64,000 bases of DNA from Erodium maritimum (taxonomy: Eukaryota > Streptophyta > Magnoliopsida > Geraniales > Geraniaceae). Numbering within the stretch: position 1 is the stretch's first letter; each line of letters opens with the position of its first letter. The position numbers and the translations under genes are program-made. Shown here in pieces: positions 1 to 64,000 of the stretch. The stretch covers positions 67,874,039 to 67,938,038 of the forward strand of contig OY997593.1 in assembly GCA_963921825.1 (NCBI GenBank). Direction: 5' to 3'. The notes under the pieces were generated by a model, which saw only the letters and a list, made by a program, of their open reading frames with translations, did no database searches and had not been told where the DNA came from.

Positions 1-659
1 TGGTCTGCCTTGGCCCAATGTCCTTTTTTTTAATCAAACCCAAAATTCAACTCGTTTTCCAACCAACGACGGTTCAAACTAATAATTTAAATATTAATAA
101 TTTTAACCAGGGTGGTCTTTACATATTTCCTCCAGGCGAGGACTGCCAAACAGCCCTGCCAGTAGCCATGAATCAGCATCAGGAAAGGGTGGCAGGTGTT
201 TGGAGGCCTAACCCTATGATCCGAGACTAGGCTCGCCTGGCCCTTTTTGGAAGAGCAAGGAAGCACCCAATTTCTCATTTTGTTTTAGTTTGTTGCAGTT
301 TTTATTTCGCATTAGTTTGTTGCATTTTTTTTTCAGTTTTTTGTTTTGTTTTGGTTTTATATTTTGTCAAGGGTAGAAGTTGGATTTATATCTCTTTGTC
401 TAAAATGCAAATTAGACTACCTCTACGGCTCCAAGAACTTTGAAATGATTACGAACGCCCCAGACATATTCTAGAAGCCAGGACCTTTGGCTCTATCTTT
501 GTAATGTTTGTTTGGCATAATTTTTTTTATCAACGTATTTTTTGTTAGAAAAAGATACTTTTCAAGCAAGAAAGTATATGAGGGGCAAGCCCTGAGAAAA
601 CGATTACAAGAAGAGCTCGAAAACAGAAACTTAATAGGACAAAATCCTATACCGTTGGA

Positions 660-1440
660 CAACGTCCTACAAAATGAAAACGAAAACTAGGGGCCAAAAC
701 TTCAGCCCTCATCGGTGACCCACTCATCACCCTCCGAAATATCATCGATGGCCTTCGCTTCAAACTGATCCGTATAAGCTTTACGATCTTGCACGAACTA
801 TGGCCAAACATCAACAGGATTGGCGATTCTTTCAAGACTCAGAGATCATGCTCTTGGCTTAGACAAGGTCGTATACTAGTCCAAGAGGTGTTTAGGTGGT
901 TGACTCTGACGCTTCGGGGGTTTAAGCGGGATGTCCTTCCAAGGACTTACTTTACCCTTATTACCTCCCGAAACACCTCCTGAGTTGGAGCTTGGAACAC
1001 TCGGGTTTTCCAATGCAGTCACAACACCTGAGCTAACTGCCAAACCCTCTTAAGCAGTCTAAACTACCGCCACATCCGCACCATTTTCGAGTACTTGATC
1101 CGGAATTGATGGGTCTTGGACTTGATACTGATTTAAAGATTCTTGGGTTAGTGGGTCTTGGGTTACTTGACCCGGAAGCAACCCACCTCCCAAAGACACT
1201 CTACCGTTAACCTCATGGGCTTCGAAATGGCCCACTGATGCTGCATCTCCATTCTCATGGACAGCTACAATATCGGTGATTGAATCTTCTGGGATTTTGG
1301 GGTCAACAAAGACGTGATCTAATCCCTCCACAGTCGCAATGGAATCGGAAATTTGAAATTTGAAATCTGATTTCCCCGAGGATCTTTCGGAACGGATCTA
1401 AATATCGTCAGAGGACGCCGCCGCCGCCGATGGATTAACC
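660..1440 (-). pseudogene. Probable continuation of the interrupted LINE ORF1 remnant
   Basis: Minus-strand coding-like sequence with an open run of 90 codons (1331-1059), rich in Asp, Glu, Val and Gly, then further short frames. It lies directly on the other side of the nested insertion from the RRM-like frame at 6071-6559. The pre-insertion target therefore runs from about 6600 to about 660 once the insert is ignored. No domain is recognised here. The link to the RRM remnant is inferred from position and strand only. Bases 1-660 hold only short frames and AT-rich sequence that I cannot assign. Confidence 0.25.
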
Positions 1441-1909
1441 AAAGGTGAACGGCCGATTCAAAAATAACAAACTACAGAGGCAAAAAAAACCCTCCCGCCT
1501 CTCGTTTGCCCCTTTTTGCTCCACCGCCTCCGGCGGCTCTTGTGGTCCATCTCGGGCCATGAGAGCCGCTGGCCCTCCTGCCTCCACTCCCCTCCTCTCT
1601 CCTTGTTGCTCCTCTGACCTTGGCCGCCGTCTTCTCCTCTCGCCCTTCCCCCCGGCTCCACCCTTGTGGTCCCTCTCCTCGAGCTCGCCCTTTACCCCTT
1701 CCTATTGTGGCTGTGCCTTGCTCGCCTTTCTTCTCCTCTGGGCTCCGGTGCCGCCTCGCCTCCGCCTCCTCTCTTCTCGTTCTTTGACGCGTTGTCAGAT
1801 CTAGGGTTTGGGTCGGTTTGGCCGCTTCTCCGGCGTCTCTGCTGCGGCTCTTGGGGTCGCCGCCCTCTTCTTCTTCTCGGAGCTCCTTCTCGGCTCGGCT
1901 CACCCTTGT

Positions 1910-4900
1910 TGTAAGAACCGCCCCCGATCGACTCCGTTCGAACCGGTGACTTTGGACGAAGTTTGACTTTTGGCCGGAAAAGTCACCCAATGCCTCCGGA
2001 AGTCATTCGGGGCTTTTCTGGGGCCCAAAAAGCTTAGTCGTCATCACGGTTGGCTTAATTGGGCCGTTTCCATTCATTTGAGTATAATATCGAAGGAAGT
2101 CAAATTTGGTCAAAACCGAGCTTTTTATCGAGTAAATGCAATTAATTTTGGACTGCTGGATTTTAAATGGAAGAGAGTAGTCCCCACTATGCCAAGTGTC
2201 ACTAATAGCTTGGAGGAAAGGAAAGAGGCTCAAATGTCATCTCTACCCTCACTAGTTGTCCATGAAAGGGATAAGAACTAAAGGGTTTCTGGCCTTTTTC
2301 ACCTCTAGGTCTTTTTAAGGCATTAGATGACACAAATTCAGCTCATTTCTCTAGTGGTATCCGAAAATTGAGAGAGGAGGGAGAACTTGGAGCTTCCATG
2401 GTGTCTTGAAGAGAAAGCAAGAGAAAAGAGAGACCTTTTGTATCAATCTCTACCCAAATCCTCTCCAAAATACCTTCATCTTCATCAACTCATTCTCCTA
2501 GAGGTATGGATACTCACAACTCTCCATTTCATCTACTCTCATTTCTTGGGTTTTGTGGGTATTGGCTTGAAGTTGTTAAACTAGCCTTGTTTTGGTTATT
2601 TGGAGAAGAAGTAGTGAAGTAGGAGGTTTGGATTGTACTCTTGTTGAAGCTTTGATGAACCCATTTGAGGGTGTTGTTGTTGGGTGACTTTGGATGAACT
2701 TTTGGGAGTTTTTTATTTGATTGTGATTTGGAGAATCCTTGGAAACTTGTTTATTTGTTGATTTCTACCATGGGTAGAGGAGTTTTGGAGGTATTTGATT
2801 GTTTTGGGAGCTGGAAATGGTTAAAAATGGAGTTTGGTTGTGGATTTTCGGAGAAAATGAGCTGGAGGTTGAAGAAGGGCGGAACTGCCATGGAGCGTCA
2901 AGGATCTGTGATGGATCCCGTGACGGGCGACGTCACGGCTCCGTGAGGGAGACCGTGACGGCACACGTCACGGCTCTGTGACAGTGTCCGTGACCGACCA
3001 GTTTTGGGGGTTTTTGATGGTTTTTCCACCGTCTTGAGTTTGTTTTGGAGCTTAACTTTTGGAAGGGTTTTGGGGACTTTTGTTACTGTTAAGTAGAGTC
3101 TAATTAGAGTTGTTTTGTGTTCAAAGACCACAAGACCTTGAAGAACGAAGATCTTGAAGACCGAAGACCTTGCCGGTACCCGTGTGAAGAACGGTGTGGT
3201 GACTATCGATTGTGACATCAGAGTGTTAAGAGGAAGACCGCGAGGTAGGGGAAGTCTTAATTTCTTAATTAACGCTTAGTATGCATGATTAGGATAATAA
3301 AATCGGAAAGGTCCTAGAATTGCCTATAGGATGCGAATAACTAGAATAAGCGTATTTCAATTATTAATAACCGGAACTGTCTAGAATGTATGCTTAGGAT
3401 GAAGATGACGATTAGTGAAGCTTGCTTTCAATACTTGGGATTTGATTTACTGGTAGAGAGGATGTGAAGAGCTCTCGGATTAGTTGTGTGCTAGGTTCAC
3501 ATGCTTGGTTGTTAGTTATTAGGATAATATAAGAGTCTAATGAAACTAGATTAGCTTGTACGATTGAATACTTAATTGATCGTTCACATGATTGTTGATT
3601 GGTTGAATGCTTACTTGGTTGATTGAGTTATTGTGTTGTTATAATTGTTGATTGAACGGATGATCGAGTATGACTGGTTGTGCCAAGGGGTACAATCAGG
3701 TGATCGATGTACCAATGGTTCGTGATAGGTAAGTATGACGGTAAGGGTAATTGTGGGTATGAAACCTGTGTGGTATGTATTGATGAACGTGTGTACTTCT
3801 AAGATTGAGGATTAAGTGAACGTCTTTGGTGTATTGTGGTGAAAGTGTGATTCGATAAGAGTTGGTCGATGGACATATTATTGTATGCTTTCCTTATTCT
3901 TATTCTTGAATGTTAATGCTTGTTCCTTTATTCTTATCCTTGAATTGTATGCTTGCCTCTTTGTTTGTTTGGTTGTTGTTTGGTTCGGTACTACACCGGG
4001 GGGGGGGGGGGTAATCCGGTGCCGTTGTGGTGGTTGGAGTTGGACAGATACAGTGAGATATTGACTGAGTATTGGAGCCTGAGGGCATTGGTTACTGGAT
4101 ATTACGAGAATTGATTATTGGCAGATCCTGCGGGATATTTATTGATTATTGGCAGATCCTGCGGGATATTTATTGATTATTGGCAAATCCTGCGGGATAT
4201 TGAGTGATGAGAGAAGCCTGAGGGCTCGGCGGATCCTGCGGGATATTGAGTGGATTATTTCATGAGAGATGGTTACTGAGGTTTCACCCAAGGGCGTGCG
4301 TCCCAGCGGAGCACCACCTTGGTTCCCTATGACATATGGTCCTTTGGAGGCATTTCTGGGAATCCCGATGATAAGCGCCCAATTGGGACTGTTTCCGGTG
4401 CCCCAACGCATGTGCGTCCTCTGGACCGAGGGAAAATCTGATATGATATGGGTACTCTGGTGGATCGGAATATGGGAACCGATGTGATCCCAGAATCTAT
4501 CCATGGATCGGAGGCTTGAGAAAGCGAGTGATTGGCGTGATATTAATTGCTCCCATTTTAATAAGTTATGATTCGTTGTAGTACTTTCATGAAATCTTTT
4601 AAGTTACTGTTATCTTGGAAAAAGCGATACTATTTCAGTACCCGGATTCCATAGCATTTCATTGATTTATAGAATTTACTCGTTCCCGTTGTGTCGGTTT
4701 TATATTTTAGTATAACGTTCTCTATTTATTCTCTGGGATTTTATCGTTATCCTCGAGAATGCGTTATTGTTATCGTTGCTTCTTATTCGTTTATTATACC
4801 TTTTGGTCTAAGGGTTTGAAATACTTTTGTGGCATCGAATTAAAGCAGCTTTAATATTAAACTCGGAGACTAAAGTTATTTACGATTTTCCCTACTGAGC

Positions 4901-5206
4901 GTAAGCTCATCCCCTTTGTTTCTCTTACTGTTTTACAAGAGTACCAGATGTCTAGAGTGGGCGAGGCTTGGGAGCTTCAGTTCATTTTGGGATTCGTTTT
5001 GGAGTTGTGTTGTTCTTTCCTGTTAAACATTTTATATCTTACTTTGTACATCGAGCTGTGACTCATTGAGGATTTCGAACGTTTACTTATATCGTTTTGA
5101 TGGAGTTTTTATGAGATTCGAGTATTTTATCAATCGTTTATTTCTTAATCTATTTTAACTTGAGTCGCGTATCGAATCCGGTCAAAACCGGATATGGGGC
5201 GTGACA
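1910..5206 (+). mobile_element. Solo LTR of a large LTR retrotransposon, 3.3 kb
   Basis: The block begins TGTAAGAACC at 1910 and ends GGGGCGTGACA at 5206, so it has canonical TG...CA ends. It is flanked by the 5-bp duplication CTTGT at 1905-1909 and 5207-5211. No gag or pol reading frame occurs in its 3,297 bp, and no second LTR or internal domain is present, so it fits a single long LTR left by LTR-LTR recombination. LTRs above 3 kb with TGTAAGAACC-like ends are seen in plant Ty3/gypsy lineages (Tekay/Del-like); that assignment is inference. Internally it holds a short tandem repeat near 4110-4260 and a G14 tract at 3998-4011. Confidence 0.8.
4105..4260 (+). repeat. Short tandem repeat inside the solo LTR
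   Basis: A unit of about 31 bp containing GGCAGATCCTGCGGGATAT is repeated three times in succession and then in shortened form. Units abut, with no unique spacers. Copies differ by one or two bases. Internal repeats of this kind are common in U3 regions of large plant LTRs. Confidence 0.7.
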
Positions 5207-6070
5207 CTTGTGCTGGTGTTGCTCGGTCGACTTCTCTCTCCGACCTCCTTGGTTGCACCTGCCCTCTCTCGCCACCCGTGCCCGAGCCGCCCGTCCCCTT
5301 TTCCGATGGTATCTTCTCCCAGCCCCTCTTGCTGCTTGCGATGGTGGTCGGGGGCCCGTCTTTCTTCTGGGTGTTGGCCCCGTCGGGTTATCTAGACCAT
5401 TTTGGCCTCTCCTTACCTGAAGTTTTGGGGTTGTGTGGTCTCGTGCTCGTGTGTCATACCTGTAGGTGCTCCTCTCTCTGGCCTGGCTCGCCCATGTCCT
5501 TGCGCCGTCGTCTCCTCCGTTCGTTGCTACGCGCCGGTTGGTCTTGGCGGTTTTGGAGCTTCCGTTTTCTTGGGTGCTGGCCCCGGTTTGCTCCTCTGCT
5601 CCTGGTCGTCGCCTTTCCCTCTGTCGTGCTTGGGTTGGTCGCCGGCGCTCCGGGTGCTGGCCCACGGCGTCCCTCCCCTCTGGTTCGCGGCTTGGTTCTG
5701 GGCGATCTCCGGTGGCCCTCGGCATTCGGGTTTGTATCGTTTCGGGCGTGCTACCGTTCAGTGCGTCTGTTTCGCGTTTCTCGAAGCATCTGGTCCTGAG
5801 GTTGGCGCATGAGGACCGTGTCAGCCGTTTGGGGTTCCCCTTTATTTGGGCTTCCCTTGTTCTGGCCCTCTTTTCTTGTTTGGGCCTTGTGCTCTGTTCT
5901 GTATCTCTTCTTGCCTTTTTGGCTTATCTATAAAAACTGTTTTTTTGCTGCTCAAAAAAAAACAAGGTGAACGATCCAGCAACAATATATTGGCCTCCCT
6001 AACCCCAAAAACATGGTTGTTGCCACCCTGTTTTTCCGAGAGCGATGCTCTGTTTTGAGCCCCCGGTGAT

Positions 6071-6559
6071 CTAACTAGATTTACGACGTCTAGCGAAGGG
6101 TACAAACAAGATATATCTATTCACCTTATATCTATTTGGACTGTTTACTGCCTGCACAGTCGCAACCTTTGATCGGAATCTCACAAACCCAAACATTTGA
6201 GACTTACGATTTGGTCGGGCGAAGCACAGACGAGGAAACGACTTCTCCAAAGGAGCAAAAGTATGTCGAATCCAGTCGTAAGGTGGTTTACATACAAAGA
6301 TCTCATCGTCTAAGGTTGCAACCTTCCTTGCACGCCTCTGTTTCCTTGTCATTGAGCGAACACCTGGCTTGATCGACGCTACCACAAGCTCAGCTTCCGA
6401 CTTCCCATTTCGTCCTTGATCAACAGACTTGTCTATAACAGAGGCCTGCTTAATCCGCGATGCTTTGTCGACCTTCAACCCTGACTGAACAGAGGCCTGC
6501 CTCTCAAGACTCGGCAACACTTTGGTAACCTTCAACCATGACTGCACGACTTCCTTCAA
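6071..6559 (-). pseudogene. LINE-type ORF1 remnant with RRM-like domain
   Basis: An open minus-strand frame of about 160 codons. The N-terminal half is Lys/Ser-rich. The last 75 residues resemble an RNA-recognition motif: an RNP2-like stretch (IFVCKPPYDW) and, about 40 residues later, an RNP1-like stretch (MFGFVRFRS) followed by an A..A..N pattern and a hydrophobic strand. Plant L1-type LINEs often carry one RRM in ORF1, which binds the element's own RNA; that is family knowledge. The minus-strand reading seems to resume beyond the large insertion at 1442-5973, in frames down to about 660. No intact ORF1 remains and no ORF2 lies next to it, so I read it as a dead element. A host RRM gene fragment is the alternative. 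Confidence 0.45.
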
Positions 6560-6629
6560 GGCATCGGTTTTCTCTGTGATCTGGATAGAGTACTGATCTG
6601 ACCGTCTCCTTTACTGTCGGGATCGTCGA

Positions 6630-6905
6630 GAGCATCCACCGGCTAGTTGTTTGCATTTTTTGATTTTTTTAAAACAACGTCAAATTAAACAAGTTATTTT
6701 ATTAATATCAAATTAAAACTACATACGATAATTAAACTACATACGTCGTCATTGGGCCGGCGACTAGCCGTTGGGCCTCCTACGACGACTGACTACAACG
6801 ACCGGTGCTGCAACGCCTCCTGCGTCGAAGAAGCGTCGCAGGAGTCGTTGCAGACGCTGCGACAACATCCAAACAACGATGAATCGACGACTGCTAGAGA
6901 TGCTC
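6630..6905. mobile_element. Possible MITE with GAGCATC ends and an internal hairpin
   Basis: The ends read GAGCATCCACC... at 6630 and ...AGAGATGCTC at 6905, an imperfect inverted pair of the type seen in PIF/Harbinger MITEs. The flanks CGA and TTA do not form a clean 3-bp duplication, so the call is weak. Inside, 6810-6827 and 6833-6851 form a near-perfect 18-19 bp stem with a 5-base loop. Confidence 0.35.
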
Positions 6906-7266
6906 TTATGGACTAATAGTTCATGGTAACAGAAAAAAAGTCAGTTTTTCTCTTCTCTTCCAAACTAATTAAGCTAATTCAAATCGTTTCACAATCAAGC
7001 TAAGTAAAAATTATAGAAATAACAAAATAGAAATTTTATTAACTAAGATACAAAACAAAAAATTCATCACGAAAGGGAAATTACACAATTCTACCGGGAT
7101 CAATGTCCCCTAAACTAGGCGCTCCAGAAATTTTTGTACTATCGACTATATCCCGCTTTAAGTCACATATATACATTTTCGTTGAACTAGAGGAAAAAAT
7201 AAGTGTACATCCATGTTATATATATACAATGTAGCTGTAGTGTGGTGATGAGGGGCTAACTACTAG

Positions 7267-10200
7267 CTAGATGATCCTCTTCTTCTGAAAGTATCTCTTC
7301 AAATGCCATACTTGGAAGCCAGAAACCAAAATGCAGACCCCCAAAGACATGATGCTGAACCATGCCACCCTCGCATTCGTCTTCTCGCTCACCACCCTCA
7401 TACCCTCTTCCCTGTTTATTTCATCCATCAAACTCAACATCAACATCGATCGATCACAATCAGGAGCAAAACCAGGCAGTACTTAGGGTGTTCCATGGAA
7501 CAACCTAAAATATAAGAACTTGGTGTAATGGTATAAAGTTCTTGGATATAAGGGAACGTTAGTTCAATTCACCACGGGAACACTCCGAGTAAATTTTTTT
7601 CTGGTTCCGCCCCTGATCACAATCACAATCACCACTACATATATATGATCTTACCTTCCCTTGAGGTTCAGTAGGGTATCATGTATCTGCTCCACTGCCC
7701 CCTCAAGCTTCCTCAGCTCCAGCTCCACACCCTATAAATCAGTAATTGTACCATCTCAATATGACACATCATATTTCACAACTATTAGCTATAAAGTTTG
7801 GTTAATAGAAACTATCACACAATGAGAATAATTCAGGTTGGCCTATTAAGCTGGGTGAATAGTGATCACTGGCACTATCTTAGGAGTTTGAATCCCTAAG
7901 TGGGGTTATGTATATAATACACATGTTTTCATCTTGAACTACGACCACTGGTTTCCAAAGAGAGAGGGTCTCCCTTCTCTCTAGAAACCCTAAATCGCTT
8001 CTTCACCAAGCTCTCCACCATTGCGTCTCTCTTTATTGCCGGCGATCTCTTTTCATGGAACCGCTGACGGTCCTTGCTCGTTGCTCACTTTCTCTCCTGC
8101 TCCTTGCTTCTTCACCGCGCCCTCTCTCTTTCGTCTCTCTCTTCTCTCTCCTTGAGATCTCATGTTCTTCGGCCAGGATACTCAGATCCGGTGATTATTA
8201 GCCTTCTCCTTTGACGGTGGATTGTTCAGATCTGGTGTAGGAGCCCTTTCTTTTTGGATTGGCGCGGATCTGGTGCCCTTTTCGCTCATCCTCCTTTGCC
8301 GCCCTCTCCGTTCTGGTTTGCTTAGGTATGTCTTGATGAAGAGCCTCTCCCTTTGGCAGCAGAGCCTCCCCAATACCGGCGTGGGACAATCTTCTCCACC
8401 CTCCATTGTGTGGATCTTCGCGGTTTGGGCCAGGCCTTCTACTTCGTTTGGCTGGTCGCCTCCTTGTCGCTGCCTCACTTTCGGATTTGGTCTCCCGGAT
8501 CAAATCTGTAGCTGTCGTTCGCCACCGCCGCTCGTTGGACCTTGCTCCCCTCTGTGGTCGTGCTCCAGTTTAGTCCTTTCTTCTCTGTTCGTGGTCTTGG
8601 AGGTAAGATCCCTTCGTGCCTGGTTAATGCTCGGTCGAAATTCTAGTTCCTTCCATTTGGGCGTTTCTCGGTGTAGGCCAGAAGCGTGTGGAGGAATGGG
8701 TACTTGACCAGGCCTTCGGGTTGTCTGCTCTGTAAGGTAATCTCTTCTTCTTTCTAGTTGGGTATTATCTCCTACATCCCTCTCCATGCATCACTTACAG
8801 TCCGGCTTCATTTCTTCTCGAACATGTTGTGGTTCGAGTTCGCTGGTCAAGGTGTTGACCGCCGGCGAGTTCTTATGGTAAGTTTTCCCTCTTGTGAAGC
8901 CATCTGTTTGGGATGTTGTGGATTTAAGGGCTCGTCTCAACTATTGCGGGGTTGGCCGGCGGCATTTTGAGATAAGAGTAGATTTTCTCTTCAAGGATAG
9001 GATTAGAGATTGCCTGGTTGAGGCTTTGGCAGACAGAAGCTTTCCCCTTTGTGCTTCATGGTTAATAGATCTTATTTCTTAGACCCTTTTTCAAAATCTC
9101 AGGGCTTCAAGGTGGACATACTTGAGTTCCAAGACCTTCTTTGGTTTTTTTAGCTTCTTCAGTCTGTCTCAGTTGTTTTGTATGGTTGTTTAATCTTGGT
9201 GTTAGGTAATCTGGTTGTTCTGTTGTTTTTGTTTAGTTTTCCTTTTTCCTTGGTGTGGGCTTCTTGAGGTCCCGGTTTGGAATGCTCCGTGTTGTATCAT
9301 TTTCTCCCGCTGTGTTCTTCTTTTCAAAGAACCAGCGTTTTTATATATGTTTTGCTTATCAAAAAAGTTGTATATAATACCCATTGTATATTATAATCGT
9401 TATGTTTTGAGATTATTTCATATGGTGTAAGAGATGTCGTCGTGGTCCATTTTAGAAAACGGTCAGTGTGTTTCTTATCATAAAGATGGTTACGTCCATT
9501 GAAATCTTTAATGTAACCGCGCACATTTAATTGGTTGATATATAATATCTACGTAACATCGTCGTTTATAAAAAGAAAAACTAAAATCTGACCTCGATCT
9601 TCTCCCTCCTGGCGACGGAGTCCCAGTCTTTAGCTGCAATTCCTGTTTTCCAATCGAGGTTAACGCTGATTTCACCGGTTTGTGGGTGAGTCTCATCCAA
9701 CCAGAAACAGGCCGTGTAGCCCCCGTCCTCGGTGGTGGTGAAAGCAAATTGGCCGTGCGTCGTATTCTCTGACTGATGAAGAATGTTCCCATACGGTGAA
9801 GTTGCCTACACAACAACACATATCAAAATGAAGTAACCTTCCTTTTAATGAAATCCCGCTTTTATCCTCAATGAAAATACCCCCATCGGGTGGGTTTTAT
9901 TCAATCGGAGCTGATCGAGCTTCTGATAGGGGTTTTCATCAAGGATAAAAACGTAATATCGTAAAAATTCCTTCTTTTTTTGACGAAAATGAAAGATTTA
10001 TTAAGCTGAATCGGAAGCCAGTAACACATAAATAGGGGCGGGATTTTATTTGATCGGATATTTTCATAAGGGTAAAAATATAGTTAAGACCTTGACGGAG
10101 ATGGTGGGGTTGATGGTGGGATCATCGGCGATGACAACGTAATTGCCCAGAACGACGACGTTGTTCTGAATTTCCTCAGAGATGCACTTCATCATACCCG

Positions 10201-10312
10201 TCTCCGGCATGTTGATCCAGATTGCGTCGCTCGCCGGAAAAATGTCACCGGCGAATAAGACCAAGAGGAACGACAGTACATTCCGGCGCGTAAGAAAACC
10301 TGCCTTCCTCAT
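7267..10312 (-). CDS. p24 family cargo receptor, delta subfamily (GOLD domain, TMED-like)
   Basis: Four exons join in phase to 218 codons: 10312-10091, 9805-9593, 7731-7655 and 7411-7267. The product has an N-terminal signal peptide (about residues 1-30, ending near PASDA), then a GOLD domain starting IWINMPETG. Its two cysteines (MKCISEE and YTACFW) would form the usual disulfide. A coiled-coil follows ([17 protein letters not shown]), then one membrane span ([20 protein letters not shown]) and a short cytosolic tail [10 protein letters not shown] with aromatic and dibasic signals. p24 proteins cycle between ER and Golgi in COPI/COPII vesicles and help sort cargo such as GPI-anchored proteins. 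The length matches the usual 210-220 residues. I chose the ATG at 10312 because it places the signal peptide at the N-terminus; an upstream in-frame start near 10360 would add 16 residues. Intron 2 is enlarged by a retro-insert. Confidence 0.92.
7921..9368 (+). mobile_element. 1.45-kb poly(A)-tailed non-LTR element in intron 2 of the p24 gene
   Basis: A perfect 12-bp direct repeat, TGTATATAATAC, lies at 7909-7920 and 9369-9380, the second copy just after the tail GCTTATCAAAAAAG. The insert is GC-rich at its 5' end and T-rich towards the tail, and has no long ORF. It runs antisense to the p24 gene and supplies most of the 1.86-kb intron 2. The perfect duplication suggests a fairly recent insertion. 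It shares tail style and base composition with the elements at 1452-5963 and 33742-34870. Confidence 0.8.
9856..9957. repeat. Short inverted repeat in intron 1 of the p24 gene
   Basis: The segment around 9856-9888 (CTTTTATCCTCAATGAAAA followed by TACCCCC) is complementary to 9927-9957 (GGGGTTTTCATCAAGGATA followed by AAAACG). It gives a stem of about 28 bp with few mismatches and a loop near 40 bases. A third related fragment sits at 10036-10080. It may be a MITE remnant; a role in splicing is not shown. Confidence 0.5.
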
Positions 10313-10360
10313 CAGAACGGAACGGAACGGAACAGCTCTCTGGATCTGCGTCTCAAGCAA

Positions 10361-11020
10361 TCTATCTCCGTTGACCAGCTTCCATTTTTTAGTTACTGTT
10401 TATATTTATTTTTGTTTAAGAAATGATATTGTCCTAAAAAAACAAATTTGAAATAGAAAATAGAAAATCCATTTAAAAAAGAAATATAAAATAGGAAATC
10501 TAATAAACTAATTTCGCATGCAGATAAGGCGATGTGATTGATATTTATTTTGAGAAAACTCGTACGATCTATCTTTGGCTCTTTATAATTTTAGAAATGA
10601 TTGATCCATTTAGGGTAATTGTTAAAATATATATATCAATATATATACCTTCAAAATTTTAAACAAATAATTATTAAAAAAACACAAAACCAAAAAATTC
10701 ATATCTTATATAGTTTTTTAGCAAAATATAACTTGTATTTAAGTGGAAATGTTAGATCACAATGATTATACAATAGTGGAATAATAGATAAACAGAAGGA
10801 AGGATAAAATATAGTTTCGAGGACAATCAAAACATTGGTCCTATAACTAAATATTCGGTAAATTTAAGAAGGAAAGTAAGGCTGGTTCCCTATTCATATT
10901 GTGAGCAGCGCACGACATCTACGATTCTTTTCCCGTCTGGACTTGAACTACTATGTTGTGTTGAAACAGATGTCCAAGAAGTAAACCAGGGGAAGGAGAA
11001 GGCTGGAGAACAGGAGGGTC
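10361..11020. other. AT-rich intergenic stretch upstream of the p24 gene
   Basis: Very AT-rich sequence between the p24 start and the degenerate repeat block at 11 kb. It should include the p24 promoter, but I could not pick out a convincing TATA box or a conserved element. No gene is visible. Confidence 0.4.
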
Positions 11021-12120
11021 ATGTTCTATAAAGGTCGAGGTGTGGCTACAAATCCCTTTCGTGGGGTAGAATGTGCCTCCTCGCCGATCTGCATCTGGTC
11101 CGAGCCTCCAGGTTCCATGCTAAGAATGTGAGAGCAAGACCTTCCATATTGATCACTGGTGTGGGCTCGATTCCTAGGTGTCTTCTCTAGAACAAAAAGT
11201 GACGGGGAGTAGAGAGACCTTCCTGGCTGGTACAAGCCACTCGATAGTGATCTGGTGGCTACACATCCACAGTCACTCGAATCCTATAAAACCTTGAGTT
11301 GTGACATGTCGCGTCTTGGGCCTATTGATCGGCCAGTGCTACCCCATGATCCGGGATCATCATTAGCTCCTAGCAGTGAACTGTTTGTCATGGGATCTGT
11401 TCGGGCATATATGGTCTCCATGCATGATGGGTATAGTTGGGTATGGCCCGATCTCTCTAGTCACCACCATCTCCTCTGGATTCTGCAAGGTCGAGAGGGC
11501 TTATCTGGTGACCGGTGTCGTATTACCATGGATGTCCTCTCGGAGGTGTGTCCCAATAGGAAGGAACAGAGCGAGACATCCATTGGTAAACCTGTCTCAT
11601 TTCCCCGGTTCATGGTTGTGTGTCAGCGAAGATGTCCTCCAATCGTGGTTGGACCAATCGGGGTAGGGATGAGAAGGGAAGCTATTAGACCTTCATGCAA
11701 AAAATGTCCTGATCCTAGTGATGCGGTGATGGTGGCCTTGACAGTCGATCCGAAGCATGGGATAGGCATGTTCCGGTGAGACTCCACTACCATGAGTGAT
11801 CGGGATCTTTCCCAACTTATTTTCTTATCGTCGACATGAGGACACAGGGAGGAGACATAGACAGAGAGTTATCCATCAACAAAATAGGTCTTGAAGTGGT
11901 CATGAACCGGTGGCGTATAGGAGGTGATCCACAATTTCAAACATGTCGGTCTTGTTACGAGAGGATGACACAGGTGATGGCAAAAGGCGAGAGCAGCTAT
12001 AGGCGTAATAGATGGGGATAGAGAGACCATGGTGTGCCGATCAGTGACGATGATCGCCAAGGACAGAGGCTAGGTTGGGAAGAGATGCAAGAAATAAACC
12101 CTAAGAAACTGATCGGAAAA
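11020..12120. repeat. Degenerate GC-rich repeat, unassigned
   Basis: About 1.1 kb of balanced base composition between AT-rich flanks, ending near an A-run at 12118-12125. The longest frame (11255-11779, 174 codons) has no recognisable domain and looks like chance. The style resembles the blocks at 46210-48000 and 57000-58250. I take it as a decayed non-LTR or LARD-like sequence, without proof. An (AT)n microsatellite follows at about 12164-12190. Confidence 0.3.
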
Positions 12121-12160
12121 AAAATTCGCATGTTTATTAGGTGAGGATGATACACATATC

Positions 12161-12191
<31 letters not shown>

Positions 12192-12312
12192 GAAAGTTCA
12201 ATTTCTTTTATATAGATTTTGACAAAAACAATTTAGAATATTAAATCATTATTAAAATTTCATCGGTTACAAAAAATAAATACTTTCACATATTTCCTAT
12301 TATTATTCAATT

Positions 12313-12960
12313 AATTATTTTTTTGAAACGAGTAATGAGGTATTGTATTATTGTAGAACAACAACTTTACAGGGTAGGACATAACTGTCCAAGATTCCAA
12401 ATATTTGTCCCGACCGACCGTAGCCCGTCACACGCTCATGGATCCATAAAAGTAGTCTGCTTTGAATCGCAGATCCGAACTTAGGAGTTCCTCTTACCGA
12501 CATCTCAAAAAAATTAAGAACCAAAGTCCTAACCCTAGCTAGCCAAAAATTTATTCGACCTAATACAAAATGATAACCTGGAAAAAAGCCTTTAGTGCGG
12601 ATTTCCCGAGACCTCCCGGAAGCAGCAGTCCCGGGTCTGTGGATATAGGCCCCAAGAGGCCCATCCCACCCCCGATGTGGGAAGTCATTCTCCCCTCCTG
12701 GGGCCATACCCCTCCGGTTGCATTTCCTTGATCTGGTCTAGTCTGGTGACTTCCTTATGCTCATGTGTGCATGGCGCTCCATCGAATGCCCCTGCCCCCT
12801 TCCCTATCTTGGTCTTCCGTGGTCGAGGAACAATTCCGGAGTTGTACTTCAGCAGACCTTGAAGATTCTCCGGTATCCCCTCCTGAGTATACCGGCGCAC
12901 CGGAACCCTAAGATGGCTCGACAACATCTGTTCCTAGGCTCGCAATCCTAAATCTCCCTC
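12313..12960 (-). mobile_element. Minus-strand non-LTR element fragment, family shared with 56716-58250
   Basis: On the minus strand the block ends CTCGTTTCAAAAAAA, a poly(A)-like tail (plus strand 12313-12329). A nearly identical tail, CTTGTTTCAAAAAAA, ends the block at 56716. Both contain the same inner landmark: a run like CAGTCCCGGGYCTGTGGRTATAG at about 12625-12648 here and at 57006-57028 there. I found no clear target-site duplication. The two copies share tail and inner sequence at matching spacing, so they are probably one family. Confidence 0.5.
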
Positions 12961-13118
12961 TATAGTCTTGATAATTACAAGTTACCCACACCTCCATCAC
13001 CACTCCTTATAAAAATAACCATTTAACTAAAGTTTTACTGCTACCATTTTCAAAATAACTCTGAACTCAAAATTTATTACAAAGGTAAAGATGTATATAA
13101 AACAAACACCCATATCTA

Positions 13119-13912
13119 AAAGCATCCATAGATCGTAGTAGGCGGTGGAATGACGACACTATGATGTTGGCGTTTTGTAAATGTCGGAAAAAAACAATTT
13201 GGTGGCGGTGCTTTGTGCTGACGGTTTCCATGCGGCGTTAACGTTACCGTCGCGTGGACAATCGACGTATATGACCGTTGGTAGTGGTATCCAACATTGA
13301 CCGCGTGGAAACCCGCGTTGATTATTGGCAATCAATGCGTCGTTGGCACGTGGCAGCGCCGGCTGCACCCCAAACTTTTTTTTCCTATTTAAACCTAATT
13401 CCTCCTCTTCAAACTCACAACACTCCAAATACCACTCCACATTCTACTCTTCTATGTTTCTTCTTTTTTCCGTACAATAACCTTCGATCCTTTTTTTGGT
13501 GAAGAAGATTATGTTCAGTCATCCTAAGAAAATCGGCTTGATAATGACATTGTGCAACTTTTTTTGGGGCTCAAAATTTCCCCAAATTCTCAAGCAGTCA
13601 GCAAAACTCCTCGTTCGTCAGCTCCAAACCCATTGATTGTGATGAAAGCGAAAAGAACACGCGTCAAATGGAGCACAAAGGAGGATGTACGTCTTGTTCG
13701 TGCTTGGATAGTAAATATCTTTGGCTTAATATCCGGGAATAATAAGAGGAAAACGGTTATCATCGCCGCTACCTTTACCATCCGAGCCGCCGTCTCCGCC
13801 TCTTCTGTCGCATGCTTGCTTACTATCTTGATTATGGATCCGTTGAGATCCCACATCTCTTTAGCTGCCCGTCGATCATTCAAATTCATCGGAGACCGGA
13901 CTCGGGTTCCAG
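13119..13912 (+). pseudogene. PIF/Harbinger-like element copy A: promoter, leader and broken ORF
   Basis: Starts with AAGCATCC next to CTAA, then a segment ending in a TATTTAAA box (about 13385), a pyrimidine-rich leader and a frame containing KRTRVKWSTKEDVRLVRAW at about 13649-13705. Such a basic, Trp-containing Myb/trihelix-like stretch is typical of the accessory (ORF1) protein of plant PIF/Harbinger transposons; that is family knowledge. Homologous DNA in the opposite orientation lies at 17640-19495 and 19655-21480. The frame soon decays, and the copy is cut by a hAT-type MITE at 13922. No transposase is seen. Confidence 0.45.
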
Positions 13913-13921
13913 CACTATGAC

Positions 13922-14425
13922 CAATGTTGTAAAAAAAACCCCGCCTGGAGGCGCTTAGGCCCCGCCTAGGCGCTGAAATGGGCTATGCCGACCCGATTTA
14001 TCCTCCTAGGGCGGTCCAGGCCGTTTGGGCGGAATATGACCGATTAATCCCCGATTCGGCCAATTAATCACCGCCTGGCCGATTAATTGAGCGGGTCGAT
14101 CAGGCGTCGAGTCGGATTCGTAATTTAAAAAAACAATTTCTAACCTTCTACAAACTAAGTGAAACCATAAAATTGAGTTGATAGAGTCATACTTATTGAT
14201 ATCCTTGTAAGAATTGTATGATACTTTAAGTTTATTAGAATTTTATATATTTTAATATATTTAATATTCGATATTATTAATATTTTTTATATAGTATAAT
14301 ATAAAATTTGATAATATATAATAAAAAGTAATAAAATAATGAACCGATTAATCCCCGATTAATCTCCGCCTAGCGCCTAGGACCCCCTCCCGCCCGACTA
14401 GCGCCTAACGATTTTTACAACCTTG
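13922..14425. mobile_element. hAT-type MITE, 504 bp, with 8-bp duplication
   Basis: The ends are CAATGTTGTAAAAA at 13922 and TTTTTACAACCTTG at 14425, an imperfect inverted repeat. The flanks carry the 8-bp direct repeat ACTATGAC at 13914-13921 and 14426-14433, the duplication size of hAT transposons. The interior has GC-rich arms with GCCTAGGCGC-like palindromic words, a GATTAATCCCCGATTAATC motif and an AT-rich core. There is no coding capacity. A shorter relative with the same arms is at 62452-62802. Confidence 0.85.
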
Positions 14426-14433
14426 ACTATGAC

Positions 14434-15149
14434 TGTGTCGCACCTGATCATTCTGGGACTCCGTGGAAGGACGTTTCATGCCCTTCCGTTGGATCGGGAT
14501 CCTGACACCCCCGATCAGAGTAAGGGAGATTGGAATCAGTAGTTGACATCGAGTATCGGGGTCTGGGGGGACGAACACCTCACCCTGCTATGGTCGGAGT
14601 CAACCCGACCTACTGTATCCCCTGTTTCCTGGTGTTCTCCCTAAATGTCTGTTATCCCCTCAAATGCCCCGTATCAAATACCATGGACATTTCTAAGTTG
14701 AGTCAGGAAATGATCAATGTGAGTTACGGTCAAATTACCTCCAACCTAAAAATCTCCTCCCATATTTTTCCTCTAGATTAACCAGGTACTTTAGTCATAG
14801 AATTTGCTTCTCGAATCCCAAACAGTATGTCGTTCCAAACTTTATCTCACCATCTCAAATTATTTCATAGTTGTGTCTCTGTTGTCCCTTACCACTGTTA
14901 ATAAAAGAAAAAATCTCAATTATACGCTCAAACAAAATTATGAGAAAGACTAACTTACACACAAAAATACCTGAATATACGTTTTTGCCACTCTCTTCAA
15001 ATTATACGAACTTTATGTAGAAAGAACCAAAAGCAGCTCTACTTCTATCCTTTTATATGATCCTTTCATCTCTCAAACTCACTGTTCTCTTCCTCACCCA
15101 CTTTTCTTCTTCCTCTGTCTCCACCACAGATCTGCTCTGTTCTTCAACA
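14434..15149. other. Intergenic region upstream of the coiled-coil gene
   Basis: Mixed sequence with a short uninformative frame at 14530-14781, then AT-rich DNA. A TTTATATGAT segment at about 15050-15060 could be the TATA region of the gene starting at 15150. The pyrimidine-rich stretch after it would be the 5' UTR. These assignments are tentative. Confidence 0.3.
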
Positions 15150-15593
15150 ATGGAAGCTCTCATGACCCAATTCACCTTCCTCTCCGACCAGGCCCTCCAC
15201 GACAAGACCTTCGACCCGGCCACCATCGACGACCTCATGAAACTCTTCGAACTGGAAGCTTACAACTCATGGGCCGCCATGGAGCTCGATCTGCAGCGAG
15301 AAACAGAGGAAACAGAGCACGCCATGGAGGAGGCGGAGCAGGAGCTCGAGTCCGCCATGGAGGCCGCCATGAGAGAGTTCCACCTCTTCGAGGAGGAGAT
15401 GAACAGCGCCTGCAAGGCCGAGATGGAGAGCCTGGTCGCGACGGCGGAGAGGGCGAGGAAGATGGGCAATCTGATGGAGAAGACGGCGGCGCTTGCGTCG
15501 AAGAAGTACATGGAGGCTGCGATCGGATCGGCGACGGCCTCCATGAAAGCTGCCTGGAAAGGACTCTCCGGCAACAAGGTTCATCCTTCTTGA
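15150..15593 (+). CDS. Conserved plant protein of unknown function, alpha-helical, 147 aa
   Basis: An intact single-exon frame of 147 codons starting MEALMTQFTFLSDQAL and ending WKGLSGNKVHPS. I chose the ATG at 15150 (context AACAATGG); an upstream in-frame start at 15057 would add a Ser/Leu-rich stretch unlike the rest. The middle (about residues 45-105) is Glu-, Ala- and Met-rich with heptad-like spacing and should form a long coiled-coil. The C-terminal part repeats small Ala/Ser residues with Lys. I recall proteins with the same beginning and the same KVHPS ending in other dicots, but no known function. There is no signal peptide or membrane span. GC content is clearly above that of the flanks, as expected of a real gene. 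Confidence 0.8.
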   Translation: MEALMTQFTFLSDQALHDKTFDPATIDDLMKLFELEAYNSWAAMELDLQRETEETEHAMEEAEQELESAMEAAMREFHLFEEEMNSACKAEMESLVATAERARKMGNLMEKTAALASKKYMEAAIGSATASMKAAWKGLSGNKVHPS

Positions 15594-16150
15594 TGGGACC
15601 CATTTCGTGTTCGTCAATAAGGTTTCGTGATTTGCATGTTTGGTTGTGTCCCGATTCATGATCATGGAGAAAGTTTGGTGATTTACATGTTTTCTTGTGG
15701 TGGGTTCGGAGAATTGTGGAGAAAATGGTTTTTCTGAAATTGTAAGGAATTAATTGTAATAAAAATTGAATGTTGTGTGTGTTCTTGATTGTGTTGCCAG
15801 TGTAGTAATTGACATGTATTTTTGGTAGATCTCTTGTTTGTTTTGGATAACTATGTTCACTATCCTCTTAAAATATCTAGGGTTTCATCTGGGGTCTTGG
15901 TTTTCTACATTTTATTGGTATTAATTTCTTTTGGATTTTAGCTATTGGAATGTGAGTTTTCAAAGAGGATAAACCATTGAATTTTGTAATCTCAAATAAG
16001 TTGTATTTTAACAAAGATATGATCATGCGTAAATAAAACTCAATGTATATGTGTTCTGCCTAAGCTGTCGTCGCGACTGTTTACGACGGACAACCAAAAG
16101 TACGACGGCTCTTCGATGTCGTGGTGGTGAGGGATTGGCCTATGTAGATT
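15594..16150. other. 3' UTR and intergenic spacer
   Basis: T-rich sequence after the coiled-coil gene, with AATAAAAATTG at about 15757-15768 as a candidate poly(A) signal. The rest, up to the retro-insert at 16167, has no visible gene. Confidence 0.35.
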
Positions 16151-16166
16151 GGATGGTGGTCGATCG

Positions 16167-16728
16167 TTTTTTTTATAGATGATGAATTTATTAATCTGTT
16201 TACCCCAAGATGGGGAATGAGAGAGGACCGCTAAAAAGATATCCCAAATAACCTGCAAAAGATACTCAATCACAGAAGGAAAAGAGAATCTTCCTAAAAA
16301 AACGAAAAAACAAAGAGGAAAAGGGACATCGGCGTAATACAAAGAAATACTAGACGGTAGAAGGAGGAGCTTCTATTTGCAACATAGTCACTGTAGCGAC
16401 AAAATGTCTCCAAACCTCATTTCTACGCTGAGCCTCGAGCATCTCCTTGTCACTCATACGAAGTGAGCGGGTCGTCACTGTAAAGGTCTGCTGAGGTTTC
16501 TTCCTTCTTTTCCCTTTACCTTTCTTTACTGTTTCAGGTGACAACACAGGAAATTTCTGATCGAAACTTGAGTGTTGAGAAAGGGAGGAAGTCGGTGGCA
16601 CACTCGACAATGGTTGAGCGTCCTCAATCCCGATATTAACCACCAGCTGATCCGGCGCTGATGGAACAGGAGACAGCGATGAAGAGGCGTTTTCATCTGG
16701 CTGGGAGTCCTCAACCACCATCTGTTGT
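16167..16728 (-). mobile_element. 562-bp poly(A)-tailed retro-insert with a perfect 16-bp duplication
   Basis: GGATGGTGGTCGATCG occurs at 16151-16166 and 16729-16744. The plus-strand copy on the left is followed at once by a T-run (16165-16172), so the insert is minus-strand with an A-tail. It contains a 123-codon frame (16721-16350). The frame is Ser/Pro-rich at first, has a basic patch GKGKRRKKPQQ, and ends soon after RNEVWRHF. This looks like a 5'-truncated LINE copy carrying part of ORF1, or a processed copy of an unknown transcript; I cannot tell which. The exact duplication points to a young insertion. Confidence 0.75.
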
Positions 16729-16744
16729 GGATGGTGGTCGATCG

Positions 16745-17640
16745 TGGCTCTGGTATGGGGTCTAATGGTCGGGCGTCCAATGAAAGAATCGAGAATGGAT
16801 ATTGGGATTTCAGCAACCTAGATCTTCAGAGACTCAAAGCGAAGGAGGTTTATAGAGGTGGGGAATCAAAGCAACATGTCCTTAATGAATCTGACCCGTT
16901 GAAGATAGAATAGGTAAATGTTCCAGTCAGGCGAGGGTTGCAAAGCATACTCGTCGAGATCCATGAGTTCCAAGTTCAAGATTAGGAGGGATGAGGGTGT
17001 CCCCACCCGATCGATTTCTAACGGGATTTCTCCTGCTTCATTCCCCTCCGATCAAACTTTACAATTATTCAGGACCCAAAACCAGAATTCTAGCGTACTT
17101 CACATGTATGGTAAAAAAAGATTCATTTTGAGTTCTTCATGCTTTTCACATGGCTCGATAGAAATCTTAGCATTCAAAATTGTAATTTAGTTTGTCATAC
17201 GAGCCTGGTTGGTGTCTTAGGCGCTACGTCGCCATTTATCTGTAAAAGCTTTTCTTCTTGTCATCGAAAGTACAAAACATAGAATTCTATTGAAGTTATA
17301 GAAATTACATCACATTATCAACAAAGACGTTTCCCTTTATTAAATAAGGTGATACTTGAATTTTTCAACAAAATATATGTAGAGAAAATTTTAAATTTCA
17401 GAGCATAAAGACGTAAAGAAAAAAATCTTATATATGAGTATGCAAATTCTATTAGCCTCATAAAGGCTAAGAACATACATAGTCCTTCAACTTGGTTAAG
17501 ACTAAAAAATTGAGGCTAGAAAGAGAATAAGTTTTTCTTTCCTCTTCAGTCTGACTGATAGATTTTCATGGCATTTCATTAGATTGATGTAGGCTAAAAG
17601 GTGTGACTTGTACAAAAATATTAAGAAATCTAAAAATAAA
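16745..17640. other. AT-rich intergenic sequence
   Basis: No gene, RNA or clear repeat was recognised. The frame 16918-17190 (90 codons) has no domain and is probably chance. Confidence 0.3.
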
Positions 17641-19495
17641 AAGGGCAAGCATACTATTATTATAAAAGCTAAAACGACATTACACGAGTTATTTATTATT
17701 GAAAAAACTAAACATAGATTTTGAGCCCATGAGATTGTTGCTAAACAGAGAGGTCGTTGCAATACTAGAGCCATTTGGGATGGTCTTTCACGAGGTTCCA
17801 CCATTCAAAATTCTTGAATGGTTAACTCGTACGCTTCTTGCACGTTGCCGCGACCGCGTATACTCGATTTAGGCATCGGTTTGACCTGGTTGTCGAGCAT
17901 GGAGGAGATCGCGATGGATTAACTTGAACTGGTTCACCTTTAAGGAGGTCTTACCCTAGTGGTCATTCAATTTCCTTTGGGTTCGTGCGGGTACGTACAT
18001 CGTCCCTTTAGCGACGAAGTGGTCGTATGTCGTCGGTCAGTACTCGATGTTGGGCCTGAGTTATGCATGTTGAAGCCATACTAGGCACAATACTGTTTCT
18101 TCTACGTGGGGCCAGGGGGTGTGGCATAGAGCAGGATCCATTTGGTGTAGATTCGGGGGAGAAATGGGGAGAATGATGAAGAGAGATATTGGTGCCGATT
18201 GGTGTGATTTTGGTGGAAGGATGGGGATGAATTTATAGGTGGATAAGTGGAGAAAACATCCTCAAATCATCAGCGGGACTAAAGGCATTTCGTTAACTTT
18301 GCAAGGTAGGGGTAATAATGTCACGTAAATCGAGGTAAGTGGAATGAAAGTGAGATGAAACCGGGCCAAAATTTAACGAAAATTGAAAGGAAATTTTCAT
18401 TAAATTGCAAAATCAAACAACGAAAATTGAAAAACAACAAGACAAATAGCGGGAGATAAGGGTGTTTCTACATTCCAAAGATTTTGTGCGAAAGTCGTAA
18501 TGACTTGTTAGTGTGTCGTGCGCTCCTAATGGACATGAACAAAGTGTGTCTGACCATTTCCTCTTTGTAGAGCTCCAAATAGGGCTGGATAGGTTTATCC
18601 GACATTGTAAGAGGTGGTCCAAAGTGTCGAGTCGTCCACTTCGGTTGATCTTTCACAAGATTCTACCAATGTTTTCATGTGAACTCGTGTCCTTCCTTCC
18701 TCTTGTACATCTCCTCATCCAACTGCATAACTTAGTCATTGGATCGCCTGCTTTGGTGATATTTAGTTATACGTGTGTAGCACCCTTAGAACTCCATCAC
18801 TCACGGGTTCACAGTCTTCCAATGGTCCTTGGAATTCTTCACAGACCGGATCAGATTGTTTCGTCCACGCATGAAACCAACCTCTCTCCCGATGTCCTCC
18901 CAATAACCTTCTTTCTTATTACTTCCCAACTATCGAGTCAAATGAATTAAACATCCAAGCACGAACAAAACATAAATCGTCCGCCACTCTCTATTTCACG
19001 CGCGTCCTTTTCAGTCTCATCTCGCTCGATGGATTGGACGCTGCTAAAGGCGGAGTTTGATGGAGTGCTTGAGAATTTAGGGTACCATCGAGCCCGAAAA
19101 ACAGCTCCTCAACGCCATCACCAAGCTCTATTTCCTGCGTTGCCAGAACGACATACTCTGGAGCACCATAAAAGTGATTGAAATCCATAACGAGTAAAAA
19201 AAGTTATAAAGGAGTAGTATATGAAGTAGGAGTAGAAGTGTTGTGAATTTGAAGAAGAGGGTGAGATTTTAAATAGAAAAAAACGGGTATGGATGAAGAA
19301 TTTGCACTGCCACATGGTCTCGCCGCATTGAACTCAAACATTCGACGTGACTCTCCATACGGTCAATGGTCAAATCCACTAGCAATGGTTGGTTATTTCA
19401 CTTAGCGGTAACGATAACACTGAGACCGAGGTGCTTTTTCCAACTTCTGTAAAACGCCGACTTTCCGCCGCTGATGTGGATGCTCTAAAGGGAGT
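17640..19495 (-). mobile_element. PIF/Harbinger-like degenerate copy B (minus strand)
   Basis: Read on the minus strand, the unit begins near 19493 with GAGCATCC (plus strand GGATGCTC followed by TAA). It runs through a TATTTAAAAT box and a leader (about 19285-19200). A frame then starts MDFNHFYGAPEY and contains SQALHQTPPLAASNPSSEM and KRTRVK, matching copy A at 13552-13660. Further broken frames follow to about 18420. The unit is directly repeated at 19655-21480. A shared landmark is GACATTACACGA (17678 and 19683). No transposase domain is seen, and many stops break the frame. Confidence 0.5.
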
Positions 19496-19654
19496 GGGCT
19501 AAAAATTCAAAATCAGTTTATCTATCATCTTTTAGTTGGATTAAAAAAAATTGTCTTCGTAGTATAATTAGGTTGTATTGCGCTAAAAACAAGACTAATA
19601 CAAAAATAACTGAATCAACTTTTTTATAGGACATTCAAAAATAATAAGGGAAAT

Positions 19655-21480
19655 ACTAGGATCATTATAAAACTCAAGTCGACATTACACGATATATTGA
19701 TAAGTTAAAAGGATACTAGCATGGATAAAAATAAGGAGGTCGTTGTAATACTAGAGCCACTTCAAGTAGTCTTTCTCGAGGATCCACAATATTTCTTTTT
19801 GAAGGGTTGACACATAGCGGTTCTGTATTATGCATTGGTCGCAGTTAGCACTTGGTCATCAGTTTGACCTTGTAGACGATTATGGTCGTGAACATAGACC
19901 GTCTAAGTTCTTGACCTTTTTGAAGTTCTTCCCCTCATATTCCTTCGCCTACTTATGGATTCGAGGTAAGGCATACAAGGGCCTTCTGCTAATGAAATAA
20001 TCGTATACATTCAACCAACATTTGACCCTAATTTTGGTAAGCACCATTTTTCTTGGAGGAACTAAGGTATGTATCTGTAGAGGGCAACCATTTGGGGACG
20101 GGAGGAGGAAAAATGATGGATGAGAAAGAAATAAACTTTGAAACTTTGGTGTGTTTTTGAAGGTGAAGTGGCATGGTATTTATAATGGTGTACAGTTATA
20201 AAATGCAAGAAAAAAACAATGACAGACAACCAATGAAATCACATCAAAATCTTGCCCCACAAAGTCCTAAAGAAGGCCCAGTGTGTTTCACTCATAAGAG
20301 GACATGAGTGAGGTGCCTTTCATCTTCCCTTCTTTGTACATCTCGATCAACGGTTATGGTTCGACGAGTAATTTGTGTTTTTGCTTCGGTGAATGTACGA
20401 CATATGTCAATGCCGCTTTTTGAATTGTAGAAAGCTCGCGGACTTCGTTAGACAGATGCTCTTCAACGACCGCAATAACTTTCCCTTTTCATTTGTTTCT
20501 CGCCACCTTGGCTTGTATTCTGACTCATAGGTCGGACGCTTGTACCGATGGGGCTCATATTTACCTCCGTCCCCTTAGTTTTCTCACTCGAGGTGTAGGA
20601 ACCTTGTTCATCCGACCGGGTTCTCTTGTTGGCTTCACTTTCAACGATTCAAATTGTTTTTCATTTGTCTTATAAAGCTCCTTTACAAGTTGCATCACTT
20701 GGTCAACAGATTTCCTGCTTCTTTGGTTGTCATTCATTGTTTGTGTCCTATCATAGAACTTCGTGACCCTCGGGATGATCTGCTTACAATGATCCTTACC
20801 ATTCTTTTCAGAGCAGACTGGCTCATAGACCCTCACATGAGTTCGACCTTTTTCCCAATAACGTCCCGATAACCGTCTTTTTTCTTAATGTTCCTGAATA
20901 ACGGGTCAATAGAATGTGAATCCAAGTTGCAACGAGACGTTCCTCCTCGACGATACTCCATTTAATTTACGACTTATTTAGTTTCGATGCACTCGATGAG
21001 TTGGAGGGTCCCGAACTTTAGGATATTGAGAATGGATTTGGAAAACATTTTTGTACCCGAAAGAAGAGTAGTTTCAAGGGTAGGCTCGGGTCAGACCACT
21101 CGTATTAGAGGTCATCTTGGGTAGAGGTTTCTTGCGTCGTCGAAACGAAGTCTATTCCATCCTAAAAATGATAGAAATCCAAAGTGAACACAACAATGAA
21201 TGATAGAAGTAGTAAATGAGAATTGGATTAGAAATGATGTGAATTTGAAGGAGGGGTGCGCTATAAATAACAAGAAATTAGGGTTGGAGCGAAAATAATT
21301 TTCCCCGTGTGATGTCATGTGGCGCACAATCTCTAGCCCGACGGAAGAGTCCACCAGTCAAATGGTAAAAACACCACAACTGTCGGCACTGATTATCGGC
21401 ACATGATTTAACGTCGGGTCCCAAAACGCCGTTTGATTTTACCGATCGTTTCATCATAAACGAGGCTTTATATTTGACAT
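19655..21480 (-). mobile_element. PIF/Harbinger-like degenerate copy C (minus strand)
   Basis: A second copy of the unit at 17640-19495, same strand, placed head to tail. It has the same TATTTATAG box and leader (about 21265-21160) and the same GTCGTTGYAATACTAGAGCC landmark (19738 here, 17753 in copy B). A 91-codon frame at 20836-20561 ends with Lys/Arg-rich sequence. The frame reads like the C-terminal half of the ORF1-type protein (VDQVMQLVKELYKTNEKQFE). All frames are broken. Confidence 0.5.
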
Positions 21481-21863
21481 TTTAAAAAGTTTTACCCTAA
21501 AACATCAAGTAATCATCGTCGACTAAGCATGCTTTAACAAGGCCAAATTCACCTGAGTATTAAAATCCAAAACAAATTCCCGTTGAGTTTAGAGATTACT
21601 GAAATACAATAATAGGCCACTTATTTTGATTTTTATACAAGGGTAATTACAAATACATACCCCAAACTTATAGCGTTTAACTGATATCTACCTTGAAGTT
21701 TTTTTTAACTGATACATACTCATATGTTTAGTTATATAACAAATAGCCCAAGCTGTTAGGTAAAATGACGAAAATACCCTCAACTACACTTCAATAAATA
21801 TTTTTAAAAATCACTTTTGTTATATATATATACATTTTTTTTGAGAGATAATGGATTGTTTAT

Positions 21864-22508
21864 TTAAATATCGGCAAGAAGGATATTTTGAAGAGGCTCA
21901 GGGATATGACCCCCGGACCAATACCAGACAGGGGAGGAACAAGCCGCCCTGGCAATCCATAGAGCTGCTTTGTTTGCTGTCTGTTCTACAAAGACGAGTT
22001 GCACGTACTCGAGTTTAGTTAAAAGGGAGATACAATCTGTGATAATTGTCCCTAAAGGAGATAGAAGTTTTCCTCCTTTCTTGATCATATCCACTATGAC
22101 CTTACAGTCGCTCCTCACGACCGCCCTTTGTTGAGGGTGTTGCATAAGTCATGTCAGCGCATCCCTGATTGCATACGCCTCCACCAAACTCGGATTCTGG
22201 GGGCCATGGAAAGATGTCGACCGGGCCCCTGTGACATTTCCCCGGTCGTCCCTACCTATCAATCCCGTCCCCATCAAGTTCGCCGCCGCGAAGAGTGCTC
22301 CATTTGTATTCACCGCCCACGTCCCCTGAGACGGGGAATCCCACACCTCCCCCGCATTGGTATGATCTCGTCCTGGTTGTGCCTGGTTCTGCCTCTTACG
22401 CTTCATAGCTTCGAGCCATCCTGCTTGTATGTGGAAGGTCGTCTGGAAAACAGTAGCCGCCAGCTGTGTCGTTTGTTCCCAAACCACCTTATTCCTAGCC
22501 TTCCACAC
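21864..22508 (-). pseudogene. LINE ORF2 part 3: C-terminal RNase H-like domain, degraded
   Basis: Two frames (22508-22149 and 22145-21864) give an RVT_3/RNase H-like domain as found at the end of many plant L1 ORF2 proteins. They contain WAVNTNGALFA, LVEAYAIRDAL and VVRSDCKVIVDMI. The first strand normally carries a catalytic Asp in a VDGA-like motif; here it reads NTNGA, with Asn in place of Asp. A stop splits the domain. Confidence 0.75.
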
Positions 22509-22903
22509 TTCTCATATGCAGACCGGACACACCACTTCCATTGCCACATGTCTGCGTCTAATATTGACCGCGACCTGGAGGCACCCTGAGCACGTCCTCC
22601 AGAGGAACGTTCACACTTTAGGCAAGACTTCTAGGTGCCATATCCTTGTCCATATGTCCGTCTGAGGCTGAAAAACCGCTTGGTCCTGTTGACACATCCC
22701 ATATACCGCATTCACCGTATACTGCCATAGGTAGTCCCCCGTCCAATACCAGGAGTTAGAGACCGCTGAGTTGCTTACCGGTACTGCCAATATGTCCTAT
22801 TGGTCGTCCTCATCAAACATTTGTCGTATCTTGTCTACGTCCCACCGCCGCTCATTTGGAAGCATAATATCCGATACCGGTCGTGTAGAAATATTCGGTC
22901 TTG

Positions 22904-24678
22904 TCAAACAACTGTCGGCTCGACTCCCACCAACCACGGGTGACTGCCGATCATCGTGGTTGTCCCTGGCCCAATCGACCTTCTTGCCCCATCCTTAATC
23001 AACTCTTGAGCCGATAAGAGACTTTGCCATACAAAACTCTGGTTAGGTTTCCGGATCGCTTCCAAGAACGAGGACTCCGGGTAGTACCGAGCTTTTAACA
23101 CTCTCGCGACCAAACTGGACTCATTCAGAAGAAGCCTCCAGAGCTGCTTTCTTAATAGGACTGAGTTGAAATCATACATATTTTTAAACCCCAATCCCCC
23201 CTCTTCCTTAGGGCGTGACATGGTCGCCCATGATTGCCAGATGACACCCTTATTGTCCGCCCCGGTCGATTTCCACCAAAACCGAGCCAACGCCACATTC
23301 ATCTTCTCCAATAACCCTTTTGGCAGGCGCATAACACTCATTGTGTATGTAGGGATTGCTTGCAGTAACGACTTGACCAGGACCTCCTTGCCAGCCCCGT
23401 TTAAGAGCTTGTCGTCCCATCGTTGAATTCGTTGAAGTACTCTAGTCAGTATATATTGTAATCCTTGCTTCCTGCTGCGTCCCATCATATTAGGGATACC
23501 CATGTAGGGGGATGGTTGGGTCAACTCCGGGATTCCCAATATCCTAACTCCTTCCACCCGCCGCGAGGTAGGCGTGTTGACACTAAAGAAGAGCGACGAC
23601 TTCTGTTGATTCACAATCTGACCTGACGCCTCCTCAAACATACGTAAGTACCCCTTGACACGACCCATCTCCAGTGGGGTCGCCTTGCAGTACACATAAC
23701 AATCATCAGCAAAGAACATGTGAGTCAGTGGAGGCGCCCGAGGGGTTCTAGTACTCCATGTATCACCACTGCACCCTCCGCCCCTTGCAGCAGCCTCGAG
23801 AACCCTTCCATGCAAAACAGGAACAAGTACGGGGATAGTGGGTCTCCCTGTCTAATTCCCCTTTCCGGTTGGACAAAGCCCGCTTGCTGCCCTCCCGCTA
23901 CAATATTATATGTGACAGAATACGTACATCGGCGGACAAGGTTGATCCAATCCTCCCTCAGGCCAAAGCCCCGCATCATGTCCCACATAAAACCCCATTC
24001 TACACGATCATATGCTTTACTCATATCCAGCTTCAGAGCCACCCACCCCTCCTTGCCCTGCTTCTTGTTCTTCAAATAATAAAGGGTCTCATATGACAAT
24101 ATGATATTATCCTGGATCGAACGTCCCGGTACAAACACACCTTGGGTTGCCGATATAAGTCCATCCAACAGGCCTTTCAGTCGATTCGCCACCACCTTCA
24201 AGACAATCTTGAAGATCACATTACACAGCGCAATGGGTCGCAGATCCTTCAGGGACATCGGGCACTCTACTTTCGGAATCAGGACCCGTGTTGTCCTGTT
24301 CAGATCTCTCGGGATCTCCTCTCCCGCAAAAACTCTCCTCGCCCAGCGGGTGACATCCTCACCCACTGTACTCCAATACTTCTGGTAGAAGAACGGGTTC
24401 AGACCATCCGGCCCCCGCGACTTGTTTGGCCCCATAGAGAAGGTGGCCTCCCTTACTTCCTCAGAGGACACTTCACTCATAAGCGCCCGGTTTTGTTCTT
24501 CTGTTACTTGTTGCTGGAACCGAGGACAATTGATTCCCTCCCCCCGAGTCTTCCTTGACAGGGTCTTGTAGAACTCCAAGATATGTTCCCCTAGCCCCGT
24601 ATCCCAGGAAAGAATATTCCCCTCTGCATCCTTCAGCTCCGTCACCTTGTTTATATTTTTCCGTTGCGAAGCCGACAC
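22904..24678 (-). pseudogene. LINE ORF2 part 2: reverse transcriptase, frameshifted
   Basis: Two overlapping frames, 24678-23725 and 23815-22904, form one RT domain with a frame change near 23725-23815. The first holds VLIPKVECP, DLRPIALCN, the catalytic LKLDMSKAYDRVEW and GIRQGDPLSPYLF. The second holds FFADDCYVY, the FADD version of the YxDD active site, then the thumb and connection regions with LPKGLLEKMN and FWWKS. The motif order matches plant L1 elements. The frame change shows it is dead. Confidence 0.9.
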
Positions 24679-24962
24679 CTGAAAAAACTTTGTATTTTGG
24701 TCGCTCTCCGTAAGCCAGTGCTGCTTAGCCCTCTGCCTCCAGAACTCCCCCTTTTTTCCAGTGCAGAGACATAGAGCTTCTGCAGTGCTCTGCGACGTCG
24801 GATACTCGTTCTGTCAAGTCTCCCATTCAGCCACAGGATATCTTTCTCATATCAGGAGATTTTCCTGGCTAAAGCATTGTAGACCTCCTTCCCCCAGACC
24901 TCCAACGCTTCACCCGTCTCTTTTGTCTTAATACCAATATCACGATCTCCCGGAGAACCCCA

Positions 24963-25770
24963 TCATGCCTGGATTAAGTGTCCACATTCCGGATCTTCCG
25001 ACCACATATTCTCAAATCTGAATTGCCTCGACCCCACCGGGTCCACTCTTCGCTTAGAGTCCAGCAGAATAGGTAAGTGATCTGAGGTCGAAATACCGAG
25101 GTTGATCAAGTGAGCGTCCGTCCACAACTCCTTCAACTCCCGTGACATAAGAGCCCTATCGAGCTGGACCGCCATTCGTGTCTCTGGTTCACTCCCGCTA
25201 TGCCACGTAAAGCCATACCCTTGTAGCGGTACATCCTCAACATGTGCCTCCCTCATCGCTCCCCTGAAACCGTGGATGAGTCTCACCGGGTAACGATTTC
25301 CCCCTCGTTTCTCACGTTGCTTGAGGATGCCATTAAAGTCCCCCATAAGTAGTCACCTCTTCGATATCCCCGACCGTGCTCCCAATGATCGAATCATCTC
25401 CCAAGTCTGCCATCGAAGATCCCGATTCGCCTCACCACAAATTCCCGTGAACCGAAGGGTGTCCCCCTCCGATCCCCTTACCTCCACATCAATGTATCGA
25501 TCTTGGCAATCAATCTTTGTAACCGACACCCCCGTCGCCATAATAGAATGATCCCTCCTTTGTGGTCGTCCGCCGGGGCCTCACACCCCCCCACCCCCCC
25601 CCCCCCCCCGCGAACCCAGTTTTCAGCCTCAGAATATCGACGTCCCCTTTCCTCGCCAACGTCTCACTCAAGAAGACTATCTGCGGTTTTCTGCGTCGGA
25701 TCGCCCCTTTCAGGTACTCCACAGTAGCCAATTTCCCTAGCCCCCTACAATTCCAGGACAGAAAGCGCAT
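24963..25770 (-). pseudogene. LINE ORF2 part 1: APE-type endonuclease, broken
   Basis: Begins MRFLSWNCRGLG, with the Asn of the first APE motif. It continues to a GDFN motif (25346 onward) and a late SDHLP motif, all standard for the endonuclease that nicks the target. The frame is interrupted by a poly(C) tract at about 25594-25609, which encodes an unlikely Gly-rich stretch, and by stops between 25353 and 25346. It cannot make an active enzyme as it stands. Confidence 0.85.
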
Positions 25771-26430
25771 CGTTCCCCCTCACAACACAGAATAACGCAC
25801 CAACAGAGACCACCCAACCGAAGACCTGGTTCCCTCCTCAGAACGACTGGCCGGCGCGCAGATACCCTCACCCCTCAACTCGACTCCGTCTCCCGACTAG
25901 GCATGAAACGGAATCCGGCACCAACACCAGATCAATCCACCACCAATCTCCCCCGTGCCGGAACAGACACAGGTTCCAATCATCGTACTCCCACACTACC
26001 CCGCGACGACAACTCGGCTCCCACTCCAACAAAATCAGTCAAAAGGTATATCAGTAGAACGTACCTTACCCACGAAACGGGATTGAAGACGTCCGGCAGA
26101 GACTCCAGGCGAAACTCCGGTGACCAGCTACTCCCTTCTCCGTTCGTGCTCTCACTAAGGCTAGGGCCGGGGACTATTTTAATTGAATTGTTGTTATATA
26201 TACATATTTACTTATTGAATCACTCCAGTTTTATTTTTAAAAAAATCACTTCAGTTTTATTTTAAAAAATTATTTTAAAAATTATTGAGGGTATTTTCGT
26301 CATTTTAACTATTGACTTGAGCTATTTATTATATAACTGAACATTTGAACATGTACCGGTCAAAAAAAATTAAAATAAATATCAGTTAAATGTTATACGT
26401 TTAGAGTATGTATGGAATTCTCACGTGTCC

Positions 26431-27331
26431 TAAAAACTATGGAAATTAAGCTGATTTCTCACGTAATAATTATTAAATGAAGGCCCAAAAGAAATAAACC
26501 CATCTCATCTTTAGCCCTTCGGAGCCAGGAACCTCGCAGCACCCAAAAGCTCCGGCAACCGTTTTACAGTTCCAATCATCAAATTCAATTCAATTCATTT
26601 TAAGTGCCAAATTCTGGTAAGAAACATAGTTTGTATCTCAGAATTAAATGCATCTTCATGCCGTGTAAGGCTTGGATCTCAATTCCTTCTTTTATATGTT
26701 TTTTCCTTAGGGTTTATGCATTTTTTTCCTTCAAAACATCGCAAGCTCAGATCTTTGTCACAGGTAAAATCTGGGTTTCGTATCTCAATTACCCAAGTTT
26801 ACTTTTGGCTGCCGAGTAAAGGGTAAATGAAAAGTTTCGATTTTACTCCCAACCTTGTCTCCTTTTCAATTTCTATAAGAACTGGAATAATCGAGCTTTA
26901 GTTTGATTATTTGGGATTCAAAGGAATCGTTGTTGGTTGATGCACGGGATTATCTTGGATTTTCAGGTGAAATGAGTAGCTGTTTATGTTCAGTTGTTTC
27001 ATTGATGCATTTTATGATGCTTTTTAATTTTTGTGAGAGGAACAGGAGCTTGAATTAATTGGTATTGTTTTAGTTTTTGGTGTTTTCTCAGCAACCTATT
27101 GGATTTGCAGTAATTGATGAATGTTGATTTATTTGGTAATGCTGTTTTGTAATCGATGAAAATGAAAGTGAAGTCACAATTTTGTGTGGGTTTGGTACCT
27201 CTTTGTTCAGTAGTACTGGATAACTGTTGTTGATTGGTGTATTCAATATTGATAGGTTATGCATTTTTGTTAGCGTGGAGAAGCTAGTGTATTGGGAGCT
27301 GATATATTGTTGAGTGGCGGTGGTATAGAAG
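26431..27331 (+). promoter_or_regulatory. Promoter and 5' UTR region of the ARGLU1 homologue
   Basis: AT-rich sequence, then a leader-like block near 26510-26610. Several GT/AG pairs (for example CACAG|GTAAAATCTGG at about 26760-26765) suggest a 5' UTR intron before the start at 27332. I cannot fix the transcription start. Confidence 0.35.
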
Positions 27332-30300
27332 ATGCCTCGCGACCTTTCACGCTCCAGATCACGATCTCCTTCGTACAGGCGAAGACATTCCCCTGCACCA
27401 CGGTCTAGCAGGCGTAACAGAAGAGATAGAAGTCGGTCTCCATATTCTTCTAAATCTCACAGCAGGTGACCCCGTTGATAATCTTGATTCTTTATGTTGG
27501 TGTAATTAATTCCTAAGCAATTGCTAGAAAGGCCGGGGATTTGTACTTTTCTCTTGTGGAGTACAAACCTGTACGCAACTTATCCTTTTCAGCCTCATTC
27601 AATTGGTTGAAATTCAAATGTTTAGTTATTAGTATGTATATGTAAGTTGTAATTTTATGAACCTTGGGTAGCAAAATTGAAGCTATGAGGACCTTGCTTT
27701 TGGTTTCTGTTGCTGACACATGAGTATTGCTGCTTGTCATAAGATTTGGTGAGTATATGGCTTGCCCTGTCAGCAACTATTGGTCGTGACCTTTACTTTT
27801 TCATGAAAAGTCTTTTGAAGCCTAATGTAAATACAGAACAAAATCAACTGATTGTGAGAGCTACATAGGATGCACACCCTTCATAAAAAAATAAAACAAA
27901 ACAAAACACAGTTTCTTCCCATCACATGGGAAGTGAGCAGGTGATGGGTGCCGATGTGTGTCCTTTTGTCGCTCGATTGTGACATTAGCTTCTTCATGTG
28001 ATAAAAGATGGAGCACACAAAGATTATTCTTAACAATGTATGAGGTAATTATACATGTTCTATTTTTAACACGCAAGATGGTGAGCTGCTTAATACATAT
28101 TGTAGATTTTTTTGTGTGTTCTAATGTTTACAGTGTTGCTCACATGACTTCTATCATATTATACAGACGGAAAAGTCGTTCTGTTTCTCCAAGACGGCGT
28201 AAAAGCCGTTCTATTTCTCCAAGGCGGCGTAAAAGCCGCTCTATTTCTCCAAGGCGGCGCAAAAGCCGTTCTATTTCTCCAATACGGCGTAAAAGTCGTT
28301 CTCCAACGCCAAAGCGTCGATCTCCTACTCCAAGGCGTTACAAGAGGCAAAGAACTAGAAGTCCATCACTATCTCCTGTTCATAAGTCTTCTAGCCCAAG
28401 TCTTGGATCCATAGAGCGCAAAAACGATATTGAAAAGTTGAAAAAAGAAGAAGAGAAGAAAAGGTATAAATCGCATTGAACTTGCTTCTGAATAATCACC
28501 TATCTTCGAATTCATATTTGATGTATATTAGGTGGTTGCTTTAGAGTGGCCCTTTAATAGGAGAGGTGTTAAATATGCAAGACTAACATTTATTTCCCTA
28601 TATGTGTGTGGTATTGTTGCTGCATATTCTTTATTTGATTTTGTTGCTGTGAACAATAGACAATTAAAAGCCAACATTGGGAAAACCAGAACCCTGAAGT
28701 TGATTCTGATTCTGTGACTGCCAAAGGCTGCATGAAATCAGGTCTGGGAAAAGAAAGATAGGAGTTACTAACTAGCCTGATAATCAAGAATAGATGACCA
28801 CTTATTAACATAATTATGTGAGAGCTTGTTCTTTTTGTTTGATTCTTTCGAAGTGGATGATTGGGCTCTTTCTTACTGAGAGACATATCGGGTACATCTA
28901 TCATGTGTGACTTACCTTCTATTAGATGTGGCTTCTAATTACCAGAAAATGCTGTTTTATTTGTTACATGATTTAATCCTTCCATTTGTGGCCATAGTAT
29001 TCAGTCCTTTTCATTCTGATGAAAAAAAATGTTTATCTTAGTTTAGAAATATTTCGAGCTGTTGACTGAGTACCTCCTGAATATAGCTATTGCTGGTGTC
29101 ATGAATTCAAGCCAACTACTACCTTTTATGGATGCATTGTGGATGGAATACGGAGTAATTGTGAAACATTTTCAATAACCTATTCTTTCTTTAGTCCACT
29201 TTCCGTGCTTAGTGAGATTCAAAAACTGCATCAAGTGATGCTTAAAAGGTGATTTTGGTCATGTTCGTGTTCCTTGAGTTACAACCTTATCTGAAAAGAG
29301 AAGTGATTTTAGGCGACTGTTTAGTCAGACAATTTTCATGATCATAGTTCTGTCATGCTGATCTTTCTTCCTAGATGCTCTTCAACTCCAAATCACTAAT
29401 TATTTTTTCATTTCATCTTCTACAATCTGACCCTTAATCTCAATTAGCAAGTGCATGGAAAAGTTAGATTCTAAATCAAAATTACTGTACTATTTGGCTT
29501 ACGTTTCATATTTTAGTAATTGTTAGGCAGAGTGCTAGAGTAGACTTTGGGCGCTTAGCTTAGAAAGTTCAGATACTTTCTTTAAAGAAATGTATATTCA
29601 ATGCTAGAGTAGAAATTATTCGGTAATTAGTTTTAAAACTGCAGCAGGTTACTTTGACATTCTTCTCCACAGGCTTTTCTGAAGGAAGATACTGCTATAT
29701 TTCAACTTGTTATATTTGATGATCAAATTGGGTGCTTGCTTCATTTATCTACTGAAACTCATTTGTTTGGATCAGGATACGGTTAGAGGTATGCCTTGAA
29801 AGCATAAGCATAAATGTATAATTGTGTCCTGATGAAGGTTAGTTTGTCATTTACTGTAGTAGTTGCAAAGAGAAGAGAAAAAAATTGAAAGAAGAAGAAA
29901 AGATTCATGACATGGCTATTGCTGTTTAAGTTGTAGTGCTGTCGGGATTTACGGAATGGAGCCATTTTTGTGAGTAACTTCATTATCATCTCAGGCGCCA
30001 ACAGGAAGCTGAACAGAAGCTGCTTGAAGAAGAGACTGCAAAGAGAGTGGAAGCAGCTATTCAGAAGAAAGTCGAAGAGAGCTTAAACTGTGAAGAAATC
30101 CAGATCGAGATACAGAGGAGACTGAAGGAGGGAAGGAGAAGACTTCATGATGAAGTTGAAGCTCAACTCGAGAAAGAAAGGGAAGCTGCTCTTATCGAGG
30201 CTAGAGAGAAGGAGGTGAATATATTGTAGGGTCTTGGTTTCTGTTTTGTTCTTATCTTGTGTATTTAAGGGTTGTGATTTCTGTTTGGTTTCCAGGAAAG

Positions 30301-30562
30301 AGCTAGAAAAGAGAAGGAAGAGCTGGAGAAGATGCTGGAAGAGAACCGGAGGAGGGTTGAAGAAGCTCAGAGAAAGGAGGCTCTAGAGCAGCAGCGAAGA
30401 GAGGAAGAAAGGTATAGGGAACTAGAAGAGATCCAAAGGCAGAAGGAAGAGGCTCTGAGGAGGAAGCGGCAGCAAGAGGAGGAAGAGCACTTAAATCAGA
30501 TGAAACTATTGGGAAAGAACAAGTCCCGACCAAAACTATCCTTTGCGCTTGGCTCGAAATGA
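27332..30562 (+). CDS. ARGLU1: ARGLU1-type splicing and transcription co-factor (Arg/Glu-rich protein)
   Basis: Four coding exons, 27332-27465, 28167-28463, 29995-30214 and 30296-30562, join in phase to 305 codons. The N-terminal third is an RS domain (MPRDLSRSRSRSPSYRRRHS) and continues in exon 2 with four near-identical RRKSRSxSP units. The C-terminal two thirds is a long Glu/Arg/Lys coiled-coil, ending KNKSRPKLSFALGSK. That ending closely matches the conserved GKSRPKLSFSL end of animal ARGLU1. ARGLU1 proteins are nuclear, bind RNA through the RS part and affect alternative splicing and Mediator-linked transcription; this is known mainly from animals, with plant homologues reported. The frames beyond the splice sites (for example after 28463) are intron. 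The exon 2 repeats make that region prone to unit-number change. Confidence 0.9.
28167..28310 (+). repeat. Tandem 30-bp coding repeat (RRKSRSxSP) in the RS domain
   Basis: Four successive units of 30 bp, each built around CGGCGTAAAAGCCGTTCT and encoding RRKSRSISP-like decamers, then two decayed units. Units differ mainly at third codon positions. Such SR arrays are targets of SR protein kinases (family knowledge). Confidence 0.85.
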
Positions 30563-31200
30563 ATTTGTGTCAAAACCCAGTTTAGATTCTCCTTAATGTA
30601 TTTGGATTTGATACAACACTTGCATCTGCAAGAGTTTATGCCAGTTTATTCAGTTTCAATTTTTCTTGTTGCCGAAACAGAAGTTGATACTGTACCAAAA
30701 ACGTCCTGAATGTTGCCAAAACTTTCAATGTTTTTCAACCATTCAAGTCCAATGAAAAACTTTTTCACTTTTACCTTTCCCACATAATATTTTTTTTAAC
30801 TTTTATATCCAGCCAGCCACCTATCAAAAACTACTCAGAATTTTTTGTCAAAAAATAATGAAAATACTCTCTAGCATTATTTCAAAAATACCATTTTTTC
30901 ATCCACAGTGAGAAATGCTGATTAGGGGTGATGTTGAGTTTTGGATGTCCATGTGAAAGAGACGTTGGAATTGAGTAAACAAATCAATCAAAATGGACTT
31001 TTTTTTACGGAATGAAATCTTGTTAAACGGTCAAGAATCCCATTCATCCTTCATATCTATGTTACATCCCCGTTTTTAGAGAGATTATCCCTATCTTTGT
31101 TTATGTCTCGGATTAAATAAACTATATGAATTCGACCCTTTTACGTGTCATTCAAAACAAAATCTTTGAGATTCTTGATCATTTTCAAGCTAACATTTTC
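30563..31200 (+). other. 3' UTR of the ARGLU1 homologue and spacer
   Basis: Just after the stop there is T-rich, 3'-UTR-like sequence. I see no other gene before the nested retroelement block that starts near 31.2 kb. Confidence 0.35.
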
Positions 31201-31372
31201 CTTGTCTTTCGCGGAGAAGATATAGATTTAGAACAGATCTAACTCTTCTCGTGGATTGCCGGACTGTATTGGCTTTTAGTGGGTTTTCTAGAATATATGA
31301 GATAACGAGCGGTGTGTGATGGGACGAGATCAAGGTTCCTGTGGAGGTGTTTGGTCCTCTTCTTCTGGTATC

Positions 31373-33312
31373 TGTTACGACCCTGTGAGATCGAACACGT
31401 TATGGCGCTCTTGTAGGACTGAAGATCCAATCCAAGGTTTCGCTGGAGCGAAGCCTTGTTCTTGTTTCTCCCTATTGTGAGTGACCCCAGGCTCAGATTA
31501 TAGAGGGACCCTGATACCTCTTAGAGAACAAAGCAGTAAACTCAATTCTCAATGCTTTATTCATGAATCCCTCTGGTATATATATAACCAGAGAGCTTTC
31601 CTAAACAACCCAAATTCCTAATTCAACAATAACTCCAAATTACCCAAAGTTTCCAAATCCTAATATAACTGAAATTAAGAAAGCAATTAAAAAGGGAAAC
31701 AGAATCAGCCGACTCTGTAGGGACGTGCGCGCGCGACTTCCTTTCCCCTTGCTGCGCGCGACTTCTCTTCCATTGTGGTGTGTTTTAGCCCATTCCCTTA
31801 CGGTCCGTAAGGCCCATAACATCACTCCCCCCTGCACAAGGCGCTTGTCCTCAAGCGCATAGGGTGAATCCATTATCTGGGCAGCCCTGTCCTCGACCTC
31901 GTCCTCGATCATCTCCAACCAAAAAAGCTTCGCACACTCGTGACCTGGGAAGTAAGTTTCATCACAGTTGAAGCAAAGGCATTTATCGATTCGCTCTTGC
32001 TTCTCGGCCTGAGAAATCTGCTTGAGAAATAACCGAGGAGAATTATCCATGGCTGTTCGTCTGCTCGGAGCTATAACTGATGGAGGTTTAGCCTCCTCAC
32101 GAGTGCGTTCTTCGTAGAGCTTGGCTAGCCCCATGGCATGAGTCAGATCACGTGGCTGCTGAATTTTCACATCGATTGCCAGAGATCTGTGCAAGCCACT
32201 CAGAAACAGAGAAATTTCTTGATCCTGCTGCAAACCAGACACCTGGGCCGCTAGTCGCTCGTACTGGGTTGCGTAGTCTGCAACTGAGCCGGTATGTTTT
32301 AGCTTTGCGAGTTCACCCAGCCGGTTGCCCTTAAACATCGAGCCGAACCTGGTGTGGCAATACATCTTAAACGCCAGCCAATTTAGGTTAGGAAAGTCCA
32401 CCTGGAGTTTCATGTACCATAATTGGGCGTCATCCTCCAGATGGAACGATGCCAGCAGAACTTTCTCCTCCTGCGTCGTGCGTTGGTGGAGAAAGTAACT
32501 CTCGCACCTATTCAGCCATGCAGTCGGATCAGCACGTCCATCGAATCGTGGGAATTCGAGACGCGTAAAACAAGGCGCGAGGGCGCCTCCATCTCCTCCC
32601 GTCCCTGCGACGGGTGTCACAAGTGCGACCCGGTCCCTCTGTCGGGCAGCAGGGGTCGAGCTCCCTTCGAGCTGCTCCGAAGGTGTGGACAAGGACTGGA
32701 CCCGCAGAGCCAGCTCATCGATCTTCCGTCCCTGCAGAGCCAGCTCATCGATCTTCCGTGTCTGTGCTGCGGCTTGAGTTTGGGCTGCAGCAAACGCTGC
32801 AATCAAGTCATCCAGTTTCTGCTCCATGGATTTCTGTGCCATAATGCTCGGCTCTGATACCAATCTGTTACGACCCTGTGAGATCAAACCCGTTATGGCG
32901 CCCTTGTAGGACTGAAGATCAAATCCAAGGTTTCGCTGGAGCGAAGCCTTGTTCGTGTTTCTCCCTATTGTGAGTGACCCCAGGCTCAGATTATAGAGGG
33001 ACCCTGATACCTCTTAGAGAACAAAGTAGTAAACTCAATTCTCAATGCTTTATTCATGAATCCCTCTGGTATATATATAACCAGAGAGCTTTCCTAAACA
33101 ACCAAAATTCCTAATTCAACGATAATTACAAATTACCCAAAGTTCCCAAATCCTAATATAACTGAAATTAAGAAAGCAATTAAAAAGGGAAACAGAATCA
33201 GCCGACTGTAGGGACGTGCGCGCGCGACTTCCTTTCCCCTTGCTGCGCGCGACTTCTCTTCCATTGTGGTGTGTTTTAGCCTATTCCGTTACGGTCCGTA
33301 AGGCCCATAACA
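31373..33312 (-). mobile_element. Gag-only LTR retrotransposon (TR-GAG type), 1.94 kb
   Basis: Two LTRs of 449 and 447 bp (31373-31821 and 32866-33312) start TGTTACGACC and end GGCCCATAACA on the plus strand. The element is flanked by the 5-bp duplication GTATC (31368-31372 and 33313-33317). On the minus strand the 5' LTR is followed by the primer site TGGTATCAGAGC (32853-32864), complementary to initiator tRNA-Met. The 3' LTR is preceded by a purine tract (GCAGGGGGGAGTGA, 31822-31835). The only ORF is gag. All pol domains are absent, so mobility would need an autonomous gypsy partner. The two LTRs differ at only a handful of sites, so the insertion is fairly recent. Confidence 0.92.
31640..32842 (-). 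CDS. Ty3/gypsy-type Gag polyprotein with zinc knuckle
   Basis: An intact frame of about 400 codons. I prefer the start MAQKSMEQKL at 32842, about 10 bases inside the primer site; the frame is open upstream but there it is LTR. A coiled-coil start is followed by the retrotransposon Gag core (PRFDGRADPTAWLNRCESYF, then ASFHLEDDAQLWYMKL and FKMYCHTRFG). A Cys-rich knuckle follows, CFNCDETYFPGHEC, a CX2C...HxxC form usual in plant gypsy elements. Past the knuckle a short acidic tail would normally lead to protease; here the frame runs through a short linker into the 3' LTR and stops there. Gag forms the particle that packages element RNA. Confidence 0.88.
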   Translation of the reverse strand: MAQKSMEQKLDDLIAAFAAAQTQAAAQTRKIDELALQGRKIDELALRVQSLSTPSEQLEGSSTPAARQRDRVALVTPVAGTGGDGGALAPCFTRLEFPRFDGRADPTAWLNRCESYFLHQRTTQEEKVLLASFHLEDDAQLWYMKLQVDFPNLNWLAFKMYCHTRFGSMFKGNRLGELAKLKHTGSVADYATQYERLAAQVSGLQQDQEISLFLSGLHRSLAIDVKIQQPRDLTHAMGLAKLYEERTREEAKPPSVIAPSRRTAMDNSPRLFLKQISQAEKQERIDKCLCFNCDETYFPGHECAKLFWLEMIEDEVEDRAAQIMDSPYALEDKRLVQGGVMLWALRTVREWAKTHHNGREVARSKGKGSRARTSLQSRLILFPFLIAFLISVILGFGNFG

Positions 33313-33741
33313 GTATCATTGTCTGGGTGGGTCGGCAGAGCTCGGATCTGGATCCCTCCCACTCGTCTCTCCGACGATGTTTCAAGACTTTTAATTCTGA
33401 CTCTCCTTTTGGGTCGGCATGTGCTGATGTCCTCGATTGGGATCTCCTTGTGAAATCTGAGTGGTGCTCGGTGGTGTCATTTGGGCTATGGTGCGTTGGT
33501 GAGTGCTCTCAGTGTTTGGACGAATGATAGATATTTCGGTAAGCGACATGGAGGCGGTTGGGTTCCCTAAGGATCGGTGTTTGCGCGTTTGGTACGTTTC
33601 TTGTTTAGCGGTTTAGGTTTTTTTTACTGTTGAATTGTCCTTTGTCGGGTTGTTGTTTACGTTCTGGTTGAGGCTGAGATTTGTCTCGATGTTCTGGTGT
33701 GTACTTTTGTTAGGCCCACTATTTTGTTTATGCGATTGTTC

Positions 33742-34870
33742 GATTGTTTTTTTATCAGCAAAGCATTATATAAATCTTTTTTTTTCGAAGTTTGAAAATA
33801 TAGGATAAAGGGTCTAGCTACAGAATTTTTACAAGCCAACAGGTATACAACTAAATACCAAATACAAACATGAGCACTGACATAAAAGAACAATCTTAAA
33901 ACAAACCAAACGAGGGAGGATAATGGTCTCAAAACCTAATTATGACAATCATATAAGCACAAGACAAAACGGCTAAAATATAAGTCTAGAACCCGAATTT
34001 AGCAGCTATAAAGCACAAAGAAAAAGGGGTCTACTACCCAGATTTGTCAACCATGTAGCTCAATAAAGCTAACCGTCCTCCACTGAAAACAACCATAACT
34101 TTACCCGAACTAGAGGAGAATATTGTATCTCATCAGCACCCAAACTCAAAGAATTGAAGGGAATTGACACGCCGACGGCCAACATCGTTAGTCAACAAAG
34201 ATAATCCGATGAATAATCACTGAAACTCAGAGAAGCAGGACTCCTCGATTTCCAAGGCCTATAGACCGAGTACAACCCGTCAAAGACCAAACACCCAAAA
34301 GATTGACCCCCACCCCCCCCCCCCCCCCCCCCCCAAAGAGCAGGGATACAAAGGAAATCGTAACGAGTCTAAATTTAGGGATGAGTAGATTTCCAACAAG
34401 CTACAGATAAAGCATTAGGTTAGACAAGAACCTACCGAGCTCCGATAGAGAATCGTTGGGACGACCACTTCCACCAGTCAAGGGAGCATCCGGCAAGTCA
34501 AGATAGAGGACCTTAAAATATCCACCATCCAAACTGAAGCAAAAGCTCTGAGCTCAAGACCCGGCCCAGACCCAACTGTCCAAATTCGGCCCCAACCCGT
34601 CCTTGTCCAGACGAACCCAAGCCCGACCCTTTCCAGACCCAACCCAGATCGAGAAACGGCGAGCAAAGTTGTCGCCGTCCGAGCTTCTTGCGTGCCACGC
34701 TTCACAAGGACCAAGTCCCAACGAAACAAAGGGAAGGACCCGTTGCCGGAAACGACGCAGGCCGCAGCCGTCACCGACTAGAGTAGAGCAGAAGTGACGG
34801 CAAGTTGAAGCAAAAAAGGAGTTTGGGGGGTCGAAGATTGGGTTGTTTCCCTTAACCTGCAGTTGCCCAA
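33742..34870 (-). mobile_element. Minus-strand poly(A)-tailed non-LTR element, about 1.1 kb
   Basis: On the minus strand the element runs from a GC-rich 5' part (about 34870) to a T-rich 3' part ending ATAATGCTTTGCTGATAAAAAAA (plus strand 33742-33765). No ORF with a known domain is present. A C22 tract lies at 34313-34334. The sequences flanking the T-run and the right end (TGTTCGATTGT and TGCCCAATTGT) are only loosely alike and may be a decayed duplication. It shows the same composition and tail as the elements at 1452-5963 and 7921-9368. Confidence 0.55.
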
Positions 34871-35360
34871 TTGTAATCAAGGTATATCTGTGAGGATTGT
34901 GGTGTCCCTTCTTTCGGTCTTCGAAAGTTAAATTAAATCTTTTAATGTAATGCTTTGTTGATAATAAATCATGTCGATGTCTGGCTGAATTACTATAGGG
35001 TTGTGAATCTGATTTTCTTTTTTAAAAGTGAAACTTAGATTAAGAAAATTTTGAGACGCATCTCATGGTCAACTCATATACTGGCTGAAATTCTCACTGT
35101 CAAGCAGCATTGTTAGAAGTTCTGCTGTTGCTCCTCCGAAAACTGGATCGTCAAAATGTTGCTCCACCGAATACTCGATCGTCAAAAATTTATTTTGCTC
35201 TTCGATGGGATGAGAGTAGGAAAACGAGAAGTCGAAAGATAAAGGTAAGTTTCGGATTTTTATACTTTATGTAATTAAAAACATTCCTTCAACCGTTGGA
35301 AATCATTGGTCTTACTTTAAATTGGTCGATCACATGTCATTACGCTATTGGATTCTCATC

Positions 35361-35862
35361 TGTTAGAATATTCATATAATTGGACCTTCAATTATTAGCT
35401 TGAGTTTTTAGTTGAGTTGGTCCTTTAATATGGTATCAGAGCTTGGCACCTCACGGATTCGGGTTCAAATCTCACTCTCTACACAAAATTTAATTTCTTC
35501 TCGGTTTATCAAATTTGCCTTAAATGGGTCAGCCCTTATATCTCTCTTCTCGATGAGCTTATCTCTTCTTCTATAAAATTCACCTCAAACCCGTAAGCGG
35601 GTTTGTCCGTGAGGGCGCGTGTTAGAATATAACTATAATTGAGCATTCAACTATCAGCTTGAGCTTTTAGTTGAGTTTGTTCTCTAATATGGCATCAGAA
35701 TTTAGCACCTAACGGACCCGTGTTCAAACTCCACTCTCTACAAAAATTCTTATTTATTTCTATTTGTCTAATTTGCCTAAAATACATCAGCTCTTATTAC
35801 TCCGTGAGTGCGCGTGTTAGAATATTTATATAATTGGATCTAGTTGAATTGGTTCTCTAATA
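35361..35862 (+). mobile_element. TRIM retrotransposon in tandem form (three LTRs, two internal segments)
   Basis: Three copies of a roughly 70-bp LTR start TGTTAGAAT at 35361, 35620 and 35815 (the last shortened). The first two end CTCTAATA or CCTTTAATA and run straight into primer-site sequences: TGGTATCAGAGC at 35431, decayed to TGGCATCAGAAT at 35690. The LTRs at 35620 and 35815 follow a purine-rich GTGAGGGCGCG or GTGAGTGCGCG tract. The flanks are TCATC (35356-35360) and CCATC (35863-35867), a 5-bp duplication with one change. No coding capacity. TRIMs are known to form such LTR-sharing tandems. Confidence 0.8.
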
Positions 35863-36129
35863 CCATCGACTCAGTCATGCTAATAGTCTTATCTTTTGAA
35901 GCTTTGTTTACATCATCAACTCAACTTTTTTCTATAATTAAAATATTTTTTAGTAATTATAAATTACTTTTTTTAATTATGATCAAAAGTATTTTTGACA
36001 TTTTCCATTGTAATTTTTAAAGTTGAGATACTCTATACACAGTAGCCATTTGGATTTAATCTTCATAAGAACTATTAGAACCCAACTCACAAGGATGTAA
36101 AAATGAATTGATAACACCAAGAATTAACT

Positions 36130-36475
36130 ATTAAAAAAATATACCGCTCAAAAACTAATTATAGACTTGTTAGTCGATCAATTTGACACTGTAGACTTAA
36201 CGTAATTATGCAAAGTAACATTTTCCGTTAGAAATTACAAAAAACGTTAGAAAAAACTCTAAGAACTAATTATCATATGACTATTGAACTCAAAAACTAA
36301 TTGTAGACTTGTTAATTTTTTGAGTTTTTCCTAACGTTTTCTGTTATTTGACTTATTTCTAATGGAAATATTAGTTTACGTAATTACCTTAAGTCTACAG
36401 TGTCCAATTGATCGACTAACAAGTCTATAATTAATTTTTGAGTTCAATAGTCAAATGACTGTTTGTTCTTTGAGT
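36130..36475. repeat. Foldback (large inverted repeat) element
   Basis: Arm 36146-36232 (from CTCAAAAACTAATTATAGAC through ACTGTAGACTTAACGTAATTA) is the near reverse complement of 36352-36442. Each arm is about 90 bp and the loop about 120 bp. The loop repeats part of the arm again (CTCAAAAACTAATTGTAGAC at 36290). No target duplication could be fixed. It looks like a MITE or foldback transposon. Confidence 0.65.
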
Positions 36476-36777
36476 TTTTTTTTTTTTTCCAAAAATGAAC
36501 CAACCATCCTCAACAACACAAGTAAATAATATCAAACACAGACAAAAGCACAAAAACATAACTACAACAAAATATCGGGTTTGAATGTAATTATATCGAT
36601 TCGAACTATGCTCAATACATTTCACCAAATGGGAATTACCTAGATATACAGATGGTAAAAGATTGCTCAACCTTATTGACTAATATCATCACTATACAAA
36701 GAATTATAGCAAAAGAATCATGTGCAGAAGAAATAATCAAGGCAAAGGGGATTGTACAGAACAAGGATACCTCCTTT

Positions 36778-39700
36778 TCATGATGGTTGGTCAGGAAAAA
36801 CTTTCTCCATGAAAGTGACGAACCGATGAGCATAGAGCTTAGGTTCAACCACAGAGATCAAGCGAGGATCGTTTTGCAACGATTTACAGGCATGCTCCAC
36901 CTTCTTCCTCGTGTTGTATTGCTGAAGAATATCGATTATTCCCATGTAGAGAACCACGTCGTACACCTCGAAAAGTTCGATTTCAGCTGAATCATCATCA
37001 ACGTCGTCGTCCTGCTGAACCTTGTGATTGGCCTGAGCAGGCATGTTCACTCCCAACTGCACCGGCAACCTGAAAATTACCCTGAAACAGTTCAGCAAGC
37101 TACCTTGTAAAGTTTTGGTAAGGTGGTACAATGTCAGAAGCTACCTTGCAGTACCGGGCAGTAAGAGATCGACTTCCTTTTCACCAACAGAGTATGCTCT
37201 GAGGATATTTCCTCTAACGTGAGGGCCCGGTGTTTTTCTCACAGTGCTTGGTTCATGAGTTACCAAAATGAGGCCTTTTGGAGGAATTGAAAGCTCCCCT
37301 TGTGAAGTTACATCTAATGAAAGCCGAGCATTAGCTGAACTATATCGCATAATTTATAGTGAAAATCTCACTCAGCTACCCCTAAGTATGCACCATTATC
37401 AACTAACTACCCCTGATTTTGGGTGTGAAATGACGAAAATACAATCATGAAAAGTAAGGGTTTATTCGTCATTTCACACCCCCAAAGGTTGACGAAATTG
37501 ATGTGGATTGAAACTAAAAAAGCTTAACGGGGATTGTCAAAAACTTTTAAGACTTAGGGATAGTTGATGTGAGATTTAAATGTAATCAAGAACTAGTTAG
37601 TGTAAGTAACATGTTCATATCTCAAAAGAACAATTACCATCACTGCCCGAGAAACTCTCGTGATTGCTCATGGACTCTGAAGATTCTAAGAGCATTTTCA
37701 AATGCTCGGGAGCTCTAAAATGTAACCCCAACAGAAGGCTGTAATCGATTATTTGTTGAGATTCCAAGAACTTGCAATCCCGACGTAACTGTCTGAAAAA
37801 AAATAATAAGAATAGAAGATGAAATCGGCCCGTTTGCATTCAGATTTGATGATAAAAGTAGCACAAACTTACTTGAAAAGTGCGTGTCGCAATAACTTAT
37901 CCATGTAGAATTCGTAATCAAGATCACAATCTTTCAAAGTGGTATTCTCTTGAATTTTATCTTTATCCGTACATCTTCCAACTGTGGACCCCTTGAGGTC
38001 ATAACGACGGTGGATCCGCAATTCCGTGCAAAACATATTCCCCATAACTACAAATCGTACCTTAAAACAAACAAAAACAAGCACAAGTCATATGCATAGA
38101 GCCATAGACACATAGTATAAAAAAAACTAAGGCCACATGATGGAATATCAAATACCTTTTTTCCACCTCTCAACGTTATTCGATGGAGTCCGAAAAATTT
38201 GGTTATAAGAGTATTCTCATGCCCTTTAACATGGTTGAAATAGTTCGGGAGCATATTAAGAAGAACCTATGAAGCAAAAGAAAATATATATTATTCTGTA
38301 AATGATCAGATAGTTTAGTACAAAGTATTGTGTTGGTATAAACCTTCAGTTCAGATCGTTTCACTGTCTTGATCACGAATTTATCATCGTGAGAAAGATA
38401 GAAGATGCTGCCACTTTTCCCCGGTGAAGAAATCTCCTTCAGACCATCATCGCCACAAATGGACATCATATATTCAGCTGCATCTAATTTGAACATCTCC
38501 CTCAAATTCCTGTGAATAAGTAGTTTTAGGATTACCATAATATTTCAAACTCACGTGTAAGTCACGTTACAAAAAAAGTCCGAAAATTTTGATTGTTTCC
38601 GCATATTTTGTACTATGGTGACACGTGAAAATTCATAAGGAAGGTCATATGTCTGTAAAATTTACTATGAGGTCATGAGTTTGAAGGTTCATTCATAAAG
38701 GAAGTTATGTGCAATCAACCCAACATTGAAATACACATTTCAAGAACCGGCATTAAAAGCTAAGCAAGCATGATGTACGAAACAAATAAATACCTGAAGG
38801 CCATAGGGCAATAGTCCTTCCAGTAGAAATCGATGGAATAATGTGGAGGGGTAAATTGTGAACCCTTTTTAGGGAAATACATTCGTATCCTCGCTCGATC
38901 TCCAAAGTCAGAACCTCTAACATCACGAACCGGTACCGGAGTGATTTTGCCAACAGTATACCTGTGAACTTCAAATAAAGCACTTCATAAGTTCAATAAC
39001 AAGTCATATATCAGAGAGGAACTTTTATCTGAAGCCTTTGGGTATAAATAGGTTTACCTGATACCGAGCTGCAAATTGAGCATTAAATAATAGCTCCGGT
39101 GGTTATCGAATATATTTACACACGAACTTTTCTTCGTTTCCTTCGCATTGAATTTGTTACGATGTTTCCGTCTCTCTGATGGATGAGTTCGATTTCTAAC
39201 TCTCTCTTTTATCAAAACTCCTTGCACATATTCCCTTTCGTAAACTGCAGAACTGTTATCCTGCACCCGCTCAAAGTTTTGACCGACATCGGACGGGCAC
39301 GACATAGTGCATGAGATGTCATCACTCGAAAGATCTTCGGTACGATTACTAAAGCTCAACTTTTCGTCTAATGGCACATTCTGGTGCGATATCCTCCCCG
39401 AGCTTCTCACGACGGAGATCCTCTCGGAAAGAGTACGCCTCACGTCCGAATTCAGCGATGGACTGTGAGCTAACGAGTTCCCGTCATCGTTGTATCCGAC
39501 CGAGCTACACCATTTCTCAAGAGATGGGTCTCTACTTCCAATGGGATAGAATGTTCCTTTCCCGTCTTTTAGATCCTTCGACCACATCCCAAAATAATAC
39601 CCTTCATCGGCGTACCTATAAACTCCGGACCCGTGACGAAGCCCATTCAACCAAAGCCCGTCGAAAAGGTCACCGTTAGCCCATTTCATAATCCCTCGAC

Positions 39701-40234
39701 CGCACATCTTACCGCCCTTCCAATTCCCGATATACGTGTTCCCGTTACTCCAAGAATATCTACCGTTACCATCTTGCACGCCTTCCTTCCACGAGCCTTC
39801 ATAGATATCAGAATTGGAATATTCCTTTCTTCCTAACCCGTGTGGAATATTCATCCTCCACGCTCCGGTGTAAACGGATCCATCAGGCCTAGTGAAGGTG
39901 CCGAAACCATTTACATAACCTCCGGAGAAATCTCCCTCGAACTTCGCTCCCGATGGCCACGTCATTCCCCCTTTCCCCGTCATCTTTCCTTCTTCCCAAT
40001 CGCCCTCATAGACCGTTCCGTCCGACCACGTGTATTTTCCTTTCCCATGAGGAACCGTTCCTTTACAATCACCAACATAAATGTCTCCATTCACAAACAC
40101 CTTCTCATTAAGCCTAGATACAGGAAATGCATACCTTGAGATGCAAATAAAAACCAAAACAAATAAAACAACAAGAATAGACATTTGAATGTCGAGTATG
40201 ACCTTTCCAAATGGAACAAATCTATAAGTTTCAT
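36778..40234 (-). CDS. PIP5K: Phosphatidylinositol 4-phosphate 5-kinase, MORN-repeat type (PIP5K7/8-like)
   Basis: Exons: 40234-40203, 40113-39058, 38961-38794, 38509-38344, 38266-38156, 38060-37873, 37792-37638, 37334-37145 and 37069-36778. All joins keep phase, giving 785 codons. The N-terminal part has eight MORN repeats ([10 protein letters not shown] to [10 protein letters not shown]). The kinase part has the ATP-binding Lys in [11 protein letters not shown], the [12 protein letters not shown] motif, the catalytic-loop [11 protein letters not shown], the MGIIDILQ motif and a Lys-rich activation loop ([16 protein letters not shown]). The enzyme makes PtdIns(4,5)P2 at the plasma membrane, for trafficking and actin control. 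The short first coding exon ([10 protein letters not shown]) is inferred from phase, a T-rich 89-bp intron and a good acceptor. The unspliced alternative starts at 40271 and would insert a hydrophobic stretch. Arabidopsis PIP5K7 has a very similar layout. Confidence 0.9.
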
Positions 40235-40735
40235 CGCCAATTCCTCGCTTATCTCCGAGCAAGTCGGTCATGCAGTACAATATCGAACTTCATCTTTCAC
40301 CATATACACAAGACCACCTTATCCAGTTACGAGATTCTGAGTACACAACGAAGTTGTCATAGTTAGATATAAAAATTTCTTCCACCAAACAAAAAGGGAC
40401 ATGCATTTCAATCGAGTTTTTTTCCTTTTTACTTGAAGAATCTTAATTTATGTTGAGCATTACTTCCATCTGAAGGCTTTGCTACAGACAAAAAGGGAAA
40501 CCTTGCATTAGAGAACTATCAGATTCTTTTCTTCTATTTTTAGGAATTCCTTTAACATTCTTATCCTTTTCCAAGTAACGCTCTCAGTGTCATTACTAAG
40601 CAACATACGTATACGACACAGTATGAGGAAATTACTACTGCACTCTGCTACTTATGATACGTATTTCCTAATAAAATTAGCAGCATCTCTCGAGTGTGAT
40701 CATGGGAAAACAACTCTTCAAACTATACAGAAAGG

Positions 40736-40973
40736 GGATAATTACAACAAAAAAATACCCTGAAGTATTCACTTTTTGCAATTTGTTGCACTTCTTTTGT
40801 TTTTTACTTATTATTTTTTAAATCTAAATTGTAAGGGTAAAATTATCATTTTTACACACATTACAACAAAAAGACAAGTTCATGGTATATTTTTTACGAT
40901 TATCAAATAAAAGGGCTACAAGTTGCAAAAAACGAGTACCTCTTCGCACTTTTTTGCAATTATCCCTACACAA
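40736..40973. mobile_element. Foldback MITE in the PIP5K 5' UTR intron
   Basis: GGGATAATTACAACAAAAAAATACCC at 40736 pairs with AAAAAAGTGCGAAGAGG... read on the minus strand from 40973 (GGGATAATTGCAAAAAA). The arms are about 60 bp and imperfect. There is no coding sequence. It lies between the 5' UTR exon and the coding exons of the PIP5K gene. Confidence 0.55.
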
Positions 40974-41479
40974 AATTACAAATGAATTGTATGGTACCAT
41001 ATTAATCATGTGTTTGTTCTAATTTTCTTATATTTAGCATTTGGAAAAATCAGATACCTTACTTGATTTAGCTTTATATGATCATTAATCCACTTAAACC
41101 CATCAAACCAATTTGAGAATTCCCACATCCCACACAAAAACCCTTTCCATAAGGACTCATTATGAACCCAACCATTGGGAAGAACAAATGAAACCCAGAT
41201 ACATATCCAGAAAAAAAAAACACAATAAAGCTTGAATTTTTAACAATCTACAACCAACCCTTCATCAATCATCACCAGTTGAAAAGACCCTTTTGAATTC
41301 TCTACAAGAGAACAAAACAGAAACATACACAAATCAAGCAATTTCAGTAGTACCCATTCCAAAAGAAATGAACTTTACAGAATCAACTGAGACAAGCAGT
41401 AGAGTTATGAACCTAGAACAACAAATTGCATACAGAGAAGAAACAAAAAGAAGAATCATGTGCATACAAACCTGTTGAT

Positions 41480-41740
41480 AATGGGTTGGTGAAAGAGACA
41501 AAAGCTGGCTTTCCTGAGATGTGGTTTGGGGAGGAAAAGAGAAGCCCTAAGGATTGAAGCCCCAAAAGAGAAATCAAATGGGTCAGATGTTACCAGGTAA
41601 TATGTATGTAATCAGAAGAGAACAAGGTTGTCTTTTTTTCTTCTTCCCAGGTTTGAATCCGACCACAGCCTCTCCACAAGAACAGATGCTCTACTTAAGC
41701 TGACACTTCACCTCTCTCTCTCTCTCTAAAAAAGAAAAAG
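41480..41740 (-). promoter_or_regulatory. PIP5K 5' UTR exon and core promoter region
   Basis: On the minus strand, a leader-like segment with no ATG ends CATTATCAACAG|GTTTGT at about 41478, a usable donor for a 5' UTR intron leading to the first coding exon. A CTCT/GAGA tract lies upstream at about 41712-41728, a common feature close to plant transcription starts (Y patch or GAGA-type). The exact start is not visible. Confidence 0.45.
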
Positions 41741-41759
41741 CTTGCTCCTTTATTGCTGT

Positions 41760-43837
41760 TTTAAATTCTTCCATGCAAGGAATGGAGAGAAGCTCCTTGA
41801 TTAAGAATCATGCCACGTGTACACAATTCACCATCCTTCCCATGGCCCACCATTGTCCTTAATTTCTAATTAAAAAACACTTGAATGCGCTGAATTTTGT
41901 TCCATCTTTTGGTTTCAAGCTCTAAACTTTAGCTTCTCAAGATCTCCTAATATCTTGATTTCAAGTCCAAGTCATAAAAATCATCGAATAATATTAGTTT
42001 CTTTTATTCGTTTCAAAGTCAGTGTCATCAAAATTTGTAATATAATAGATAATACAAAACGACATCTTAGACTTAATCTATGAACGTGAAGGCATCTTTG
42101 TGAAATAATTTTTAAGACAATTATATATAAAATACAAACATAGTGTCCACTTTCTGCTGTTAATCTGATAATTGAGAATCTGGTACTGTCCTTTCTCTCT
42201 CTTTTTCCTTCCCAATTGCTCCACGATAACACTAATATTCTCGTGAAACAAACATAGTTTGTAATGTCAACTAGGCACACAATTTGAACAAGTAATGCCA
42301 AAATTGCAAATGATAAAGCACTGACCTCAGAGGAGCTATTACAATGCTCTGTTTTTTTTCAGATTCCAGTCCTGTGAAGGCCTCTCCGGCGTCAGGCTCC
42401 GGCGAGTCCTCGCCGGAGATCGGCGAAATTGGGGGTGAGTGAGAAAGATTGGATCTTTGGAGCGGCAGAGGAAAGGGGTGTTTGAATATTGTTGATCTGA
42501 GTCGTCCCAGTTAAGAAGAGACGGTTGCAAGACATGTGGAAGAGCATGGATAGGGACAAGACAGAGACAAAAGACAACCTCGGAGTTAGACGAAGGTTTT
42601 GACATTGCAAAAGGCGGCGCAACAATTATGCCTCTTGTGTTCCTAATTTGTGTCGGATGAAAGAACAAAACAACAGTACTGTGAGAGTGACTTCTTCGAT
42701 GACTGAACAGCCAATTTGTGAACCAAATTTTTGACACTTGGCTCTTCGATTTGAACTTCTATTGACCTATTATATATCTATATATGTTTAAATTAAACCA
42801 AGATAAGATAATAATATACATTTTCAGTCGAAAACAGAATCATAATTGAATGGTTGTATATCAAAAAAAAATGAATGGTAATTTCTAATTTGTAAAATAG
42901 GTTTTGAAAACCTTGGTAAGTAAGACTAATTCAAATTTAAAATCTTTACAAAAAAGTTTCTATTTTTAACGATTTTATCTTTATAAAAATATATAAGAGG
43001 ATGTAAATCACGTTCGATTGGGTGTTTATGTTTATAGACCGAAAGATGACTCGAATGCTTATTTGGGATAAATATAACTTCCTTAATATAAAGTTATGGG
43101 TTCGGTGATTCACTCTGTTTTCGAAATAAGGTTATTTAGTTCTAAATAAGTTTAATAGTGTTTTAGACTGTCGGTTTTTTAACGAAATAACTGACCGTAG
43201 GGCTGATCAATAATTGGGTGCATCTTATAGTTCAAATAAAACACATGGCTGTGACCCATAATTGTCGATTGTCGGATTCATCCAGGCTTGGGTGAATAGC
43301 TAGAGTATGTCTTGTAGTTCACACATGGCTATGACCCACCCTTGATTTAATCACTTATTATCAAATTTAACTTTCAATCCTTTTATCCACTGAACGAAGG
43401 CATGTTTTTTTTTTTTTTGACATTGAATGTGCATATAATTAATATAGGAAGTCTAAAGGTTTAGATCATCTAATGGTAAACTAAAAAAATAGAATCCAAT
43501 CAAAATAAAAGTAATAAAATATGTTATAAAAATATTAACATTAAGAGACTGATAGAAAAATGAAAAGGATACTCATTTGTCGAACCACTCCACAGTTATT
43601 GTCAGAATGATGTTGTGATAGCGGTCGAGACCACCAGTACAGCTGGCGATGACGAGATTTTTTTTTCTTCTGAAACTTGGATGACGAGAAAGTAGGGTTA
43701 AGCAAGCATATCGCTGGAATAGAATTGGCGACATGGCGGGCTGAGTGCTCCTCCGAGGTTCCAGTTGACGTCATCCTCCCTTGGATGATAGATTAGAGGC
43801 TTCAAAAACATGTTGATCATGTCCCTTGAGAAGGTAG
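41760..43837. other. Intergenic sequence with small repeat-like inserts
   Basis: Mostly AT-rich. A block at 42350-42740 is richer in GC and, on the minus strand, ends in an A-run (CAGATTCCAG complement, then AAAAAAAA). It carries a 132-codon frame with no recognised domain, and may be a small retro-insert. A T14-15 run at about 43399-43413 marks another possible A-tail. Nothing else was recognised. Confidence 0.3.
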
Positions 43838-44432
43838 TGTTGGGGAGAACCGGGCCTTATTAAGGAGGAGCACACAACAAGAAGCCCATAATATACACAT
43901 TGGCCACCACACTTGACCTAAAAGACTAGCCTCTCAGGTCATGGGTCCAAGGTGTATATTAAGTCTTCTCTTTTTCCCTGAGTATCCGATGTGAGACTCG
44001 TGACTCACATGTGGACACACCTAACAATCTCCCCCTCCACATTGAGTCTCATCACATCGGCTTGCTCGCACTCCTAAGCCCAACTTTTTATCAGTTCTAC
44101 TCAATCCCTTACGGGCCCACTTCATCTTATCTGGGCCCACCACCATGAGAGCAGCGATCATGGTATCCTGGTGTTTCTGGCCCTAGGAGATATACCCCGA
44201 CCCTCTTCCTGGGAGAGTCCACAGAACCAGGCTCTGATACCACTTGTTTGGGAGAACCGGGTCTATCAAGGAGGAGCATACAATAAGAAGCCCATAATAC
44301 ACACATTGGCCACCCCACTTGAACCAAAAGACTAGCATATCAGGTCATGGGTCCAAGGTGTATATTAAGTCTTTCTTTATCCCTTAAGTATCCGATGTGG
44401 GACTCCTGACTCACATGTGGACATACCTAACA
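43838..44432 (-). mobile_element. TRIM-like LTR pair forming the left part of the mosaic
   Basis: LTR copies 43838-44026 and 44245-44432 are about 90% alike. On the minus strand they start TGTTAGGT and end CTCCCCAACA or CTCCCAAACA. The 218-bp middle has a purine tract (GTGGAGGGGGAGAT on the minus strand) by the left LTR and a tRNA-Met primer site by the right one. Alone it would be a TRIM of about 595 bp. No target duplication fits this pair on its own; the only fitting pair spans the whole mosaic. Confidence 0.65.
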
Positions 44433-45275
44433 ATCTCCCCCTCCAGAGTTCCTACCTCTTCCGTCCACGTTCAACACGGAGCCTAACGATTTTCCAGAAT
44501 TCCTTCTACGAATATCTTCCCCGAGAATCAAGTCTCTTACCCCAACAACTGGTATCAGAGCCCGGTTCGTGGCAAGTGGGAGCAATGGCAGAAGATGGGA
44601 AAGTTCGAATCGACAAGTTCGATGGGAAAGATTTTGGATTCTGGAAGATGCGGATTGAGGATTATCTGTACCAGAAGAAGCTACATGAACCGTTATCATA
44701 GACCAAACCAGATAAGCTAAGTTCGGCCGATTGGCAGTTGCTAGATCGACAATCACTTGGTGCGGTGAGGTTGACATTGACAAGGAACGTTGCCTACAAC
44801 GTAATGAAGGAGACAACTACCTACGGACTAATAAAGGCGCTATCAAATATGTACGAAAAACCGTCTGCATCAAACAAGGTATATTTGATTCGTCTATTAG
44901 TTAATACGAAGATGAGGGAATGTGCTAATGTTACTGATCATGTGAACGAATTTAATACGATATTATCCAGATTAGTGTCAGTGGATATTAAATTCGATGA
45001 TGAGGTACAAGCCCTATTGTTGTTGTCTTCGTTACCTGATAGTTGGTCAGGAACCGTCACAGCAGTTAGTAGTTCGTCTGGATCTACTAAACTGTCGTTC
45101 GAGGGGATAAGGGACTTGATTCTCGGGGAAGATATTCGTAGAAGGAATTATGGAGAATCGTCAGGCTCCGTGTTGAACGTGGACGGAAGAGGTAGGAACT
45201 CTGGAGGAGGAGATTGTTAGGTATGTCCACATGTGAGTCAGGAGTCCCACATCGGATACTTAAGGGATAAAGAAG
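44373..45275. repeat. Inverted repeat, arms about 160 bp, inside the mosaic
   Basis: Arm 1 at about 44373-44537 is the reverse complement of arm 2 at about 45108-45275, with only a few mismatches. Landmarks are CACATGTGGACATACCTAAC against GTTAGGTATGTCCACATGTG, and CCGTCCACGTTCAACACGG against CCGTGTTGAACGTGGACGG. Each arm spans a gag end, a purine tract and an LTR start. A transcript through it could fold into a long hairpin around the gag remnant. Confidence 0.85.
44585..45220 (+). pseudogene. Copia-type gag (UBN2-like) remnant with a premature stop
   Basis: Starts MAEDGKVRIDKFDGKDFGFW 24 bases after the primer site, the classic start of Ty1/copia Gag in plants. A stop at 44699-44701 breaks it. 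It resumes as SADWQLLDRQSLGAVRLTL, with further Gag motifs (NKVYLIRLLVNTKM, DEVQALLLLSSLPDSW), and stops in an acidic, Gly-rich tail at 45220. The zinc knuckle, protease, integrase and most of RT are missing. The last 110 bases are repeated in inverse at 44433-44537. Confidence 0.85.
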
Positions 45276-45289
45276 AAGGATGTAATCTT

Positions 45290-45749
45290 AGAAGGGTTTT
45301 CTGATGCAAACTTAGGTGGATGTTTGGACACAAGGAAGAGTACTACAGGGTACGTCTTTACCTTGGGTGACACAGCAGTTAGTTGGATGTCTCGACTGCA
45401 GAAGAGTGTTGCTCTTTCAACCACTGAAGCTGAGTACATGGCTATTTCAGAAGCTGGAAAGGAAATGATATGGTTGAAGAATTTCTTGGAGGAGTTAGGG
45501 AAGAAACAGGCAGACAGTCCTTTGTATAGCGACAATCAGAGCGTCATTCACTTCGCCAAGAATCCTTTATTTCATGCTAGGACGAAGCATATTCAGTTGA
45601 GATATCATTTCATTAGAGGATTAATGAATGATGGTACTTTGTCCTTGAAGAAAATCCTTGGGTCAAAGAATCCTGCAGATATGTTGACCAAGGTTGTTAC
45701 AACGGAGAAGCTGAAGTTATGCATAACTTCAGCTGGCCTTCATGGTTAG
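45290..45749 (+). pseudogene. Copia-type RNase H domain, isolated
   Basis: An open frame with SDANLGGCLDTRKSTTGYVF, VSWMSRLQKSVALSTTEAEY, LYSDNQSVIHFAKNPLFHAR and TKHIQLRYHFIR ends at a stop after SAGLHG. These are the hallmark motifs at the end of Ty1/copia pol, with the catalytic Asp, Glu (TEAEY) and Asp (YSDNQS) in place. It is cut off from RT by the internal deletion and has no start of its own. The purine tract CAAGTGGGAGAT and the 3' LTR follow. Confidence 0.85.
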
Positions 45750-46210
45750 TTGGAGGAAGATGTCTCACTACCTCAGAAGCTTATTGATGGTGCATTGGGG
45801 TGTTATTGGAGTTACATGAGTAGGAGTGAAGTGAAGACATTCATGGACAGTCTCCAAGTGGGAGATTGTTAGGGTTGTGTGGAGACTTCCTATTTTATTT
45901 AGGAAAGGTCTAGTCTTCCTAATAGATTTAGGTAAGAGACTTGAGTAGGCAATTAGAGGAGATTTCCTATTATGATTAGGAAACCTAATTCCTACCTTAT
46001 TTTACCCATTGTCTTCTCCTATAAATACCATGTACTTGTAACCCCAAATCATTCATTCATTGTGAGAGCAATAAGAAGAGAGTAGTGAGACCGTGGACGT
46101 AGGCAAATTTCCGAACCACGTAAATTCTTGTGTTCTTGTGTGATTGCTTATTTTCCCTTGGTTTCTTCTTGCTTGAATATTGTTCCACGTTGTTATACCC
46201 CAACAGGTAG

Positions 46211-48002
46211 GGGGTATCGTGTCGGAACTTAGTGGAACCTTTAAAACCCTTACCAGTCCTACCGGCCCTAGTTGGGTGAGGCGAGGGTGTCCCCCCCCCC
46301 CCCCCCCCCCCACCCCTTCTCATTGTCCTGGATGTGCGCTCCATCGGAGTTCGCTGATCTCGCAGGCTTTGCTCCCAAAAAATCGTCGACTAGTCACTTC
46401 CTCCAATCCAGAAGAGATCATGTAGCCGGTCCTAGATAACCCAAGGGCCGATCCCCAACCCTTCCGCTTGAAAAGGTTTGGGACGGTTCTCAAAACGAGG
46501 ACGAAAGATGCACATGGCCCTTTCTTTTTCTGTGACTTCCTTCTTCTATCATCCTAGGGGTAAGGAGTGGTGTAGGAGATGTCCTCTCCAGTGAGAAATG
46601 AAATGGAGAGTTTCTCTCTTTCTTCTAATGGGAAATATCCTACCCTGAGATGACGTGTCAACGGCCCCTGCACTACTTTCCAATTTCCTTTGTGATCCAC
46701 GGGCCTACGATAGGGAGGGTTTCAAGTATTCACTCTAATCCCGGGGGACGAAGTGACTTCTTTATGTACTAAAGTGCAAGACGGTTCCCCTTAGTGCCCT
46801 CGACTCGAACCCCGAAGGTCGTGATCGGTCCGAGCTTTCACTCGGGAGACCTTTGGTTCAATCATGGCCCTCATTAAGACCTCTCTCACTCATGCACCCA
46901 CAGGGAAAACAATAACCATGTAGCTTTCACAATTGCAGTCCAAAACAATGATCCGAGATATATTCATATGATAGTTGCAAGAAAGACCTTACTTCTGATT
47001 CCAACGAGTAGAACCATAACTAACGTTGTAGAGGAATTCGAGCATCGAGACAAACTCGGATCCGCATGAAAACTCCCCAACTCATCCCGTCAACGTCGTC
47101 ATCTAAAGCCAAACAGGTTCTTAAAGTGCCTCCGTTCCTAGAGCCAACGCCCCTATATAGGCTCCCACCAAGAGGTTGGTGACGCGGACCCATACCGGTA
47201 AAAGTGGGTAAATAGAATGTTCGGGGAGGGGGGGCATGTGCGACCTTAGATCAACAAACAATACCAATGATCGACGAAAATCTCAAGGCTTCCTTACCAA
47301 GACCATGGCTCTCGCGAGCATCCAACTACTCAACTCCTTCGTACCTGAATATCGTACCCTCAATTGTTTTAGACTCGTTCTCCCGAACATTAGTGCCCCT
47401 CAAGAATGGCACCCCATGACGACCACCATGGGTCCCCGCTGACAAACCATGCATGGTTCCCATCGAGGTCCTACAAACATGAGTAGCCTACCTCCTACAC
47501 CAGGTATTCAACAAAACCCCCGACAACGTCTCAAATCCCCTCGTCCCCCACTAAACCCGCTGACTTCCCTCAATGGAGGAGTCTCTTTGTCGTGTTCCCA
47601 GCGACCCATCCTTGGGATCCCTCCAGAATCTCCTATCAATCCATGCAAGGCCTCCTCCCTGACCCATAAATCCCCAAGTCCCGAGGTTTGGCGGGAGAAC
47701 CTACACCGACGTCGTCGTTCGACCCACCCGAGCGGCCCTAGGTCGAGGACCAATCGTCGTCGTACAACACTGGATCGGATTGTGGCACCACCCTATGTGT
47801 CTAAGACAGAGAGGAAAACGGAGATGCATTCTCCGAGAATACCATCGTCGACCCATCCTGAGGAGACGCTTGACCATGAGCCGTCGTTGCTGGTAAAAGA
47901 GGGTCGATCATGTTTATCATTGTTGTCGAGAAAAAAGAAGAAGGAGAAGTTATTTTCAGATCTACTACAGTGCCTAAAGAGCCGCTAGAACCTCTTATCT
48001 AG
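46211..48002. repeat. Degenerate GC-rich repeat block, unassigned
   Basis: About 1.8 kb of higher GC with scattered short frames. The longest (47449-47988, 179 codons) is Pro/Arg/Ser-rich and has no known domain, as expected by chance in GC-rich DNA. A C21 tract sits at 46291-46311. The character matches the blocks at 11020-12120 and 57000-58250. Probably an old retroelement remnant. Confidence 0.3.
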
Positions 48003-48005
48003 TAA

Positions 48006-48218
48006 GAGCATCTTCAATGGATAGGCATAAGAGAGACATTGCAAGAATCAACTTTGGTCTTCTACCATTACCTCTTGTAATGGTACGCTCAAGAGACATT
48101 GTAGCAAGGGTAGTAGCAAGGATAAATGTAGTATTCTCACTCTAAAATCTTATTATTTTATTAAATTTTTTCTCCTTACTTCTTACAATACCTCTTGCGT
48201 CGACCATTGCATATGCTC
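48006..48218. mobile_element. PIF/Harbinger (Tourist-like) MITE, 213 bp
   Basis: Ends GAGCATCTTCAATGG at 48006 and CCATTGCATATGCTC at 48218 form an inverted repeat. The flanks are the 3-bp TAA at 48003-48005 and 48219-48221, the duplication usual for PIF/Harbinger. The inside is AT-rich and non-coding, with a second inverted pair (TACCTCTTGTAATG and ACAATACCTCTTG). Confidence 0.85.
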
Positions 48219-48477
48219 TAAACTATGATGGTGTCGATTTTGGACCCAAGCATATAACTCGATGTTTAACTTTAAAACGGAAAGACTTGGACATTAATCG
48301 ATACAAAACATATTTACATGTCTAATGAGATTCATGAACCCCACACCTGCTCCCAAGACCTCACCTCTACTCTACGTGATTCACTAACTACAATTAAGTC
48401 ATTCCAATTACAAGAAATTTTTGAACCTAAAACCTCACGAACCTAACCCTTCACTTCCTAGCCCTTTCCCTTAGCCT

Positions 48478-48702
48478 CTATGACAAAGATTCGCCTTTCT
48501 CCATTCTCTCCCTGTAGGGTTTGAAGTGCCTCGTTCGAGTCGAGTGACACTCACTCACGTGAGCCTTCAACCCCGCCTCCTTCTCGAACATGTTCGGACA
48601 CTGAGAGCATTTCACTTTGTACCTCCGGTGCTTGTTCATCACATGGTCTTTTAGTGATTTCAAATTACCCTTTTTTAGACAGTGAGCACAATTATAAGTC
48701 AC
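48478..48702 (-). CDS. Small C2H2 zinc-finger ORF, start uncertain
   Basis: A 74-codon frame with two zinc-finger patterns: CAHCLKKGNLKSLKDHVMNKH, and CSQCPNMFEKEAGLKAHVSECH with a Cys/His end. A basic tail RTRHFKPYRERMEKGE follows. The frame has no good ATG at its start (it opens right after a stop), so it could be the last exon of a gene, but no clear acceptor lies upstream. The ORF at 48758-48964 may be the preceding exon, since it ends in GAAGAG|GTTAGT, a usable donor. It could be a fragment of a C2H2 gene. Nucleic acid binding is the family role. Confidence 0.4.
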   Translation of the reverse strand: MTYNCAHCLKKGNLKSLKDHVMNKHRRYKVKCSQCPNMFEKEAGLKAHVSECHSTRTRHFKPYRERMEKGESLS

Positions 48703-48757
48703 ATGTCATAACAACCCAATCCAACGTCAAAAACCCAACTAAATCACCCAACACGGT

Positions 48758-48964
48758 TCAAATAAAATCACTAACCTCTTCTTCGTCGGTCTCCATGTCG
48801 TCAGGTTCCTTTACATCCTCATGATCCTTGGTGTTCACATTCTCCGAGCCCATAACCACGGGCTCGGAGGACGTGAATACGGATACGAGCAAGGACATGA
48901 TCAGGACGACGTACACAAAAAAGGTGACGATGAGGACGACGGTGGGCACGGCGAGCCTGGCCAT
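48758..48964 (-). CDS. Small membrane peptide or first exon, unknown
   Basis: A 68-codon frame starting MARLAVPTVVLIVTFFVYVV. A single hydrophobic segment (residues 6-30) is followed by a very acidic tail (DHEDVKEPDDMETDEEE). A donor-like GTTAGT follows the last acidic codons, so the real gene may splice on. I do not recognise it. The signal-anchor plus acidic tail would suit a small secretory-pathway protein. Confidence 0.35.
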   Translation of the reverse strand: MARLAVPTVVLIVTFFVYVVLIMSLLVSVFTSSEPVVMGSENVNTKDHEDVKEPDDMETDEEEVSDFI

Positions 48965-49084
48965 GGTGATGCTTAGAGTGAGGAATGATGTGTGTGAATT
49001 GTGATAGATCCTCTCCAACTGCACTACTTAACTACAAACAAAAATGGCGGTTACTTTGCGGGTTTTTATTTTTATAAGCAATTT

Positions 49085-50860
49085 TTTTAAGTAAACCTCT
49101 CTCAAGGAGGAAGAGGAGTACAAGAAGATAATCTAGCTGCAGACTCTCCAACAAAAAAAAGGACCACAACAACGGCTACCACCCTGGTAGCTATGAATGG
49201 GTACGCAGACCCTGAATGAAGTAAGGAAAGGGTATGTAGACCCTGAAACCCCACACCGGGGAAACCTCTGAAGTGAAGTGAATGGATACGCAGACCCTAA
49301 AGTGAAGTGAATGGGTACGCAGACCCTGAAGTGAATGAGTACGCAGACCCGGAAGTGAAGTGAGTGGGTACGCAGACCCTGAAGTGAAAGGGTACGCTGA
49401 CCCTGAAGTGAATGGGTACGCAGACCCTGAAATGAATGGGTACGCAGACCTTGAAGAGAATGGGTGCGCAGACCCTGAAGTGAGAAGGGGTACGCAGACC
49501 CGGGAATGAAAAAAGACGGCTAAAAAAGGAGACTCACACCCGAATATAGCCACCATGAAGCACACAAGGAAGAATAGGTCAAAACCCGGATTTTCCAAAC
49601 ATTAAGCACAAACGATACTGAAATAAACCAATATACTATCATAGTAAGAAGAATACATTGTCTCATTAGGACCATCAATTCGTCACATAGACTGGAAGAC
49701 GGTTACTAACAAGTCGGTGGCCAACACCACAAACGACGGAGACAGTTCTAAAGGGAATTACCCTCAAGAACACATTATACTAAAATCGATATTGAAGGAA
49801 CACTGCTTAATGGAACTAAGGCCAAACTACTCGTCGAGGGCCAACACCCAAAAACCGACGAAACCTACCCCACAAAGTGGGAGGAAGCAAAGTAAAACCA
49901 ACATATAACGATAATGGCACAATGAGGGGAACACTAAACTATAGCAGGAGAAGAGGAATACCAGTGAGCCTCAGCTAACCACCAGGTCCACGACGATCAA
50001 CACCCGAGGATGAGGAATCGCGTCTCACGACCAGACCTGAGAGGAAAACGCTAGGCAACAGAGCGAACCAACAACTGCACCCAGACCAGAGCCATAACGA
50101 TCCACTCCCAAGAAGATGCAGAAACGTGTCCCACGACCAACTCTAAGAAAGGCACCTCCGAAACTACGCTCATCCCAAAAGCCACAAAGAACCACCAAAA
50201 CCACGACGATCCCAAGTTGATGAAGATACAAGTCCCACAAGGTCAACTCTGAAAAGTCACCTCCAAATCGGCTCAATCCCCCACCACACCGCCTCAAGGG
50301 AGAAACAGCGGATTCAGGTTACCTGGAGGCCAACACCCCAACCGGTCTGACATCCTTTTAACTCCTAGGGAGCCGAACAAAACCGGCGAGCAGCTCCCTC
50401 GAGAAGGAAGTAGAATCCGGACACAAAGTCTGAACCAGAGAAAAGAGTGGCGAAATCCGGCACGACCAGAACAGAATCGGGGAGCCTTGAACGGAACTGG
50501 TCCAAGCAGACCCAGCCGAACTGGACCAAATGACCCAGGCCCAAAACAGCAACCCATGCCATGCCAGAAACCAGTCTCAGCCGAACTGAGCCAATTGGCC
50601 CAGGCCCAAAGCATCAGCCTAGGCCCAGCCATAAACCGAGCCCAACCATGAATCAGACCCACAGGCCCGACAATACCCAGGCCCAAAATACCTGCAACTG
50701 TCGGCTGCTGAAGAATCTGGCGAGCATCTCCCGACCAGACAAGTTCCCGACGAGCACCTCCCGCCCTGAAGAGTTGCAGGCGACACCCCCACCTCTACCG
50801 GAGAAAACGAAGCCGGAGGTGTTATCTCAATCCAAAACTAACTTCTATCTATAAATCATA
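49085..50860 (-). mobile_element. GC-rich non-LTR-like element remnant (minus strand)
   Basis: On the minus strand the block runs from a GC-rich part with repeated purine/pyrimidine words (about 50860) to a 3' end GGTTTACTTAAAAAAA at 49085-49098, an A-tail. No intact ORF with a known domain was found; several frames up to 130 codons are compositional. A tandem array lies at 49195-49505. I found no target duplication. It resembles the 1.1-1.5 kb family elsewhere in the window but is longer. Confidence 0.4.
49195..49505 (-). repeat. Tandem array of a 22-30 bp unit
   Basis: About ten units built on GGGTACGCAGACCCTGAAGTG, with variable spacers of GAATG or GAAGTGAAT. On the minus strand they read as a repeated SGSAYPF peptide in the 49598-49191 frame. 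The unit length varies (22 to 30 bp), so the reading frame is not strictly kept, which argues against a selected protein. Confidence 0.75.
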
Positions 50861-50974
50861 TTTTTCTTATATAGTTTACAAGTTTTATTAAATTTTATTT
50901 GATCCAAGTAAAAGGAGTTACATCTATAGATTCAATTTTAGAGCTCAATGAGGTGAAGCAAGGGACCCAATTAA

Positions 50975-51290
50975 CAATTGGGTAATTATTTTTTGTATCC
51001 CTTATGTATCGGTAACACGTTTTTAGTACCCTTTATATATTGGTAACATACTGGACAAGAGCTTGGTCAAGTTTACGCCATTTTGATGGTTTGCAACAAA
51101 TTCATAAGACATGTAATTGTTTTGTTACCAATACAGGAGGGGTATTAAATGATTTGTGACCGATTTATAAGGAGTACTAAAAGTGTGTTACCAAAACGTA
51201 AAGACTCTTATTGAACGTTATAAAAGTTTGGGGTACTAAAGGTGTGTTCCCAATTTAAAACGGGTACAAAAGGTAACTGACCCAAGGAGA
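50975..51290. mobile_element. Foldback MITE
   Basis: The left arm (TTGGGTAATTATTTTTTGTA... GGTAACACG... TAGTACC, from 50978) pairs with the right arm read in reverse (TTGGGTCAGTTACCTTTTGTA... GGGAACACACC... TAGTACC, from about 51285). The arms are 80-100 bp and imperfect, with a loop near 100 bp. Non-coding. Confidence 0.6.
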
Positions 51291-51765
51291 AAATGTTCTT
51301 GAAGTCGGCACTAATCCAACTCGATAAAGAAAATTTATGAATTGTATTTTCGATATTTGATAATACATATATATAATTACATGGAAAAAAGGACATAAAT
51401 GTCAAATATAGCTATTAAATAGATGATCTAATGTTTCATACACAATCTACATATGACATTGACAGTGATACCAAATATCAGCTTTTTCATGTTTTGCAGA
51501 ACTTCAAGAAAGAGATCTACAGATTATTACAGGTCTTTCTTCATGAGTTTGATCTTATATCATGTTGTAATAAACAAGATCAAATCCTAAAAACTCACAG
51601 AACATCATTATAAACCTTTGACTTCATAATCTCGATCAGTAGTACCTTTCATAAAAGAAAAACTATCTGCGAAAATACTCATTCCCTCCATTTGGTTGCT
51701 TCCCTTCAATCTTGATGACTGTGTCGCGAATATTATCAATATAGATTTGAATAACGCCCTCATCA

Positions 51766-52077
51766 TCACGCGAATCCCGTGAACTTGGTAAGATTCCACA
51801 TATCATATGCATTTTGCTTAACCCTCTCAGCCTCAAAGCTAAGGAGCGACTTGTCAGTAGGAGACAGAAGCCTTAACAAAACGAGATTGATGAAGAAAAT
51901 GACAGTTGACCAACTCTTCAGACGACCTTTGACCAACAGAACAAGAGCTCTTGTATTTAGAATGATACCGATCCATAGAAGCAACACAGGCTTGGGCTTG
52001 ATGGGCACCACCTGGATTGGGCCGAACATGATTGCACTTCTAGGCTCGGGTTCATGGCTGTGTAAAGCAAGAGAGAC
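51766..52077 (-). CDS. Unrecognised membrane-protein ORF downstream of the PPR gene
   Basis: An open frame from a splice-acceptor-like ATCTGCAG|GTCTCTC at 52077. The first ATG is MFGPIQVVPIKPKPVLLLW at 52029. Two hydrophobic segments follow (PVLLLWIGIILNTRALVLLV and VIFFINLVLLRLLSP), then a Glu/Lys-rich stretch to AYDMW. The frame stops at 51766, but an overlapping frame continues in a coding-like way (DDEGVIQIYIDNIRDTVIKI) to a stop near 51660, as if one base were missing around 51795-51800. A donor-like AGGGTTTCAG|GTATGC lies just past the PPR stop at about 52200, so this could be a 3'-UTR exon of that transcript, or a gene-fragment exon. I do not know the family. Confidence 0.4.
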   Translation of the reverse strand, partial: VSLALHSHEPEPRSAIMFGPIQVVPIKPKPVLLLWIGIILNTRALVLLVKGRLKSWSTVIFFINLVLLRLLSPTDKSLLSFEAERVKQNAYDMWNLTKFTGFA

Positions 52078-52222
52078 CTGCAGATTAATATACTTGCATC
52101 ATTAGGGAAGTCTCTTATTAATGCGTTTAATTAGATAAACAGTTAAATCATGCCCAATAAGCAAATTACTAGTTTGATTTAGCCAAAAACAGAAAGCATA
52201 CCTGAAACCCTTTGTTAGAAAT

Positions 52223-55200
52223 TCATTTCTCAGTTTTTGACATCATTTTATGCTGTTTGGCCAATGCCTCAACTATAAGTTGGCGACCAAACAAGTGCGA
52301 GTTCTTGAGGATCTCATTTTTCGTCGATGAATTAACAATATAGCCTTGACTTGGCATCCATTGTAGCAGCTGAAGAAGTAATTCCTTCTTTTCCGGTTCC
52401 GCAATGTAGCGCGATATAGTCATCTGGAATATTTCCTGATAAGATAAAAAAATTATCATAGCCAAACAATAAGGAAAAAGAATATTTAGATCCAATTTGT
52501 ATAATTGCTTACATCATCAATCACGCAGCCAGAAGAATGAATGACTTTCATGACATCATTTATTAAGTTGACATTACCGAACTTCATAAATGCTCTTGCA
52601 AACTTCTTTTTAGCAGGCCTAGATATGAACTCAGCATGGTCCTGAATGCAGAAAATAATCAATCCCGATACAACAAAGAATAGAGCAAAGCAGAAGACTA
52701 ACACAAACCGAAGCACACCTTGACCACCACATAAGCATCTCTGAGAAGCTTTCCTGATATTAAAATGTGGAGAATCTTCTCATGATGTGCCTTACACATC
52801 GTTCTCTTGCTGTATCTCAACATGTTGTATACAGAGAATGCTTCAGATTGGGCCCTGATCTTGCCTAGATGAGAAATTAAGGAGGAACAAAGTTGCTGCA
52901 AAGACAATGTAGAGGAATTTCAGGTTTCAATCCTGAACTATAAAGGGGGAATTCCTTAAATCTACCTTAATGAATCGCCCACAACTTAAAACTACCTTAA
53001 TATGAAGAGAGAGAAAATCACTTTAGACTACCCTTTGTTCGAAAGACCGTACACTTAGGAAAAATTCCGTTAAAATGCAAGAATATTATGTTTAAATGGA
53101 TGATTTTTTTCAAAAGGACAAAATTTCCTTTGAAATGAAAAATAAATAATTACTTCAATTATTATCGTTTTTATTACTTATGACAAAATTGTTGTTTTCC
53201 AAAAAATTCAGGGGTAAAATAGTCATTTTCTTTAGAAACTAAGAGAAATCCAACTGAGTGCATTTTGAAAACAAAAGGTAAGTTTTCGTTCGTGGACAAA
53301 TCATAAAGGTAGAACTTTGAAAGCAATACATATCATACCTCCTCTACTTGGTACCCTTTTCTATGCATATCCTCCATGGTCCGATATGCAAGCAAATACA
53401 ACTTCTCCTTGAAGTAGTATTTGATTAAGATTTTAAAGGTAGTGTAATTTGGGACGATGGCTGATTCATCCATTTTCCTGAGCATTTGCATGACACTCTC
53501 CATTTCACCGGCTCTGCAATAAGCATTCAGCATTGTATTTATCATAACCAAGTCATATTTTCCATACTTGGTCTCGAAATCCCTTGCCAATTGTGTTGCC
53601 TCTTCCAAGGGCCCGCCTCTGCAAAACGCTGAAATCATGATACTATGAGAATACCCACCTGCATGATAAAAAAACAACATTCAAACACTTTCAGGAAAAA
53701 TATTTGACCTTACAATGCGATGAAGGATTGGTGACTAATACAAAACATACCGGATTCAACCGATTTTTCTTTCATTTCTTCAAAAACCAATTTAGCTTTA
53801 TCAATATGCCCAGCCTTAGCAAGTCCATCCATCAATAAACAATATGGCATCTACATAATTGATTTCATGACAAGCTAGTGAAGCTTAAGTTAAGGAAATG
53901 ACATATGTGGACTGGTTGATGAAGAATAAATAAATAGATTAACAGACCTCATCTTTGGCATAGCCCAAGGCTTCTAGTTCGGTTAACAATTCTCTTGCTT
54001 TATCGAACATGTGCCCTCTCACATATACTTTTAGTAAAGTTGTCAAAATTACCTGCAAGCATCAAAGAACTTGAGAGAACAAACCAGAGCTTGTTTGTCC
54101 AACTGGTCAAGCACTTAACCTTCGGTCTTGAGACATGGGTTCAAGTCCCTACTCTTCTACATAAGGGGGCTTATTACTTGCTTGATAAATCAATTTTTAA
54201 GTTCTTTAAGGATAAAAAAAATTGGTGCTCCCTTCTACATAAGTAAGATTTTGAGCCCGGAATGCTTTGATTTGCCTGATTTAGTCGATCAGAAAAGCTG
54301 AGGACGCCAATTTTTCGACGTCGTGGATATCAACAATAAATATAACAAACTATTACGGCAATGTAATTGTGAAACAAACCTTATTTGGTTCTAACCCTGC
54401 GGATTTCATGTCTTGGACCAAGGTGTCAGCCTTTTTACAATCTCCTATTGTAGAGTACGCGTTGAGTAAAGAGCTATAGTGAAATTCGTTAGGCGAATGT
54501 CCTTCATCCTTCATCTGGTTAAAATAGCTTTCGGCTTCCTCACAATGGTTACTTGCAGCACAAACAGCCAAAAGTGACCCATAGATTACACCATCCATTT
54601 GCAGTCCATTATGTTTCATCTCTTCAACAAGCTCTAGCGCCTTGGAATAGCCGTCTTTGGTCTTCATGCAACCTGTGAGTAGCTAAGGATCACAAGAGAT
54701 TGTAATGACGAAAGCAACAGTTAGAACCAAAACTACATGATGAATTTAAATGACATACCGAACTATATGTAATAGCATCAGGTTTTAGACCATTCTGCTT
54801 CATCTGATGAAATAATTTGAAACTGCTATTGAGCTTGCCATTTTTCACCAAACACCTAAGCAATGAATTACATATGAAAGCATTGTTTCTCATTGAATCA
54901 TCTTGAATACTGTTGTAGATCTCAAGAGCTTTTACGGGGTTTAGGCTAAGCCCAATTAATTTCATGAAACTGGTATAAGATGCAGCGTTAATCTTCCCTT
55001 GTTGTTGCATCCATTCAAAGAGCTGCCACAATCCCAAACATCTAATGAGTATATGCAATATTCAACCAGCAAGTAAAATTAAGCAAAGTAGTTGATTAGA
55101 TTAAGCATTGAATTACCATGGCCAAAACAAAATACAACAAACACCAAAGAAAAAGAGAACAGATTCAAAACAGATGTTATGAAGACAATAATAAAGAATG

Positions 55201-56596
55201 GTTGACTGTATTCTCCCAGCATTTCCAGCTCTAAAATCTTAATAAAGTGTAGTTATATATCTTTTTGGAAAGAAGCGGTATAGTTCATCTTTTGACAAAG
55301 ATCAATTACAAGTACTTAAAGACATCTCTATATATCTTCATAGCATAGACGGAAGTTTCTAACAGCTTCAAAACTTCACAATACCACACTATGCTCAACT
55401 AACAATAAGGACCACTAAGTTTCATCACAATGACTACTAGTTTATGTCAATGTCATAACAAGCGATCAAAGAAAAGGATCATGGTTTCGAGTCGTAATAC
55501 CTTAGAAAGATCCTGCCATCTGCTTGATGTCCCAAAATGACGCAAAATGGCATTCATATCTTGCACTTGTAACACGTCTCCATGTCTGAAAATTAGCAAG
55601 CTCTTTCAAAGTGATGAGGAGTTAATAAATTTAGATGTTTCGATTCATATAGGGGGTACTTCAAACTGGAATCATACACAAGAACTTAATGACCCGGCAT
55701 TGAAAAGGGTCTAAGAAGCTACATAGGCTAAGTGGGAGACTTTCCTCTCCAACAAAAGAGAAGGCAAAGCATGTTATCTAGCTACCCTTTTGACAAGTTG
55801 AATATGCCGATGGTTACAACACACAACAAAAGACATGAACAATCGGAGCTGATCGAGATTATTAAGGACTGTTAATAGCAACTCTCTTTATCTTCCAACT
55901 TCTATCCCCGGTTATGCACTTAAACAACGATTGAATGAATGTGATCAATATTTGAGTGTAGCCAGTTACAGTGTATAAAACACACAGCCAATTAACCAGC
56001 CAAACAAGTGAAGATAAATATTCAAACTTCAACCAAAGCTACAAACCCAGTAGATATTAGTACAAAGTTTCAGACAAATAAAATTCACAAACCAATAAAT
56101 GAACAACAACAACAACAGTAACTTCTGTAGAGCTGAACTCAGAACAGGAAACAAAAACCAATAACTGCAAAAATTAGGAAACTTTAGAGCACCAACAATC
56201 AATCGCAACATACCCAACAAAACCCACAATACAATTGAACAAAAAAACTTCCCAGGAACTGATTAAGTACCGACATGAACAAAAAAGGAGCAACCTTTAC
56301 CTTTCGAGAGCCGAAATCAAGTCACGGGACCGTTGAATATCGCGAATGGCGGACTGTCTCTGCAAGTAGGAATTCGAATTGCGGCGCCACCGATATTTTT
56401 TCGGGGCATTGAGAGGTCCGGTGCGGTGTTCTGTGCTGGGAGCGGCGGTGGCTGCGGTGGCTGCGGCGGTGAATTGGGTAATTTGGGTGGCTCTGGTCGG
56501 AGGCGGAAGGGATGTAGAAGGAAATTTGGGGAAAGGGAAGGGTGTTGGGCGAGTGAGACTATGTGGGAAGCCATTGCCGAGCACGAACACCTCCAT
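52223..56596 (-). CDS. EMB3103: P-class PPR protein, chloroplast (At1g10910 / EMB3103 type)
   Basis: Ten exons: 56596-56301, 55585-55501, 55022-54759, 54682-54380, 54052-53948, 53850-53751, 53658-53339, 52895-52719, 52641-52513 and 52435-52223. All joins are in phase, giving 663 codons. The N-terminus is Pro/Thr/Ser/Ala-rich, like a chloroplast transit peptide. Then come YLQRQSAIRDIQRSRDLISA and a series of PPR motifs, such as ICNSLLRCLVKNGKLNSSFK, VIYGSLLAVCAASNHCEEAE and MINTMLNAYCRAGEMESVMQ. The C-terminus (ELLLQLLQWMPSQGYIV) matches what I recall of At1g10910. The Arabidopsis homologue has about 664 residues and is embryo-essential. PPR proteins bind single-stranded organelle RNA. I took the ATG at 56596; the frame upstream has only non-ATG codons. 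The intron between exons 7 and 8 holds a foldback repeat. Confidence 0.92.
52935..53320. mobile_element. Foldback MITE-like repeat in a PPR intron
   Basis: The left end (TAAATCTACCTTAATGAATCGCCCAC..., from about 52956) pairs with the right end in reverse (TTCTACCTTTATGATTTGTCCACG..., from about 53319). The repeat fills most of the 443-bp intron between exons 7 and 8 of the PPR gene. Arms are imperfect, and no coding sequence is present. Confidence 0.5.
55586..56300 (-). other. First intron of the PPR gene
   Basis: A 715-bp intron, AT-rich, with donor AAG|GTAAAGG and acceptor TTTTCAG. No inserted element was recognised. Confidence 0.6.
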
Positions 56597-56715
56597 AGCT
56601 AATAGCTTCTCCAATGGGGAAGATTGAAGACGCTGACGAGAATGGTGACAACCGATACTTACATATTTTCACAATTTTTCTTTTCCTTCAAATTATCTTC
56701 ACGGAATTTTTTCTT

Positions 56716-58250
56716 ATTTTTTTTGAAACAAGAGGAAGGGTATTATACCGAGCCTAACGGTCCTGGATACCAAGTATTTGTCTGGATCTCTCGTAGGCGA
56801 CCCAACTCTTATGGTTCCGTAGAAGATACTATGTTTTACCGTACATACAAACTGAGGACATCTTCGTACACAGCGTTTCAACTTATTGATCCTAAAAACG
56901 AGAACAAATATGCTAATCTAACCCAAATAAAAACGACCTAATTCAAAAATCAGGAGGAAATAGAGTGCTCTGAGTGCGGTTTTCCCGAGGCCTCCTAGCA
57001 CTGGCAGTCCCGGGCCTGTGGGTATAGTTCGTAGACGGACCCTCCCACTCCCGCCGGGTCTTCCCATTTTTCTGAAGGAGGCTGAATCGCCTCCGTCTGT
57101 GGACTCTAGATGTCCTCCTCGGCTCTCAGTTGTCGGGGTATTCCCACTGGAATCCCATGTTCATCTGGCAGAGCTTGTGGGCGACGCCGAGGCGGTTCCG
57201 GTATAAACTTCGGGTCTGCGCTGGTGAGCAGAAAAAAGACAGCCACCAGAGAGACGGAGGTTGCCGAGATCACGATCATGGTGTCGTTGTTAGCCTGGTC
57301 GGAGTCCACGACGGGGTTGCAGATCGTGTTCGGGACGTTGGTTGATGGGGGTATCTTCGTGGTGCGATAGAGGTGGTGATCGGCGTCCATGGAGGCCGAA
57401 GCTTGGAGATGGCGATGCGAGCGGAGGCTGCGTGTTGTGGTGAGGGTACAGGGTGTAGTGGAGACCGGTGATGGTTGAGGCCGATGATGGGGGCGGCGGA
57501 AATGGGAAAACCATTATGGGTTGGAGCGCCATAATGGTTTTCATTGGGGACGGGCCCAAGTCCAGGTGGACCAGGGTACTTCGGTTGCATGCTTGTTGGG
57601 TGGGTTTGTATTGTTAGGTCAATCAGTCCAGATAGACCCTTCAACCCGAGACCCTAATCCACTTGGATGCAGTCGCGGTCTAACCCTGGTTGGGTCTACA
57701 GATACTCCCTACAAGAGGTCCATCAGAGCCGGGAGCATGGACACATCCGCGGACGAAAACTCACTCTATGTGTGAGAGGGAATCTAGGGGAGTATTGCCT
57801 ATGACAATGGTCCCAAGGGAGTAGTAGTCATGGGGACCAACGAGGTCAAGGGAGATGACCGTGAAATTCTGGTAGTGATTGTCGTCAGTACAACATCGGG
57901 AGCCGTTACCGACCGGTGATACCTCAATGGGTTCGATACCAATAGGGCTTGTGGATTCACAATCAGGGAGTAGATGTCAGAGGGGTTTTAGGGTCGTCCC
58001 TTTGGCCTTCTTTTGGTACCAGAGGGGTTTAAAGTGCTCGGTGCTCGGTATCGGTAGCATGTAACCGGGTTCTCCAAACACGATTGGTATCTGGGTAGTG
58101 ACAGAGTTGGGAAGGATAGGACATACCTAATTGGCGTTCAACACCGGGGGAGCGGAGGGTTGTGCTGTTTCGGATTCCATGAGGCAGACATGACAATCGA
58201 CGAGATCGATAATGACGGAGGCAAAGAGAACTTAAGAAGCAACACGAAAG
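56716..58250 (-). mobile_element. Minus-strand non-LTR element, family shared with 12313-12960
   Basis: On the minus strand it ends CTTGTTTCAAAAAAA at about 56713-56729. It contains CAGTCCCGGGCCTGTGGGTATAG (57006-57028), the counterpart of 12625-12648. The 5' part is GC-rich and has many overlapping frames without domains (for example 57276-57644). The right end and target duplication are not fixed; 58250 is an estimate. It separates the two PPR genes. Confidence 0.4.
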
Positions 58251-58429
58251 ACGAGCGGCAATACTGAAGAGCACATAGAACCGGGTCGGTACCCGCGGAC
58301 CCGCACACCCGACCCGTTTCCCCAACCCACGTGCTACTCTTGCTTGTTGCCTTTGTGTGCTTGGGATGATGTATGTTTTGGGCTCAATTCTTTTTCCCCT
58401 TTTCTTTTGGGCCTTAATTACAAACAAGC

Positions 58430-59250
58430 CCAAAAGCGAAAAAAAAGAGCAAAACTCTATTCAATCCGAGTCTCCCTTCTTCTTCAACCTCCAGCCGACC
58501 AGCAGCGAAAAGGAACAAAGGGACTCAACCTACAGCTGCGAAAAGAAGACGAGCTTGAGCTCCAGAGTTGCGGCTGAAACAAATATTTTTTTGATCGAGT
58601 TTTCAGCTAAAAAACCAGGTAAGATTTCGAATCTTTGTTTCATTTTTTTTTCTCCATTTCGAAAACAAATTCCTCTTTTGATTATCATTATGATTTGTAT
58701 AAGTAGTTTAGAATTTTCAGTGTAGATTCACCCCAATTTTACTTTCAATTTTCATTATGATTTCTTCCATTTCCTGTTGATAACTAAGGATGACAAAAAA
58801 CAGAAGGAAAAACATGCAATATAATAGGTTAGAAATTTTGATCAACCAATTTATATTTTGTGGTTTATGTTTTTTTGTTTTTGTTGGAAGGATCAGGTTG
58901 ATTATCTTGAGTGTGGGAACGAAGAAGAAAAAATATCAGTTCTTCATTTGTTTGTTTATAATTTTACAACTCATCATGTTTATTTGATCATTGAAACAAA
59001 TTTCTAGCTAGATTACTCTTGCTAACTGTTCGTCATTAGGTTGCATATCTGTTCTTCATTTAGTTGTACATCAATTCTTTATTTAGTTCACTTATCACTT
59101 GTTAACTGATAGTTTATAGATTGTATTGTTTCATTAATCCGAGGACTTTTCTAAAATTTGAATGTGTAGAAAAAAAATTAGTATAATGTAAAAATAGTTA
59201 GAGGAAGTAAAAGTATTAATGATCAGGTGTGCAATTGTTACAGATAGGGG
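58430..59250 (+). promoter_or_regulatory. 5' UTR exon and intron of the downstream PPR gene
   Basis: A leader-like block (about 58450-58618) ends AAAACCAG|GTAAGATTT, a strong donor. A T-rich 620-bp stretch follows, up to ATTGTTACAG|ATAGGGG at about 59242-59243, a good acceptor. This would put a 5' UTR intron before the PPR start at 59561. It is a likely reading, not proven. Confidence 0.5.
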
Positions 59251-59560
59251 CAACATTCGAGTTTCTGTGACCCCATGCTCACGGAAAAACAACCAAAAAC
59301 TTAAATTTACTGCTTGTTTTTATTTTTGTTTTCCAAGTAATTAGCTTCAGAAACAACAAGTCCTGTTGTATCTTATAAACGGGATGTTCAATTGTTTTCT
59401 AATGCGATTTTCATATTGTCCAGAACTCTGCAACCTGATACTTCTCGCTCGATCGCCAGAGCTTCCAGCCGCCACATCTCTCCCCTTCCACAGTAAAACC
59501 TGGTTATGGAGCGATGACGAAGCTCCTTCTCTTTCATTTTCATGGTCTTTCCCACCAGAC

Positions 59561-61768
59561 ATGAAGAGGCTTGCTATTTCATTTTCAGTCAATCGTTTTC
59601 GAGCTCTCTCTTACAATCAAACCTCGAGGCATTTGGTCTCGAGCCTCGCACCCTCCAACTCCAGGCCCTTCCCCGATTATTCCCCGAAGAAGCCCACCAT
59701 TAAGGACTCCGAGCTCGTGCACCACATCTCGACGGCCATTAAGCTCCGCCGCTCCGAGCCTCTGCGCCGCACCCTGAAAAGTTACGAATCCAGTTTCAAA
59801 CCCGACCACCTGATATGGGTTCTCATGAATATCAAGAGTGATTACAGATTGGTGCTTGATTTCTTTGACTGGGCGTGCCTGCGGAGGGCCCCAACTCTTG
59901 AAGCGCAATGCATTATGGCTCACATTGCTGTGGCTGCCAAGGACCTCAAAATAGCTCACAGGCTTATTCTGGATTTTTGGGCGAAACCCAATTTGGATGT
60001 TGCTGATTCTTACGCCCATTACGTCGAACGGTTGATATACACTTACAAGGATTGGGGTTCTGACCCCAACGTGTTTGATATATTGTTCCAAGTGCTTGTT
60101 GAAGCGAGGTATCTCAGCGAGGCAAGGAGGTTCCTTGACAAAATGTTGACTTATGGGTTGATTATGTCTGTTGATTCTTGTAACTTGTATCTTAGTCGTT
60201 TGTCCAATGGTACAGATGGGGCTAAGGTTGCAACAAAGGTTTTTGAGGAGTTTCCTGAATTGGGTGTTTCTTGGAACACTGAATCTTATAACACCCTTAT
60301 TCATACTCTCTGTTCTTCAGGGAAGCTAAAAGAGGCCCACCTTTTACTGGTACAAATGGAGTTGAGAGGCTGTCCGCCTAATGTTGTAAGTTATAGTACT
60401 CTAATGAATGGATATTGTAAAGTTGGGAGTCTAGAGAAGATATTGAAGCTTATAGAAGAAATGCAATCAAAAGGGTTGCACTCAAATGCATACACATTCA
60501 ACAGCATCATTTCACTCCTGTGCAAGTTTGATAGAGTAGTGGAAGCACAGAAAGTGATGTGGGAAATGATGAAGCAGGGGGTATCTCCAGATGTTGTGGT
60601 TTACACAACACTTATTGATGGGTTCTGTAAGTTGGGGAATGTTCAAGCGGCATATAAGTTGTTTGGTGAAATGCAGCGACGAAAGGTAGTTCCTGATTCT
60701 GTTACATATACTGCTATCATTCATGGGCTTTGTCAAACTGGCAAGATGGTTGATGCAGATAAGCTATTCTATGAAATGACTGCGGGAGGGTTCCAACCTG
60801 ATGAAGTTACCTATACAGTTCTTATCGATGGTTTTTGCAAGTCTGGTGATATGAAGAAGGCCTTTGCTCTTCACAATCAAATGGTTCAGGGAGGCCTTAC
60901 TCCAAATGTTGTCACTTACACTGCACTGGCTGATGGCCTTTGTAAACGTGGAGAGATGGATGCAGCTAATGAGCTTCTCCATGAGATGTCCAGAAAGGGT
61001 CTTCAACTGAACATATGCACTTACAATTCACTTGTTAATGGTCTATGTAAAGCAGGGGAGATAGCACAAGCCTTAAAGCTGATGGAAGACATGGAGGTGG
61101 CAGGGTTACATCCTGACACTATAACTTATACTACCCTGATGGATGCTTATTGCAAGTCGAGAGAGATGGATAAAGCTATTGATCTCTTGAGGTTGATGTT
61201 GGGTAGAGGTCTTAAACCTACTATAGTTACATTTGGTGTGCTGATGAACGGATTCTGTTTGTCTGGAATGGTTGAAGATGGCGAGAAGCTGCTAAAATGG
61301 ATGTTGAAGAAAGGTATAGTGCCAAATGCCACCATTTACAATTCTCTTATGAAGCAATATTGCATTAGAAGTAATATGCCAACCTCTACTAAGGTTTATA
61401 AAGAAATGTGTTCTCTTGGTGTGATGCCTGATAGCAACACCTATAACATATTAATAAAAGGGCATGCTCGAGCAAGGAATAGGAAAGAGGCACTTTCTCT
61501 GTACAAAGAAATGGTTGAGAAGGGATTTACCCTCACAGTAAGTACCTATGATGTGCTCATCAAGTGTCTCTTGAAGAGGAAGAATTTTGTGGAAGCAAGG
61601 GAGATGTTTGACAAGATGAGAAGAGAAGGGTTGGTTGCAGATAGAGAACTATACAACATTTTTCTTGATATGAACTATGAAGAAGGGAACATAGAATTAA
61701 CTCTTGAACTTTGTGATGAAGCGATTGAAAAATGCCTTATAGACAAGAGAAGGGTTGGTTGCAGATAG
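59561..61768 (+). CDS. P-class PPR protein, mitochondrial (At1g05670 type)
   Basis: An intronless frame of 735 codons. The start at 59561 (MKRLAISFSVNRFRALSYN) gives an Arg/Ser-rich amphipathic N-terminus suited to mitochondrial import; the frame is open further upstream to 59366 but that part looks like leader. From about residue 235 at least 14 PPR motifs follow in tandem (SYNTLIHTLCSSGKLKEAH, VYTTLIDGFCKLGNVQAAY, TYTTLMDAYCKSREMDKAI and so on), each near 35 residues. This is the Rf-like P-class layout for binding single-stranded organelle RNA. The sequence closely follows what I recall of At1g05670 (YTYKDWGSDPNVFD; PNATIYNSLMKQYCIR). The C-terminus is abnormal: a 124-bp tandem duplication shifts the frame and ends the protein with IDKRRVGCR. 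Confidence 0.93.
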   Translation: MKRLAISFSVNRFRALSYNQTSRHLVSSLAPSNSRPFPDYSPKKPTIKDSELVHHISTAIKLRRSEPLRRTLKSYESSFKPDHLIWVLMNIKSDYRLVLDFFDWACLRRAPTLEAQCIMAHIAVAAKDLKIAHRLILDFWAKPNLDVADSYAHYVERLIYTYKDWGSDPNVFDILFQVLVEARYLSEARRFLDKMLTYGLIMSVDSCNLYLSRLSNGTDGAKVATKVFEEFPELGVSWNTESYNTLIHTLCSSGKLKEAHLLLVQMELRGCPPNVVSYSTLMNGYCKVGSLEKILKLIEEMQSKGLHSNAYTFNSIISLLCKFDRVVEAQKVMWEMMKQGVSPDVVVYTTLIDGFCKLGNVQAAYKLFGEMQRRKVVPDSVTYTAIIHGLCQTGKMVDADKLFYEMTAGGFQPDEVTYTVLIDGFCKSGDMKKAFALHNQMVQGGLTPNVVTYTALADGLCKRGEMDAANELLHEMSRKGLQLNICTYNSLVNGLCKAGEIAQALKLMEDMEVAGLHPDTITYTTLMDAYCKSREMDKAIDLLRLMLGRGLKPTIVTFGVLMNGFCLSGMVEDGEKLLKWMLKKGIVPNATIYNSLMKQYCIRSNMPTSTKVYKEMCSLGVMPDSNTYNILIKGHARARNRKEALSLYKEMVEKGFTLTVSTYDVLIKCLLKRKNFVEAREMFDKMRREGLVADRELYNIFLDMNYEEGNIELTLELCDEAIEKCLIDKRRVGCR

Positions 61769-61861
61769 AGAACTATACAACATTTTTGTTGATATGAACT
61801 AAGAAGGGAACATGAAACTAACTCTTGAACTTTGTGAGCGATTGAAAAATGCCTTATGGAT
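61621..61861 (+). repeat. 124-bp tandem duplication at the 3' end of the PPR gene
   Basis: AAGAGAAGGGTTGGTTGCAG at 61621 recurs at 61745. The copies match over 117-124 bp; the second has 3-bp and 4-bp deletions and a few substitutions. 124 is not a multiple of three, so reading into the second copy changes frame and reaches a TAG after eight codons. Confidence 0.9.
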
Positions 61862-61865
61862 ATGT

Positions 61866-62451
61866 GGCCAGGAAAGAAAAGGCATAGATAGATTCTTCAT
61901 CATGCTTGTATGACATTACTTTGGACTTATATGGTCAGCTTTGATTCACATTTGCTTGCCTTTGTGGGATCTGTGGCCTGACTTATGTGCTCGTAATCAT
62001 GGTGAGTTTTTGCTTGTTATCTAAGTTATAACAGGAACATGCAGTTGGTTATAGTATTACTTAGTTCACTAATATCAGTTTGATAATGTTATGCTCCTTT
62101 TTACTTGTTTTTAGATGATCTTAGTAAGTGTTATTTGCCAACATTACCATGAACTACTTCCAGTATACAACTAATTCAGATAACTCCTTTGTTGGCAAAC
62201 TAGGTGAAGTGTTTCGGCCTCTGCCTTCGCTTTACTTGACCTTCTTGTCCTTTGGTTCGTCTCTGCTTGCTCATGGACCATCAACACCTACAAAAACGGC
62301 CCTTTTCAGGCCTTTCTTCTTTTTCTCAGCTGGGAATTTGAAATATCTGGTTTTTGAGTTCTGGATTTTGTTCTTCTTTCCTTTTTCTCTGTTAAAAATC
62401 GTGGGGAGGAAGAAAGGTGGATGCTTTGGGTTTAGATTTCATTAATCCAGG
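61866..62451 (+). other. 3' UTR and spacer after the PPR gene
   Basis: T-rich sequence. The frame 62128-62445 (105 codons) is Phe/Leu/Ser-rich without a domain and lies next to a partly duplicated segment. GAGGAAGAAAGGTGGATG occurs at 62407 and again at 62899, on both sides of the MITE, so this segment seems to have been duplicated. Confidence 0.35.
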
Positions 62452-62802
62452 CTCTGTTCTAAAAATCCCGAGGCGGCGCCCGCCTACGCCTAGCCGCCTA
62501 GGCGATTCCTACAATTTTACGTAGTATACTGACTCAATTAAAATAATTAGATGGTTATGATGTTGGTGATATTAGAGTTTGTGCTTCTGAATTGTTTGGT
62601 GTTATTTTTTAGGTATTTTAGATATTAGTTACCATTTTTAATGTAATGAAATTCATATTTTATTTCTATATATAATAATATATCTATTAAAAATAAAAAA
62701 AATACAAATCCGATTAATCCCCGATTAATCCCCGTCTAGTCCCCGATTAATCCCCGAAGGACCTAGCCGCCCGACTAGCGCCTACCGACTTTTAGAACCT
62801 TG
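62452..62802. mobile_element. hAT-type MITE, 351 bp, second copy
   Basis: Ends CTCTGTTCTAAAAATC at 62452 and GACTTTTAGAACCTTG at 62802, inverted and imperfect. The 8-bp duplication AATCCAGG flanks it (62444-62451 and 62803-62810). The arms have GCCGCCTAGGCG words and the GATTAATCCCCGATTAATCC motif, as in the 504-bp copy at 13922-14425, but the core is shorter. Non-coding. Confidence 0.85.
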
Positions 62803-62810
62803 AATCCAGG

Positions 62811-64000
62811 TGTGTTTTGGAATTTCTAGTTTTCCATTTCTGAGGTTTTGTTTTTTCTGTCTTTTTTCTCTGTTTGGTTCCTCAGAAAGATTGTGGAGAG
62901 GAAGAAAGGTGGATGTTTTGTGTCTGGATTGCATTGTTTGGGGCATAAGCTGTAATTCAAATTCCTGTGATGATTGTTTATGCCTCACTGGATCGGCTTT
63001 TGGTAAATGTTTATCCTGAAAATTAATGTTTCATGAATTTGGGTTATCTACCTTTTTTGTGTTATTGTGAAGATCAGTTTCAAATTTCTCAGTTGGGTTC
63101 ATGTTCATCTATTTGTTTCTGTTCCAACATGTTATATAATCCCGTGTTTGTACTAGGATCTCATGTGGTTGGTGTTTAATAGCAGACAAATAAGCTGCAG
63201 TGGACTCTTACAACTGTTTCATTGATTAAAGCTTTGCAACTCTCTCTATCCTTCCTCTTCTGGTAAGCTGAGTAATTGGGAGCATTGTGAAAGAAGGTTC
63301 ATAGATGTATTTGTTCCATACTTCCATTCATATTATTAGAGGACCAACTCACTAAAAGTTTATGCTGATAGTTAACGGCCCAATTATAATTTATATTCAC
63401 ACCTTCACGGAGACTTAGTAAGAGCGTCATTAGGGACAAATGAGATAATAGAGAAATTTTTGAAGGAAGTGGGATTTGAAGTTATGTCCATGGGGAATTA
63501 GGCACTGTCGCGCTGATATCATATTAGAGTACAACTCAACTAGAAAATTAAGCAGATACAGATAGTTAGATAGTTGAAGGGCCAGTTAGAGTTTTATATT
63601 CCAAAACCTGATCCCGGATCCCGATTTATCGGAATTTGTACTAAATTTTAACTTATAGGGCCCTGTATGATTATATATAGGAATGGTTTGGTCCGGTTCT
63701 CCCGTTTTTTTTTTTTTCCATTTTCAGTTGGTTTTGCCCACCCCCAGTTGTATCCTGGCGTTTCTAACAATATGGCATTGTTGCAGGTACTCGTGTTTTC
63801 ATTTCCAGATATGCTCGCTTTGGATATCATTTGGTGAGTACGTAACGGGAGTGCTCTTTCAGACAGCTTTGTTCGTGTCCTTGCTCATCTCTCACGGATA
63901 CTACATCATGTGTGAGCGGATTTCCATGAAAGAATGTCGTACCAGCTTCCCTTGGATGTGTCTTTCACCTCACTCTTGTTGGCTACAGAGATTCTGTACC
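62811..64000. other. Unassigned sequence at the window end
   Basis: T-rich DNA with no ORF of note. Features such as TTGTTGCAG|GTACTCG near 63787 and ATTTG|GTGAGTACG near 63832 look like splice sites, so introns of a downstream plus-strand transcript (possibly a long 3' UTR) may lie here. It cannot be resolved in the window. Confidence 0.25.

Follow-up and report, generated by a model that had tools for sequence, protein, structure and literature searches.

The window analysed here is a stretch of 64,000 nt from Erodium maritimum (G000:C6:67874039-67938038), and the genome in which its elements were searched for comprises 763 Mb in 40 contigs. Along the window are found an RVT_1 reverse transcriptase fragment (23725-24678, minus strand), a Ty3-type gag (31640-32887, minus), a MORN-repeat protein (39054-40280, minus) and an 800-aa open frame of PPR repeats (59366-61768, plus). 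The subject of this report is an insertion of 2368 bp at 43838-46205 which starts with TGTTGGGG, ends with CCCCAACA and, as a preliminary description had stated, has the target duplication GGTAG immediately outside both ends (43833-43837 and 46206-46210); the chance of a given 5-nt flank match is 1 in 1024. A complete minus-strand TRIM occupies the left of the insertion and a shortened plus-strand copia element the right, where it is closed by an unrelated LTR, and the orientation changes at 44539/44540. A long run of C is located near the right flank, at about 46293-46311.

TRIM elements are characterized by short LTRs (about 100-250 bp) and a short non-coding interior with a primer-binding site and a polypurine tract (PPT). 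The left half of the insertion consists, on the minus strand throughout, of an outer LTR of 189 bp (43838-44026), whose U5 end TGTTGGGG forms the left terminus of the insertion, an internal region of 218 bp (44027-44244) with the PPT adjoining 44027 and the primer-binding site AGTGGTATCAGAGCC adjoining 44244, and an inner LTR of 188 bp (44245-44432). Both LTR lengths, the interior, the primer-binding site and the PPT (GGAGGGGGAGAT) are those of a TRIM, and a 5-bp target duplication is found around simple copies of the family (L032, GGCCT; L056, CAGAA; L071, GGACT). What had been described as a minus-oriented, TRIM-like left LTR with a second copy inside is thus a whole minus-strand TRIM, 43838-44432. 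The inner LTR is followed by another PPT (44433-44443, minus), which abuts copia gag, the two having TG (44444-44445) in common; the junction first proposed at 44432/44433 is therefore the natural border of LTR and PPT, and the recombinant point lies near 44443/44444, where the PPT passes into gag. The two LTRs differ at 16 of 187 aligned positions and are more divergent than the arms of the inverted repeat described below (6 of 171; Fisher p 0.05), so that the TRIM part of the insertion can hardly be a simple fresh copy, and an older multi-LTR template may have been needed. Since the LTR pairs of simple TRIMs (20 loci) differ by anything from 1.1 to 9.0%, an age estimate from this pair was set aside.

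Next to this PPT lies an inverted fragment of copia gag (44444-44539, minus). At the inversion joint 44539/44540, which reads CTTA|CCCCAACA and had been correctly placed on its 44540 side, two nucleotides (TA) are common to both partners. On the plus strand there follow the last 8 bp of the copia LTR (CCCCAACA) with AC (44540-44549), the primer-binding site TGGTATCAGAGC (44550-44561), which we take to be of the initiator-Met tRNA type, and the 5' part of gag (44585-45203), with an in-frame stop early in the frame. A second TRIM PPT (45204-45214) and the first 60 nt of a TRIM LTR (45215-45274) come next; the last five of these nucleotides, AAGAA (45270-45274), are shared with copia, and here too the earlier junction at 45274 was correct. 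The 3' internal region of copia (45275-45866) contains a frame at 45291-45746 followed by a PPT, and the copia LTR of 339 bp (45867-46205) closes the insertion with its U5 end CCCCAACA. By BLAST this LTR has no match to the TRIM LTR and the two are alike at the ends only, in agreement with the earlier view of a plus-oriented right LTR that is unrelated in its body. Gag and RNase H had both been placed in the middle of the insertion. The former is confirmed as Pfam Retrotran_gag_2 (PF14223, E 3.8e-23) in the piece downstream of the premature stop; the latter gave 0 families in a Pfam search with 45291-45746, and on a reading of the frame we refer to it as RNase H-like.

The copia part of the insertion is devoid of a 5' LTR, save for the last 8-10 bp, and of everything from within gag up to the RNase H region, and it has neither rve nor RVT_2. 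The family has many copies, each genome search returning the best 40 of 190 to 994 candidates. One of them, L027, has the order LTR, gag, integrase, reverse transcriptase, LTR, with the target duplication TGTAG, rve followed by RVT_2 in the frame 1587-3629 and further RVT_2 in 3660-4775. The gag of the window, of copia type, and the integrase of L027, which precedes reverse transcriptase, place the family in Ty1/copia; L027 ends in two like direct LTRs and the insertion in inverted LTRs of two families. The same copia family forms an array on another contig (G000:C9:45985761-46016381, in part L029), in which at least seven head-to-tail units, each an interior with one LTR, are spaced by exactly 4373 bp. 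Two neighbouring whole units have 0 differences in 4373 positions, and the array is either a very recent tandem or an assembly artefact.

An inverted repeat within the insertion has a left arm of 171 nt (44373-44543) to which the right arm (45104-45274) is 96% complementary. It is explained by the 60-nt piece of TRIM LTR on the plus strand, a third such piece that had been missed earlier and that bears the gag/PPT junction of the minus side. On the plus path copia gag ends at about 45203 and is continued by the TRIM PPT, the TRIM LTR to AAGAA and the RNase H region of copia. The minus path has the identical order of gag, PPT and TRIM LTR from 44539 down to 44433, and goes onward through the whole TRIM. 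The gag/TRIM junction is base-for-base identical in both arms: the gag parent reads CTCTGAAAGGGGGA, the TRIM parent ATGTGGAGGGGGAGAT in its commonest form, and both arms CTCTGGAGG, with TG shared. An explanation of the junction as a switch with a 4-nt deletion was rejected in favour of a plain switch because CTCTG occurs in 9 of 24 other gag matches in the fetched loci, some of which overlap. At the site of the junction the gag of the fetched copia copies has two main forms, CTCTGAAAG (for example in L012, L023 and L050) and TTATGAAAG (for example in L021 and L027), and both arms carry the former up to the switch.

In a genome search with 45110-45330 the whole junction was found in the two arms only among the best 40 of 785 candidates, and the remaining 38 matches stop at query positions 89-104, at the junction or in the purine tract. 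Nor does gag run on into TRIM in any of the 24 other gag matches in the fetched loci (some overlapping). As the whole junction is confined to the two arms in that search, a common origin of the halves is most likely, either in one chimeric molecule or in one parent that has been lost or is missing from the assembly; among the best 40 of those 785 candidates no parent element carrying the gag/TRIM junction was seen. A multi-copy chimeric subfamily was rejected on the same search, in which the junction is present in 43838-46205 only. Elements known as TR-GAG are non-autonomous and present in many copies, with a gag between two like LTRs, and the confinement of the gag/TRIM-LTR junction to the two arms (best 40 of 785 candidates) separates the insertion from them. 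A repetition of the same switch is made less unlikely by the position of the junction in a purine-rich stretch that is nearly common to both parents. The arms differ at six positions. Compared with the 24 gag matches (some overlapping), the plus arm has one variant of its own and the minus arm three, the variant at 45150 is also found in 3 of these 24, and at 45208, in the PPT, the plus arm deviates from the commonest TRIM form. Six differences would fit the amount expected from mutation after one event. Folded as RNA, 44373-45274 gives -483.4 kcal/mol against a mean of -250.9 in 20 shuffles (z -37), a strength that is due to the inverted repeat and does not imply transcription.

The flanks of the insertion, joined with one GGTAG, were found at 38 other places of a dispersed repeat at 70-88% identity (best 40 of 55 candidates, two of these 40 being the insertion site itself), with the alignments judged by coordinates and not by letters. 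The matches cross the joint in 34 of the 38, and their net length across it is unchanged in 17, shorter by 1-4 in 14, longer by 1 in two and longer by 7 in one. The empty site with a single GGTAG, which the earlier check sought in related accessions, is here present in paralogous repeats of the genome. Many of the joined-flank matches (flanks 43688-46290) end near the same right-hand bases. At the locus neither the TRIM half nor the copia half has a target duplication of its own, and what lies past the inner end of the TRIM is a PPT and not GGTAG. A separate duplication around each half, which had been named as the result that would overturn a single insertion, is absent here. As inner target duplications are absent, a nested insertion was rejected, and as the halves are not separated by target DNA, so were two adjacent insertions. 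A short sequence is shared at each of the three kinds of junction: TG, TA and AAGAA. The outer duplication, the paralogous empty site and the lack of inner duplications support the proposal of the preliminary description that one DNA, already recombinant, was integrated.

A genome search with the TRIM gave 71 matches that were resolved to 40 loci including the insertion (best 40 of 481 candidates); the 39 others were fetched and all 40 were scored by one script tolerating slight displacement of the ends. Of the 40, 20 are simple copies of about 590 bp. An internal switch of orientation is found in seven, a count that gives no genome rate since the sample is the best-scoring part of the 481 candidates and may favour arrays; the script had flagged eight, of which L073 was rejected as a simple TRIM with its own target duplication GTAAG. 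Exact, unshifted outer duplications of 5 bp flank four of the seven inverted loci (43838-46205, GGTAG; L021, TTAAC; L022, CCATT; L069, ATACT), and no target duplication was found at L031, where the right end is interrupted by another element, L058 or L070. The 33 same-orientation loci have an exact duplication in 19 cases by script and two more by eye (L063 and L073), a match of 4/5 in three (L061, L064 and L079) and none found in nine. One of these 19, L055 (also L035), has at the left, within ATATA, an inverted U5 stub of 10 nt.

Two of the inverted loci are composed of whole elements. L021 is a minus-strand TRIM head-to-head with a whole plus-strand copia, with the joint CCTAACA-ATTAT-TGTTAGG and U5 ends outside, and L022 is a whole plus-strand copia tail-to-tail with a minus-strand TRIM, with the joint CCCCAACA-AC-TGTTAGGG and U3 ends outside. 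Their LTR pairs differ at 2/188 (TRIM) and 2/340 (copia) positions in L021 and at 1/188 and 2/339 in L022, and such equally young pairs are as expected if the partners were made together. Most of the extra bases at the two joints are those that stand beside the LTRs in unprocessed cDNA (AT before U3, AC after U5); the joint of 43838-46205 is unlike them in lying inside gag, with TA shared. Further searches found each of the two joins once only (best 40 of 872 and of 905 candidates). A genome pattern scan for exact end-to-end joins, which mutated ends escape, gave one true head-to-head. A head-to-head match at C6:65819445 (L088) was rejected as unrelated, and so were six CCCCAACA..TGTTGGGG places at which the family bases beside the join gave 0 matches on either side. 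TRIM arrays with direct LTR-LTR joins of the form CCCCAACA-AGT-TGTTAGG were also seen at L086 (C1:31187200-31189700) and L069 (C6:70668000-70673500); these joins resemble 2-LTR circle junctions and sit within single target duplications, that of L086 being GGGGG in a run of G and hence weak. At L025 (C1:60554300-60557700) a minus-strand copia gag-LTR is joined by its U3 end to a plus-strand, 5'-truncated copia, and this inverted copia/copia join was left uncounted as its left end was not found and L087 held no piece of the element. At G000:C9:25194485-25194990 two TRIM U3 ends on opposite strands lie about 300 bp apart, which may be another inverted composite.

TRIM and copia are also fused on the same strand. 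L023 and L024 both have the order TRIM LTR, copia interior, copia LTR, TRIM interior, TRIM LTR, with single target duplications (ACCAC and TAAAC) and outer LTRs that differ at 2/192 and 2/188 positions, respectively; having been chosen for side-by-side TRIM and copia matches, they show the existence of such chimeras and not their frequency. From these same-strand chimeras with single target duplications, this copia is the likely partner of the TRIM, and we infer that this family furnishes the TRIM with proteins. About 24 bases near the primer-binding site are 92% alike between the two families.

We consider it probable, at about three chances in four, that 43838-46205 arose by one integration of a recombinant cDNA which had been built in a single virus-like particle with TRIM and copia RNAs. 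A joining before integration, the identical junction in the halves and a single insertion through two U5 ends with a 5-bp duplication all have direct support at the locus; a point against is that the exact path of recombination is inferred from joints of 2-5 shared nucleotides. RNAs of both elements would have been held in a shared particle, where reverse transcriptase, during minus-strand copying, would have switched between copia and TRIM at AAGAA (45270-45274) and a second time from gag to the TRIM PPT near 45203, with TG shared. Two minus-strand cDNAs, each begun at its own U5, might then have been joined at their unfinished 3' ends via the palindrome TA (44538-44539), and fill-in of both would give a duplex ending in U5 on either side, which could be accepted by the copia integrase. 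The joiner may have been the reverse transcriptase, by a template jump, or host microhomology end joining. As far as sequence can tell, the outer ends used were two U5 in 43838-46205 and two U3 in L022. Template switching with strand inversion had been suggested earlier; the recombination before integration and the co-packaged parents are supported. The inversion may or may not have come about by switching, and the joints of L021 and L022 fit end joining of linear cDNA ends better.

We assign somewhat less than an even chance to a larger role of the host, whose NHEJ or microhomology-mediated end joining would have linked two linear cDNAs that were complete or almost so, the inverted dimer then being integrated. 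Same-strand chimeras would here be the work of reverse transcriptase and inversions that of the host; the single integration is common to this explanation and to the one preferred above, and the joiner alone differs. The AT in the U3-U3 joint of L021 is found between PPT and LTR in both elements, the AC in the U5-U5 joint of L022 is what precedes the primer-binding site in copia, and with the direct U5-U3 joins of L069 and L086 all resemble unprocessed cDNA ends that have been joined. Outer ends of both kinds, U5/U5 and U3/U3, occur as well, and host alt-EJ acting on LTR-retrotransposon cDNA at primer-binding-site microhomology is described in a review (PMC12786077, section 3.4). However, the joint of 43838-46205 is inside gag and not at a finished end, the chimeric junction is common to both halves, which is unexpected of independent cDNAs unless they came from one chimeric RNA, and exact end-to-end joins are rare in the genome pattern scan. 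We regard it as doubtful, though conceivable, that this TRIM/copia system regularly gives rise to inverted cDNA dimers, joined head-to-head or tail-to-tail and integrated via like ends (U5/U5 or U3/U3). If so, inverted-dimer insertions would be natural inverted repeats of both families and could trigger small-RNA silencing of both partners together.

A rearrangement after integration, in which a TRIM and a copia inserted nearby and inversion or ectopic recombination deleted the DNA between them, is the usual origin of complex elements (PMC1950507), and several TRIM loci of the census are truncated. We nevertheless find it improbable: one common target duplication is not expected of it, yet is found in 43838-46205, L021, L022 and L069, and there is no target sequence inside the insertion, the joined site being continuous in paralogues. 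An assembly error fusing two repeats, for which the dispersed nature of both families and the suspiciously perfect array on C9 might speak, is very improbable given the exact outermost 5-bp duplications in four separate loci, three of them other than the insertion and so arguing against the misassembly that the preliminary description had named as a refuting result, and given the paralogue-consistent empty site.

The composites suggest that TRIM and copia use a common replication particle and that mirror-image fusions are still able to integrate. With two U5 or two U3 ends outside, they further suggest that a U5 end and a U3 end need not be paired for integration. According to PMC4717578, 278 of 289 TRIM subfamilies are without a known protein-coding partner. 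Compared with a likeness of ends, single-event chimeras are a more direct link between this TRIM and one copia family, and the approach is usable in any genome. Head-to-head and tail-to-tail insertions are named as possible hairpin sources in a paper on EVADE silencing (PMC11624286), and inverted composites are likewise a source of natural inverted repeats.

2-LTR circles are generally regarded as dead ends. The joins in L021, L022, L069 and L086 are like 2-LTR circle junctions or end-joined cDNA in keeping the 2-3 nt found beside LTRs in unprocessed cDNA, but differ from circles in being inside integrated DNA with target duplications. Inverted LTRs of unlike families are, as the preliminary description remarked, no standard class. 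An inverted TRIM/copia composite was not found in the accessible text of the open-access literature on inverted LTR insertions and their mechanisms (PMC6934838, PMC12312487 and PMC3017797 included; subscription journals fall mostly outside this scope), where the only inverted pair found was that of TRIMs in maize, published with a single target duplication by Gao et al. 2016 ('two inverted TRIMs', TSD CTTCA; PMC4717578, Fig. 2 legend, item C). The TA-TRIM arrays of that paper, which reports PCR and sequencing for them, resemble the insertion in being arrays of LTR, internal region and LTR with one target duplication, one of them inverted. In its accessible part they consist of TRIM throughout, whereas the partner here is a protein-coding copia, and the joints and the end types (U5/U5 and U3/U3) are described. 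Cassandra arrays, for which template switching is offered as one origin, are also of TRIM type, though in the accessible part of PMC7215508 without an inverted or copia-joined array. The closest parallel to the fusion as such is provided by the complexes that Sabot and Schulman 2007 (PMC1950507) attributed to direct template switching and recognized by a flanking duplication and like outer LTRs. 43838-46205 resembles these in the single 5-bp target duplication, GGTAG, round a fusion of two elements that was recombined before integration. Their complexes, however, are three-LTR fusions in which closely related elements lie on the same strand and share an inner LTR, whereas the halves of 43838-46205 are opposite, with the orientation flipping at 44539/44540, and its outermost LTRs belong to different families. 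It is L023 and L024 that combine a flanking duplication with nearly identical outer LTRs in the manner of those complexes.
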